Assembly (NCBI GenBank): GCA_003707065.3
Contig: PPXM03000005.1
Location: 600,501 to 664,500 of the forward strand
From: Trigonopsis variabilis
Lineage: Eukaryota; Ascomycota; Trigonopsidomycetes; Trigonopsidales; Trigonopsidaceae
Direction of reading: 5' to 3'
Length of the DNA stretch: 64,000 bases
Every line of letters starts with the position of its first letter. The stretch's first letter is position 1. Under the pieces are notes generated by a model. That model worked only from the letters and a program-made list of their open reading frames with translations. It was not told where the DNA came from and made no database searches. This document shows positions 1 through 64,000 of this stretch, one piece after another. A program made the position numbers and the translations under genes.

Positions 1-85
1 GAAAGGAAATGAGCAAAATGATGATGATAAGGTAGATAGATAATTGTTATAGATACCAGGGTAATTCCGTAATACACAAAGATAG

Positions 86-859
86 TCACCTGTCAACTTC
101 GTGCTTTTCAAAAAAGTCTGTCGACCACCCGTCGTACGTGAGCTTTTGAGTAGGTGGTGGTTCGCTTGCTTCATAGAAGCTGTCGGGTTGAGATAGGTTT
201 GAATAGAACTCGTCTATAGCTTTCAAGAGGTCTGGATTGTTGAGCTTATCGGTATCAAGTTTGACGGCCGGAATGACTCGAGGAAGAGGCTCATTCGTAT
301 GGGAAGAGAGCAGAGGAAGTATATGAGAAGGGGGAGCGTCATAATAGAGGAGTTCTGGAACACCGCGAAAAGTGGAAAGGCCCGACAGTGAGTCGTTTTG
401 TCCAGGCATTTGAAGCATCGCTTGAGGAAAATACCCTTTTTCTTTCCAAAGCTCCAAAAGCTCACGAAGTCGCGCACGATTGGTAGGACATTGAGCACAA
501 GAAGAAAGTAAATCAGGAAGAACTGGCAGAAATAATTGTCGGAAGGTGTCTGACGAATGGTAAAAGATGTCGTTGAGGAGGTACAAGAGATATAATCGGG
601 AATGCCGTTTAGGACGAGCTGAAACTGCTTTAGAAAGATATTTTAAGAGACTTTTGACCCGTAACTCGTTATTATTCACAAGGTGAAGGAAAGAAACTCG
701 GAAATTCTTGACATTTGTGGGTGAGCACGCCTTCAAAGCACGATCTAATAGACCATCAAGGTGAGTGATATCATTAGCCTCCAGCTGAAGTGAATTGGAC
801 TTGTTGGTCCCCAACAGTTCGGCTGTTAGAATCGCCTTGTTTAAAGTGTCCTTTGACAT
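86..859 (-). CDS. CID (RPR) domain protein, CTD-interacting / splicing-associated
   Basis: A single-exon 257-residue protein. Residues about 25-145 look like a CTD-interacting domain (CID/RPR): a bundle of helices with a fixed-length run of leucine-rich helices, the segment LYLLNDIFYHS near residue 92 and the typical closing helix LLELWKEKGYF near residue 135. CID proteins bind the phosphorylated C-terminal domain of RNA polymerase II or act in pre-mRNA processing. The closing LWxxxGYF helix is most like the CHERP/U2SURP group of U2 snRNP-associated proteins, but the protein lacks the SURP and G-patch parts of those and is much shorter. The tail contains a conserved-looking aromatic segment (YDGWSTDFFEKH). 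The ATG at 859 is the only in-frame start ahead of the domain. It is divergent from the UCH37 gene across about 256 bases. The family assignment is fairly sure; the exact orthologue is not. Confidence 0.75.
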   Translation of the reverse strand: MSKDTLNKAILTAELLGTNKSNSLQLEANDITHLDGLLDRALKACSPTNVKNFRVSFLHLVNNNELRVKSLLKYLSKAVSARPKRHSRLYLLYLLNDIFYHSSDTFRQLFLPVLPDLLSSCAQCPTNRARLRELLELWKEKGYFPQAMLQMPGQNDSLSGLSTFRGVPELLYYDAPPSHILPLLSSHTNEPLPRVIPAVKLDTDKLNNPDLLKAIDEFYSNLSQPDSFYEASEPPPTQKLTYDGWSTDFFEKHEVDR

Positions 860-1115
860 GACAAGGACGAGATGTCGATGTTCCAGGAGATCTTTTATTT
901 GGCACTAGAACGCTCTGAGAGAAAAATTGAGCCTCCAGCAAGGATGAAATTATAAATCACTGGGCTCAGACGTCAGAGGACAGATTTGGACCGTTGTTCC
1001 TTAGCAAACAGTTAGGGAGCAAGTCTGTTCCTTACTGATCGATCAACCTCCGCTACTAACCAGCCTTACTAGGTAACAATCAGTCTCATCACAGTCTTGA
1101 CTCGTTTTGATCTTA

Positions 1116-2195
1116 ATGTCCGGATGGAATACGATTGAATCTGACGCAGTAAGTACAAAGGAGCTTTAAACGGAACTAAAATTTATAGGGCGTATTTACG
1201 GAGCTCGTCGAGAAATTGGGGGTGAAAGGCGTTGAGTTCACCGAATTGTTATCGCTTGATGATCTAGTTGAGCTTCAAGAGTAAGTTGGCAGTCAGCGTA
1301 CATGGGAAGTCTGATGTATTCATGATTACCATGCCATGGGCCTAGAATCCATCTAACGCTTCAGTCCCATCTATGGGGTGGTCTTTCTGTTTAAATACGT
1401 GAGCAACAACACATACTCGAGGCCTACTGATGGGATATTACTGCCGGATTATAACGAAAAAGGAATTTTCTTTGCTCGTCAAATGATCCACAACGCTTGT
1501 GCCACTCAAGCTCTAATATCCATCTTGCTCAACCGACCAGAGATTGATCTAGGAGAGCCATTGAGGGAGTTTAAAGAGTTCACAGCGTCATTTGATGCAC
1601 CGGTAAGTATGGATGTATGAATATCTGTTTTTAACCTGTCGAGCTTCGAGGAGAAGTGTTGGGAGCGTCCGAACATATACGTCAAAGTCACAATTCCTTT
1701 ACTTATCCTGATCCTTTTGTCGATGAAAGTACAAGAAGTGATGAGAACAAAGGAGACGCGTTTCACTTCATTGCCTACACATGGAGTGGAGGCGAGATTC
1801 TTGAGCTCGATGGACTTGAAGAATGGCCCATTAGCCATGGAGCATGCCCTCAAGAGGATTTTCCCGCCCGAATGATAGGCATCCTGCGCCGAAAAATTGA
1901 GAAATACCCTCTTTCAGAGTTACGCTTCAACCTTTTGGCGGCCATCAGGGATCGTCGGCTGACTCTAGCGGAAATCGGAGATACCGAAGGGTTGGAGCGT
2001 GAAAATGAAAAACGCCAGCAATGGGAACGGGAAAATTGTCTAAGAAGGGCCAACTTGACTCCTCTATTTGTCCAGCTGTTGAAATTACGCTTTAAAAAGG
2101 ACCCAAACATCCAAACAGAGCAAGGTTGGAACGAGTTTATTTCCAGAGCGCGACAACAGAGTTCCCAACGATTTCAAAATGGAGAGTATGATTAG
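1116..2195 (+). CDS. uch2: Ubiquitin C-terminal hydrolase of UCH37/UCHL5 type
   Basis: Four exons: 1116-1148, 1189-1280, 1365-1602, 1644-2195, giving 304 residues; introns are 40, 84 and 41 nt. The opening SGWNTIESDAGVFTEL segment is the peptidase C12 signature and is formed only after removal of the first intron. The catalytic set is visible: oxyanion Gln81 (FARQ), nucleophile Cys87 (NNAC-type motif HNACATQ), His162 and Asp177 (ELDGL). The C-terminal part (about 210-280, RRANLTPLFVQLLK) matches the ULD domain with which UCHL5 enzymes dock on Rpn13 of the proteasome or on INO80 in animals. It removes ubiquitin from the distal end of chains. S. cerevisiae has only Yuh1 of this family, whereas fission yeast has uch2, so its presence here is a marker of an early-branching lineage. 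The first exon has only 11 codons. Confidence 0.93.
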
Positions 2196-2435
2196 CTTTT
2201 CCTTACAGCTGAACAAGCCTCTTTTTCCTCTCTCCATGCAAATGATACGAATCCCAGATCGACTTTGCCCATATTGCTAATGTACATAATAAACAGTTAT
2301 CGTTCATTGCTCTCTTTCCTACCAGATTACCACGCCATCCCCAGTTATTTTGCACAACATCTTGGACCTCTCACCAGCCATCTCTTTAAACCTAACAAAT
2401 ACCCAGCTTCTTCGTGTTGCCAGCGACGAGTCCCT

Positions 2436-3569
2436 TTACCCAACCAAGCTCAACTTCTCAGTCTCAGCCTCCAGCGACGACGAGTCATAGTCAATGCCTA
2501 ATTTTGACAGCGCACTCATTATGTCTTCTTCTGCGACAAGCACTGTAGCAGCTTGAAGAGACGAAAGATAAGTCATGGGAATATACTGGCCTGAACTGGT
2601 CATTGGATCGTAAGAGAGTGACTCGGTGCTCGATGACATTTTGTTGCCCGCAAGCAAACATGCGACGCCGTGAACAATACCAGTCGAGTTCTCAGGTAAC
2701 TTGGTTAGGTTCAACGAGATGGGAAGAAGGATATCTGAGTCAGTTGCCAATAGGGAATCAGGAGGGAAATCAGAGAGCGCAGACTGTTGAAGAACAAGGG
2801 ATATCGAGTCACTCGAAGAAATAGTGATCGAAAAGAATTCAGGTTTAGCAAGTAGAACTTTGCAAACACCCAGAAGAGTCCCATCGAGGTTGTTATCGGC
2901 AGCACCAGCAACGATAACCCGGACATTCTGAATGAACCGAATATCAACTCCAGGCGTTTTCAGAACGTCATCTGCGGGAACAACGGTCGTGTGACCATCC
3001 ACTGGTTGCTCAGACGATGGACTTCCTGGACCCTCAGACTTAAACATATTAGACGATGAGAAGGCAAAGCCTGAGCTATCAAGAGTATCAATGACCGTCC
3101 GCTTTGCTTTAGCGGGAACAAGCACGTAATCGGAGAAGTAAGTCGAGACAAAGAATATAGGCACTTTAGCCTGAGACAAGGGAGCAGCTAGTTCCATCAC
3201 TTGCGTGTCGGCTGACTGGCCTGCACCATCAACCTGGATGACTAGATATTCGTCATGAGAGACAAATGCGTCTGGCCACCCCAAACCAGAGATTACGGGC
3301 TCAAATAAGCTCTTAGCCAGGCTAGTTGGACACATCACCGAACATTCAACGGGAGAGATCGAAATATTGACAAAACTATGAGTCCCCGACTCCTCACTGT
3401 CATTTTCAGATGCTGCTAAGAATATCAGTCGAAGAATAGGGTGAACAAAGTACGAATAGGCCGAAAGGGGTATATGAATAAGAGAGACTTTCCCTGGCTA
3501 GACAAGTCAGCAGGACTCCTTCAGGCGCTCACTTACCAATAAACTGACTTGAGCGTTCATCCAAGTCAT
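2436..3569 (-). CDS. CASTOR-like ACT-domain protein
   Basis: Two exons, 3537-3569 and 2436-3497 (intron 39 nt, 3498-3536), 364 residues. After splicing the N-terminus reads MTWMNAQVSLL-PGKVSLIHIPLSAYSYFVHPIL, the pattern seen at the start of GATS/CASTOR-family proteins, where a beta strand of the first ACT domain follows. Two further ACT-like halves can be followed (about residues 95-150 with FFVSTYFSDYVLVP, and 300-345 with the LQAATVLVAEEDI segment). Animal CASTOR1 binds arginine and restrains TORC1 through GATOR2; fungal homologues exist but their ligand is unknown, so an amino-acid sensing role is inference. An in-frame TGA lies directly before the first ATG, which fixes the start. A CACGTG box lies about 110 bases upstream. 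Confidence 0.82.
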
Positions 3570-4365
3570 TCAGGTGCTTTTACCTGATCTTTGCCTTCCG
3601 TTAGGTTCCGATAACTGGGTCGTGGATTTTTTTTTCAAGTGACTCATCTGTTCAACCTCGGGTTTATCGATACCGGTCACGTGGTTACAATGACCTTGTA
3701 GATCCGGCCCATCTGGATGTGGAAGGACAACGAGAGCAGGTCCTTCAGAAGCAATTGGGCAGAAACGAGACTTGAGTCTACTCTGGAGAAATGAGGGCTT
3801 TAACTAATGATTTGGACTAAGTCCATGTCTTGAGAGAGCGTTCATGAGTTTGCACAGATATGACGCATCCCAGCTAGAAATACGATGACCACATGAAAGT
3901 CACTACCTACACGTGGAAGCATGTGCAACATCACGCACATGCTAGTACGTCAATGATTGTGTACGTGATCAAGATAACTGGTGGGATCGCCAATAGCGAG
4001 CGCGTTGGTAAAGGAGATAACGGCTGCAAGTTACAAGTCTATATATTGCTTCCTTCACTCTGTAAAGGCGTATTGGTATTTATGCTGTTTTCTTTCTTGG
4101 TGTCCTCCACTACATTCTCCTGTGTCCATCGTCTCTGACTGAGATAGAGATCAAGATGCTAATCTCTCTTTGTCACTTGGATATAGACTTTTCTTTTTAA
4201 TACAGTAATAATATAATATTTGCTCGTATATCGTGTACTAACAGGCTAGAATATCGCATTCTTTAAGAAGAAAATTTTCAATGAATGCGAGCATATTGTT
4301 CCGGTATGCAGCATAGGGTAACCATTAACGTGGTTGTCAAGCGCGTCCTTATGCACAGAGATTGC
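3570..4365. other. Intergenic region between the CASTOR-like gene and tRNA-Ser
   Basis: About 800 bases with no convincing gene. One 81-codon open frame (3893-4138, plus strand) has no recognisable domain and is treated as chance. A CACGTG palindrome at 3678-3683 could serve a basic helix-loop-helix or Cbf1-type factor for the gene to the left. Confidence 0.5.
3678..3683. promoter_or_regulatory. CACGTG (E-box / Cbf1-type) site
   Basis: Perfect CACGTG palindrome 109 bases upstream of the start codon of the CASTOR-like gene. In yeasts this core is bound by Cbf1 and other basic helix-loop-helix factors. Functional use is inferred from position only. Confidence 0.3.
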
Positions 4366-4466
4366 GTTACGGTGGCCGAGTGGTTTTAAGGCGTTCGCCT
4401 GCTACCTCTGTTTAGCAGCTCAGTGAATTCCCTCTGGGAGCGCAGGTTCGAATCCTGTCCGTGACG
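4366..4466 (+). tRNA. tRNA-Ser (anticodon GCU) with a 17-nt intron
   Basis: A full cloverleaf can be folded: acceptor GTTACGG with CCGTGAC, D arm GCC/GGC, anticodon stem TTCGC with GTGAA, anticodon loop CTGCTA plus A, a long variable arm (CCC TCT GGG) that is typical of class II serine tRNA, T arm with loop TTCGAAT, discriminator G. The anticodon is GCT (GCU), reading AGC/AGU serine codons. An intron of 17 nt (4405-4421) sits after position 37, as usual for nuclear tRNAs, and contains TAGCAG, which can pair with the anticodon. A T tract follows at once. CCA is not encoded. Confidence 0.96.
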
Positions 4467-4469
4467 AAA

Positions 4470-4476
4470 TTTTTTT
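4470..4476 (+). terminator. RNA polymerase III terminator
   Basis: Seven consecutive T residues beginning four bases after the last tRNA base, the normal Pol III stop signal. Confidence 0.85.
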
Positions 4477-4703
4477 GCTCTGGCTAGGAATGCCGCTTAT
4501 TTTTTTGACGCTAATGGTCAGATTCTTTTGCCGAACAATACCGTAAAATTTGAAGCGATGTAGCACTGTCTGCACTTTCCCGAGTTGAGACGTATGATCC
4601 AGTGCGTAGGAGCTGGAGGAATGTCGATTGTGACGCTACTCCCCGCAACGGCAGGAGGAGGGATTGGAAGATCCCGAGCAAATAGAGGAGGAGAGAATCG
4701 AGA

Positions 4704-6356
4704 ATGAAAGGTGTTCAAGTGCGTGTGAAATTGGAAGAAGGGGCCGTCTTTGCAGGGGAAAGCGTGAGAGTGACGGTGAGGATCAGCAATGGGTCCAAGG
4801 TGAGCAAGAATCAAGTGCCGATTCGACGGCTTTCGCATTCTCCGATAGTCCCAAAGGAGATAGCAAGAGGGGGAGCAGAGCGAGATGTGGGCACGGACTT
4901 TGGTCAGGAGCCATTGCGAGAGAATCATGTCATTGGTATAGGGACGCCGAGGCTGGAGTCTGCTCCCATGGCTAGTCCAGAAACTCGAATGTCTATGGAG
5001 TTTGAGCCTCGAGAAGGAGGGCAGGGTCCAGTTACATTGCCACTAGGGTTTATTCAAGTTGAGGGTCGTATGAATGTGAATGAAGAGATGATTGATGCCA
5101 ACAAGGTGGGAGCTGTGAGTGGAATCCGCTTGCAGGAGGTTAATAACCGGCGTGCATCTATATTCGGGGGACTAGCGAGTGGATTAAGTTCATTATTGGG
5201 TGGAGAAAAGGAGCGCAGCGAAGGAGAAGGAGGGATGGTGATCTTGCAGAGTACGCAGAGCGTATTATTTATCGCGCAGACTCTGAATGAAGGGCAAGGG
5301 CTATCTTACACTTATACATTGAAGCTACCTCACCGCCTGCCACCTACCTATCGTGGCAAGGCGTTGAGTATCTCATACAGCGTCTTGGTTGGGATACAAA
5401 TGGAACAAGAAGGAGGTGAACGACTAAGGCTAGAGGTGTGTCGATTACCGCTAAGGATCTTCCCCAATGTCAGTCGGACCGGAGAGGTCCCAATCTATGA
5501 TTTCCGTGACCCAGCAATGCGCGTTGAAGGGGAAGTTGAAGAACAAGACTATAAAGAGGATTCAAATAGGACGGGAAAGGCTTATGTTTCCGAGAAGCGA
5601 CTAGAATATCGACATGATGATGAGTTTGAAGACGAATTGTTCTCAATTCAAAGTCGTGAAAGTCTGGAAGCATTCCTGGAGCGCCTTTTGACGAGATCTC
5701 AAGGTCAGGCCCAGCCCCGCGATCCTTCCTCCGGGCGCCCAAGACGCCATCGACGATGCGCATCATGTATCGATGAGGCCATCAGCAAGGCCCAGTCAGC
5801 AACAGGACCGGCTACTCAGGGACCTGGAGTAAAAAACCAGTTCAACATTACTTTTGGTGGGTCCAGAATTGCCAAAGTCTATCTATCCAAGGCAGCATTC
5901 AAGCTTGGAGAGCGGATACTGGGGGTTCTGGACTTTGAAGGGGCCACGGCTAGAAGCTACTATGTTGTTTGTGGGTTACAGACGGAGGAGATTATTAGCC
6001 CCGACATTCTGCACAATAAAGATTATCAGGAGAACGAGACGGTCAAGACGTACACGGAAACGAGATTTTGGACTGTGGCTAGAGGTCGAGTTGCCTTCAA
6101 TCTCTCGATTCCCATGTCTGCCACTCCTCAGTTTGCTACGTCCCTGGTCGATCTAGACTGGCGATTGCTCATAAGGTTTGTGGTCGATGGGGAAGACGGC
6201 AAACAGGGTCTGTTTGTCCACCATTCAGAAGATGTCTTGGTCGCTAGGCAGAGTCTTGACTGTACTGTTTTCGAATGCAGGATCCCGTTGAGGATTTATC
6301 CTTATAGCCATCCGAGCCCTTCGACAAGTACAGTGGAGCACATTCAAGGAGAGTAA
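4704..6356 (+). CDS. RGP1: Rgp1 homologue, subunit of the Ric1-Rgp1 exchange factor for Ypt6
   Basis: A single-exon 550-residue protein of the Rgp1 family. The N-terminus (VQVRVKLEEGAVFAGESVRVTVRISN) is the family's arrestin-like opening strand pair. A second beta-rich domain with the typical Rgp1 segment (FNITFGGSRIAKVYLSKAAFKLGE, about residues 380-405, then FEGATARSYYVVCGLQTEE) ends in a run to residue 540. The middle (about 260-365) is acidic then arginine-rich and probably disordered. With Ric1, Rgp1 activates the Rab GTPase Ypt6 at the Golgi for retrograde traffic from endosomes. The length is close to that of filamentous-fungal members. The ATG at 4704 begins exactly at the family's first strand. 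Confidence 0.88.
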   Translation: MKGVQVRVKLEEGAVFAGESVRVTVRISNGSKVSKNQVPIRRLSHSPIVPKEIARGGAERDVGTDFGQEPLRENHVIGIGTPRLESAPMASPETRMSMEFEPREGGQGPVTLPLGFIQVEGRMNVNEEMIDANKVGAVSGIRLQEVNNRRASIFGGLASGLSSLLGGEKERSEGEGGMVILQSTQSVLFIAQTLNEGQGLSYTYTLKLPHRLPPTYRGKALSISYSVLVGIQMEQEGGERLRLEVCRLPLRIFPNVSRTGEVPIYDFRDPAMRVEGEVEEQDYKEDSNRTGKAYVSEKRLEYRHDDEFEDELFSIQSRESLEAFLERLLTRSQGQAQPRDPSSGRPRRHRRCASCIDEAISKAQSATGPATQGPGVKNQFNITFGGSRIAKVYLSKAAFKLGERILGVLDFEGATARSYYVVCGLQTEEIISPDILHNKDYQENETVKTYTETRFWTVARGRVAFNLSIPMSATPQFATSLVDLDWRLLIRFVVDGEDGKQGLFVHHSEDVLVARQSLDCTVFECRIPLRIYPYSHPSPSTSTVEHIQGE

Positions 6357-6536
6357 GCGACCAATGGAGGAGATTGACTGTCAATGATGAGAGAGGATTC
6401 GCTCTCTGTGATGTATATTAATACGATTTCTGTGGATAGGTTAACTGAGCATAGCGTGGCCTCTGAGGACTCACCCGAGGCGAATTCAATATCTACATTA
6501 ACATCCATGAACCGTTCCACCCATTCACACATATAT

Positions 6537-7355
6537 TCACAACCTCGGGCGACGGCGGATCTTTCCTTTATTTATGGGGTCATTGAGATGGAGTTCAGTG
6601 AAGCCTTTGCCAATCAGCAGACTATACTGACTCGATGACTGCTTGGGAACGCTTTCCTCCCCAGCCAAGATCTTTTGTTTGTCTAGCTCTTTGCGCTGAG
6701 CTATAAAGGCCTTGACCGATAACATCTTATTAGCTGGACCCTTGAAGTTCTGCTTGTAGGTCTTGTAAAGACGATAGTAGTAAGCTTTACCGACCTTGGC
6801 GTGCCTAGCGTGCTGTGCAATCAGTCGATTGTGCTCCTGGCGTTTAAGTACAAGATACCGTAATTTCCAACCGAATAATCCTAGCTGCTTGATTCGTTGG
6901 GACTTGTCTTTGGTCACATAGTTGTCGAGGCCTCCCTCTTTGTCGATCGTCTTCAATACCGAAGCTACCACTCGCACTCGAAACAGTTTCTGTAATGTCT
7001 CGGACCACAGCGCCTTGCGCAAGACATTGGGTTTCCAAGATCGTCGACTTTTATTCCGAAATTCCGAAATCTGATTCCCGTACCGCTTCACCTTGCCTCC
7101 ATACAACCCCCGGTCACCCTGCTTGTAGAATTGAGCAGGACCATAAGGATAACGAGGAATTTGCAAAACTCCTCGTAGCTTTATCGTCGAAGGATCCTGC
7201 CGTTTGGCAATCTTATATCCATCCTTGGGTTCAAGGTTGGCCAGTCGACGCCGACTGACATGTTCCAAAGCAGCAGATAGTCTATTTGTACTAGTAGACA
7301 GCGCCCGCAACCCTACTGACGACTGCGTCAGTCTGGATCGAACAAAGCTCAGCAT
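6537..7355 (-). CDS. MRPL24: Mitochondrial large-subunit ribosomal protein bL28m
   Basis: A 272-residue single-exon protein. The first 30 or so residues are rich in Arg, Ser and Leu with no acids (MLSFVRSRLTQSSVGLRALSTSTNR), a mitochondrial presequence. The core at about 85-165 (GLYGGKVKRYGN, SEFRNKSRRSWKPNV, then LFRVRVVASVLKTIDKEGGLDNY) is the bL28 fold as in yeast Mrpl24 and human MRPL28, including the lysine-rich stretch that binds 21S rRNA. A basic C-terminal extension of about 100 residues is typical of the mitochondrial form. It is convergent with RGP1, about 180 bases away. Confidence 0.93.
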   Translation of the reverse strand: MLSFVRSRLTQSSVGLRALSTSTNRLSAALEHVSRRRLANLEPKDGYKIAKRQDPSTIKLRGVLQIPRYPYGPAQFYKQGDRGLYGGKVKRYGNQISEFRNKSRRSWKPNVLRKALWSETLQKLFRVRVVASVLKTIDKEGGLDNYVTKDKSQRIKQLGLFGWKLRYLVLKRQEHNRLIAQHARHAKVGKAYYYRLYKTYKQNFKGPANKMLSVKAFIAQRKELDKQKILAGEESVPKQSSSQYSLLIGKGFTELHLNDPINKGKIRRRPRL

Positions 7356-8034
7356 TCAAGGAAAATTTCCAAGTGAAGGATTTGGTTGTCACGGCCGACG
7401 CGGTAACAGAAGCACTGTAGGAACATCCAGTGACAATCATCTATTTACAATACCCTTGGTTTCTATGCTAGCTACTATATAAAGAACTCGCAGGGGAAAA
7501 TTTTTCTCTCACAAAACCTGATCCGGTCTGCGGTTGAGGATAATCCTTCTCCGCGTCCGGTGTCCAAGTGCATTTAGAGGAGGCCGAGGTATCTATGACG
7601 CATATTTCCCAGCACTTGCAGGTTTAAGACGAATCGATTGATTGAAGCCATGATTTGTGGAGCAGGATGAGGATGATGGACATCCTTGAGAACGCCCTCT
7701 TGGGGGCTGTTTTCGGACCCATTTGATTCATGTTTGTGACGATACATCTCATGGATGCAATCTCTGCGAGGCGGCATATTCCTCTACCTGGCGGACGGCC
7801 GTCGGCTAATGGACGCCTCATGGTAAAACCATGCTGCATACATATTTATTCGTAGAATGAGGGACTATTGATTATTGGCGCTGCAGTATGTTTCGTGGCT
7901 GAACGTCAAGCACAGACATAACTGAGTCTGTGCGAGCGCTTTTAATATGGGGCTACGCGTTGAGGACTTACGCGTACAAACTACGCATGTACTCACTGTA
8001 GAAACAATCTAATAACCCATGTACTTTACAATTT
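7356..8034. other. Intergenic region between bL28m and RRP12
   Basis: Nearly 700 bases without a recognisable gene. Two short overlapping minus-strand frames (7574-7777, 67 codons; 7624-7839, 71 codons) have no domain I recognise. The first could be a small real protein, but nothing in its sequence supports this beyond being open. Confidence 0.4.
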
Positions 8035-11000
8035 CTAGGCCTTGCGACGACGGATCTTTCGTCGCTGTCGAGGCCCTTGATCTTCATCAGATTCGTCCAC
8101 GGCTTGGTCTTCGTCGGCATCAAGGCGTTGTCGACGTTTCTTTCCAAATCGTTTTCCCACCAATTCTTTCTTGATTCCTTTCAGATTCTCGTCCTGTTGC
8201 GCAGGAGTAGGCTTTTTCTTGGGCCGAGCAGGATCGTCAAAGACGAGCTTGCCTTCCTCCTCCTGGAACGACGTCTTTGGCTCTCTTTTCTTGGATCGAT
8301 TGCCACGGCCGATATTAGCCATTGTGCGCTCGTCGAGAAGATCGATAGGCTCATTGTTTTCCAATAGCACGGCCTTTGATTTGATTGGGATCTGGCCCGG
8401 CTCGTCATCATCGCTGTCAGATTCATACAAAACCCGATCGAATTCGCTCGTAAACTCCTTCTTCTCTTTAGGCTGATCGTCTCTCCGCTTGGTTCGCTCC
8501 TTGATCTTTCGAATGTTTCGTAAAAGCTTCTTATCTTCTTCAGGAAACACGGCTTCCAGTTCCTCGAGTCCCACTCGTCGATATAACCGCTCGAGGATGT
8601 GCTTGACCTTGGCTTTGAAATGCCCTTTGTGCTCATGCGACCATATGAGCAGCTTCGCAACCAGATCTTGTAATCGATCCTGGAAAACTTCCAAGGGAAG
8701 GAACACAACCACGATCTTGACAAAGCCCAAAGTGGCTTTGACGACTTCGCGATTGGGAGACTCGAGGAAGAGCAAAACGGTGCCAGTCAACTCTCGCAGG
8801 AAATCGACCGAGAGATCAGCTCGGAATTCGTACAAAACCCGGCTGAGAGCAATGATCGTGGCAGCCAGCATATGACTAGACACTCCTGCAAGACCCGCGC
8901 TGAGAATAAAGAAATATTCCTCGATACTGGCATCAATCGACCGACCTGAATATTCCAAATGCCCTCCTTCCTTCATTCGTTGTCCAATGTTCACCAAAAG
9001 TCCATGAGCAGCTAATCGAGCTTTCTCATTGACCTCTCTAGTGCCAAGCACGATCTCAGAGATGAGATCAATGGCATAGCCAAGTTTATTATTGTCAAGT
9101 CGATCAATTGCAGCTTGAATGGCTCCAAGGCGGGCTGCTCGAGCTCCTGGTAGGACGTTCTCTTTGCCTTGAAGGATAATCTCGTTCAACCGATCTCCAA
9201 TGGAGTCTGAGAGCCCCTCTTTCTCTAATACAACTGCAGCAATTCGGTAAGCCTTCTTTTGCACGGAAGCATCCTTTACATTGACCAAGACAGAAAAGAT
9301 CTGGGCAAGCAAGTCATAGCTATCATCAGGCAGGAACGGGGAAATCGCAACGATGAAATCCATCAACGGACGAACGATGTTTTCTTGGCCTCCTTCCAGT
9401 GCAGACTGGAGCTGGTTGACCATATTGCTGAACGTCGAGGAGATAACTTCAGGTTTACAAATAGACATCAAAGGAATCGCAGCATCCAGTATGTAACCTC
9501 CCTTGTCTGCGGCAGTCGTGAAAAAAACGTTGGCTAAAACCAAGAGCAACGAGGCCGCAACGTCTGATAAGTACTCGAGGTTTTTGGTGGCAGTCTGTTT
9601 GGAAATGACACCCCCTTCGTCTTTGGCGACAAGGTTGGCCTCGACGAGGTTTGTAAGACCCGAGCAGATGGATGCCCGTAGAGGAACGTCTTCATAGAAT
9701 CGCTTAGCAAGATCTTGAGCAAATGGCTCAGTAAAACTCTTGATAACATCAGGAGAGCAACGACAATAAGAGGGAAACAAAGTCCAAATCTGATATGTAA
9801 TCGTCTCATAGTATCGAGCCTCAAAGGAGCCTTCTTGACTTGACTTGGCTTTTGCGGCCATCTCATCCGCCAAGGGCAGCCAAAATGCAACAAAATGAGC
9901 CAACTTGGCCTTCTTGTGAAGGCTATCTCGAATCAACACAACCAGCCACGGTCGAGCAGGGCGTTTAGAGTCAGGGGAATCGAGATTAAGCGCCAGGCGC
10001 TCGAGAATCCATTCAGGGCCCAGAACAGATATGGCAGCAGAAAGAACTTTGTCAGCATCGGCAGCACCTTCGAATCGCTCGTTTGATCGCAGTTCACCCA
10101 CAATCTCTATGGCTTTACTAAGATACTTGGCTGAGTCAGAGCCAAAGGCGAGAATAAAAGCACAAAGAGCCTCAGCTGTCTGAGACCAACTGTCTTGGAA
10201 TCGAACGCTTAGTAGCTCGAGCAAGATCTCTCCCACCCGGGCCAGGACTTTACCTGCCTTTTTCTCAATTAAAGAGTCTGGAGTGATCACAGTACTGGCA
10301 AACGCAACCAGACATTCTCCAGCAGATACACGGACGTCCTGAGAAACCGATTCAAGATATGGTACGACCATTTCCATGGCTTGAGGGAGACGGTCAAAAG
10401 CTTGGCTCGGTTGGACGGTAGCCAAGGCTTCCATACCTTGGGCAATAACGGCCAAATAAGCTGGCGCGAGCTGAGCATCGTTTTGAGATGGTTTAAGACC
10501 AAAGACAGAATCAAGAATTGACGATATTCGAGACGAGTCTTCATTCTTCACAAGAGTAGCGAATAAGCATTCAAACACTCCCAAGGCCGTGGCGACCACA
10601 TGAGGATCACTAAGTCTAGCTAAGTTGAGCGTGTAACGGCAAAGAAGCTCAATTTTCCCTTTAGGAAATCCACCCGAGTTCACAACAGCTCGAAGAAGTT
10701 GAAGGGCCCTAATGACATTCTGCCGACGAGCGGGGTCTTTATCAATGGCTTTTATATCTTCAGAGCTCTTTGCCAAGGTTCGTAGGACAGTGTCAGCGCA
10801 AGACTCTAGAGCAGGGTGGATGGCTAAAGGTTTAGGAGGGGAAGCCAAGATCTTCGACATAGCGTCTAAGGCTCTCTTTCGAACTTTTGGGCGAGGGTCG
10901 AGGGCCAGACTGAGAATAGCAATCAAAGCTGGTTTTGGAGATTTCTCGGGAGATGAAGTCCACGATTGAGCGTCCTGGCTTATCAATAGAGCTTCAAGAC

Positions 11001-11407
11001 ACCCAAGAGATGCTTTGACTAATTGAGCTTCCGTAGTGGATGATAACGTAGGGGCGAGGCGAGAGACTATGTCAAAGAATTTGTCTCGAAGAAGGTTCGA
11101 AGGGGTATAAGGCAACACAATGTTCATAAGATAAGCAGCAGCAGTAGCCAGTTCTAGATCCGAAACACCAGAACTGCTAGCGGCTGCCTCAAGTAATGAT
11201 AAAAATGAAGCAAAATACAGCGACGGAGGAGGATATGAAGTATCATTATCCAGCTGATCCTTCAAAGATTCCTCGACTGCAATCAAAGTAACCGCCCACT
11301 GCATGTTAGATCATATCTCTTTCGTATATTTATACTTTTTTCTGATGGGGTAGTTTACTCTGCGAATGAGAACGAATCTTCTCCAAATGCCCTTGAAGAT
11401 CCTCCAT
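8035..11407 (-). CDS. RRP12: Rrp12, HEAT-repeat ribosomal subunit export factor
   Basis: Two exons, 11336-11407 and 8035-11298, 1111 residues. The first exon of 24 codons (MEDLQGHLEKIRSHSQSKLPH) supplies the conserved KIRxxxxSKLxxQK segment of Rrp12; it joins WAVTLIAVEE after a 37-nt intron (11299-11335) that has a weak GTATAA donor, a CTAAC branch site and CAG acceptor. The body is a continuous HEAT-repeat solenoid with the NUC173 signature near residue 500 (YQIWTLFPSYCRCSPDV). The last 130 residues are alternating acidic and basic, ending in a nucleolar-type KIRRRKA tail. Rrp12 accompanies pre-40S and pre-60S particles and helps their export through nuclear pores. The length is near that of fission yeast and budding yeast orthologues (about 1160-1230). 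Taking the ATG at 11304 instead would lose the conserved N-terminus. Confidence 0.93.
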
Positions 11408-11734
11408 TTATATCTTGAATCTTTTAGGAGCAAAAGAATTTTTTTTCCAGTTGGGAGTTTTGGATGGCAACCACCGTTACAGCAGGCCTTGACGGGAGAA
11501 CAGTCAGGATTATCACGAGAACGTCGAGATCGCCGTAACCAATTGTGCGTATTAAAATGCTAGATAAAAAAAGTAGAGAATTATGTAATGTAAGCAAGAC
11601 GTTGTTCTGCTTCTTTATGCTTTGTTTTCCTCTTCCGTCTGTTGAACCGTTACCGGATTTTCTTGTCTCGAGAGTTTTTCCTCGTAACGGCCCAGGTCAG
11701 ATCTTGCACAAGCCGGTCGCGGTGGCCTTAGAGA
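11408..11734. other. Divergent promoter region RRP12 / FOL3
   Basis: About 330 bases between two divergent start codons. No further gene seen. An A/T tract (AAAAGAATTTTTTTT, near 11429-11443) loosely resembles the RRPE element of ribosome-biogenesis promoters, but the match is weak. Confidence 0.35.
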
Positions 11735-13012
11735 ATGCCGATAAATCTGGGGCTGCAGAGCATCAAGAGACTATTAAGCTGTCTAGGGAACCCTCACAAG
11801 TCAGGCTGGAAAATCATTCATGTTGCTGGGACCAATGGGAAAGGTTCAGTCTGTGCCTATCTATCGTCTACATTGAAAGCAGCCAATCTGAAAACAGGAC
11901 GATTTACCTCGCCTCACTTAGTGTACCGATGGGACTGTATTACGATTGACGACGCCCCTATTTCCTACGAGATCTTCCGGCAGGTCGAGACTAGAGTACG
12001 AGCGGTTGATTCTCGCGAAAAGATCGGTTGTACGGAGTTTGAACTACTCACGGCTACTGCTTTCGAGATCTTTAAGCAGTCGCAGGTTGACATTGCTGTC
12101 ATTGAGGTTGGTTTGGGAGGAAGAAACGATGCTACAAATGTGTTTGAGCCGCCCGAGCTGATTTGTTGCGTGATAACCCACATCGGCATAGATCATCAAG
12201 CTTTTCTTGGTAATAGTCTCGGTGAGATTGCCTTCCACAAAGCAGGAATTGTCAAGAAAGGAGTGCCTGTTGTGGTCGACGGAAGCAACGACAAAGAAGT
12301 CCTAGATGTCATCCATGAGCAGGCTCATCTGGAAGGAGCGGGTCCAGTGGTTGTGGCTCAACTGGACGGTAACCAACTGACAACCTCTCGGTTTGGCAAA
12401 CTGACCATTCTTGGGCCGGACGATCCAGTGCAGGCAGATGAGAAAGCAGTCACTACGAATCTCCTAGGACGGCACCAGTTATACAATACCGCGACAGCTC
12501 TGACCAGTCTGTCTCTGGATGTGTTGCCTTTTAGGCACTTGAGCTTAGACACGATCCGCAAAGGAATCTCAAGCGCAACTTGGCCAGGGCGATTGCAGTG
12601 GATCACGTATAAAGACAATCGTTTCCTGCTCGACGGCGCTCATAATGCGCAAGCAGCTCAATGTTTGTCGTCATACATTGAATCTATTCGCGATGGCCGC
12701 CCAATTACGTGGATCATGGCCTTATCTGCCGGTAAAGATGCCAATGAGATCTTCAAGACTCTATTCAACCCTGCATATAGGTCCACAGACTCGTTAATAG
12801 CCGTGGAATTTGGCCCTGTGGATGGAATGCCCTGGGTTAGGCCTCAAAATAAAGCTCAAGTGGCGCAAGTGGCCAACGAGTATATTGACCATGTCAGCGT
12901 CAGCGATAGTCTTGAGTCTACCCTCTCTCAAGAACGTCCAGGCTCTCTTCAAGTCATTTGTGGAAGCCTTTATCTAGTATCCGATATTATCAGAGCGACA
13001 AACGGCAAGTAG
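11735..13012 (+). CDS. FOL3: Dihydrofolate synthase
   Basis: A 425-residue single-exon enzyme of the Mur ligase / folylpolyglutamate synthase family. The ATP loop GTNGKGS is at residues 32-38, followed by the TSPHL motif near 59, the second family signature ELLTATAFEIF near 105, and VGLGGRNDATN near 124. The terminal Rossmann-like domain carries DGAHN near 302. Compared with folylpolyglutamate synthase Met7 the chain is short and lacks a mitochondrial presequence, and the length is that of Fol3 (about 427 residues). It joins dihydropteroate with glutamate to make dihydrofolate in the cytosol, the step before dihydrofolate reductase. The ATG at 11735 begins the family's first helix; no targeting signal is seen. 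Confidence 0.92.
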   Translation: MPINLGLQSIKRLLSCLGNPHKSGWKIIHVAGTNGKGSVCAYLSSTLKAANLKTGRFTSPHLVYRWDCITIDDAPISYEIFRQVETRVRAVDSREKIGCTEFELLTATAFEIFKQSQVDIAVIEVGLGGRNDATNVFEPPELICCVITHIGIDHQAFLGNSLGEIAFHKAGIVKKGVPVVVDGSNDKEVLDVIHEQAHLEGAGPVVVAQLDGNQLTTSRFGKLTILGPDDPVQADEKAVTTNLLGRHQLYNTATALTSLSLDVLPFRHLSLDTIRKGISSATWPGRLQWITYKDNRFLLDGAHNAQAAQCLSSYIESIRDGRPITWIMALSAGKDANEIFKTLFNPAYRSTDSLIAVEFGPVDGMPWVRPQNKAQVAQVANEYIDHVSVSDSLESTLSQERPGSLQVICGSLYLVSDIIRATNGK

Positions 13013-13624
13013 GTGGTATGCAGAGTGCGGGATCTATAGAGTGAAGTGTATATTAGCAAGACTTTGAGAATAGAGATGTAGTTAAGGGCATCAAAGTACG
13101 CTAACGAGTGAAATACAAGCGAAACAGGGCCATATGAAACATACACTTGAAGTGCACGTCTGCGTAGACGTGAAGACCCGTTGAGAAGTTTCGAAAATGA
13201 GACAGAAGGTGTCTTTTGCCATGAGTTGTGCAGTAAGTGGTGAAGTATATAGCGTCCGCAGGCAAACTCCAGGGTACCTTCTCAAGTTCCTACACTCTAC
13301 ATACAAGTTAGACATATAAGAACTCCTACATAATAATATTTTGCCAACACAATTTCGCTACTCTACGTATGGTCACACCAGCTGCACGAGACCTCAACCC
13401 ACGGCCATGTTACGTCAATTCAGAAAGATGTAATTCTCTCTTGACGATAAGCCGAATAAGAAGGTCAATCGCTTTCGCCATGGCTCAAAACGGCCGTGAC
13501 AGTCGATACCACTCTGGCCTGTCGTTTGTGTTGTTGGATCCTGGCTGCAGCGACGCGACCAGGTTGGCAACGACGAAAATAACAGAAACGCCAGCCAGAG
13601 TCAGCGCCTGACAATCACAATAGG
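13013..13624. other. Intergenic region FOL3 / GT34 gene
   Basis: About 610 bases; both flanking genes are on the plus strand, so it holds the FOL3 terminator and the promoter of the next gene. Short open frames on both strands show no domain. Confidence 0.4.
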
Positions 13625-14865
13625 ATGGTACTGCCATATATGGCCGAGGAGAATTCGGCGGCTGCGGCCAAGCTCCGTCCAAAGAAGCGGTATTCGCCGA
13701 CAAAGTTATTCAAAACGTTATGGATTCTCATTCTCCTTGGTCTGGTGGTGATGATTCTTAGGCGGACGGGATTACATTCGAGCGTCCAGTCTAATCGAGA
13801 GCCGCAAGTGGTTCTTGTGTTAGATTTGGATATGTCTGAGAAGCCAGATCTATTAAGGAGAATCCTTAATAACAGAAAGGAATACGCCCAGCGTTATGGT
13901 AAGGATACGGTTTTGTTTGGTGAGACTGACACGCCCAGGCTATTCGATATATTCACAATACACAAGTGACTTTGATGAGGAGCTCTACGGGGTCTCAAAG
14001 GTAGGTTTTTTTGTTTTGTATCTGAGATCTGACTGGTCTAGACCTGGGCACGCATTCCCATTATGAGAGCAGCCATGGCTCGATTTCCAGATGCAGACTA
14101 CTTTTGGTACTTGGACAAGGTAAGGGAAACTGGGTTTGGATGGTTTGGGCTAATTTTCTCCAGAATGCGGTAATCATGAATATGACAAAATCGATTGAAG
14201 AGGACATTCTGGGCAACCTAAATAGCTTAATACTACGGGATATTCCTCTCATTCCCGGGGATACTGCCATTCGAACTTATCGACAAACCGATCTCAAGGA
14301 CATCGAGTTCATCCTCACCCAGTCTTCATCCGGTCTTTCTGCCGTTTCATTTATTCTCAGGAACTCGAATTACGCCCCTTTTCTCTTGGACCTCTGGTTT
14401 GATCCCCTCTACCGGTCTTATAATTTCGATAAGAACGAAAACTCGGCCTTGACTCATATCGCCCAGTGGCATCCGGCTGTGCTCAGCAAGCTTGCGATTG
14501 TACCCAAGAAGACTCTTGCTTCAGATGCACTGGATGGGTCTTCTAATGGCTTCAGCGTCGGCGATCTTGTTGCTGCATTTCCTGAATGTGAAGATATTGG
14601 CAATTGTGCCCTGCTGTGGAGGACATTTGACGACCAAGTACGTGCCGGAGGACAAGCTTCCCATGCAACCAAACCTATTGATATTGTTGTTCCAACGTCT
14701 GGGCCGGACATTTTCTCGACCCTTTTAGGTACCACTACAAAGATCTCGCCTCAGGAAAAAGGGGGTCGGCTGGCCGGCAATAAAGATAGCGCTGCGGCAG
14801 CGGCAGCCATGGCTGCAGCAGCAGCGGATCCTGATCTCAAAAACGTGGATGTCTCTACAGATTGA
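13625..14865 (+). CDS. GT34 Golgi mannosyltransferase of Mnn10/Mnn11 type
   Basis: Four exons, 13625-13898, 13939-14000, 14042-14119, 14164-14865; introns 40, 41 and 44 nt; 371 residues. It is a type II membrane protein: a short basic cytosolic tail, then one membrane segment at about 32-46. The catalytic domain shows, only after splicing, NRKEYAQRYGYSIYSQYTSDFDEEL and TWARIPIMRAAMARFPDADYFWYLDKNAVIMN, the last being the GT34 acid motif where the usual DQNA is DKNA. Yeast Mnn10 and Mnn11 are subunits of the M-Pol II complex that extends the alpha-1,6 mannan backbone in the Golgi. I cannot decide between the two paralogues. The C-terminus ends in a low-complexity alanine run (about 345-362). 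Met6 is a possible alternative start. Confidence 0.88.
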
Positions 14866-15006
14866 TCCAGCTGGGAGGGGGTGCATCGTGTAAGAGATTG
14901 AGATGTGGTCATTAAGATACCATATACCTACGGTTGTACAAGAAAAAAGTGATCATTAATCAATCCACACCTGTAGCAAAGAGAAAAGTTAATCTGGGCA
15001 TCCACT

Positions 15007-16017
15007 CTAATCGACCCCGATATGCTCAGTCGCTTGCTCAGACGATGATGGAGGGGGAGAGGAGGACGATGACTGCGGTTTAGTCGTAGGAGAGACTCGG
15101 GCCTGTTGTAATCGTTTATCTAGCGCTCGGAGAGCCAATGATCGTCTTCGCTCGGCTTCAGCTCTGACTGGGGTGGAGGCGGACAAGAGGTTGTGAGCGT
15201 TGGAGGACGCATTGACGGCGGCAACGCGCGAATTGGATAGTGAGACGTCGGCAGGGTCAAATGGCCGGACGAGATGGGCTTTGCAAGCCAGAGAAAAGAG
15301 AGGACTAGTGAATTTTTCGATATGAGGCTGGAGGAACTCGGGGAAGAAGTTTGCAAACGAAAATGTGTCGGACGCGTCTCCTCTCCACGACGAGGCATTT
15401 GATACTGTCGAGACGGGTTGTTCCGAAGTAGGAAGCAGGGATAGGGTTGATATTTTGTAGAATCTCAGGTAGACCCAGGCGACAAAGAACCCTGACCAGG
15501 CGAGGAGGGGCAAAGTGGAGCCAAAGAAGATTCCCAACACACCGTAGGAGACCAGAAAGATTAGGGGAAGGTGCTTAACTCTAAATCGGAAAATCCCATT
15601 AAAGAGAATGATAGAATGTTCAGGAATAAGCTGCTTCAGAGCAACCAAGATCCCGCTCTGGATCGCCGCGGCTCCATTGATGATCCTTGGAGCAGCTGAG
15701 AGGGAAAGAATAAGCCAAGTGACGAAATTGGGAACCACAATCAAGAGAATGATGAAGTTTGTAAACGCCTTGGAGCCCCAAGTTCGTTCAAAGTATCGGA
15801 CAGCGTAAGGATATACAATCAGCATTGCCAGGAACTCGGGAATGGACAACTCGATAAAAGACGCCGTGAACAAGGTCCACGGGTGATATAACAGTGGTCG
15901 AAACCCAGATATCAAGGCCACATAAGGGGCGAAGCTAGTTATCGATAGAAAAGAGAGACCGATCAAAAGAAACAATAAGACCCTACTGAGCAAGGATATG
16001 GACACAAAGCGGGCCAT
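15007..16017 (-). CDS. TMEM115-family rhomboid-like Golgi membrane protein (YOL107W type)
   Basis: A single-exon protein of 336 residues counted from the ATG at 16017 (MARFVSISLLSRVL). Five or six hydrophobic segments lie between residues 5 and 200. The pattern with HPWTLFTASFIE near residue 45 and RYFERTWGS near 75 is that of the TMEM115/DUF1751 rhomboid-like pseudoproteases; no catalytic Ser-His pair is seen. The C-terminal 130 residues are soluble, Ser/Pro-rich and likely disordered. Human TMEM115 sits in the Golgi and affects retrograde traffic; the S. cerevisiae relative is YOL107W. An upstream in-frame stretch of 13 codons lacks an ATG, so the start is set at 16017. Confidence 0.85.
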   Translation of the reverse strand: MARFVSISLLSRVLLFLLIGLSFLSITSFAPYVALISGFRPLLYHPWTLFTASFIELSIPEFLAMLIVYPYAVRYFERTWGSKAFTNFIILLIVVPNFVTWLILSLSAAPRIINGAAAIQSGILVALKQLIPEHSIILFNGIFRFRVKHLPLIFLVSYGVLGIFFGSTLPLLAWSGFFVAWVYLRFYKISTLSLLPTSEQPVSTVSNASSWRGDASDTFSFANFFPEFLQPHIEKFTSPLFSLACKAHLVRPFDPADVSLSNSRVAAVNASSNAHNLLSASTPVRAEAERRRSLALRALDKRLQQARVSPTTKPQSSSSSPPPSSSEQATEHIGVD

Positions 16018-16476
16018 TTTATAGCAACGATCCAGGTGGATCTTCAATTGAATCAATCAGTCGTGGCTTGTTTGTCCTTTGTGGCACGTCAAAAGCTGGC
16101 CTGTCGTTTCCTGGGGTAAAGTGTAACCAGGGCTGACGGCTGACGGCTGGCAAGGCACGCAAGTTTACGGGGCAAGACTAGACACGAGCGCGTGAAATGG
16201 CCAGGTACAAGTGATGGAAATGTACTGGAAGGCTAGAATGATTCGTGGTTCAATATCTGTAAATCGTCGAGCCAGTGGCAGCCGATAAAATGTCTTTTAC
16301 GTGTTCTATCATCAAGTTCCCTTCTTGCTGCTGCAAGATCCCCAGATGCCAGAGTTGCCAACGAGAAATAAATCACCTCTCAATAAATAGACCACTTTTA
16401 TGAATACATTTGTGAGACAACGTTTGCCTACTAGAGGGAGGTCGACTGCTTTCATCTTAGCAACCGACTCGAGGCC
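16018..16476. other. Divergent promoter region TMEM115-like gene / SIF2
   Basis: About 460 bases between divergent starts. A short direct repeat, GCTGACGGCTGACGGCTGGC (16132-16151), is the only structure noticed. Confidence 0.35.
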
Positions 16477-18072
16477 ATGTCGCTCACATCAGAGCAATTG
16501 AATTATCTGATATGGCGGTATATGCAGGAATCAGGTGGGTTTTCTAACTGTGACTTGTTAACTGTAGGACTTGTAACGTCGGCAGAGGCATTTCAACAGG
16601 AGACAAGGGCAGAGGAGGACGATGCAAAGTATTCAGCTCGTATCCCTATTGGATGCCTAGTGTCTGTGGTCCAGAAAGGCCTGCAATTCATGCAGGTCGA
16701 GGCATCAATTGCTGCAGACGGGTCTGCTTATAGTGATCCGGCGCCTTTTAGTTTATTTGGTCCTGACGATGAAGAGTCGAGACGGGAAGCAGATAATGAC
16801 ACGGTTACTCTACACAGCCATCAGTATGTGGAACGACCGAAAGCAGTCAAGAAAACAAACAGCGTTAGTGGGGGACTGGAGAATCTGAATCCATTGGTTG
16901 TTTTGGATTCAGTGGTCGATGTTACGAATCTTGCCTGGAACCCAGTCCACCCCTACTCGCTGGTGACTGTTTCAGTTAATAAGATTCACCTGTGGGATCT
17001 ACAAAGTGCTCCTCAAAGTCAAGAGCTGGTGATCCCGCCTAGTGGGGCCCCTGCAAGTACGGTCGAGCCCGACGTCGACCCAGACGAAGTGACAGCTATA
17101 AGCTGGAGCCCTTCGGGAGAGCTGGTTGCTGCCGCGACTTATCACGGTCCAATTTGTGTCTGGAACTCCAGAGGCAACCTGCTCTATCATCTCAACCTCC
17201 ACAAGGCTCCTGCTTTGACGCTTCGATGGAACCAGACGTCCGAATATCTCCTGTCAAGTGACTGCAATGCTACTATTATAATATGGGATCTCAACTCTGG
17301 CGAGCCTAAACAAGTATGGGAAGCAGAGACGACCTCAGAGGAGTTTACGGCTGCAAACGATGCCGACTGGCTGGATAGCCTCACAATCGCGGCGTCTGGA
17401 TGGCCCAATCTCATTAATATCTATCGCATTGGCGAGAAAGACGCCCTACGCAAACTGTCAGGCCATCGTCAAGGAGTCAACTCCATTCGTCATCAGCCCG
17501 TCACAGACTTGCTGGCATCTGGATCAGATGACACTACAATTAAGCTATGGGCATCCACCTCTCCCGAGGCGCTCTACACCTTGAGCGGCCATAGCGCCAG
17601 CGTCATGAGCGTCCGCTGGCATCCTCTAGACCCGACCATCCTCGCTTCAGCGTCGCTCGACGCAACCATCCGACTGTGGAACTCTACGAACGGGACCGCT
17701 TTGGCATGTCTGCGGCTGCACAATGCTGCCATCTTTTCGATCGAGTGGAGTGGGCGGTTCCTCGCTTCAGGAGGCCTCGACGGAGTTCTGTTAATATGGG
17801 ACTGTGACAAGAAAGTGCCTGTTGCTCGCTATGAACAGCCGCCCGGATACCGAAATATTCGTCTCGTCCAGGATGGAATCAAACAAGAAGAAGATGGTCT
17901 GCCCAATGGAGGCGGCCTTGCCGACGTGGTTTCCCCTAAACAGATCAATAGTATCTCGAGTCTCGGATGGGACTCCACCGGCACTAGAGTCGCGGTTGGA
18001 ATGAAGCAAAACGTAAGTTGTGCCAGTTTGACATACTAACGATACCAGGCGGTCGTCCTTGAATGGCAATAA
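16477..18072 (+). CDS. SIF2: Sif2/TBL1-type WD40 repressor subunit of the Set3 complex
   Basis: Three exons: 16477-16534, 16568-18012, 18049-18072, 508 residues. The N-terminal LisH (about 3-35) is restored by removing a 33-nt intron (16535-16567): LNYLIWRYMQESG joins LVTSAEAFQQE as in TBL1. That intron is a multiple of three without a stop, so the frame runs through it. The second intron (36 nt, 18013-18048) has a perfect TACTAAC branch site and its removal gives the proper end AVVLEWQ. Residues about 140-508 form eight WD40 blades, with clear W-D ends such as KIHLWDL, CVWNSRG, IIIWDL, IKLWAS, IRLWNS, LLIWDC. Sif2 joins Snt1, Set3 and Hos2 in the histone deacetylase complex Set3C; SNT1 lies about 8 kb downstream. 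Confidence 0.9.
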
Positions 18073-18305
18073 AAGCAATACAGCGGGGAAAGCCTTATTT
18101 TGTCTGGTTACTTGGCACTCTAGCCGATGGGGAATGGCCGACACTGAGTCATGTCGTCATAGCAACAACGCACTGAAGCGTTCCGAAAAAAGTTTTTTCC
18201 TTCCCAACCCGGCAGAGTTAGTCATCTATTTGCCCAATAGAATTGTTACCAGAGACAACTATTTAAGACTCTGACTCTACCCAACTTTTTTTTTCTCAGC
18301 ACATA

Positions 18306-19678
18306 ATGAGCAATTCAGATCATACTGCAGCCCAGGGCGTCGAGCTTCCTCCTGTGAGGTCGAATCCCTATGCTGGCAACCCTGCGGATTATCTTTCAAA
18401 CGTCGGCCGATTCCAGATCATCGAGTCGACCTTACGTGAGGTAAGAGAATTCAAAGTCAGACGGCTGCTAATATTCAGGGAGAACAATTCGCCAATGCTT
18501 TCTTCACTACCGAAAAGAAGATCGAGATTGCCAAGGCTCTGAGTGATTTTGGAGCTGATTACATCGAGTTGACGTCTCCTGCTGCCAGCGAACAATCTCG
18601 CAAGGATTGCGAGGCCATCTGCAAGCTGGGCCTCAAGTCTAAGATTCTGACTCACATCCGGTGTCATATGGACGACGCCCGGATTGCCGTTGAGACTGGA
18701 GTTGACGGAGTCGATGTTGTTATTGGAACCAGTCAGTTTTTACGGACGTACTCGCACGGAAAGGACATGTCATACATTGCCCAGAGTGCGGTTGAGGTGA
18801 TTGAATATGTTAAGAGCCACGGAATTGAGATTCGGTTTTCTTCTGAAGACTCGTTCCGATCCGACCTTGTTGATTTGCTCAACATTTACCGCACCGTCGA
18901 CAAGATCGGCGTCAATCGGGTTGGTATCGCCGACACGGTTGGATGCGCCAATCCCCGCCAGGTTTACGAGCTCATCCGGACTCTCAAGTCGGTTGTTTCA
19001 TGCGACATTGAGTGCCACTTCCACAACGATACTGGTTGCGCCATTGCCAACTCGTACACTGCCCTCGAGGCCGGTGCTCTGCTGATCGACACGTCGGTCC
19101 TTGGTATCGGCGAGCGGAACGGTATCACTCCGTTGGGAGGTTTGATGGCCCGCATGGTTGTTTCTGACCGGGAGTACGTCTTGTCCAAGTACAAGCTCCA
19201 CAAGATTCGCGAGATTGAGAACTTGGTTGCCGAGGCCGTCGAGGTCAACATTCCGTTCAACAACCCCATCACTGGCTTCTGCGCTTTCACCCACAAGGCC
19301 GGCATCCACGCCAAGGCCATTCTTGCCAACCCCTCGACGTACGAGATTCTTCGACCGTCCGACTTTGGTCTCACTCGATACATCCATTTTGCCAACCGGT
19401 TGACGGGCTGGAACGCCATCAAGAGCCGGGTCGACCAGCTCAACCTGCATTTGACTGATGACGAGTGCAAGGAGGTCACGGCCAAGATCAAGAAGCTCGG
19501 CGATCTCCGCCAGCTCAACATCGACGATGTCGATTCGATCATTCGAGAGTACCACGCCGAGGCCCGGGCCACCACCCCTATCTCCAGCGAAGACAAGGCC
19601 AATGGCAAGATTGAGAACGGAAAGACCCAGGACAACGAGGAGACTGGAAGTCCTTTGAAGAGACAACGATCTGACTAG
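18306..19678 (+). CDS. LYS21: Homocitrate synthase
   Basis: Two exons, 18306-18440 and 18479-19678 (intron 38 nt), 444 residues. The intron splits the catalytic motif: STLRE at 41-45 joins GEQF, giving the DRE-TIM metallolyase signature. The barrel contains [13 protein letters not shown] (metal-binding His pair), GIGERNG, and near 290 the lid segment [15 protein letters not shown]. The protein condenses acetyl-CoA with 2-oxoglutarate to homocitrate, the first and lysine-inhibited step of the alpha-aminoadipate route found only in fungi and a few others. The C-terminal 40 residues are Lys/Glu-rich and end in SPLKRQRSD, a possible nuclear localisation sequence; in S. cerevisiae Lys20 and Lys21 are largely nuclear. 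The second exon has stronger synonymous bias to C than neighbouring genes, suggesting high expression. Confidence 0.95.
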
Positions 19679-20007
19679 GGAGAGTGTATTTTTTTGTAAA
19701 AGTTTTGTCAAGGATTGATAACAGTCGTAGTCCAATGCGTTCCCCACTCGTTCTCCAATGCACTCGACCTCCAATCTATCCATTACACATTCTTTTTTTC
19801 CCTTAAGCTTCAACGATGCCCTACACGTCTATTTGGGGCAGTACACTTGGTCGTCACGGCTCGTTGGGACAAGAGAAGAGCACGCAACCGATAAGGCCAG
19901 GCGAGGCAATGCGTTGTCAGGGCGGGTGAAAAAAACGGCGGCCCTAGTTACGCACGCACCCAGCCTTGCAACACCTCCCTTTTGATTAGATTCTTGACTC
20001 GAACGCC
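19679..20007. other. Intergenic region LYS21 / PHO88
   Basis: About 330 bases between two plus-strand genes; nothing beyond T tracts and the presumed promoter of PHO88. Confidence 0.35.
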
Positions 20008-20577
20008 ATGGTCAATGCAGCAGTTTCCAATTTAGCCATCGTCTTGACGATGATGCAAGTGTCTAAGCGGATCAACTTCGAGGATCCCCAGATTGTGACT
20101 TATGCGCGGGCGGGATACATCTTATCGAACGTGCTTATCTTTGCCTTGTATTTCTACGTTAAATCGGTGATTCGACGAAAGAACGACACAACGACGTTGA
20201 AGTATATCAAGCCCAAGCAGGGATTTGGCGAGGCATCGTCGCCTGAACAATTGGTTACGACCACCATTCGGGACTACGATCTCGAGCAGGTCGACTCGGC
20301 GATCAAAGGCGTTTTCACCGGCATTGCCATGATGGCGTTTATGCACTTGTATATGAAATATACCAATCCGTTGTTGATTCAATCGATCATTCCTCTCAAG
20401 GGTGCTCTGGAGAACAACGAGGTCAAGATCCACTTGTTTGGATCGGCGGCCACGGGCGATCTTGCTCGACCTTTCAAGGTTGCTTCCATGTTTGGTGCCG
20501 GCAGCGAGCCTCGCGTCGACAAAAAGTCTATTGCGGAAGCAGAGACCAAAGGAACCGGTGGTGTCAAGGAAGAATAG
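20008..20577 (+). CDS. PHO88: Pho88/Snd3, ER membrane protein of the SND targeting route
   Basis: A 189-residue single-exon protein. The start MVNAAVSNLAIVLTMMQVSKRINFEDPQIV is the Pho88 family signature. Hydrophobic segments lie at about 5-20, 33-52 and 103-125. Pho88 was first linked to phosphate transport and is now known as Snd3, a subunit of the SRP-independent targeting pathway for ER membrane proteins. The tail is charged and probably cytosolic. Length equals the S. cerevisiae protein (188 residues). Confidence 0.94.
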   Translation: MVNAAVSNLAIVLTMMQVSKRINFEDPQIVTYARAGYILSNVLIFALYFYVKSVIRRKNDTTTLKYIKPKQGFGEASSPEQLVTTTIRDYDLEQVDSAIKGVFTGIAMMAFMHLYMKYTNPLLIQSIIPLKGALENNEVKIHLFGSAATGDLARPFKVASMFGAGSEPRVDKKSIAEAETKGTGGVKEE

Positions 20578-20706
20578 ATAGCTCTTTAGAAGTTTGGGTG
20601 CTACGACCTTGGGATCGATTGATGTCATGAAAAGTTTAAAAATATCTACATCAATTCCATGACCTTCATTGTAAGACAACTCCCATCGTACACGGACCGC
20701 CTGTTT

Positions 20707-22188
20707 TCACTCATCCAGCGACACAATTTTGTTTGGATCCATTTCCAGATCCACCCGCGAGTAATCCACTGCGTTCTTCCTCCGAAACCGTTCATCTTTT
20801 CCTCTCGTATCTTTAGCAAACTGCAGAGAATGTCCAAACATGGTGTCGACATCATCCTGCTCAGCGTTTTCTGGCTCGAGCTTGTCATAATACAGGCATG
20901 ACTCGCAGTGGATAATGCCGTGAAGATTGCATGGCTCGTCGTCCTGTTTCTCATGGCCTTCTGTTTCGCTCTCAAGCGGTTTCGCCGTCGAAGCAGCATT
21001 CAGCTTGCTCTTGAATTTAGCCAGCAGCGCCAACGTATCTGCTTCTCTCCGTTCTTTTAGCTTGGCCTTTGCTGTCCGAGACGAGCCATGGTGAGATGAT
21101 ATAAAGCCCCGTTTGGAGTTTTTCATCAGGTATTTCTCCCGTTCTTGGTCGATAAAAGATGACTTTTGTTTGGTTCTCCGCTTTGTTTCTTCCTCGCCTT
21201 TAGACACTCTCTTTAGCCCAGATTTCATCTCTGATATTTGGCTGCTGAGCGATTCTAATGATTGGGCGTGCGAGGGAGGCTGTTTATCTTGGATTCGATG
21301 CTGAGGAGGACTGCTGGACTTGCTCGCTTCTCTTGACGTATCCTCCTCAACGACAATTCGTTCGATGTCAGGACTAGCTTCTTTCGCTGGCTTTTGGAGA
21401 GGTTCATCCTGGTCCTTCTCCTGAGACGGTTTCGTCGACGTCGTCTCCCGTGCAGAGGGACTCGAGCTTTTGGCAGCGTCAAGCTGAGGGGCGACATCGA
21501 CAGCTTTATTTACGAATTTCTTGTCGTTCAGTAGTTCATGTGCAGATCGTGTTTTGAATTTAGGTGTCGATTCCTCTTCTTCTTCATCTCCAAAAGACAT
21601 CTTCACCTTGACCAGTGGTTTCTTTTGTTTTCTCTTTGTAGGCCGACTCTCGATATCAGTCTTGGGTTCTCTGCGCTTAAGATCGGTGAAATAAGGAAGA
21701 GAGACGTCGGTGTTGATGATCTTGGTAGGGAAAAGAGGACGCTCGGTTCCAGGCTCCAGCTCACTCTCTCCAATGGCGACCAAGTTGTAGATACTCTGTC
21801 CCACAACTCTTCCAAACATTGTATGTTTCTTGTCGAGCTCCGGAGCGGGCGCCAGAGTTATGAAAAACTGGCTCTTCATGTCTTCCGCCATCCCAACCAG
21901 TCCTCGGCGAGAGAACCGTAATCGTGAATGCGTCTCGACCTTAAAGTCTACCGAGGGAGGATAGATAGACTCTCCGCCGAGCCCACTGCCGCTAGGGTCT
22001 CCTCCTTGGATCAGAAAGCCGGGCACGACCCGGTGGAAGATGGTGTTGTCGAAATATCCATCAAGGCAGTGCTGAATGAAATTGCGACAGGCTAACGGGC
22101 ACTCTTTGGCCCATAGTTCAATCTCCAACGCTCCGCGACTGGTGTTCAAGATGACTTTACCTGTCGTTGGAGGTTCGATAGCTGACAT
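20707..22188 (-). CDS. CWC27: Cwc27, spliceosomal cyclophilin
   Basis: A 493-residue single-exon protein. Residues about 10-175 form a cyclophilin domain: ACRNFIQHCLDGYFDNTIFHRVVPGFLIQGGDPSGSG, then the QFFITLAP and HTMFGRV segments. As in other Cwc27 proteins the tryptophan of active cyclophilins near the CsA pocket is replaced (by Glu in PELDKKHTMFG), so isomerase activity may be weak. The rest is a long charged, low-complexity arm with Lys/Glu and Ser runs. Residues about 415-450 hold CNLHGIIHCESCLYY, a small cysteine-histidine segment that recurs in the Cwc27 C-terminus. Cwc27 with Cwc22 belongs to the activated Bact spliceosome and touches exon-junction factor eIF4A3 where present. It is tail-to-tail with PHO88. 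Confidence 0.9.
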   Translation of the reverse strand: MSAIEPPTTGKVILNTSRGALEIELWAKECPLACRNFIQHCLDGYFDNTIFHRVVPGFLIQGGDPSGSGLGGESIYPPSVDFKVETHSRLRFSRRGLVGMAEDMKSQFFITLAPAPELDKKHTMFGRVVGQSIYNLVAIGESELEPGTERPLFPTKIINTDVSLPYFTDLKRREPKTDIESRPTKRKQKKPLVKVKMSFGDEEEEESTPKFKTRSAHELLNDKKFVNKAVDVAPQLDAAKSSSPSARETTSTKPSQEKDQDEPLQKPAKEASPDIERIVVEEDTSREASKSSSPPQHRIQDKQPPSHAQSLESLSSQISEMKSGLKRVSKGEEETKRRTKQKSSFIDQEREKYLMKNSKRGFISSHHGSSRTAKAKLKERREADTLALLAKFKSKLNAASTAKPLESETEGHEKQDDEPCNLHGIIHCESCLYYDKLEPENAEQDDVDTMFGHSLQFAKDTRGKDERFRRKNAVDYSRVDLEMDPNKIVSLDE

Positions 22189-22550
22189 GGACGTGTGACG
22201 GTCACCCAGTCGAGCGACAAGACCTTTAAAGACACACTTTCACTACAACGACGAGTCTAATTGTACTATTAAGAAGCTTGTTCCGGAAGCCTTGGATTTC
22301 TTCGAATTTCAAGGAAGAACCAGTGGAAACTCTGCCTCTTGGCCTGAACTCTTCAAATGAGAGGAGCCTCGACGGTTTGAGCCACTGTCAAGTTACGCGC
22401 CCGTACTAGATTAACTACACATCAATTCGCCTTCTCTTGTTCCATCGATAAGTCGCTGTAATCTGGATCTGCTCTCTTTACTCGAGCCAACGAGGGAGGC
22501 CTCTATCTTGGTTGTCACGGCTTCGAGGCATCTCACTGTGCCTTGACAAC
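22189..22550. other. Divergent promoter region CWC27 / ARC18
   Basis: About 360 bases between divergent starts, no gene or repeat seen. Confidence 0.35.
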
Positions 22551-23173
22551 ATGCCGGTAAGTTCCAGCCAGGCCGGGAATAACTGACGGCAGGCTTATCA
22601 TTCGACATTTTTATCGGAGCCAGACACACGAACGATTGGTAAATGGTACAAAAGGCTGGAGCTGACGGCAGGGAACTTTGCTTTGTTACCACTTCGGACG
22701 CAGTTTCGAGGGCCGGCTTACACTACGACGGATTATGATATAGTGGACGAGGTTGTGGATTTGTTTCGGGCCAATTGCTTGTTTCGCAACTTTGAGATTC
22801 TGGGCCCGGCCGATCGAACGTTGATCTACGGAACGCTCTTCATTTCGGACTGTCTGGGAAAGCTCAACAAAAATACATCGTTCAATGAGGCCAATCGGAC
22901 TCTAAACACCTTAGCGGTCGAGCACTTTTCGATTCCGGGCGACGCAGGGTTCCCGTTGAACTCACTCTACGCGCCCCCCAAGGATCGTCAGGACGGAGAG
23001 CTCCTGCGTCAGTACTTGACGCAATTCCGCCAAGAGCTGGCGCTTCGACTGGTCAATCGAATCTACAAGGATAACCCGGCGCAGCCATCAAAGGTAAGAG
23101 CCCAGAATGCTGTGCTAACTGGCAGTTTTGGCTGGCCTTCACTAGACGGAAGTTTATGAATAAAAGCCTATGA
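22551..23173 (+). CDS. ARC18: Arp2/3 complex subunit ARPC3 (p21-Arc)
   Basis: Four exons: 22551-22556, 22593-22638, 22672-23093, 23126-23173; introns of 36, 33 and 32 nt. The first exon encodes only Met-Pro, the second AYHSTFLSEPDTRTIG, the third NFALLPLRTQF onward, and the last FWLAFTRRKFMNKSL, which matches the ARPC3 C-terminus. The joins recreate the family sequence residue by residue (for example TIG-NFALLPLR and PSK-FWLAF). The protein is 173 residues, near the usual 174-178. ARPC3 is a structural subunit of the actin-nucleating Arp2/3 complex and contacts the base of the daughter filament; in yeast it works at endocytic actin patches. The 32-nt last intron is the shortest I could place in the window. 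Confidence 0.94.
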
Positions 23174-23297
23174 TGGTCTAGATGAAATAATAGTCTGCTC
23201 GAGTCATTCTCATTGTGCTCTTCCTCAGGAGCGGGAGTTGAATCTGATTAGTCGTAGCTACGTCTTGCATTCGTCACCGTTTTGATCATGCCTAACG

Positions 23298-24405
23298 CTA
23301 GCTGGCTTCGAGAGCCAACGCGCTTTTAACAACTCCAACCAACGCACTTGTCTGGATCTTTTCGCTTCCTCCGCCTCCCAGCCGATACTCTATATCGGCC
23401 AGGCCTTGATACAAGGCGATGCGTGTCTTTGGGCCCACGTCGAGACCGTCGACCAAGCTCGTAATGGTCTCCAAGATATCAGCGAGAGCAATTCCCTTGG
23501 CTAGTTTGATCGCGCGGATGATTTCTAGTGATCGGTCCCAGTTCTCGCCAAGGAGCGCATCAAAGATGGTCTGGATATCTGCTGGATGGGGCACTCCCAC
23601 ACAGTCGTAGACTTGGGTATCAGTGATTGTCTCTCCTCGCGCAACCGAGGCGTAGCAGGCCTGTAAGACGTTCAACGCTTTGCGCATGTCTCCCTTGGCT
23701 AGGTCGATCAACGACGTCAGAGCCTCAGGGGTGATGTTGACATGTTCCTCGGCTATAACGTAGTCAATCCGGGAGCGGATGGCTCCTGGTGGGAGCGGTG
23801 AGAAGCGGAACTTGGTGCAGCGGGACTGGATGGCAGGAATGAGCTTGTAGGCGTAGTTGGCCAGAATGCAAAAGCGGGTGTGCTGGGTGTACCGTTCCAT
23901 GATCCGTCGCAAGGCGTTCTGAGCGGCAGACGTCATGGCGTCGGCTTCATCGAGGATCACGAGTTTGAACTGGGCTGCTCCTTGGGTGGGCTTGGACATG
24001 AAGAATTGCTTGGTTCCAGCAAAGGTCTTGATCTGATCCCGCACGACGTCAATTCCCCGGTCATCGGATGCATTCAGCTCTAGCACCATCCGTCTGAAGT
24101 TCGCCCCGTATAATTCTCGAGCCATCGCCAGCACCAGCGACGTCTTGCCAGTACCAGGAGGACCGTAAAATAGCAAGTGTGGCAAGCGATCTGAGCTGAT
24201 AAATTTCTTTACTATCATAGTTAGCTCCATCCGTCTTAATAGCCCTCACTCACCGGTCTCGACCACGTTATCCTGTCCATACACCTCCCCCATTGTCTTG
24301 GGCCTGTACTTTTCCACCCTGTACGGTCAATCCTAGTCCCAGTGACCACACCTACCATGGCATCACATCCTCTTGGCCATCGTCGATCTCCTTGCCTTTA
24401 GACAT
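23298..24405 (-). CDS. RFC3: Replication factor C small subunit, Rfc3 type
   Basis: Three exons, 24356-24405, 24254-24318, 23298-24211; introns 37 and 42 nt; 342 residues. Exon joins rebuild the RFC box II: MPW-VEKYRPKTMGEVYGQDNVVET-VKKFI. Walker A GPPGTGKT is at 55-62, Walker B LDEAD at 125-129, and the SRC arginine-finger motif at 168-170, so it is an active AAA+ subunit. The remainder is the helical collar domain (about 235-340). The clamp loader opens PCNA rings at primer ends; Rfc3 also serves in the Rad24, Ctf18 and Elg1 loaders. I favour Rfc3 over Rfc2/Rfc4 because of the ELNASDDRGIDVVR and KTFAGTKQFF segments, but this choice rests on memory of the family. Confidence 0.9.
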
Positions 24406-24850
24406 TGTTGAGGTCGAGCGTAAGGATCGCGTCGGTTACGCGTTGGGAGGGAGTTTTCACTACATTAATGTCGTTGTATCGTCTAGCAGGGTCAAGCATC
24501 TAATCTTGTACTCAGCTACGATGGCTTTAAACCTTCAAGACCCTTCAGCTCACGCCTTGGAACGTGGCTTTTCTCTCCCGTACTATATTCCATCACTGTG
24601 ATATTAATGCTTATGAAGACGCAGTCTTTGAGAGGCCTCTACTCGACTCCTTTCTAATGCTGCCCCTTTCTGATGCTGCCCCTTTCTAATGCTGCCCCTT
24701 TCTAATGCTGCCCCTTTCTAATGCTGCCCCTTTCTAACGTTGCCCAGTTGCCCTTTCTAATGCCACCGCCTTTCTACCCTCTTCACTCCCCTCGTCTAGT
24801 GTAACAACCTCAAGCTCCCGACTGTAACGCTCCCACACAAATTTCCTGCC
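24406..24850. other. Divergent promoter region RFC3 / DYS1 with minisatellite
   Basis: About 445 bases between divergent starts; the right part is the 16-bp tandem repeat listed separately, which ends about 75 bases before the DYS1 start codon. Confidence 0.5.
24651..24776. repeat. 16-bp tandem repeat (minisatellite), pyrimidine-rich
   Basis: Five near-perfect copies of TTTCTAATGCTGCCCC in a row (24651-24730; the second has a G for A), then decayed copies to about 24776. The period is 16, not a multiple of 3, and the array is non-coding. It lies in the DYS1 upstream region. Confidence 0.9.
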
Positions 24851-25975
24851 ATGTCTACCAAACCTGACTTGGCTGCCGATGCCGTGCTCAAAGCTTCGGC
24901 TCCTGTTCCTCAGGATGCCACGCCAGTTTCCGGTCTCGACTTTGACAAGACGCCCAATCCCTCGGCCACGACCATCGTCGACGCCATGAAGACGATGGGA
25001 TTCCAGGCCACCAGCGTGGGGCAGGCGTGCGATATTATCAACGAAATGCGGAGTTGGCGGGGCGTGGGTGAGCGCGAAAAGCAGCGATACGAAAGCGACT
25101 TGGCCGAATATAACGACTTGCCCGAGTCGCTCAAATCCAGCAGGGCTCCTCCTGCCGAACCCCAAGAGGCCCCGTGCACGATTTTCTTGGGATACACGTC
25201 CAACCTGATCTCTTCTGGGTTACGGAGCACCCTCAAGTTCTTGGTCCAGCATAAAATGGTGTCTGCCATCGTGAGCACTGCCGGTGGGATCGAGGAGGAC
25301 CTCATCAAGTGCTTGGCTCCAACGTTTGTGGGCGACTTTAGCCTTAAAGGATCGACTCTGCGTGACCAGGGCATGAACCGAATCGGCAATCTGCTGGTCC
25401 CCAACGACAACTACTGTCGGTTCGAGGAATGGATCGTGCCCATCCTGGATACCATGCTGGAGGAACAGGAAAAGAACGGCACTTATTGGACTCCTTCGTC
25501 AGTCATCGATCGCCTGGGAGCTGAGATCAACGACCCCGACTCCGTCCTCTACTGGGCCCACAAGAATTCCATTCCTGTCTTCTGTCCTGCCCTCACCGAC
25601 GGCTCGATCGGTGACATGCTTTTCTTCCACACGTTCAAGAGCTCTCCGCAGCAGCTGCGCATCGACATTGTCGCCGACATCCGCAGAATAAACTCGCTGT
25701 CCATGGCGGCTCCTCGAGCGGGGATGATCATCCTCGGCGGCGGCCTGGTCAAGCACCACATCGCAAACGCCTGTCTGATGCGCAATGGCGCCGACTACGC
25801 GGTCTATATCAACACCGGCCAGGAGTTTGATGGCTCTGACGCCGGCGCGCGCCCAGACGAGGCTGTGTCTTGGGGAAAAATCAAGGCCCAGGCCAAGGCG
25901 GTCAAGGTCTACTGCGACGCCACAGTGGTCTTCCCCCTCATCGTGGGAGCTACGTTTGGCTCGCAGCCGGTCTAG
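24851..25975 (+). CDS. DYS1: Deoxyhypusine synthase
   Basis: A 374-residue single-exon enzyme. It uses spermidine and NAD to modify one lysine of eIF5A, the first step to hypusine. Visible family features: [14 protein letters not shown] near 114 (NAD site), [15 protein letters not shown] near 139, [13 protein letters not shown] near 255, [12 protein letters not shown] near 298 and DEAVSWGKI near 337-344, in which Lys343 corresponds to the catalytic lysine (Lys329 in the human enzyme). The length is normal for fungi. Codon use is biased to C-ending codons in the second half, as expected for an abundant enzyme. A minisatellite lies in its promoter. Confidence 0.97.
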
Positions 25976-26010
25976 TATCCCACAACCCTAATATGTACAA
26001 TAAAAATACA

Positions 26011-29000
26011 TCACCTCTCTGTCTCTTTGTCGTCGCGAGCCGTTGTCCGTACTGACGAATACGCCGCCTGCACCCCTCCAAGCCCACCGATGCCAAACCC
26101 GATCGTCTTGTCGCCTCGAGTGTCCTCAAAGTACCCCAGCTTGGGGCCTGGAAGCTGCGACAGAACTTGAGCAGAAGGAAGGGCCTGCATGTCGGCATCG
26201 ACCTGGGCAACCAGTTTGTCCCATCCCATGTCTGCAGCCATCTTGGAGAAGTGGTTCTTCACCATGGTAACCGACTTGGCAGGGAGATGGCTGGCAATCT
26301 CGTTCCACTGCGACCCGTACCTCGCAAGCAACCGAGGAAACAGCTCCTCCTCACTCACAGACCAGTAGCTGCTGATGGCCACCCGCCGTTCGCCTTCTTC
26401 TCGCCGCGCCATTCCCATGCCACACAAGGCGCTGATCGCAGCCGCTTCGCGGTTTTCGAGCTCTTCCGGTCCTTCAGAGACCCCAGAGCCTCCAGTTGCG
26501 GGAACAGCCTTATTTGATTCGGTCCCCACTTCAGTCTCGTCGGTCTCAGGTTCAGACTCTTTGATCCGGATCGACGCTTCGCCGTCTTGGTCAACCGTCA
26601 CCTCAGCAGTGCGTCCCAGGAGACTAGGAGGCGGCATCGAAGGCGATGCTTCAGGCTCAATCGTGTCCTTGCTTGACTCTGCCTCAGAATCTGCGACAGT
26701 GGCAGTCTTTGCTCCTTTCCGCCGTCCCTTGCGAGGCCGCTTGTTCTTGTTGGCAAGCAACGATTTGTAGTCCACTGCTTTTTTGGTTCGATAGTAATGC
26801 ATGACACAGTCTTCGGCGCTTCGCCTATGGACCATCAGGGAGGATATCTTACCAAACTGTTTGGGATGGGCCAAGTACGCAGCCACAAACTCGTCGTGCT
26901 CCTCGGCCGTGAAATCGTCAATTCCATCAACAAACAACCGCCGGTAAGGAATTGACTTGTCGAGGATTTCATTGTTGGTATCGACGTACTTGGTCTCCCG
27001 CTCTGGTTTGTCCAGAATCATGTTGGGAATCCTCGCAGAGGTGCGAAGCGCGCGCACTGACGGATCTCTGTGGCTCTCGCTCTCCAGCTTGGCCAGGACT
27101 TCGAGGAATTCGGCCTCGGAAATCACAAACTCTCCTCCTCGTCGCATCCGTCTGCTCGACCGATCTGAGCGAGGTGCCTTGCTTTCCACCTTCTCTTCCG
27201 TCTCTTCGGCCTCGTCCGGTTGCTCCAAGTCGAGTTCGTGACACGACTTGAGCCACATCTTGCGCTGCTCACTGTACTGCTCTTGCAGCTTCTTGGCTTT
27301 CAAGTACAGCTGATTCTTTCGAGCAGCCAGACGAGCAAATAGCTCTGGTTTGACGCGAGAAAATGTCTGCAGATTCGACTGAAAACAGGGATAGTCTTGC
27401 ACCCTCTTGACCGGCTTGGCTAAGATGTAGCGGCTGTAAGACACTGCTTGTCCTTTTCCTGCCTCTTCCTGTTTAACATCTGGTGATACAGCATGTTCAA
27501 CGGGACTACTGACCGTTTCGATTGGTGTTTTCTCTTTTTGAGTCACCTCTGTCACTTGGGTATGAGAGTCAGCAGCAGGCTCAGTTTTGACAGGCACCGC
27601 GTTCGCCATCTCCACGTCAACTGCTCCAGGCTGGGGCTCAGCCGTATCCTCCCTGGCAAGCTCGATCTTCCTTTTCTCTATGGCCGTTTTGTATTCCTCG
27701 ACTTTGCCAAGTTCAATCAACAGTGCTTCCGTACGATCGTCAAGGACTGTAATTTTTGATTCAATCTCAACGAATGTCACGCCATCTAGCCAGTTACTAA
27801 ACGTATTCATGTCTCTGTACTTACCCTGAGCTTCCTGTTGACTTTCTGGAGATTTAGGCCGCGTGGGTGGTATCTGGACTGAAGGGACCTCTGGCACTTG
27901 AATATCCTTGGTTTCAGTGACAGAATGGGGGTGTGAGATCGGTTCTTCGGTTGTCAGGGCTTCTTTGACTTCAGTTACAGGAGGAGAGCGGCTAATGGTT
28001 GTCGAGCCTTCAGCCTCTGAGCCTTCTTTGGGTCCACTAACTTGTTGTTCGTGAAGAGTGGCCTCATCGTCTTCCTTTTTAATACTCTGTTTTTGATTGT
28101 CCATGGTCCCAACATCATCGCCCGTTTCAGGAAGCTCTGCGCTCTTAAGACGGCTCTGGGGTTCTAGGATGGCACTTGATGGAGCTTCTGAAGCCCCGTT
28201 CATGAGATGAGGGATATCATTGGCTGGGCTTTTTGTTCTGGGACGATCCGTGGTCTCTATATTCGAGTGACTTGGGCTTTGGTGGTCGCCAGCGCTTCCA
28301 GACGGGCTTGTCTGATCTGCCCGATCTTGAGCATAAAAGCCCTCTCGATGGTCGGCATCCCACGTCCGTCCACGATCGCGTTCATCCCAGCGCCGGCTCG
28401 ACGACGAGTGATATCGCGCGTCCCGCCCACGATAGGGTTGATATCCTCTGTGGTCGACAGAACGATAATAATCAGGAGATCTGGATTCGTTCTGCGCTCG
28501 CCAGCCTGGACGAGGGTATGGACGGTCACGAGCATCCCTGGAAGAGTAGACTCCTCGCTCGTAATCCTCTTGCCATCGCCTTGGTCGCCTGTCGTCGTGG
28601 TATGCGTCCAGCGGTGCGTACTCGTCTCTCCTTCTAAACCCTCCAGGAGCGTTCGATGAGCTTGCAGGCCCCGTTGGTGGCCGTTTGTTTTCATATCTGG
28701 AGTATCCGCCTTGATTCTGAGAGCCAGCCCAGGGTACAAACGATGAAGAGTCGGGAAAGTGAGGGGTCGAGGACGCTGAAGAGGGAGGGCGGAAACTGGC
28801 AGAGTAGGGATTCGATTCTTGCGGTCCTCTTGGGCTTGTAGAGTCGCGCACCGGCGGTAAGGGACCACCAGACGAGGGAGGGTAGCGGGAAGGACCAAGA
28901 GGTGGAGGACGATATGGGCGATAATTTGCGCGTGAAGGGGATATAGATCGTTTCTAAAGTTAGTATTAGACACATGAAAGCACTCACCAGTCCTCCTCGC

Positions 29001-29407
29001 GGAGTATAAGATGAACTATGGCTTGGAGGTACCGAGCTGGCCATTCTAGCTTCTGATCCTGAAACCAGCCCGTGTCGACGCTTGTATTCAGCGGCCTCGC
29101 GTTCCCGCCGTTCCCGATCGCGGTCTCTCTCGTCCAATCGCCTGCTATCATAAAAGCTATGGTGTGCTGCACCTGGTCGGGTTCCACTCCCCGAATAGTT
29201 CGAGTAATGGCTTTTTGGCGTGCCCAGCGGATTTGCTGAAGGCTCCACAGATGCTGACGAGGGACTGTATTGGGATCGAGGCAATGATGAAGCGCTAGCA
29301 GGCACTTTAGGTGACGGACCGGTCGCGCTTGGTATCCTTGCTGGGGACCCTGAAGAGGGAGTAGACCCGTCGACCGGGGCATCCGGCCGCGGTGAAGAGT
29401 CCGCCAT
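26011..29407 (-). CDS. SNT1: Snt1, SANT-domain scaffold of the Set3 complex
   Basis: Exons 28988-29407 and 26011-28953, with a certain 34-nt intron (28954-28987; GTGAGT donor, TACTAAC branch site, TTTAG acceptor). A second probable intron of 39 nt at 27786-27824 (GTAAGT donor, GTAAC branch, CTAG acceptor) is in frame and stop-free, so the protein is 1120 residues without it spliced or 1107 with it spliced. The N-terminal half is disordered, rich in Ser, Pro, Arg-Asp pairs. A coiled Lys/Arg-rich segment near 480-560 precedes the first SANT domain (about 690-745, FTAEEHDEFVAAYLAHPKQFGKISSLM), and a second SANT follows near 990-1045 (YWSVSEEELFPRLLARYGSQWNEIASHLP). This two-SANT layout is that of Snt1/NCoR, which binds Hos2/HDAC3 and Sif2/TBL1. 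Confidence 0.88.
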
Positions 29408-30122
29408 TCGATAGATCAAGCAGCTGCGGACGCGTGCAAGGAATTAATAGCAGAGAATGAGTAATCACTCAAATGGTGAAGGTTGTCAGGCAAGCTATAG
29501 TGAGTGGTCTTGCATAGCAACGACACCAACCAGCCATCCCCATCCTCCTCTTTCGTACCCAGCATACACAAAATGGAAAAGAAATGTTCAGCGAGAAATC
29601 TAGTGGGAGAGTATGCATACCATCTGCAGCGGGATAGATCCCTCAGAGTTGAGCGCAACAGAAGTTTAAATAAATGTAATCGCACTGTGAGAATCGTGAA
29701 GCTCACACTATGTAGAAAAGCTCTCTCGAGGAAACTGCATTTATTTATTGGCAAAGTAAGACAACACTTGAACTAGTAAGATAAAAAAACAGACGGAATT
29801 TGAAGACGAATATAAACTACAAGAAATTGCATGCAATTCGTATTATTTTAATCTATCTAATACAGAGAGACAGAGACATACATGATGATTCAACAAACGC
29901 ACTAGCGTCATGCAAGATTTGCAAAAATAGAGACCGTACCCAAACAAGGAATATTAACAGGAGGATGTGACCTTTGACCAAGTGATCAAGCATGCGAATG
30001 ATAACAGGGCAAAAAAAGAGTTTTAAAAGAAAAAGGGATAGCACCAAGAAGCGAAACATTATAATGCAAGAGATGGATGAAAGGAATAAATAAAATGCAT
30101 CTTCAAGATGTCAGTTCATTTT
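29408..30122. other. Intergenic region SNT1 / PIR gene
   Basis: About 715 bases, both neighbours on the minus strand. It holds the SNT1 promoter and the 3' end of the PIR gene; T- and A-rich to the right. Open frames under 115 codons show no domain. Confidence 0.4.
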
Positions 30123-31277
30123 TTAACAGTCAATGAGATCAACGACCTCCAACTTGATGGGATAGCAGACAGTTCCAATGTCTTCGTTGTAAAGGTTGTA
30201 GAAGTCTCCAGACAAGCATTGGTAGAAGGTGGTTTGCGATCCAAGGGCAAGAGTGCCGTTGGGAGCAATAGACCAGCCCTTAGCATAGATGGCACCGGCT
30301 TGAGGGGGAGGACCATCGAATTGAAGTTGATGGTTGGCAACAACGGAGAAGATTCGTCCGTGGGAGTCCTTGATCACTTCGTCGGAAAGAGTAGCGTTCA
30401 AGTTACCAGCGGCATTGCAGGCAACCGAAGAAGAGTACTCCTCGTCGCTAGAAGAAGATGAAGAGGTGGCGGTAGCGTCAGCTTGGACTTGACCGTCAGA
30501 GATTTGAGAAGCAACGGTCTCAGTCTTGGTGGCAGCTTGGACTTGACCGTCGGAGATCTGAGAAATAACCTCAGCCTTGGCAGTAGTAGTGGCGGCTTGG
30601 ATTTGACCATCACCGATTTGAGAAACAACCTCAGCCTTAGCAGTGGTAGTAGCAGCCTGGATCTGACCATCGCCGATTTGAGAAATCACTTGGGCAGCGG
30701 TAGTAGGAGCTTGGATCTGACCATCACCGATTTGAGAGATGACTTGAGCAGCGGTGGTAGGAGCTTGGATCTGACCATCACCGATCTGAGAGATGACCTG
30801 GACGGCAGTAGTAGTAGCGGCTTGGATCTGGCCGTCACCGATCTGGGAGACGACTTGAACAGCAGTGGTGGTACCAGCTTGGATCTGGCCATCACCGATC
30901 TGAGACACAACAGCAGCAGTGGTGTGCTCGGCAGTTGTGGTGGCAGCTTGAACCTGACCATCACCGATCTGAGAGACGACAGCAGCAGCGGTGGTTTGCT
31001 CAGTAGTAGTAGCAGCTTGGACTTGACCATCGCCGATTTGAGAGACAACCTTGTTGACATCATGGGCAACAGCAGTGGTGGCTGGGACGGCAGTAGAGGA
31101 AACAGTGGCATTGCCAATGGTGACAATGGCCAAACCGAAAGTTTTGCTATATGAGGTAATGTATCCTGAAGGAGCAGTGGCCGAGGGGGTCAAGGTGGTC
31201 CAGGGCTCAGTGGGAACATAGGCCCCGAGCACGGTAGATGAGAAGGCGAGGGCAGAAGAAATCAGAGAATATTTCAT
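30123..31277 (-). CDS. PIR-family cell-wall protein with ten internal repeats
   Basis: A 384-residue secreted protein. Signal peptide: residues 1-18, cut probably after VLG-A. Ten PIR repeats follow (about residues 79-280), each with SQIxDGQ(I/V)QA; in PIR proteins the Gln of this repeat forms an alkali-labile ester with beta-1,3-glucan. The last two repeats have SQISDGQ. The C-terminus has exactly the classical spacing C-66-C-16-C-12-C, the last cysteine being the final residue. The protein lacks a Lys-Arg Kex2 site between signal and repeats, which many Pir proteins have. It is covalently bound to the wall and often stress-induced. A TATAAA box lies 46 bases before the ATG. Highly biased, valine- and alanine-rich codons suggest high expression. 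No GPI signal is present, as expected for the family. Confidence 0.95.
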
Positions 31278-31706
31278 TGCGAAAGATCTGGATGAGAAGC
31301 AGCAGTGGGGTGAGGAGGTGCCTTTATACTTTTCAATCGCTCACTTATTTTTAGCGTCAAAAGGCTGGTTCTTCCAAACTAGGTATAGCACGGGCACCAC
31401 CCTATGCCTAATCCGGAAATCTTGCAAATTATGTCATCTTTTCATGTTTTCTCACCTGGCTGATTACCCACTTAGGAAATAATCCAACCTCCAGCTTATG
31501 TAAGACACGACAGACCGCCCCCTAAACTGAATTCAACCAACCTCGTCCCTTATCTTCTTTTCCCTTCTCCGAACCCGGATCTATCTGTCATTCGCTGCAC
31601 TTCCATGAATTGCCCCCGTTATTGTTTGATTGGTGCACCCTCGTTTCTATTTTTAGACCGTTGCCGCCCGTCCCCTCTCATTATTGCTACACCGTAGTAA
31701 CACTTC
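31278..31706. other. Divergent promoter region PIR gene / CofD-like gene
   Basis: About 430 bases between divergent starts, with a C/T-rich stretch on the right (31546-31600). No gene seen. Confidence 0.4.
31323..31328 (-). promoter_or_regulatory. TATA box of the PIR gene
   Basis: TATAAA on the minus strand, 46 bases upstream of the PIR start codon, the position expected for a short-leader, regulated yeast gene. Confidence 0.5.
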
Positions 31707-32963
31707 ATGCCACCCTTGTCCTTCATCTCGGGGGGCACCGCTACAAATGCCCTCGTTCCCTTTCTAGAGCGAGCCAGCCTGCCAAAAGAAATCGTTTACA
31801 TCCTTCCCATCTCTGATAATGGAGGTTCTTCTGCCGAAATCATGAGAACTCTGGGCGGTCCTGGCATCGGTGACATCCGCTCACGTCTCTGCCGGCTGAT
31901 CCCAGACGAGCGTCTACGCTTGCTTCTTTCCCATAGATTGGGATCAGATCCAGCTTCGTATTCATCCCCCCACTTTGAATGGCTGGCTCTGGTTGAGGGA
32001 GAACACGAGTTATGGAAGGAGATCTCAGACGCGAAACGCGAGTTGATCCGGGCGTTCTTCATCCATGTCCAGACTGAGATTTGCAAGCGTACTCGACCAG
32101 GGTCTCCGTTTGACTATGAAGGTGGATGTGTGGGAAATCTGTTCTTGACTGGCGCGCGATTATTTACGGGATCTCTCTTGTCGTCAATTGAGCTGTTTGC
32201 GCGCATCTGTGAGATCGATCCTAGGATCAGTGTCGTGCCTGCTTTGAATTCCAATTTCGCCCACCACATAGCCGCTTCATTGGCTGATGGCAGTTTTATT
32301 GTAGGACAGTCTCAAATCAGCCATCCAGCTGAGCCATCCAATGCTCTGGAAACCAGCCAGGACGAAGATTCCCTGTATCCGTTTGTTCATCCCAATCTCA
32401 AATTTGCTCAGCGAGCATTCTCAAAGATCAACTCTGATAAGCTTAGCTCGAGGATCGAACGGCTGTTCTACGTCAATCCTTATGGATCAGAGATACATCC
32501 CAAGGCGTCGAGACAGGCTCTCAAACATCTATCCGAGAGCGAAATGATTGTGTATTCAATAGGCAGTCTATGGACTTCGATTGTGCCTGTGCTAGTCCTT
32601 ACTGGAGTCGGCGATGCCATTGCTTCTTCAAATGCAATCAAGGTCTTGCTTATAAACGGGAATACCGACAGGGAAACATCTGAGCTTACCAAAGTGAGTG
32701 AGTTTGTGCAAATCATTCATAATGCTTGTGGCGGGGGACCCGAAAACCCCACACCATTCATCGATTGGGTGCTTTACGCCCAAATCGATAGGCCCTATCC
32801 AAGTACATATATTCATCCTGACCTAAAAGAAACGCAGTCAAGATTTGGAGTCAAGTGTAAAGGTGTCCGGGCATCTGTCCACCATGGCGAAGGAGCAGAT
32901 CAAGTGTTGTACGATAATAGGGCGTTGGTAGATAAATTGGCTGAAATATATAACCTTTCATGA
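31707..32963 (+). CDS. CofD/YvcK-fold protein (YNL011C type), function unknown
   Basis: A 418-residue single-exon protein of the UPF0052/CofD family. The nucleotide-type loop ISGGTATNALVPFL is at residues 7-20 (the bacterial motif is GGGTG), then PISDNGGSSAEIMRTLGGPGIGDIRSRL at 34-61, YEGGCVGNLFLTGA near 138, and YSIGSLWTSIVPVLVLTGVGDAI near 283. These glycine-rich loops and the conserved Asp of SDNGGSS form the putative active site shared with 2-phospho-L-lactate transferase CofD and the regulator YvcK. The fungal members, such as YNL011C of S. cerevisiae, have no assigned reaction, and fungi do not make coenzyme F420, so the substrate is open. The start at 31707 places the first strand only five residues in; I see no better upstream ATG. 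Confidence 0.85.
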   Translation: MPPLSFISGGTATNALVPFLERASLPKEIVYILPISDNGGSSAEIMRTLGGPGIGDIRSRLCRLIPDERLRLLLSHRLGSDPASYSSPHFEWLALVEGEHELWKEISDAKRELIRAFFIHVQTEICKRTRPGSPFDYEGGCVGNLFLTGARLFTGSLLSSIELFARICEIDPRISVVPALNSNFAHHIAASLADGSFIVGQSQISHPAEPSNALETSQDEDSLYPFVHPNLKFAQRAFSKINSDKLSSRIERLFYVNPYGSEIHPKASRQALKHLSESEMIVYSIGSLWTSIVPVLVLTGVGDAIASSNAIKVLLINGNTDRETSELTKVSEFVQIIHNACGGGPENPTPFIDWVLYAQIDRPYPSTYIHPDLKETQSRFGVKCKGVRASVHHGEGADQVLYDNRALVDKLAEIYNLS

Positions 32964-35100
32964 TTCCCTAGTTTGCAGACAATAGCTACGACTGTTTATT
33001 TATATAGAAAACGGGAACAATAACGTTTACTGCGGCTTGTGAGGGCCCAATATCTCGGTCAGGGAAAAAAACAAATAAACCGCTAAAGGGGGGATGGCGG
33101 ATCGGGTAAGATGGGGACAATGCAGTCGATCGCACCTTTGCCTTGCTAGTAGAAACAACCAGTAAAGGCATAGCGTCTTCGTTTCGAGATCTACTCGTGC
33201 TTCGACCGTCTGCGCGATCCGACATTCTCAATTCTTGTTTCGGAAAATACGCTAGCATAGCTTAATTAGAAGCGGCTGTTTAGAGGGTCCCCGAACTCAG
33301 CTAAGATGTACGGCTTGAGGATGAAGATCGATTAGGATAGGGACTTGAGGGTTTGCTATTTTCGGCATTTGGGCTCGTCAGTGCAAGAGCCCTGGTTGAA
33401 ACTAGGGGCGTGTGTCTGTGCATCACCCATGGCGACACCTTGTTATCCGGGGCAGTAAAGTTAACGTGGAGCTGAGAATATGATCAATTGATATTTAGAC
33501 ACAACTAAGATAGAGTTAACTGGCTTTTATGTGTCGTATCGATCAAGAACCACCTTCACATGGCACAGAAACCCATGGACAAGTCAAAAATTTCATCTTG
33601 CCGAACCCGGGCTGTTCCACTGTGGTGGATTCTTAAAGTCACATGGTGCCTCGTAACTAAATCATGACTTAGTTACGAGGCCTAACTAATTTTTATTATT
33701 GTTTGACCAATGTGCAAATAATAAGACCGTCCTGATTCCTAACAATCCATTGCAATGGCTCTTTTCCTCGTTATATGCTGAAAGTGGAGATCGTGTATGT
33801 GATGTCGGATGCTGAGGGGAACTGGAAATACGCATCGATACGATCTCGCAGAGTCACTGCAGTGATAGTCTTGGTAAAACCTAGCAGACTTGAAACCGTA
33901 GAGAAAATAATAAACAGATTTTGCATATGCATCTTCCGCTGTCATTAATTAATGATTTACAGAATCCACTATTCAGGGCTGAAGGTTGTCAGCGGTGACG
34001 GTGCCATCCATGCAGTCACCCCACTGCAACCAGCCCACGGCTGCTCAACTACGCTATTGTCATCGTGCATGATGTGGTGCCAACAAGTAAAGCCACCATA
34101 CAAAGCGAAACCGATCAACGATTCGATGAAGATGAAAAGTTTTCCATCTAACAGAGTGACTCGGGATGCTTGTTTGCCTTCTCTATGAGCGACACTGGAT
34201 AGCTCGGATCTAGACGCATGGCTTGATATCACACTACGAAACGATAGAAAGCCACACGTATGACCCCACTGGTTCTGATGCCCCGAACGTGCCGACGGCA
34301 AGTTGACGGGAGGGCCCCAATACGTGCCGTTAGTGAGACAGCCTTGTACCTTTTTCTTCCTACTCGGGGGCCCCGTAAACATACCTGCTTTGGTCACTTA
34401 GAAGAGCAGCCTCATGGTCAAAACCAAGTGGCTCTCCATTACGCAACGACAACTTGGGATTCGGTCATGATCGCCCCATCTCCCTGCAGGTCAACTAATA
34501 TAGGAATATTATATTTCCTCTTTAGGAAGTTTTCCTTCGTTTTCAGTGCTCCTTTGGGACACGAGCCTCACTAGTCCAAGACATATTTCCTATTCAGTCC
34601 TGGGGGAAATTTTCATGTACAATAAGCTGCTGGTTTTTAGTTGGTTCTTCTAGTTTTATGTCGTTTCGCGTTTAAGATTTTGTCTATTCTGTACTTTGGC
34701 TCGGTCAATGAGTGAGAGTCGTCTGGATCAAGAGATCTACTACGTCATTTGACACCCTACGCCGAATGTGTTCTGCCATTGCTGAAAAAGTATAGCCGGC
34801 CGTTGACTCTCAACAATATAACGTTTTGGTCCAAACGGCGTACAAAAGATACTCCCTATTCTGGAATTGTCAGAAACAAGTTTGGATGGCTCGCGCAATG
34901 GCATGATCCAACCAAGAATAGGAGCTGTTCACTCTACGCATGAACCGGCAAGAATAGAAGCCGTTCAGACCCTACCGCGATACTCCTTATCATCATGACG
35001 GAGATAAATATAGCTTTTCTTCAATTGACCAATAATACCAAAACAATCTTCTACCTTAATCAATTCCGGTTGCCCTGGAGAACTCTCTAGAATGTCAAGG
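32964..35100. other. Gene-poor stretch, 2.1 kb
   Basis: No recognisable gene. A 90-codon minus-strand frame (32986-33258) begins with a hydrophilic Arg/Ser-rich part and has no known domain; it could be a small protein but is unsupported. A long palindrome lies at 33648-33681 and a diverged 36-base direct duplication near 34914-34977. The rest shows no structure I can interpret. Confidence 0.5.
33648..33681. repeat. 34-bp near-perfect palindrome
   Basis: Arms of 13 bases, GCCTCGTAACTAA and its exact complement, separated by ATCATGAC, whose core TCATGA is itself a palindrome. Only one pair of the 34 bases does not match. It would form a strong cruciform or hairpin. Confidence 0.9.
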
Positions 35101-35836
35101 CTACTTGGCAGCCTGTTGTGCTTCTTTAGCTTGATGGTCTTCATAAATCCAATCGTTTAATTTCCAGTGGTTCCTAGCAACTTCGACGGCATAGAATTGG
35201 ATGCGGTTGACTGCTGGGTTAGACGACAAACGTCACCCTCAAGCAACTTACCCAAACTAGTGGATGATGGTGAATATTCATCCCTGGCACCCTGTCGAAG
35301 AAGACAGCCAAAGCTCAAGTTTGGTAGCTGAAGTCGAGTTAGTCTGAATCGGTCCAAAGACATACCTTGTCTTCGAAAAACGACTGATATTGGTCCCATG
35401 CTTTGATGGACTCTGGGGATTTCAAATGATTGACATCCAATTGCGCGACTTGTTCTGGAGTAGCCCACTCTTTGAAGATCTCGCAGAATTTCACAAACAC
35501 AAGCTCATCAATCCTATTTCATCAGTCAATCGTCCATCCTCCAAACATACCTGGTCAGTTTTAATTCAGAACCCTTGGTGTTTTCCAGCATGGTAAAGTA
35601 AATCTCTAGACAAGTTAGGCCCAACACGTCTCCTTTGTCTTACCTGCTTGGAGTACAACAGTTTTGGCAAAGTCCTGTTCAATCTTTCCAGTCAGTCCAT
35701 TTCCATACAATCATCAAACCTGTTCGGTAGTCCGGTCTTCATTATCAGTGGCCAGCTCAAGATCCAAGGCCTCTAAAGGATTGAATGGCTCAACTTCTTG
35801 CTTTTCCTCTTTGCTCGCTGGCGTAGGTTCAGACAT
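35101..35836 (-). CDS. PBDC1: PBDC1 / YPL225W-type protein, eEF1A-folding chaperone family
   Basis: Six exons in 736 bases: 35720-35836, 35644-35683, 35551-35605, 35366-35513, 35252-35327, 35101-35210; introns 36, 38, 37, 38 and 41 nt; 181 residues. Splicing yields a continuous family sequence: EQDFAKTVVLQAEIYFTMLENTKGSELKLT, DELVFVKFCEIF, the acidic segment GARDEYSPSST, and the strongest block VNRIQFYAVEVARNHWKLNDWIYE near the end. The S. cerevisiae member YPL225W was described as a chaperone that assists folding of nascent eEF1A. The ATG at 35836 is followed by an acidic leader. The first donor is GTTTGA, unlike the usual GTAAGT. The last intron ends in CCCAGCAG, so two acceptors 3 bases apart are possible. 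No other gene in the window is split so finely. Confidence 0.92.
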
Positions 35837-38221
35837 GATGATGTAGAAAGGTAACAGTGACGTCTATATAGGTCGATGGCAACCGTCTGACCTCTGCCCT
35901 GGCCTCTTGGCTTTCAGGCAGTTGGCATAGCACCGATGCACGACGCTGGTTCTTAATAAATGATATACTCAATTAAGATTACTTCGATTGCCGGCTCAAT
36001 TTCCTCTTTACTGTGTTGCTTCCAAGTGTGAGGATCCTCCCTCTCCAACACTGTTGCCTTGCTTTTGTCATCCACCCTAGCTATCTTCTGAAACTTTCAA
36101 GCAAATGTGATGATAAGATACTTGTAAAAGCTCTCATGGGCGCTCTCAATACCATGTTAAACACTACCCAGCAAGATACCATAAAACTATCTCCCGCTGC
36201 TTGATAATTTCTTTCACTCAGCCGGCTTCTTGCAATCATTTTGGCTGGATCCTCCATGTGCAAAGATAAAATCTACGTTCATACGAAGTTGCATAAGATA
36301 TACCAACTGCTTCTTTCCTGCTGCACGAAAATAGACTATATGAAAACAACTCAAACCTGTTAAGTTTTGACCGTGTATAGGACATTATAATTAGACAAAA
36401 GAAGTGAATGTACTCATAAGGAAACCGCACATGCCTACTTCTCGGATAGTCAGAAAAAGGGATCTCGAAGCAATAACAGAAAACAGAAAATTCATAAATT
36501 CCCTTCTATCTGTGTGGAAAAACAGGACACTGGAAAGACTCATGCCCGAAATCGAAGGGTGAAAAGGAGGGAAAGGAAAAGGGAAAGGAAGTCGGGGAAG
36601 CCAATAGAGCCCATAAAGTATCTGAAAACGGCACTTTTTTCTTATCATAATATCCTATATATGATCAAAACGAAGCTTCGTTCTACTACCCAACCCCTCA
36701 CGGTTCCATAGGCAGGGGGATATTATTACTGATGATTATATGGCCGCTCGTTCTCAGCCGCTATCCCCCTTAGCCTAATGTAATCCCTCCTCACTCCCGT
36801 GACGAATGAATAGGGGTCTTTGTCAACTGCAATCGTTTCGTCAAGGATCTGCCTAATAAGCGATGCTTTCGTAAAGCTTTTAGAACCAGAACAAGTTCTA
36901 GTTAGTTATGGTTGACCATACTCCATATGAATTCTGAAGATCCACCAAGGAGTCCTTCAATTCGTCACCAATGGTATTCTCCAGAACGGTTCGTACAGCT
37001 CTGACTTCCAAACGGTGCTGTTTTCTTCGTCCGCCGAGATCTCTTCCTTGAGTTAACTCTCAATGGATAGGCAACAAAGCATGAGTAATAGGTCGTTAGC
37101 AAAGGAACTCAATGTTTTTGCCAAGATTACCACAAAAAACTTCGAGAGAAAGCCAAGTATCGAAGCTAGGAGAGATTTATTCTTTGTACTCTCGAAGAAT
37201 TCGATATTGGACACATCATTGATTGCATTAGGTTCCAGGCAATTCCTTTTATGTCTCAGGATTTCGAATCCCTTTTTCCGATAAGTCTAGCTGTTCTGGT
37301 GCTTTCCGTATTCGCGATAAGTCAATTTCCCGTTTTCTGACAAATCCAAAAGAGATATCGATTTCTGACTCCTATAAGCCTGACCGGTCATCATCATATC
37401 ATAATAGGAGGAGATTGTATGACCAGTTCAACAACGATGTAGTCTCTTTTCTTTTCCATTTCTCTTTCAGGAGCTTCCCATCGTAAGAATAGTTCTAACA
37501 ATCATTGTTCATCCTCGACACGCCAAGCATGGTATCGACTCAACAACACTGCAGGAGTAGTGAATAGACAGTTTCACAATTGTTTCGCTTAATTCTCCCA
37601 AACCGGCTGCTACACGCAAAACCGACACATATTTTTTGACGATTGGACAAAAAAGGCTGCCGGGTAACTGGCACCAGTGTGTGTCTAAAAGCTGCGCTAC
37701 TTCCAAGATTCCGGCACCGATATATTAAAATGTGATAGCCTCGATGTTTTCTATTATTTAGGAATCATAATTTACTAGAGCCAAGCACAAAAAGGCTTGT
37801 ATGACTCAGATTTCTCGGTATGACCGTCCAGACAACGAACCTGTATCTTTCAGGGGTTCATTTAAACAGCCTCCCCAGGAACTTCATAATTCCCCAATAA
37901 ATGAGCTTCTCTATTGATTCAAAAGAAAGACAGCCCCCATGCCTTTCCCTGACTCTTATAATACTCTCTTAGTTTGGTTATGGGCCTAAGTCTTACTTTC
38001 GTGGCTCTAATGGTTCTCTATCTGCTCAACGCATACGATTGGCTCCATAACAACTTGGCTGGACTTAATTTCAATGTTCTCTTACCCCTTTACTGGTCTA
38101 TTTTGCCCCTTGGCTGGTGCGGTTGAGTCTGACGGTCACGTGCCTTGGGACCAATTGGTTGCCAGTCCAAGAAATTTTTTCTCCCATCCCTAACTAGTGT
38201 CTCTTGTTGTGGGCAGACGTT
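35837..38221. other. Gene-poor stretch, 2.4 kb
   Basis: No recognisable gene on either strand; the longest frames (85 codons or fewer) show no domain or codon bias like their neighbours. The right end holds the NOG2 promoter, with GAAATTTTTTC at 38171-38181, resembling the RRPE element of ribosome-biogenesis genes. Confidence 0.45.
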
Positions 38222-40055
38222 ATGGGAACCGCAAAGAAAGAGAAAAGTAGGAGGGTGAGAGAAGGGCAGACCAAAGATGGGAATCTGCGAGTGAAGGGGG
38301 AGAATTTTTACAAGTAGGATAATCGCTGGAGCTGTCGATGCTAACTTTATAGGGATGCAAAAAAGGTGCGTCACTTGAACATGTATAAGGAGGGGCGAGC
38401 GATTCGGGACGCCAATGGAAAAGTCTTGAAGGCAGCGGCCTTCCAGTCGTCGGAGATTCCAAAGGCAAGGGTTGAGCCGAATAAACGATGGTTTGGTAAC
38501 ACTCGAGTCATTGCTCAGAATGCGCTCGACCATTTCCGAGAGGCTATGGGTAACAAGGCACATGATCCTTACCAAGTCTTATTAAAACGGAATAAGCTTC
38601 CAATGTCGTTGCTGGAAGAGCCAGGGAAGACTGCCAAGGTCCACATCGTCGAGACCGAGCCGTTCAAGGATACGTTTGGTCCCAAAGCCCAGAGAAAGAA
38701 GCCCAAGATCTCGGCTAGTACGATTGAGGACTTGGCCCAAGAAACCAGTAAATCACAAGAAGACTACGAAGAAAAGCTAGAGAATGATCTGTTGAAGTCG
38801 GTGGAAACTCCTACTGACTGGATTCAGGAGGCTAGAGAGGCTGTGTTTAGCAAAGGCCAATCCAAGCGGATCTGGAATGAACTTTATAAAGTCATTGATT
38901 CGTCTGATGTGGTTGTACATGTGCTTGATGCTCGAGACCCGCTGGGAACTCGATGTAAGTCTGTGGAGCAGTATATTCGAAAAGAGGCGCCCCATAAACA
39001 TTTGATATTTGTCCTCAATAAATGCGATTTGGTCCCTGTTTGGGTTGCGGTAAGTGAACTTTGCTTTTGTTTTGTTGTTTTTTCTGTCCCATTGTTATGT
39101 CAAGGTATCAGTTGCTTTAATCGGCTTAATTTTCTATACTGGTGCCTGTTACAACGATGGAAGATAAAGACTGCCCACTTCAACCTTCCGTTTTGGAATG
39201 GCCCAGGGTATGTCGAGCTACATTATGAGTTGGGAGTTGACTAATCCCACGTTTCCTCTCCTGGTTGTGTCGCTTATATTTGTTTTTCTCAAAACGCTAT
39301 CTTCGTTTCTTTTCAAGAACCTCAACTAACTCTTCTAGGCAGCTTGGGTCAAAATCCTGTCAAAAGACTACCCTACTTTGGCCTTTCATGCTTCCATTAA
39401 ACATTCCTTTGGCAAGGGTAGTTTAATTCAGCTGTTGAGGCAGTTTTCGATCTTGCATTCCGATCGCAAGCAGATTTCTGTCGGCTTCATTGGTTATCCC
39501 AACACCGGCAAATCTTCTATAATCAACACGTTAAGACAAAAGAAGGTTTGCACTGTTGCGCCTATTCCGGGTGAGACCAAAGTTTGGCAGTACATCACGT
39601 TGATGAGACGCATCTTTTTGATCGACTGTCCGGGTGTCGTGCCTCCAAACAGCAAGGATACCGAGGAGGATATTCTGCTGCGGGGTGTCGTGCGGGTTGA
39701 GAAGACTTCCAACCCAGAGCAATACATTCCTGCTCTTCTTGCTCGATGCAAGGAGACGCATCTCAGCCGAACGTATGAGATATCAGGGTGGAGAAATGCA
39801 TCTGAGTTTCTGGAAATGCTTGCGAGAAAAAATGGGCGATTGTTGAAGGGAGGAGAGGCTGATGAAGGCGGCATCGCCAAGATGGTTCTGAACGATTTCA
39901 TGAGGGGCAAGATTCCCTGGTTTGTTCCTCCCCCGATGGACCAGCTTGATCATGACAAGGAAGCCCTCGAAGATGAGTTCAACAAGGCGAACGAGCAAAG
40001 TGGTGAAAATGAAGACGAAAATGGCAGTGGAAACAGTTCAGACGAAGAGGGTTAA
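38222..40055 (+). CDS. NOG2: Nog2/Nug2, nucleolar GTPase of 60S biogenesis
   Basis: Three exons, 38222-38313, 38353-39049, 39339-40055; introns 39 and 289 nt; 501 residues. The N-terminus [23 protein letters not shown] is the Nog2 signature. The GTPase motifs come in circularly permuted order: G4 NKCDLVP near 251, G1 GYPNTGKSS near 313, G3 DCPG near 360, as in the YlqF/YawG family. The tail is acidic. Nog2 binds the pre-60S particle near helix 69 and is exchanged for Nmd3 before export. The second intron is far longer than the others in the window and houses an H/ACA snoRNA, listed separately, as does NOG2 of S. cerevisiae (snR191). Reading through that intron gives a spurious 67-residue tail. 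Confidence 0.95.
39089..39240 (+). ncRNA. snR191: Intronic H/ACA snoRNA, snR191-like
   Basis: Lies within the 289-nt NOG2 intron. Its first hairpin is textbook: lower stem CCATTGTT (39089-39096) with AACGATGG (39153-39160), pocket ATGTCA (39097-39102) and GTTAC (39148-39152), upper stem AGGTATCAG (39103-39111) with CTGGTGCCT (39139-39147), then the H box AGATAA (39162-39167) 14 bases after the 3' pocket start. The pocket GTCA...GTTAC pairs with GUAAC-U-A-UGAC of 25S helix 69, putting the U at Psi2258 (S. cerevisiae numbering), which is one of the two known targets of snR191, also in a NOG2 intron. A second hairpin can be drawn (39170-39182 with 39226-39237). Its ACA box and target are unclear, so the 3' end is approximate. 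Confidence 0.8.
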
Positions 40056-40577
40056 GCATGAGGTTTAAGCATAAAGTCTCCACTACCACTTTGATTTGAT
40101 TTAGACTCATAAGAGTTTCTTTTTCATGAATCCTCTCGAGGGCCACCCATCGGCAATGGCTGGGTCACAGTCGCTTAAAGACGGGTCTGATCATGCTGGC
40201 CCGTATTGCCAGTATTTAATTCAACTTGAATAATATGTGGCATAAGACACAGATGTGTCATTCCTGTGTCCTCTTAGATATATGATACACAGCGTCAATA
40301 TATAAAAGGGACCCCTAAACAGTCTCAAAAGTGTTGGATAAACATGTAGGCTGTCACAAGAGACCAATTCACAGTCCGGACGACTTTAGCTAGCCTTTCA
40401 CAGGGCTATATACCGAAGAATATGTAACTTTCCAGCATATTTCACTACTAGCGCGTCCACCTCCATCATAAGGAACTGGCGCTAGTCGAGCACGGGGACC
40501 TGTAGCGAAGGTGTAGCGGTGATAATTTCCATCGCTTTCATCACCACGAGAAATTTCTGTCGAGTCCAACCATCATC
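40056..40577. other. Intergenic region NOG2 / MEF1
   Basis: About 520 bases between two plus-strand genes. A few short ACACAG-rich stretches near 40240-40290; no gene seen. Confidence 0.35.
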
Positions 40578-42895
40578 ATGAACCTCATGATTTCTCGGGG
40601 AATGATACGACTCTCGGGAAGATGGGGAGTTTCCCGGAATCTTGGGGCGAGATTCAGTACATGTGCTAGATGGTACGCCAAGATCGACCAAGATGGCGAC
40701 GTATCAGTCGAGACCATCGCCAAGAACCTCAGTCCTCGAGATAAGGCTAGCCTGAGCCATATGAGAAACATCGGGATCAGTGCTCATATTGATTCCGGAA
40801 AGACGACGTTCACTGAGCGGGTCTTGTATTATACGGGTCGAATCGATTCCATCCACGAGGTAAGTACAAGCTGCAAAGACGAGTGCGCTAAGACGAATAG
40901 GTGCGAGGACGTGATAACGTGGGCGCCAAGATGGATCATATGGAGCTTGAGCGAGAAAAGGGAATCACCATTCAGAGCGCTGCTACTTATACAAGCTGGG
41001 ATCGAAAGAAGAACGATGAGGTGAAAAAGTATCATTTCAACATTATCGACACGCCTGGCCATATCGACTTCACTGTTGAGGTTGAACGGGCTCTACGAGT
41101 CTTGGATGGTGCGGTTCTTGTTGTTTGTGCCTCGTCGGGAGTGCAGAGTCAGACCATGACTGTTCATCGGCAAATGAAGAGATACAATGTTCCTAGAGTG
41201 ACGTTTATTAACAAGATGGACCGTCTAGGAGCGGATCCTTGGAAGGCGATTGAGCAGTTGAATGCAAAGCTCAAGCTGCCCGCTGCCGCTATCCAGATTC
41301 CCATTGGAGCCGAGGATAAGTTTCAAGGAGTTATCGACTTGATCCACCGCCGGGCCATCTATTTTGAAGGTCCCAAAGGTCAATACATGGTTGAGTCTGA
41401 CGAGATTCCCGAGGAACTGAGAGATTTGGTCGAGCAGAAGCGAACGACGCTGATCGAAACTCTGGCCGACGTCGACGACGAAGTTGCCGAGATCTACTTG
41501 AATGAGGATATCCCAACTGAAGTTCAGATTGAGGAGGCCATCAGAAGAGCAACCATTGGCTTGAAATTCACTCCAGTGTTGATGGGCTCTGCCCTGGCTA
41601 ACAAGGGCATCCAGCCGGTGCTGGATGCAGTCTGTGATTACTTGCCTCACCCTGGTGAAGTGCAAAACAAAGGATTTGATCTTAAGCGGAACGAGGCTCC
41701 CGTGACGATGATTCCCTACTCTGACATGCCCTTTGTGGCCTTGGCGTTCAAACTCGAAGAAGGCCGCTACGGCCAGTTGACGTATCTCCGTGTCTACCAA
41801 GGTCGACTTCGCAAGGGCACTCAGATCACAAACGTGCGAACGGGAAATAAGACCAAGCTCACTCGATTGGTGCGAATGCACTCAAACGAAATGGAAGATG
41901 TCGACGAAATAGGTCCCGGTGAGATCTGCGCTACGTTTGGCGTCGACTGTTCTTCTGGCGATTCGTTCACCGACGGCAGTGTCTCTCTCAGTATGGCCAA
42001 GATGTACGTTCCAGACCCGGTCGTCTCGTTGTCGATTACCCCAGTCCAGCGTGATAGCGCGAACTTCTCTAAGGCCCTCAACCGATTCCAGCGAGAAGAC
42101 CCTACCTTCCGAGTGTCTTTTGATGCCGAGTCTAAGGAAACTCTGATTTCCGGCATGGGTGAGCTCCATTTGGAGATCTACGTCGAGCGGATCAAGCGAG
42201 AGTACAAGGTGGAATGTGTGACTGGAAAGCCGCTCGTTGCCTACCGTGAGACAATCTCCAAAAAGGTTGACTTTGACTATACCCACAAGAAGCAGTCTGG
42301 TGGTGCTGGTCAGTATGCCAAGATCATGGGCAACCTCGGCCCTGCTCCATCTAAAGATAACGTTTTCAAGCAGTCTGTCGTCGGTGGTGCTATTCCTGAC
42401 AAGTACCTGCTCGGATGTGCCCGAGGATTTGAGGATGCGTGCACCAAAGGACCTCTCACTGGACACCCCGTCATTGGCGTCGAGATGGAAATCAACGACG
42501 GTGCGACTCACGTGGTCGATAGTAGTGACTTTGCTTTCCGCTACGCGACAAACATGGCCTTCCAGCAGTACTTTCTCAAAGCCGACCCGGTCATCTTGGA
42601 ACCTATTGTCGACGTCAACGTCGTTGCGCCTGCCGAGTTCCAGGCTAATGTGATTGGACTGCTCAACAAGGGCGGAGCCGTGATCACTGACACGGATATC
42701 GGAGTCGACGAGGTCCAAATCAAGGCTGATTGCTCGTTGAACGCCATGTTTGGCTTTGCCACCAATCTCCGCGCTGCCACTCAGGGTAAAGGCGAGTTTA
42801 CCATGGAATTTAAGACCTATGCTCCTACTCCACCCCATCTCCAGAAGCAACTGGTCGATGAATACCAGAAACGTATTCGGGAGAAGCAAAAATAG
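40578..42895 (+). CDS. MEF1: Mitochondrial elongation factor G1
   Basis: Two exons, 40578-40859 and 40901-42895 (intron 41 nt), 758 residues. A basic presequence (about 1-35) is followed by the GTPase domain: P-loop AHIDSGKT at 69-76, switch II DTPGH at 144-148, NKMD at 198-201. The join [26 protein letters not shown] rebuilds switch I. Domains II to V follow, with [14 protein letters not shown] near 500 and the family-specific [10 protein letters not shown] near 537. The alternative factor Mef2 (recycling) and Rrf-type GTPases are less likely because of overall length and the presence of the full set of translocase motifs. It catalyses translocation of mitochondrial ribosomes. A 386-codon antisense frame (41882-43042) inside it is a codon shadow. 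Confidence 0.95.
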
Positions 42896-43023
42896 ACTGG
42901 AGTGAATTGTAAATAAGAATAGACTTGTATATAACAGCAGTTGGAGGCTCCACAGTCTCTCCTTTAACGGCCCATTCCCATGGTTGTAGATACATGAAAT
43001 CGTGAAGAGGCGATCGTCTATCT

Positions 43024-44508
43024 TCAGCTCTTGCGCAGACACTTTAAAAGAACGACACCAGAGGCAACGCGCGAGTTATGAACCAAATGATCCATGTTAA
43101 GGTGGAAAGGCATTGTTTCATTAGCCTGGCACGTCCAGTGCTCAGAGGCGAACTCATACCAAGGAGGCTCTACTATCCAGAGCGTCGATGCCTCCATATC
43201 ATTGGCCATGTTTGCTATCAGCGGCAGACGATCGCATTTACCCATGAGATCGACCGACACGATCGACTGCGGAGGCAAGGAAGGCTTCAATGGAGAGACG
43301 AGATCGCTGATCTTATCAAACGTACCAAAAACCACGCTCTGGGAGTCATCCAGACCCAGCAGCCAAGTGGGAGGACTATAAGTCCCACACCAAGCTATCC
43401 AATTGCCAGGTTCGACTGTGGTACTGAGACGTAGCGACAAAGGAACGACGCCTCCTTGATGCAAGATTCCCATGAGGACGAACAGAGTAGCATTAAACAC
43501 GATCCATGCAGCGCGAAAGACGCGAGATTGGGCTAGCTTGGTGGTTCCAATGAGCGCAACAAGGCAAGGAATGAGAGGAAGAAGGAATCGTGCTTCCTGA
43601 TGGGATATCAGCGACAGGAACAGCAGCCCAGAAGATGCAGAAAGGAGAAAATACAATCTCCAGGGTGCATTAGCCCGCACCTGAGGGAGACACACCAAGC
43701 CTGGACCCAGCATCTGAGGCAAATTCACCAAAGCATGAGTCCAGTAAGGATGGAGGCCGTGTAGCTCGAGATTAGAGATGCTTGAATTGTACAAGATATT
43801 GTTCAACGTCGTAAAGACAGGGGTGCCAGTGTGATAGTACCAGCTATCAGAACCAACACCCACGACCAGCGCTAAAAGACCGCCTGCAAAAGCTACCAAG
43901 ATGTTTTGGATCTTGGTCCTACAGACGTAAAGCCATCGCAGGCCCGGAAGAATCACAAAGACCGGAAAGGTTACTCGATTGAGCAGCCCCAAGCCTAACA
44001 AGGCCCCTAGAAAGAGACATGAGGAGCGGTTTCCGCGTCCAGTTTCGGTCCTTGCAAAGAAGTAGAGGACCCAGACAAGGATCAAGGCTTCCAGTGAATT
44101 TGAAAAGGTATGGATTTGATATGTATAGACGACATAACATGTTCTCCACAGCCAGATGGAGCTTTCATCATCAGATCCAATCAAAGCGCTATAAATCACG
44201 TCGATTCCTAGTGACAATATAGCCATCCAGGTCCTTAGGCCGTAAAACGCCCATTGTGTGGTCAATTCAAGCCCCAAAGTCCTCGCTATGAAGCTCAACA
44301 CCTGCAATGGTACGCCATACGTCAAGTAAAGCGGCAAGATGCTGCGTATTGGGCCTGTCTGGTCGCTCTGGAACTCCCACGTCTTCTGATGGGCCCAGCC
44401 TACCAGACCAGCCATCACTTCGGGCCCTTGGAAATGCTCATCAGGATGGATATAGGACGGCAGCAAGCAGCACGCCAATCGAACCAATATCCAGCCACTA
44501 GCATGCAT
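43024..44508 (-). CDS. SMP3: Smp3/PIG-Z, GPI mannosyltransferase IV
   Basis: A 494-residue single-exon protein of glycosyltransferase family 22. The luminal catalytic motif YIHPDEHFQGPE is at residues 19-30. About nine to ten hydrophobic helices cover 85-355; near residue 319 the segment SHQEARFLLPLIP is the second GT22 signature (HKEhRFhhP). The C-terminal 130 residues are luminal or soluble. Smp3 adds the fourth, side-chain mannose to the GPI core in the ER, which fungi need before the phosphoethanolamine bridge is added. The other GT22 enzymes (Gpi10, Alg9, Alg12) are possible but their opening motifs differ. It overlaps nothing and is tail-to-tail with MEF1. Confidence 0.85.
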   Translation of the reverse strand: MHASGWILVRLACCLLPSYIHPDEHFQGPEVMAGLVGWAHQKTWEFQSDQTGPIRSILPLYLTYGVPLQVLSFIARTLGLELTTQWAFYGLRTWMAILSLGIDVIYSALIGSDDESSIWLWRTCYVVYTYQIHTFSNSLEALILVWVLYFFARTETGRGNRSSCLFLGALLGLGLLNRVTFPVFVILPGLRWLYVCRTKIQNILVAFAGGLLALVVGVGSDSWYYHTGTPVFTTLNNILYNSSISNLELHGLHPYWTHALVNLPQMLGPGLVCLPQVRANAPWRLYFLLSASSGLLFLSLISHQEARFLLPLIPCLVALIGTTKLAQSRVFRAAWIVFNATLFVLMGILHQGGVVPLSLRLSTTVEPGNWIAWCGTYSPPTWLLGLDDSQSVVFGTFDKISDLVSPLKPSLPPQSIVSVDLMGKCDRLPLIANMANDMEASTLWIVEPPWYEFASEHWTCQANETMPFHLNMDHLVHNSRVASGVVLLKCLRKS

Positions 44509-44893
44509 GCCTGAGCGCCAACTGAGATTACTGGGGAGAGACTGTCGGGTCGAGTAGTCGCAACAATCGTCGACCGAATAGGTGCAAAGGCACGAAAGTG
44601 AAATGGCGAAATGGCGAAATGGCGATCTGTTTTACACTACATCTACTATGTATACTGCACCTACAGCGTACGTGACGCTCTACTACTCCACCTGCGCTCT
44701 TCCACTGACCTCCTACGTCCACACACACAAACAGATAAGCAATTAACCCCAAGCTATCTCGAGATATGTACCGTACACGTCTAGCTCTCTTCTGCCCTGA
44801 CACCTCGAGTGGGTTGCTAGGATGACGGCTGGCTGGTATCGACAAGTGTGAGGGTGTATCGCTCGAGATTGACTCGGGCTCGGGTCGACGACT
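44509..44893. other. Divergent promoter region SMP3 / ISM1
   Basis: About 385 bases. Contains three tandem copies of AAATGGCG at 44601-44624; no gene seen. Confidence 0.5.
44601..44624. repeat. Triplicated octamer AAATGGCG
   Basis: Three perfect head-to-tail copies of the 8-base unit in the promoter shared by SMP3 and ISM1. Confidence 0.9.
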
Positions 44894-47800
44894 ATGGGCC
44901 AAATGATCCTAGCGAGGAGGGCGATATCAGGGAGAATTAGACATGAGATGAATCGTACCGGCCTGGCTCAGATCAGAAAACATTCCAACTCAAGCGGGAA
45001 TGGTCGACCAGAGACGACTGCCGAGATCAGTCATAAGTACTCGAAGACGGTCCTGCTTCCCAAGACAAAGTTCCCGTCTTTCACGGATCATAAAAAGGTA
45101 CAGGCGCGATTGAACGACAAGATTGTCGATAAGCTCTATGACTATGTGAAACGGCGGCCGTTTCCTGTGGGAGTCGGTCAGTCGAAAGAAACGTTTATCT
45201 TGCACGATGGCCCTCCTTATGCGAATGGAGACCTCCACTTGGGACACGCGCTCAACAAGATTCTCAAGGATATTATAGTAAGATTCCAAGTGCTGATTGG
45301 AAAGAGTGTATCGTATATTCCTGGATGGGACTGTCACGGTCTGCCGATCGAGTTAAAGGCGCTCGAGCGTCAGAAAGACAAAGGGTCGGTTGCGGATCCC
45401 ATGAAGTTACGCAAGATAGCAAAGACTCTGGCGAAGGAGACGATCGAGAGTCAAAAGAAAGGATTCAAGGCTTGGGGAGTGATGGGCGACTGGGACAAGT
45501 ACTATTATACAATGGCCCCGGAGTACGAACTGGCTCAGTTGAAGGTTTTTCAGGAGATGGTGGGCAAGGGCCTGATTTTTCGCCAAAACAAGCCCGTCTA
45601 CTGGTCCTGTGAGTCCGAGACGGCGCTGGCAGAGGCTGAATTGATTTATAACGACCAGCATCAGTCCACAACGGTCTTTGCTCGCTACTCGCTGGCAAAT
45701 CCAGGAGGATTGAAGCCGATCCTCGACAAGTTCCCCCACCACAAAGTCTATATACCCATCTGGACCACGACTCCTTGGACGCTTGTTGCCAACCGAGCGA
45801 TTGGCATAAACCCACGTCTGAGCTACTCTCTTGTGGCCAGCCAGGACCAGGAGCTCTACCTGGTGGCTGATAAGCTGATACCTAATCTTCCTGAAGAGTG
45901 GAACATCTCCCAAGTTGTCGAATCTGGCCTTAGTGGCGAGCATACCCTGTCCAACATCACGTACCACAACGATGCACTCCAAGATAGGCCTCTCCAGCGA
46001 CTCCTTCACGCCGAATACATCACTGATTCAAGCGGAACAGGCCTCGTCCACATGGCGCCAGGCCACGGAATGGACGACTACAGGGTGTGCCAGCTTCACG
46101 GGATCGATACGTACTCTCCCGTCGATTCCAGAGGCCGTTTCGCTTCAGACGTGCCCAATGGCTTTCAGTCAGCGGTGGGAATGCCCGTTATAGGGCCAGG
46201 AACACAGCATATAATCGACCTGCTTGGTTCAAAACAGATGCTTTCGCAGCCCAGGACAATTACCCACAAATACCCTTACGACTGGAGATCCAAGCGTCCC
46301 ATTGTCATCCGATCCACTCCCCAGTGGTTTGCGTCCATCGACGATATCAAGGAACAGGCGCTCTCTGCCATCGACCAGGTCAACTTCATCCCTGCCGGTG
46401 GCAAGTCCCGTCTGTCTGCTTACGTTGGCGGCAGACCAGAATGGTGCATATCTAGACAACGAGCATGGGGAGTTCCTATCCCCGCGCTGTATGCCAAGGA
46501 GAACGATGAGCCGCTAATGACTTCTAAAAGCATCGAGTATGTCATCGATCGGCTGACTGAGCGGGGCACAGATGCCTGGTTTGAAACCGGCGCCGACGCC
46601 CAGGGCTGGGTCCTGCCCGAGTATGACGAAAGCAAGTACTACAAGAAGCTCGAAACGATGGATGTCTGGTTCGATAGCGGCACCAGCTGGACCCAAATCC
46701 AGCGTCGTCTAGGCGGATTCCGCGAGGGATCGCGCCTGGCCGATGTGTACCTCGAAGGCTCAGATCAACATCGAGGATGGTTTCAATCTTCGCTCTTGAC
46801 TCGTGTGGCGTGCGACAACAGCGATAAGCCCCAGGCCCCTTACGCCACCGTGATCACTCATGGATTTCTGCTGGATGAGCATGGCTTGAAACAATCAAAG
46901 TCAGTAGGCAACGTTACTCCTCCCCATCTGGTCACAGACGGCGACAAGAGCCGGCGGGGCATGGGAGCGAGCGGTCTACGGCTGTGGGTAGCCCAGGCTG
47001 ATTATACTCGGGACGTGACAATCGGGCCCAAGGTCCTTGATCAGGTTGCCGAGACCCAGCGCAAGATACGAGTTACGCTGAGGTTCTTGCTGGGCAATCT
47101 GGAGGACTTTGACGGCAAGATGGTGCCCTACGACAACCTGGAGCCGATCGATCGCTATGCTCTTCATGAATTGTCCAAGCTGCACGCTGAAATCATCCCT
47201 GCTTATGAGACATACGCTTTCAACCGCGTCGTTAGCCATTTTACCCAACACATGAACATCCACCTGAGCGCCTTTTATTTCAACGTCCTCAAAGACTCGT
47301 TGTATTGTGACTCTGCCGACAGCCCTCGTCGTCGCAGCTCACAGACAGTGCTGACGCACCTGCTGAGATACTATTTGGCCTATCTTTCGCCCATCATACC
47401 GCTGCTTTGCCAGGAGGCGTGGGAATATGCGCCCAAGTTCATCACCAAAGGCCTCGAGACACCGTTTCACCTAGGCCAGCCCGCGGTCGATAGCAAGTGG
47501 CACGATCCCGCCCTTGAACGCGAGTTCAAGATGATCCGGCAAATCGACGAAACAGTCAATGCCACCGTGAATCTAATGCGGCACTTCAAACGAGGAACGA
47601 GTCCCCAGGAGCTCCGCGTCCAGGTGCTGCCTATGGAGTCGTCTGGTTTTGGAAACCAAACCAAAGAGTTTCTCGAGAAAAATGGTAAGAAAGATGGCAT
47701 GCTTCTTGGCTAACAATAGAACCCTACTTGGCCGACTATCTTGATGTGAGCGAGGTCGAATGGCTAGGGCACCAAGAGATTGGAACAGAGACTGATCTGC

Positions 47801-48078
47801 GACAAGATGCACAGTTGAAAAATTACTTGGAGAGCACCTCGATCAAAGGCTTGCTACAAGCCTCTGTTCAGCAGCAGGAGGAGGAACTTTGGAACGTGCT
47901 TTTCAGCTGTGCCCTGGCTCCCGACCTTCCCAATGAAAAGTTCTACGTGCGAATTCTGCCTACGTCTAATTGCAAGTGTCCTCGATGCTGGAGATATCGG
48001 ACGGATGATTTCCCCGACCTCTGCCACCGGTGCGAAGACGTGGTGGCCCAGAAAGAAGCAAAGCCAGCGGAGCGCTGA
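44894..48078 (+). CDS. ISM1: Mitochondrial isoleucyl-tRNA synthetase
   Basis: Two exons, 44894-47684 and 47720-48078 (intron 35 nt), 1049 residues. A presequence of about 45 basic residues precedes the class I core. The HIGH motif is HLGH in YANGDLHLGHALN (near 115), the KMSKS loop is KQSKS near 672, and the CP1 editing insert lies between (about 215-480, with TTTPWTLVANRA). The zinc-binding tail typical of bacterial-type IleRS is encoded by the second exon: CPRCWRYRTDDFPDLCHRC. The protein charges mitochondrial tRNA-Ile; the cytosolic enzyme Ils1 is a different, longer type. The start at 44894 yields a plausible targeting peptide. Confidence 0.95.
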
Positions 48079-48132
48079 TTGATCATAGAGAATGTCCCTC
48101 AATTTTCTGTATATAGACAAGTGTAAATGTTT

Positions 48133-49784
48133 TTATAGCTTGAAGTTTCCTCCCAGAGTGACGGTCTTGATGATTTGGTAGTCCTCGATGCCGTATTTCG
48201 AGCCCTCTCGTCCGAAACCAGACTCCTTGACACCGCCGAAAGGCGAAGCAACGTCAGAAATAAGTCCAGTGTTGGCGCCGACCATTCCCATCTCGAGAAC
48301 CTTGGCCACAGTCAACACGTTCTCGATGCTCTCCGAGTAGACATAGCCAGCAAGACCGACCTCGACCGAGTTGGCGAGCGCGACGACCTCCTTGGCGTCC
48401 TTGAACTTGAACAAGCCGCCAACGGGGCCGAAAGTCTCCTCGTGAGCGATCTTCATGTCCTGGGTCATGTTCTTGAGTACTGTTGGGGCGAAGAAATTGG
48501 GACCGAGTTCGGGAAGAGGCTGGCCTCCAACGAGAATCTCGGCGCCCTTGGCGACGGCGTCGTCAACGTGAGACTTTACCTTGGCAACTTGACGTTCGTG
48601 GATAATAGGGCCGTGAGTGACGCCCTTTTCGAATCCGTTGCCGACGTGGAACTTGGAAACGGCAGCAGCAAGACGTTTGGCAAACTCATCGTAGATACCT
48701 TCCTGGACAAAGATTCGGTTAGCGCAGACGCAAGTTTGGCCAGACGAGCGGAATTTACAGGCGATGGCACCAGCGATGGCCTTGTCAAGATCGGCGTCAT
48801 CAAACACAATAAAAGGAGCATTACCGCCGAGTTCCATGGACAACTTTTTAAGAGTAGAAGAAGACTGCTCCATCAAGATCTTGCCAACTGCGGTGGATCC
48901 GGTGAAGGACACCTTGCGGACGGTGGGGTTCTCGCACAGCTCTTTGCCGATTTCCTTTGTAGATTCGAGGGATGTCACAACGTTGAAGACACCGGCGGGA
49001 ATGCCCGCCTTTTCGGCCAACGCAGCCAATGCCAAAGCAGACAAGGGGGTCTCGGCGCCGGGCTTGACCACAACCGTGCAGCCAGCAGCAAGAGCAGCTC
49101 CCACTTTACGGGTGATCATGGCAATGGGGAAATTCCAGGGGGTGATGATTCCAACGACACCGACAGGCTGTTTAAGGGTAAACACATGGTTCAAGCCGGT
49201 CGAGGTGGTGATGACATCTCCGTAAGAACGAGGAGCTTCTTCGGAGAACCATTCAAGGAAGCCAGCTCCGTAAACGACCTCTCCGGTGGCATCAGCCAAA
49301 GGCTTACCATTTTCCAACGTGATCAGCCGGGCCAACTCATCCTTGTTCTCGATCATAAGGTCGTACCATCGTCGCAACATCCGCGCTCGCTCTCGAGGAA
49401 CAGAGTCCTTGAAGGTCTGGAAAGCCTTATCAGCAGCTCGAATGGCCTGCTTGGTCTCTTTGACTCCGAGCTCGGCGACGTTGGCGATATGCTTGCCAGT
49501 GGCGGGATCTAGCAGTTAGCAGCTGCGACTGAAGATTGCACATTGACCAATTGAGTTCCCCAGCAGAGCTGGAGATCCATCATCAGTGCCAGTGCGAAGA
49601 CGTCATAAACATACCAGTAACCTCAAAAGTTTCGGTTCCAGAGATCCATTCGCCGTCAATGTATGCCTGAGTTTTTAACAATTTCTGGCGTTAGCTAAGA
49701 TATCCTTAAACGGTCGTTAAAGCCCAGCAATCGAGTCGCTGAGGACGGATAACGACAAGCAAGCCCACTCACGTAGCTGGACAT
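48133..49784 (-). CDS. UGA2: Succinate-semialdehyde dehydrogenase
   Basis: Three exons: 49773-49784 (only Met-Ser-Ser-Tyr), 49615-49684, 48133-49508; introns of 88 and 106 nt; 485 residues. The second exon reads KLLKTQAYIDGEWISGTETFEVT, joined to DPATGKHIANV as in known enzymes. ALDH motifs: WNFPIAMITRK (NAD(P) site), ELGGNAPFIV with catalytic Glu, and GQTCVCANRIF with the nucleophilic Cys, which is followed by the second Cys of the redox-switched SSADH group. It oxidises succinate semialdehyde to succinate in the GABA shunt. It has no mitochondrial presequence, so a cytosolic place is likely. The first exon of 12 bases and the longer introns make the N-terminus the least sure part; the strong YIDGEW join supports it. 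Confidence 0.9.
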
Positions 49785-51458
49785 GGCTCTCAGAGAAGTA
49801 GAACGGAAAGATCTGGTTGAGGCCCTCAGAAAAGATTTGGAAGAAGGAAGAATCATCTGTGGGGGAAGGACTCAACGTGGCGTAACTGTCAGCGAGCAGG
49901 GTGGAGAAAGATATGTCTTTGGGTCTCCCGCGAGCCGCACGAAGCGCCCGCACGAGCACCAAGCTAAGCGTAATTTTAGCCGCCGCCAGGAGATATCTAA
50001 ACCTAACGGCCCAGTGACTGTACGATCTGGGCTTGAGGCGAGTGGGGGCTTGTTGAGGGCACCTTTGGCACTGACAACTCGCCAGAGATCTACATAGATC
50101 CGTTTCCGGAAATGGGGGACTGTAACTTTCAGGGAAAGCTTAGGTTTTTTCTGCTTGCCTTTCTGGTACTTGAGGCTATTCGGGTTTGATCCTCGTCAAT
50201 CGTGTCCGAATCTCTTGGGCCTGATTGGGTCAGCTCGGTCCCGTAATCTGACATCATTTGGGCTAACCGTTAGCAATCGCAAGTGACTGAGCCCAGGGTG
50301 ATGGATAAGAGGAGCCATAAAGCCCATATTGTGTCTCATAAGTCGGTCGTTACCTCCACAGCGAGCTATTACGAGTCACTCGATCACTTGACCCGGGCTC
50401 AAATAAAAAATGTCCCGAGTCGCAATGAACAAGAGCCATTGTGATTGATAATCGAACCGATTAGAGTGACTGTAAGAATATGAATGGTTATGTAATACCC
50501 GCGATTAGGAAGGTGAACCCAGCAACAGGAAGCGACAGGATTGCTACTCATGTGACCTTCACTGATCTTGCACTCTCATTATAGAGAGAAGGACTTTGTA
50601 GAGCAAGATCAATGTGGTCATCTAGAGGGAGTAGTACCTCCAGAGAGGATGACCGTGTTAATCAAAGGGCCTGTCAGCAGAAAGCTTTAGTTCTTGCTAG
50701 GAGGAGGCATTGAGTCAAGAGAGGCAGCTCATTACAGGAACCATGGAATTCTTGAACTGCGTTGGTATATATGAACAGCGCTCTCGTTGGATCTGGCTCG
50801 TGTGCATGATCCAGTACTCCTCTCTGATATGGTTCATGTGTATGATCCAGTGCTCCTCTCTGAAATGGTTCCTCACATGAGCCAATGCTTTTCTTTGACG
50901 CGGTTCTTGCACATGGATCAGCACTGTGAGCGGCACAGGGTTGAGTTGGAAAGAGCTTCCCATTCCAAGTCTGGGTTCTACTTGAAAGGAAAAGAGTCTT
51001 GTACCTTGCTTTTACGAGACGTCTGATTACGATGAGACTGTTTCATTCTTTTGAAGAACTAGCCTACTTTTATGGCTTCATGAAAGTGCTGCTTTCTAGG
51101 AGCCCGTCTAGTTATGGAACGATTCAACTATGCACTGATCTCTAGCCTCTTTTGAACACGCAAAAGATCAACGATCCATGGTCACGCCTATTTCAGCACA
51201 ATAACCAAGACCATATCGACAAACATCCTCTGTAATCAGGCCTCTAGTAGAATCATAGATGGAGGCAGTCACGTCTCTAGCAATGCTTTCCAGCGGTGCT
51301 CTCCAGGGATGCCTCTAGTGAGCTTTATATACCATCAATAACCTCATGTTGCACCAAACTACTCCTACTGATTGCTCTCTATTTTCTCTGTGTATCATCT
51401 TTGTTCTTGCTCGTTCCTTCATCACCGTTACCGTAGTCAAGGTCTTCCATCCTCACTC
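49785..51458. other. Gene-free stretch of 1.7 kb
   Basis: Between the divergent UGA2 and RVB1 genes. The only structure seen is a four-unit tandem repeat at 50794-50930 that keeps an 82-codon minus-strand frame open (50715-50963). No other gene evidence. Confidence 0.5.
50794..50930. repeat. Imperfect 36-bp tandem repeat, four units
   Basis: Units at 50794-50829, 50830-50865, 50866-50900 and 50901-50930; the first two match at about 30 of 36 bases, the last two are decayed. The common core is ATGATCCAGTRCTCCTCTCTGA. Confidence 0.85.
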
Positions 51459-52907
<1,449 letters not shown>

Positions 52908-53108
52908 ATGTGTAAATTAGTCATGGTCATGGATACAGTCTGCCGTAGCGTCGCTCGTTGGAACCTGTGCTCTTCGTATCTGGAGTCATATGTCTACACA
53001 GGCAGTCGACCTTTTTGATGACCGTAAAGTCTCGGCAGGGGCAATGGTTCAGGGACGCTGTCTCCGCCACCGAACTTGGCGTCTAAACTGACTCAGTTAT
53101 CATCTGCA

Positions 53109-53486
53109 ATGGGTAAAAATCACAACAGCACCGACGATAGCCTGGCGTGCTTTGCCGACACGCATGGAATCATGACCTCGACGATGAACGACCTGCCGGG
53201 TTTCAAGGTTACAAAGGTCCTCGGTACCGTCTACGGCCTCACCGTGCGCTCACGTAATCTGGCCATGGGCATTGGGGGCGTCGCCCGGTCGATGGCCGGC
53301 GGAGAGGTCCGCATCTTTACAAAGCTGCTCTATACCGCCCGAAACGAGGCCACTGAGAGAATGATTGGCGAGTGCATGGGACGAGGCGGAAACGCCATCA
53401 TAGCAATGAGGTTTGATATCGTCGATATGGGGGGTCTCTCGCAGATCTGTGCTTACGGCACCGCCTGTACGGTCGAGAAGGCCTAG
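53109..53486 (+). CDS. YbjQ/UPF0145-family protein, bacterial-like
   Basis: A 125-residue single-exon protein from the ATG at 53109. From about residue 20 it follows the bacterial YbjQ/DUF74 pattern: GIMTSTMNDLPGFKVTKVLGTVYGLTVRSRN, then about 40 residues on, RNEATERMIGECMGRGGNAIIAMRFDI, and the closing strand CAYGTACTVEK. Bacterial homologues form pentamer-type rings and are of unknown role, sometimes called heavy-metal binding. The fungal copy could come from horizontal transfer or from an old gene; base composition here is not clearly different from the neighbours. Compact, and directly after RVB1 on the same strand. Confidence 0.82.
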   Translation: MGKNHNSTDDSLACFADTHGIMTSTMNDLPGFKVTKVLGTVYGLTVRSRNLAMGIGGVARSMAGGEVRIFTKLLYTARNEATERMIGECMGRGGNAIIAMRFDIVDMGGLSQICAYGTACTVEKA

Positions 53487-53788
53487 CTGGACAGCAGCTG
53501 CATTGTGTTTTTTGTGTCACGGCACTATTGTATTGTTTTGTGCCACTGCTTGCTTTTTGTGTAGCACTGCATGCTTTTTTGTAGCACTGCACGCTTACGT
53601 TTCTTTGTTTACGTTTGCCAAGGGTCTTTCTGTAAGAACCTTGGGCAGAGCACTCGTTATGTTGTATTTCTTGTCAGTCTAAGCTATGAATACTATATGG
53701 GCTCTTTCTGTAGATCTCCTTAACTCACTATTTATACAATATTCCTGTTATCATGACAAGACGCCGCTTATCAGACCATGTAGTGCGC
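53487..53788. other. Convergent intergenic region YbjQ-like gene / YCS4
   Basis: About 300 bases between two 3' ends, with a G/T-rich run on the plus strand (TTTTGTG and GCACTGCA-type repeats, 53508-53600). No gene seen. Confidence 0.4.
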
Positions 53789-56700
53789 TTATTGGGCTTG
53801 CACCATCTGGAACCCCCCAGCCGTGAGCTTGGTCAGCTCCTCGTTCTTGTGAGGCAACAGAGAAATGGCGTAGGCCACGTTGTTCCATTGCTGCTCGGTC
53901 TCACACTTGGGCAGGCGCGCAGCCAGCTTATCAGCCAGCTGGCGCGCATATCTTTCCTTTTCGATGAATCCAGTCAGGAACTTGATCATGCGCTTAAAGG
54001 CGTCTTCTGACAAGTCCTGGTCGGCAGAAAGGACCGAGAAAATATCAGTGTATGCGTTGTATACCGCGTTGTCTTTGGTGGCCAGCTCCGTGAAGAACAT
54101 GCGGGCCAGATCAGCAATGCCTTGGTCTTTATCTTCGAGGCATTTGGCCATTTCACCAAGCTGGCCTTTGACCTTGACCTGCCCAGCGAGAATAAGAAAG
54201 GTCAAGGTCATCAGACACGTTCGCTGGACGCACGCGTTGGGATCGCGGAGCCGCTGGTAGAGATACTGAGTGTAGGGCTCGAGAAGGCTATTGAAGCACA
54301 CCGTCATGTCGCCCACCGCCAGAACCGTATTGGATCGCGTAATTGCATCGGGCGAGTGTGCCATGATCTCGAGAATCAGCGGCAGACACCGCTCGCAGAA
54401 GACTGACGAGACACACATGAGCTTACAGAGGCACAAGGTCGCAGCTGCCTGGAGGGTTTGATCGGGATATTTGGCTTGGTTTGCGCAAATCTCGTAGGCT
54501 AACGGAGCCAGTTGAGCCAGCAGAGCATTTTGTTTGAACAGTAACTCTTGCTCTCGAATGTAAATCATGACTTCGGCAAAGTCGTCCTCGTTTGTGCCGG
54601 CAATCATGTCCAAGTCATCATCTGACTTCTTCTCAGTCGGCTCCTGTGACTTGAGCCTCTTGAACTCAGCCTCGCACTGTTCAATGTAGACCAGCTCTTT
54701 GATCGCAGTGTGACCCGTGATGAACATGAGCTGAGCCAACGCAGCCGAGGGATTCTCAGGGTCGCCAGTGAACACCGCTCGAGCCTTTGTTTTAAGGATG
54801 CCTGATAGTAAGAGGTCAGGATTCTGGATCAGGGAGTAGATACAGTTGATGGCTTGCTCTGCAGCCGAAAACCACTCAACATTGTCGGTGTAGAGCTCAA
54901 GGAGCTCGACGAGCTTTCTGGAAATGAGACAATCCTGGGCTAGGCGCGTTACGGGCGGAGCAGCCCGGCCTTTCTTGGGGTCGGGACTGGCGTTCATCCT
55001 CTGCAGAGCGATGAGCGAGTAGCGGACCAGAGTCCAGTCTTGACGGCCCAGTGGGCCTAATCCGACTCTGAGAATTGTATCGGTCTCCTGTCGCACAACG
55101 TCAGGGTCGACCAAGGCCAGCATCCCCAACATAATGATCGCTCCTCGTCGCTGGGCTCGCGGCAGCTCGCGCTTGGGGAAGCCGTAGATTTGCCACAGCC
55201 GATTGACCACGCTTGGAGCAATATACGACTCCTTGTAAGCTATTCCAATCAGTCGTTCCAGACTCGTAAGCTCCGCGACTGTGGCTCCAAACGTCAAGCT
55301 AATCAGGTTCCTCGCGACCAGAGCTGCAGCCTCGCCTTCGCTTATTCCTGAAGGATATGACAAAAAAAGCGTGCGGTAGCAGTCAATCACATGAGTCTGA
55401 ATACCTTTTCCGTCATCGTTGTTTCCATTGACCCACACCAGATGCATCATCTTCCTCACGCCTTCCTTTGCAATATCGATATCATACGCGTCGGCCGCGA
55501 CAAAAAGATTCATCGTGTCCACTACTTCATTCTTGTTCTTGGAGAGTAAGAGCGAGCAAGCAAACTGGAGCCCCTCGTGAAATGTTTCAATGAACCGAAT
55601 CGCATCATTATAATATCGCAAGGTTAGCTTCAGCTTGTCTAGCAGCTCGACTTTAGCGGGATCGACGTTACCGACAAGAGCAGCTGGAGAGTCCTCTCTG
55701 GGTGGTGACGAGGGTTCAGTCACGCTAGTGGCAGTCGTCGTCTTGGATAAACCGCCGCCGTCCTCGTCATCCAGATCGGTTTGCATTTCCTGATCGACTT
55801 CCATGAGCTCATCTTGTGGTAATTCTGGGTTAACCGAGTCATCTCTGTCAGGCTCGTCTAGGACATCAGGATCGACTTGTTCACTTTGAGAGAACTCGGA
55901 CGAAAGCTGGTCGACTTCCTTTTGAGCCTTGTCCTGGCGGTCCTGCCACACTTTTAACGATAGCTGACTGTCATGCAACTGTCCAAACGGATGCGTCTGA
56001 AGGAGTTTTGCAAGAAACTTGATTGAGCTTCGCCGAACATTACTAGATTTATCCTGGAGACTCCGCACAGCCAATTCGGCCAGCGTTTGTCGGCGTTGAG
56101 GGAACTTGTGGTTTAAGTCACATAGTTTTGTCAGCACTTGGAGGTTTTTGCTGCGGCAATAAGGGTTGATGTCGAGGAAGCGGGATTCCAAGATATCAAA
56201 ATAGTTATTTATCTGATCTAGTCTCGAGTCCTGGTCCTGCTGGTTGCTCAAGTAGGCAATCAGCTGGCCGAGGACCTCTAGGACGGCGCATCGAAGAGAA
56301 TACGACTCCGATTCCAATAACGAGATAACCAGGGCCATCTGCTTGATGAGGACTCTAGGACATTGTTCGGAAAGCCTCACTAAAAAGCTGCCAACCGACT
56401 TTGGCGCTTGAGTATCGATGTTGTTGTAGTCTTTCGAGACCAAGTCTCGAAGAATCTCATCGCACAACTGATCGTAGTCGTATTGCATGATCAGAATATT
56501 CAACAATTCGGCCATGGGATCGACCAAGTGGTCGTAATAGAGCAAGCATTGGAGGATGCCGATCTGAGCAGCAAAGGCCTGGCCATGATGCTTGATTGCC
56601 AGACAGACCACTTTGTACATATGCATTCGAGCGCTTGTGTTTCTCATGAGCGTCTCGGACTCCATCAACTGAAAGATTGTCTTGACAAACATCCCCACAA

Positions 56701-57267
56701 ACACATCTCGGTCCGTTGACGTCACAAAGATCCTACTCAGTCGAGATTTGAGAACGTTCGATATTCCGTCTAGACATTCTTGTAAGACGTCTATCTCGGG
56801 AGCCTTGGCATTGACCTTCTTGGTCGCTCCAGTAGCAGTCGTGGATGTGGACGTCTTTGGCTTTAACATGGTCAAAAGGCAATTATTCAAGAAACCCCAG
56901 ATCTCTAGAGACTTTCTATATTCGTCCAGCTGTGTCTCGCTTTCGTCTATAGCCTGGTTTATGACATGGCTGCTCGAGCCAAGTCCCTCAAGAACCGTCG
57001 TGGCTACTTTTCTCGATATCTTTTGCGGTAAGTTGGGGAGCTCACTACAACCGTTAGTTCCTCCTTGGCGGCTGCTTACCGAATCAAGTTGATCGCCCCA
57101 TCGCGCGTATCTTCGTTCAGGATGCATTGTGGATCCTGTTTGATGTTTTCCGACAGTTCGAGTACCTGCTCCGAGGCTTCGTGAGCATTCAGACTCTCTT
57201 TATCTGTAGACCTGTCTGATATCTCATTTGACCAGTCTTCAATGGCCTCAGCTAACTGGAAGTCCAT
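53789..57267 (-). CDS. YCS4: Condensin complex subunit Ycs4 (Cnd1/CAP-D2)
   Basis: Two exons, 57080-57267 and 53789-57044 (intron 35 nt), 1147 residues. The join NLIR-ELPNLPQKISRKVATT is continuous with the family. HEAT repeats cover nearly the whole chain, with the N-terminal condensin-D2 block (about 60-200) and the conserved CND1 region near 960-1040 (LPLILEIMAHSPDAITRSNTVLAVGDMTVCFN and NACVQRTCLMTLTFLILAGQVKVKGQLGEMAKCLED). Acidic residues separate the two HEAT blocks near 490-540. Ycs4 is the HEAT subunit of condensin that loads DNA in mitosis together with Brn1. Length agrees with yeast Ycs4 (about 1176). The start is fixed by the first exon MDFQLAEAIEDW. Confidence 0.94.
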
Positions 57268-57969
57268 TTCAATGACCAGACGTGAAAGTGAGACGCGGTG
57301 TTTATTGTCTTATGACTGGTTACCACGGAAACCTCCAACCGTCTTCACAATGGGCTGTCAAGACAGATTAAGCGTTGGAAACGTTTACGTACTTATTAAT
57401 AGAGGATTGTTGTGTGAGTTATATAGATGAGCAGATGGGTTTACTTGTTGCGTTAAACTGGCTGGTGTGACGGATGAGTTACTTGTGTTATGTTTGCTGC
57501 TGTTGCGTTGGAGACAGTAGATATCTTGCGAACTGCTGCCAGTGGGCAAAAGAGAAGCTGGATACATGTTGATAAAGATTTTAGCAAGACAGTACGACGC
57601 CTGAGCGGAAGAGGCGACAGCGTCAACTGAAACTGTAGAAGCAACAAAGACACTTTGCTGTCTATAACAGAAGCAAGTCTTTATGCCATTGCACAGGAAT
57701 TCGTAGGCAGGAAAGATAGAACCTAACTTCTCGTACGCTCCTCAGGAAGTTCGCCGGCGTGAAGAGCCACGGTTGCTGTTCTACTGGAGCTTGGTGTAGC
57801 GCCCAGCAGGTGCGCGTCGATGCCACGTCTCCACGTGACGCCGAGTTGTCACGAGCCAATATCAACACCGATCAAAACAGTTGGGCATACGGTACGGTAC
57901 AGGGCAAGATGAAGAGAGCGATGGTAAGGCCGGTGCAGGCAGTTGCTGATAAATAAGGGTACCGTGGTA
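57268..57969. other. Divergent promoter region YCS4 / CDC7
   Basis: About 700 bases between divergent genes. A possible two-exon minus-strand ORF is discussed in the findings; no recognisable domain. Confidence 0.4.
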
Positions 57970-59497
57970 ATGAATGAAAGCAGCCAAGGAGGACTGGTCT
58001 CCTCGTCTACTTGCGCCAGAACCCAGCGCTCGAAACAGGAGGAATTGACGCTAGTGCAAGAGTTTGAAGATAAAGGCAAGAAGAAGGCTCGGATAGAGGA
58101 CGAGATTCATCATGACGATGTCAGTGAGACCAGCATAGACCGCACACCCTCGCCGAGTGACGACGAATACTCGAGCGAGGAGGAGGTTAGCGGCCAGGTA
58201 TTAAAAGATATAAATGATTTAAATGCGTCGTTTGATGGTCTAGACCAGGAATTCAATCTGGTGAAGAAAATTGGAGAGGGAACCTTCAGCACCGTGTACT
58301 TGGCCATAGATCTCAAGTGCCGGTTTAGTAACTTGATCTACCGACGATTTGATCTTGACAATTGGAAAGCCAAGCATCCTCACAAGATCCACCCCGTGCA
58401 GCATCTGGCGATGAAGAGAATCTATGCTACGAGCAGCCCGGCAAGAATCATCAACGAGTTGAAGCTCGTCCATCGGCTGGCAGCCAACAATAATCATATT
58501 GCTCCTATTCTATGTGCCATGCGCCATAATGACCAGGTCTTGGCCATCTTACCCTACTATAAAAACGATGACTTTCGAGTACGTTCTCCTGCCTCCAGGC
58601 GCCGGCTAACTTGATCTAGAACTATTATAAAACACTGCCGCCAGATGATATCTTGACCTACATGAAAAGCTTACTGTCAGCTCTCAACTGGATCCATCAA
58701 AACAACGTCAGCCATCGCGATATCAAACCCGCCAATTTCCTTTACAACGTCAAACGGCGAACCGGAGTCCTGGTCGACTTTGGGCTGGCCGAACCGTCAT
58801 TCAATGGATCCGACCATCGGATTTCCAACCCGCTCTTTGACGAGCCCAAAGACAAGGCTTGTTTCTGCCGCGAACCGGAAGACAGCAAGCTCAAGCACCT
58901 TCACGCTTCTCGACCCCTTCACGGATACAGCAAGAACGACCAACGGCCGGGAAAACGGGCCAATCGAGCGGGCACCCGAGGGTTCAGGGCCCCTGAAGTT
59001 CTCCTCAAATGCATGAGCCAAACAACAAGTAAGTTCTCTTGAGCAGGCAATGTTTGAGCTTTACTTACCTTTTTCTAGAAATAGATATCTGGTCCGCCGG
59101 CGTCATCTTGCTTGCTTTCCTTACCAAGCGTTTCCCATTCTTCAATTCGGCTGACGATGTCGACGCGTTGATAGAGATAGCGTCCATCTTTGGCTATAAA
59201 TCCTTACAAGCTTGCGCCCTTCTACATGGCGAAGTGTTTGAAACCAACATACCCACAATCCCCAGAGAGCCTATGCCACTGGAGGAGATCATCGACTGGG
59301 CAAACGGCCGGTCGCCTGGCCCCTCGTCTAAGCGCTCTTCGCAGGAGAAAAAACTAATCACGCTGCTCCGCCTGATGCTTGAGCCCAATTTCCTGAAAAG
59401 AGCAGATGCGCATACGCTTCTCAAAAGCCCATTGCTCGACAAAATCGAATATCATTCTCGCTGGTGGTATAGCGACGATAACGATCCGTCGTCTTGA
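57970..59497 (+). CDS. CDC7: Cdc7 kinase (DDK catalytic subunit)
   Basis: Three exons, 57970-58578, 58620-59028, 59079-59497; introns 41 and 50 nt; 478 residues. The ATP loop is GEGTFSTVY near 92, the catalytic loop SHRDIKPANFLY near 236, DFG in VDFGLAEPS, and the APE motif in RGFRAPEVLLKC. The kinase insert between the DFG and APE holds FCREPEDS, and the second insert near 400 is short; this gap-rich layout is Cdc7-specific. The joins KNDDFR-NYYKTLP and SQTT-KIDIWSAGVI are family-consistent. With Dbf4 it phosphorylates Mcm2-7 to fire origins. The first 75 residues are acidic and Ser/Thr-rich. It is divergent from YCS4. Confidence 0.95.
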
Positions 59498-59771
59498 TCT
59501 ATCTCTACAGAGTCTCTAATCGAGATCTTTGCTTGTAAACTATAACTTCATCTTATGACAAGACTTCTAGCGCCGAGGCACGTAGGCAAAGTTGTAACTT
59601 CACCAGTCCTGACCAAACACCGCGGAGCCGCGGTCTTAGGCGTTACTGCTCGATGCAACGTTGCTAGCAAACAACAGACAAGGCATGATCCTAACGAAAT
59701 ACGGCCTACAACACACCCTAGCGGGGCCTACAAACAGATAACCTCGTTGACACATTTTACTATGCATACAC

Positions 59772-60221
59772 TTAGGCAACCAACTCGACAACACCGCCGG
59801 CAGCCTTGATTTTCTCCTCAGCAAGTTTCGAAACAAAACGGGCCTTAACAATGACAGGGACTTGAGGTAACCGACCCTTTCCAAGAACCTTTCCGTAGCC
59901 ATTAGCAAGAGTATCAATCACAGGAGCAGCGCTCTCGGAGCCGTTCTTGAGGTACTCCTCTCGCTTCTCGGCAGGCACAAGAGTCCATAACTTCTCGAGG
60001 TTGATAGAGGGGCGCCAGAAGTGGTTTTGTTGTTTGTGGAAGTATCGCATACCAATCTTTCCAAAGTAACCAGGGTGGTACTTATCCAAGTTGGTTCGGT
60101 GATGGTGCTGACCACCGGCCATACCTCGACCACCGGGGTGCTTGCGGTGCTTTCCAATTCGACCGTGACCGGCAGAGACGTGACCTCTCAACTTTCGGGT
60201 TTTTGTATGGCGAGTCGGCAT
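59772..60221 (-). CDS. RPL28: Cytosolic ribosomal protein uL15 (Rpl28)
   Basis: A 149-residue single-exon protein, exactly the usual eukaryotic length. The N-terminus [24 protein letters not shown] and [15 protein letters not shown] are the uL15 rRNA-binding arm. Gln38, the residue whose change gives cycloheximide resistance in S. cerevisiae CYH2, is in its wild-type form. S. cerevisiae and many yeasts have an intron in this gene; none is needed here. Codon bias is strong (AAG, GTC/GTT, ATC). It is divergent from the SAS2-like gene and shares an upstream region with a CACGTG box. Confidence 0.97.
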
Positions 60222-60418
60222 TGTCGTGATGGATAGACGAGCCTGGGCTGGCGTCCTAGTGTGCGTTGCTGTGACGGCTGTCGCTCACCCCCACACGTGA
60301 GCCTGTAGCGCCCCCCTCACCTCGTCCCCACCTGGCCTGCACTCCTTTGCTGGGCTCGGGTTCCTAATTCTCCACTTAGGCGCCGTCATACCCGTCCTAG
60401 ACTCCTCATGAACTCCGT
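60222..60418. promoter_or_regulatory. Bidirectional promoter RPL28 / SAS2-like, with CACGTG
   Basis: About 197 bases between divergent starts. A CACGTG palindrome at 60294-60299 lies 73 bases before the RPL28 ATG. In some yeasts Cbf1 marks ribosomal-protein promoters; here the assignment is inference from position. Confidence 0.45.
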
Positions 60419-61459
60419 ATGTCTTCAGAGCTGCCACGCGTTGTCTTTGCCGGTTATGATATTCCCGCGTGGTACCCTCCACCCGACCAATCGCCATTCC
60501 CGGCATCAGACCGTCTGGGATTCTGCCGTTGGTGTCTGAAATATACGGATGATCTCAAGGCTCTGGCAACACATGAAACGCACTGGTGTAAATCGACGAT
60601 GAGGGGACGCCTTCGCTGGAAGAACGACAAGTACTCCATCTTTGAGGTAGACGCCAGCAAGAACAGCCAGGACAAGTTGTTTGTACAGAACCTGTGCCTG
60701 TTTGCAAAGCTCTTTCTTAAGAACAAATTTGTCTTCTTCGACGTCTCGGGGTTTGTCTTTTACACGCTCTACGGCGAGTACGAGGGCGCCACCCAGCTAA
60801 TGGGTTTCTTTTCCAAAGAAAAGATTTCCTGGGACGATAACAATCTCAGCTGCATCCTTGTATTGCCCCCATTTCAAGGAAAAGGGCTGGGAAGCCTGCT
60901 TGTCCAGTTTTCGTACGCACTCTCAATGCTCCTGGGCCGCCCGGGCTCTCCTGAACGCCCGCTTTCATCCATGGGAAGAGCTTTATATGAACGCTATTGG
61001 TTATTTACAGTTGGTAATTGTATTATCGATGCCGCTGGACCCCGGGCCAATGTAGATTCGTCCTCTGCCAATTCTTCCCAGCAGCCCTCACCCCGTCCAA
61101 ACGTTATTCGCTACCGACGACCGCTGTGCTATGTCTCGTTGGACTATATTACTTCCAAGACTGCAATGCGCTCTGAGGACATTGTTTGGGCTCTCACCAA
61201 GATGAACGCTCTCGTTGCTCTCTCCCGACGAGTGCCTCCTAAAACCGTCAACGGGGAGCCCTCAAACGGATCTCATTCCCCCTCAAAACGACCTGATGCT
61301 CCTGCAAAACGGAATCGTGCCTCGCCTCTTCCTGACGTCATCATCAAGGAACATACAGATGCTCTGGCCATCTCGTTGGAACAAGTCAAGACATACCTAA
61401 GCAAGCACAACCTGTCCCATTTGAAGCAAAAGATCAGCCCTCATGACATCATTATATAA
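60419..61459 (+). CDS. SAS2: MYST histone acetyltransferase, Sas2-like
   Basis: A 346-residue single-exon protein. It starts with the MYST zinc finger: CRWCLKY...HETHWC (C-x2-C-x12ish-H-x3-C type, residues about 35-60), then WKNDKYSIFEVDAS with the NLC pair, catalytic domain from about 75, acetyl-CoA loop GKGLGSLL near 161 (family GxGxxxLL; Q-R-K-G is Q-G-K-G here), and PERPLSSMGRALYERYW with the catalytic-loop Glu/Tyr. No chromo domain is present, so it is not Esa1; the short chain and single finger suggest Sas2. The loop at 198-240 is low-complexity Ser/Pro. Sas2 acetylates H4K16 with Sas4 and Sas5. Sas3 is excluded by length. Confidence 0.85.
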   Translation: MSSELPRVVFAGYDIPAWYPPPDQSPFPASDRLGFCRWCLKYTDDLKALATHETHWCKSTMRGRLRWKNDKYSIFEVDASKNSQDKLFVQNLCLFAKLFLKNKFVFFDVSGFVFYTLYGEYEGATQLMGFFSKEKISWDDNNLSCILVLPPFQGKGLGSLLVQFSYALSMLLGRPGSPERPLSSMGRALYERYWLFTVGNCIIDAAGPRANVDSSSANSSQQPSPRPNVIRYRRPLCYVSLDYITSKTAMRSEDIVWALTKMNALVALSRRVPPKTVNGEPSNGSHSPSKRPDAPAKRNRASPLPDVIIKEHTDALAISLEQVKTYLSKHNLSHLKQKISPHDIII

Positions 61460-61486
61460 GTGTATATTAGCCTCATACTGATGGAT

Positions 61487-64000
61487 TTATATCTTGACCG
61501 ACGATACATCGGTGTGATGATAGAATTCGTTCAATAGCCCCAAAACACCCTTGGAATGCATTTCTGGGTCCTCTTCAGTGGCCACGCCCGTAAATTCCTC
61601 AGGCGGCTCATCCAGACCAAGATCAGAGGGATGATGACTAGCTTTCATGCTTTCTGCACGCTGGGTCAATCCACTATCGGTACTGAACCGAGCGCTCTGA
61701 CCATCACGTTCTTCATCCGCCTCTTTGAAAGATGATTGAAAGCCCCCAACGTAGTGGCTTCGTGCTCCTCGTAGATGAGCAGTAGAGAAGTTTGATTGGG
61801 CAGGGCTAGAGACGCCTTCGCTGAGGTTTGGAGGAAGGTGGTGGGGATCCAGCAGAGTCGTCGAGGATAGGATGGATCCGGCCCCATCGAGATGCATAGA
61901 TTTACCCCACCGTGATGCCATCATATGAGAAGCTGCAAGATCTCTGAAATTGGACGACTTGCCGTAGTGCGGTCCACCTTTGCCTCGGAACGGGATCGAG
62001 GGCACAAAGGCCGAGCTCATCATTCCTGGAACCATACTAGATCCTGAACCAGAACCCGCACCTGAGCCCAATGGGTTGAAAGCAGGATAAGCTTGGGCCG
62101 TTGGCGTACCCAGCAGAGAGCCACTCGTGTCTCCGGGAGGATGGTTGGCATAGCTGTTCATAAAGTAAAGATAACTCTTGTACATCTTGTCATCGTTCGA
62201 GCTGTAGTAGTCATCTCGTAGCCCGCTTGGATCCTTGCGCGCTTGCTGGGTCTGTTGGGGTTTTCCAAAGTCAAAGACAGCAAACGTACAGACATAGCCG
62301 ATGCCATCGACATGAAGACTGAATTCTCGGAAGAAATCGATGATGCGATCGCTGCATTTAGGAAGCGAGAAACAGAGAATAAAAGGAGTCAAGACAACAC
62401 CAATAATCTCTCGAAAGATGAGTTTGATCCGGAGGTCATAGTACTGGCAGAACTCAGCTCGAACGGTTTCAGAATGTAGCCTGCCTTTCCAGTGATCAGG
62501 CATATAATGCGTGAATTCAGCTAGATATTTCATGCTAGCTTCCGGGTCGAACACCAGAGTTTCCTCCGGAATCATGCTGCGACTAACGGCCAGGATTGTG
62601 CCAAAGACTCCTATATAAAAGATTGCTGTTCGGTCCCTGGTGATCTCGAATCCCAAAAACTTCTCTGGGCCAATCAGGGAAGCCAACGTCAAGACAGCAG
62701 CAAAGGAGCCGGCAATAAAAGAGACTAGACGGAGAACATGAACTGTCTTCTCTTTGGGAAACTGGTTAACGTAGATAGAAGCCGGCTCGTGGCTGAGAAA
62801 CAGTCGTCGTTGAAAGAGATGGTAGAGCTCATTGAACTCGCGAAACTTCCACTCTGCTTCGAGAGTGTATGATCTCATACCAAGGACACTTGGATTCTTA
62901 TGGTATTCATTGAAATAACGGAAGAACGTATGGATGGCCATATAGAACAGCAGGAACGGAGCAAAGAATATGTTCATGATTCCGACAAAGATGAATCGTC
63001 GGCGCAGGCTGTCGGATAAGATTCTCCTGTGAGACTCTTTCAGGAACATTGGATGCAGCTGGCCTTGGGAATTGAACACAAAGTCCATAATACACAGTCG
63101 AAGGTTCCATTCAATGACTCTTGTGAGCCAGCTTGAGTCGGATAACCAGGGAATCGACCAAGTGCCGACTTTGGGCACCTTCAGGTCCAAGATTTCTTTA
63201 TTAAACAAAGCGATGAAGTAGTTCTCTTTTCGCATGATCCGGTTGGCAATGTCATGCGCGTCCATGCGCTGTTTCGCTCGTGCCCCTATATAATGTCGCC
63301 GAGTATTAGTGGCCGTGATTGGGTTTTCGTCTCTCAGCGTCATGATACGCTGGACCACGTCCTGCCATGATATTGTTTGCAAATCGTCCTCTGGGATTTC
63401 CAGCAGATGAACATAGAAATTCCGCAGATCCAATAGCCGCTGGATGTCCAAGATGTACTGCACCAGCTTGATGATCCAGAACAACGAGAAGATCCAGACC
63501 AGGAAACTTGTCACCCCATTCGCTTTGGCCATACACTGGTCGACCACGATGTCACTCAACCGCTTACTTTGTTCGATCTTGCGATACTCCACGCAGTTGG
63601 TCAGAAACGTAGTAAACCCGACCATAAAAGCCAGGGTAGCCAAGTTTACCATTCGACTCAGTAAAATGCAATAAAACCCACTGTCCAGGAAATACTCATA
63701 CACATCGTGAAGGAAGTTGTCCAGATTCTCAACGTTGGTCCACTTCCATAATGCCTTTTCTCTTGGATTCATCATACTATGACGAAATCCCATTCCTTCG
63801 CCCTTGTTTCTATTCGCGTTCGAAGACCTAGACGAGGTTAGTCAAACACAGATCTCAACCATGAACACCTAGGGCTCATTCTCAAAGGCCTTTAGGCAAA
63901 AATTCAGGGAAACTTACTTTGATTGAATGCGCTTGGGTCGATCTTCAAACATTATTGACTCGGGAACTTCATTATTCTCATCTGGTGGCACATCGCTCCT
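61487..64000 (-). CDS. ATG9: Atg9, autophagy lipid scramblase (5' end cut by the window)
   Basis: Two exons are visible: 63918-64000 (continues beyond the edge) and 61487-63827, with an intron of 90 nt (63828-63917). Join: RPKRIQS-K-SSNANRN, preceding MGFRHSMMNPREKALWKWTNVENLD, the Atg9 core start. Four to six hydrophobic segments lie in the visible part (for example near LSRMVNLATLAFMVGF, FLVWIFSLFWIIKLVQ, IFFAPFLLFYMAI, IAGSFAAVLTLAS and IGVFGTILAVSRS). The last 200 residues are Gly/Ser-rich and disordered, as in fungal Atg9. It scrambles lipids at the phagophore during autophagosome growth. The true start lies outside the window. Confidence 0.92.

Follow-up and report, generated by a model that had tools for sequence, protein, structure and literature searches.

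NOG2 intron 2 of Trigonopsis variabilis very probably carries snR191, a predicted guide for two pseudouridines of 25S rRNA

snR191 and its host gene in described yeasts

In S. cerevisiae, snR191 is reported to guide modification of 25S-2258 and 25S-2260 in helix 69 (PMC8307265). The host gene, the snoRNA, its targets and the idea that host and guide are coordinated are already in print (Lim et al. 2021, PMC8476143), and the position of the NOG2 intron was kept in 72% of the fungi studied by those authors. According to PMC5033589, snR191 lies outside NOG2 in C. parapsilosis and C. orthopsilosis, and PMC4202332 describes loss of the NOG2 intron in K. africana, where a copy of snR191 lies elsewhere, and loss of both in N. 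dairenensis.

Removal of the NOG2 intron in S. cerevisiae is reported to cause a fitness defect (glycerol medium, 37 C) with Nog2 mRNA and protein levels unchanged, and a plasmid with intron-bearing NOG2 restored growth (PMC10667330). As loss of the intron hurts growth at unchanged Nog2 levels and the plasmid rescues it, it is the intron itself that brings the benefit, and the link between host and guide is therefore one of shared supply rather than demonstrated coupling. The original prediction had seen an appealing functional link in a guide and a GTPase that act on the same rRNA region. As a suggestion this link is in print (PMC8476143); tight coupling fares less well, as the published S. 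cerevisiae intron data and the moves and losses of snR191 weigh against it (PMC10667330, PMC5033589, PMC4202332). A review places Nmd3 contacts at H38, H69 and H89-90, with most Nmd3 sites overlapping those of Nog2, and Nog2 near H89 (PMC5425277); a position of Nog2 near helix 69 is consistent with this overlap.

We analyzed a 64,000-nt stretch of T. variabilis DNA (hereafter the window) that contains NOG2. Like S. cerevisiae snR191 (RF01263), the RNA described here is hosted by a NOG2 intron, is assigned to the H/ACA class and has 25S U2258 and U2260 as its predicted targets. Its intron position and snoRNA content are the same as in the NOG2-intron snR191 genes described across fungi (PMC8476143; Hooks et al. 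2014, PMC4202332; Hooks et al. 2016, PMC4937481), with no substantive difference from what these accounts describe. It is shorter, at ~195 nt; the S. cerevisiae RNA measures 274 nt according to PMC12389098, and a compact form like the present one helps to pick out the parts that the S. cerevisiae RNA could do without. As a member of a known family, the window snR191 is ordinary and well conserved, and it adds one further species; the conservation of host gene and target across yeasts, as put forward in the original prediction, is real, though already published (PMC8476143). In a yeast whose other introns are mostly <45 nt, the locus supports the view, already published, that snR191 is the reason why the NOG2 intron is kept.

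NOG2 intron 2 and the snR191 family match

The host gene and its introns are as follows.

38222-40055 (+): NOG2 gene, 501-aa GTPase of pre-60S maturation; exons 38222-38313, 38353-39049 and 39339-40055
38314-38352 (+): NOG2 intron 1, 39 nt
39050-39338 (+): NOG2 intron 2, the snoRNA host, 289 nt, phase 0, GTAAGT...CTAAC..AG

Excision of intron 2 leaves an uninterrupted 501-aa Nog2 reading frame. The spliced protein contains the Pfam domains NGP1NT (3.1e-56) and MMR_HSR1 (2.7e-19), and its top PDB match is Nog2 (7ug6_m, E 1.4e-230), in an alignment that is free of gaps at both exon junctions. Intron 2 has GTAAGT at its 5' end and 8 nt from CTAAC to the intron end, the closing AG counted in. A NOG2 intron is the usual, though not a required, location for snR191, and it is the location found here.

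A mechanical scan of the window returned 83 intron candidates, among them many that overlapped or were improbable. Among the 12 that were spliced, we accepted the following by eye.

18441-18478: intron, 38 nt
22557-22592: intron, 36 nt
57045-57079: intron, 35 nt
58579-58619: intron, 41 nt
51603-51686: intron, 84 nt

The remaining seven of the 12, including candidates of 143 and 264 nt, were neither accepted nor rejected. A 41-nt intron (40860-40900) lies in a gene that, judged by eye, resembles mitochondrial EF-G. The introns accepted as real, mostly by eye, measure 35, 36, 38, 39, 41 and 41 nt, plus the one of 84 nt, and among these the original description of the 289-nt NOG2 intron as an outlier against introns of "mostly 32-44 nt" is broadly right. 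The 84-nt intron, about twice the usual length here, is in a gene recognized by eye as encoding a RuvB-like ATPase; our Rfam scans listed nothing inside it.

Searching the 64-kb window with all 4227 Rfam families, including the snR191 covariance model that the original prediction had named as a check, produced a match of RF01263 to 39087-39254 (38.8 bits, E 2.6e-5; E 1.2e-7 when the NOG2 intron was searched alone). We count this family-model match as significant by its E value, at a score below the curated gathering score of 46; because the snR191 score falls below that cut-off, a default Rfam search lists only a tRNA. Weak matches of ceN30, IRES_Bip and Afu_309 in the window were below their own gathering scores and were taken as chance.

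The proposed RNA extends beyond the Rfam match:

39087-39281 (+): snR191 H/ACA snoRNA, proposed extent 195 nt, comprising the 5' hairpin, H box, middle hairpin, 3' hairpin and ATA box plus 3 nt

We infer that snR191 ends at ~39087 and ~39281. The unconstrained minimum-energy fold of 39087-39281 consists of three hairpins, the last of which is 39215-39275. The original extent of 39089-39240 has to be revised, as 39240 falls within the 3' hairpin. Rfam's window alignment ends at 39254 and leaves 73 model positions unshown, and therefore gives by itself no support for the proposed 3' hairpin; Rfam searches of 39160-39290 alone and 39205-39285 alone returned no match. The alignment places the ACA column of the model on ACG (39249-39251). 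We did not adopt this placement, given that the alignment skips 73 positions of the 3' hairpin and that a box-free scan for U2260 found no pocket at a matching spacing.

Two predicted guide hairpins

From its sequence, the NOG2 intron RNA is almost certainly the snR191 box H/ACA snoRNA, with a 5' hairpin placing U2258 and a 3' hairpin placing U2260. By analogy with baker's yeast, it very probably directs two ribosomal pseudouridines. For the targets we assumed the letters of S. cerevisiae 25S helix 69, including GUAACUAUGACUC. The 5' part of the RNA has the following features.

39089-39160 (+): 5' hairpin; lower stem CCATTGTT (39089-39096) / AACGATGG (39153-39160), 10-bp upper stem AGGTATCAGT (39103-39112) / ACTGGTGCCT (39138-39147)
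39099-39102 (+): first guide pocket, 5' strand, GUCA, pairs with UGAC
39148-39152 (+): first guide pocket, 3' strand, GUUAC, pairs with GUAAC; target U2258
39162-39167 (+): H box AGATAA, spaced 14 bases from the first pocket strand; RF01263 has AGAuUA at the aligned positions

All nine pairs between GUCA/GUUAC and the S. cerevisiae U2258 target are Watson-Crick, and the AGATAA that follows the 5' hairpin fits the H box pattern ANANNA. The fold of 39089-39169 is more stable than expected (z -3.18, none of 200 shuffles as stable), and that of 39089-39224, which includes the middle hairpin, reaches a z of only -1.64 (15 of 200 shuffles as stable). The lower stem, the GTCA/GTTAC pocket and the AGATAA at 14 bases were as originally described; the upper stem, given there as 9 bp, is really 10 bp.

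When a pocket scan of the intron required ANANNA or ACA, it found the first pocket only, with strict and loose thresholds alike. The U2260 pocket emerged only once the box condition was dropped. With the final thresholds, which were set after the U2260 pocket had been seen, the 5' part of the intron gave one hit, for U2258, equalled in 8 of 40000 shuffles, and the 3' part gave one hit, for U2260, equalled in 2 of 40000. Shuffles with a pocket for any of the seven uridines of the region numbered 44 of 40000 (3' part) and 22 of 40000 (5' part). On the + strand of the real window the same final scan gave three hits (U2258, U2260 and, near 41104, U2268), on the - strand a single hit for U2269, and 403 one-strand window shuffles gave 243 hits in total (17 for U2258 and 4 for U2260). 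At looser thresholds, a U2258 pocket appeared in 42 of 20000 whole-intron shuffles and 235 times in 910 one-strand window shuffles, and the real window, both strands together, contained nine partly overlapping hits versus 4613 in those 910 shuffles. Single pockets therefore mean little at that looseness, and the U2258 pocket alone is not unique. A weak box-free hit, AGT/TGG at 39113/39231 (3 + 3 pairs), was dropped.

The 3' part of the RNA has these features.

39215-39275 (+): 3' hairpin; lower stem GAGCTACAT (39215-39223) / GTGTCGCTT (39267-39275) with one U.C mismatch, upper stem 5 bp
39227-39230 (+): second guide pocket, 5' strand, GAGU, pairs with ACUC
39262-39266 (+): second guide pocket, 3' strand, UGGUU, pairs with AACUA with one G-U; target U2260
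39276-39278 (+): ACA-type box, ATA, spaced 14 bases from the second pocket strand; the RNA is expected to end near 39281

GAGU/UGGUU forms nine of nine pairs, one of them G-U, with the S. cerevisiae U2260 target. Both hairpins have a spacing of 14 bases, where the count starts at the first base of the 3' guide strand and runs to the box's first A; a published figure of 15-16 nt for eukaryotes uses a different count, from the modified site (PMC7991803). AUA is a known alternative to the ACA box (PMC7991803). H/ACA snoRNAs carry this box three bases ahead of their 3' end, which here would fall near 39281. The original prediction had described half of the RNA: its Psi2258 hairpin stands, and it missed the 3' guide hairpin for Psi2260 and the ATA box.

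Its coordinates suggest another reading, in which a two-hairpin H/ACA RNA ends at the ACA of 39220-39222 and has 39169-39214 as its 3' hairpin. This ACA is the sole one from the H box to the intron end, and 39169-39214 does fold into a hairpin. Nevertheless, the 3' strand of the internal loop begins at 39202, 18 bases before the ACA rather than 14, and is only 4 nt long; 39166-39224 folds no more stably than expected by chance (z -0.97, 40 of 200 shuffles); and the better supported 3' hairpin at 39215-39275 has this ACA within its lower stem. We therefore rejected ACA 39220 as the closing box, for its spacing of 18 and its place within a stem, and regard an RNA of this shape as very improbable.

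Agreement with the Rfam consensus and a second locus

We scanned bacterial and archaeal genomes once with the NOG2 last exon and obtained 43 pattern matches, one of which encodes a relative (locus L001); among viral contigs, six stretches fit the pattern and none was a relative. L001 is 80% identical and lies on a 107-kb contig, NYXK01000235.1, titled Deltaproteobacteria, from which we fetched 10.6 kb (64347-74946 of 107036). Given its intron-bearing NOG2 and snR191, this contig is apparently fungal. Its filing under a Deltaproteobacteria MAG (isolate CPC1) is a probable case of contamination of a public bacterial genome.

The NOG2 intron of L001 (4672-5000, 329 nt) lies at the same codon boundary as window intron 2 (VA|AAWV) and matches snR191 with 43.0 bits (E 3.3e-7), likewise below the gathering score of 46. 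It contains GTCA/GTTAC and GAGT/TAGTA pockets with 14-base spacings. Window and L001 thus share the codon boundary, the spacings, the first pocket and the GAGT 5' strand of the second; they differ in that L001 has the longer intron, a larger middle domain, an ACA box, TAGTA in the second pocket and AGATTG in place of AGATAA, an H-box-like sequence that violates ANANNA at its last base.

The Rfam consensus resembles the window in its GUCA/GUUAC and GAGU/U-purine-GU pockets, in its spacing and in an additional domain that separates the H box from the 3' hairpin. The consensus 3' hairpin has GAGUUG in the left arm, UAGUA in the right arm and ACA 14 bases further on, and L001 is identical in these; the window counterparts are GAGUUG, UGGUU and ATA at the same 14-base spacing. 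GAGUUG at the 5' side of the second pocket is therefore common to all three. The U2260 guide of L001 and that of the consensus each form eight of nine pairs. Relative to the Rfam model, the window has a shorter 3' hairpin and middle domain, ATA for ACA and UGGUU for UAGUA. Where the library model is insufficient, careful anatomy has here recovered the second guide with its variant box.

We compared window and consensus pair by pair, using the pockets to fix the register by hand. In the 5' upper stem, 10 of 10 positions are paired in both, four with changes on both sides. All six tabulated pairs of the 5' lower stem are kept, three with two-sided changes; within Rfam's own structure, which excludes the sixth pair, this is two of five. 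The 3' lower stem, in the hand-set register, has eight of nine positions paired in each sequence, which also share the position of the mismatch, and three of the nine have two-sided changes. L001 keeps six of nine pairs in the 3' lower stem and six of eight in the 5' lower stem. When the 3' hairpins of window, L001 and consensus were aligned with MAFFT, their 3' arms stayed unaligned.

These comparisons bear on the possibility that the 5' hairpin alone works as a guide, for Psi2258, and that the 3' part is degenerate, with U2260 modified by another RNA or not at all. Rfam does not recognize the 3' part alone, the box is ATA rather than ACA, and the upper stem of the 3' hairpin is just 5 bp. 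However, GAGUUG, a nine-position lower stem with its mismatch in the same place and the 14-base spacing all agree with the Rfam consensus, three of nine lower-stem pairs have changed on both sides, and only 2 of 40000 shuffles equalled the pocket. A lone 5' guide is, in our judgment, quite unlikely. The proposal that snR191 guides Psi2258 from the NOG2 intron is supported by the independent covariance model, the second locus and covariation. That the intron is simply long and holds a chance hairpin, with no snoRNA, would fit a candidate known here from its sequence and scoring under the Rfam gathering cut-off; set against an independent covariance model, two matched pockets, a conserved host position and a second locus, this explanation is vanishingly improbable.

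Under the preferred reading of a two-guide snR191, the RNA would be processed from the spliced NOG2 intron and then assembled with the H/ACA proteins, Cbf5 and its partners Nhp2, Nop10 and Gar1, on whose binding pseudouridylation by such RNAs depends. The 5' hairpin would offer GUCA/GUUAC to 25S helix 69 and position U2258 for isomerization, and the 3' hairpin would offer GAGU/UGGUU and position U2260. The sequence itself shows the family match, the two pockets, the two boxes at their spacings, the host intron and the covariation; we infer that the RNA is transcribed and processed and that the modification takes place, and that the source yeast has the usual helix 69 sequence.

Between the two guides lies a further element:

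39169-39214 (+): middle hairpin, after the H box and before the 3' hairpin; its tip, CCGTTTTGG at 39188-39196, is aligned by Rfam to consensus CCGUUuUGg

The tip reads CCGTTTTGG in the window and CCGTCTTGG in L001 (4838-4846), and CCGUYUUGG also occurs in the Rfam consensus. Homology between the tips of window and L001 is not established, because Rfam aligns them to different parts of the model. It is conceivable but unlikely that the middle hairpin is a third functional domain of snR191, such as a protein-binding site or a second contact with pre-rRNA; if so, it could help both guides to find their place on helix 69, or link modification with 60S assembly.

Two further features of the window were observed. 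Rfam places an intron-bearing tRNA at 4366-4466 (42 bits), probably a serine tRNA with anticodon GCT as judged by eye; ARAGORN, run on the window with the bacterial code, listed no tRNA, unlike Rfam. At 30123-31277 (-), the window encodes a 384-aa, secreted-looking protein with ten repeats of one type, identified by eye, which we take to resemble the yeast PIR cell-wall proteins.
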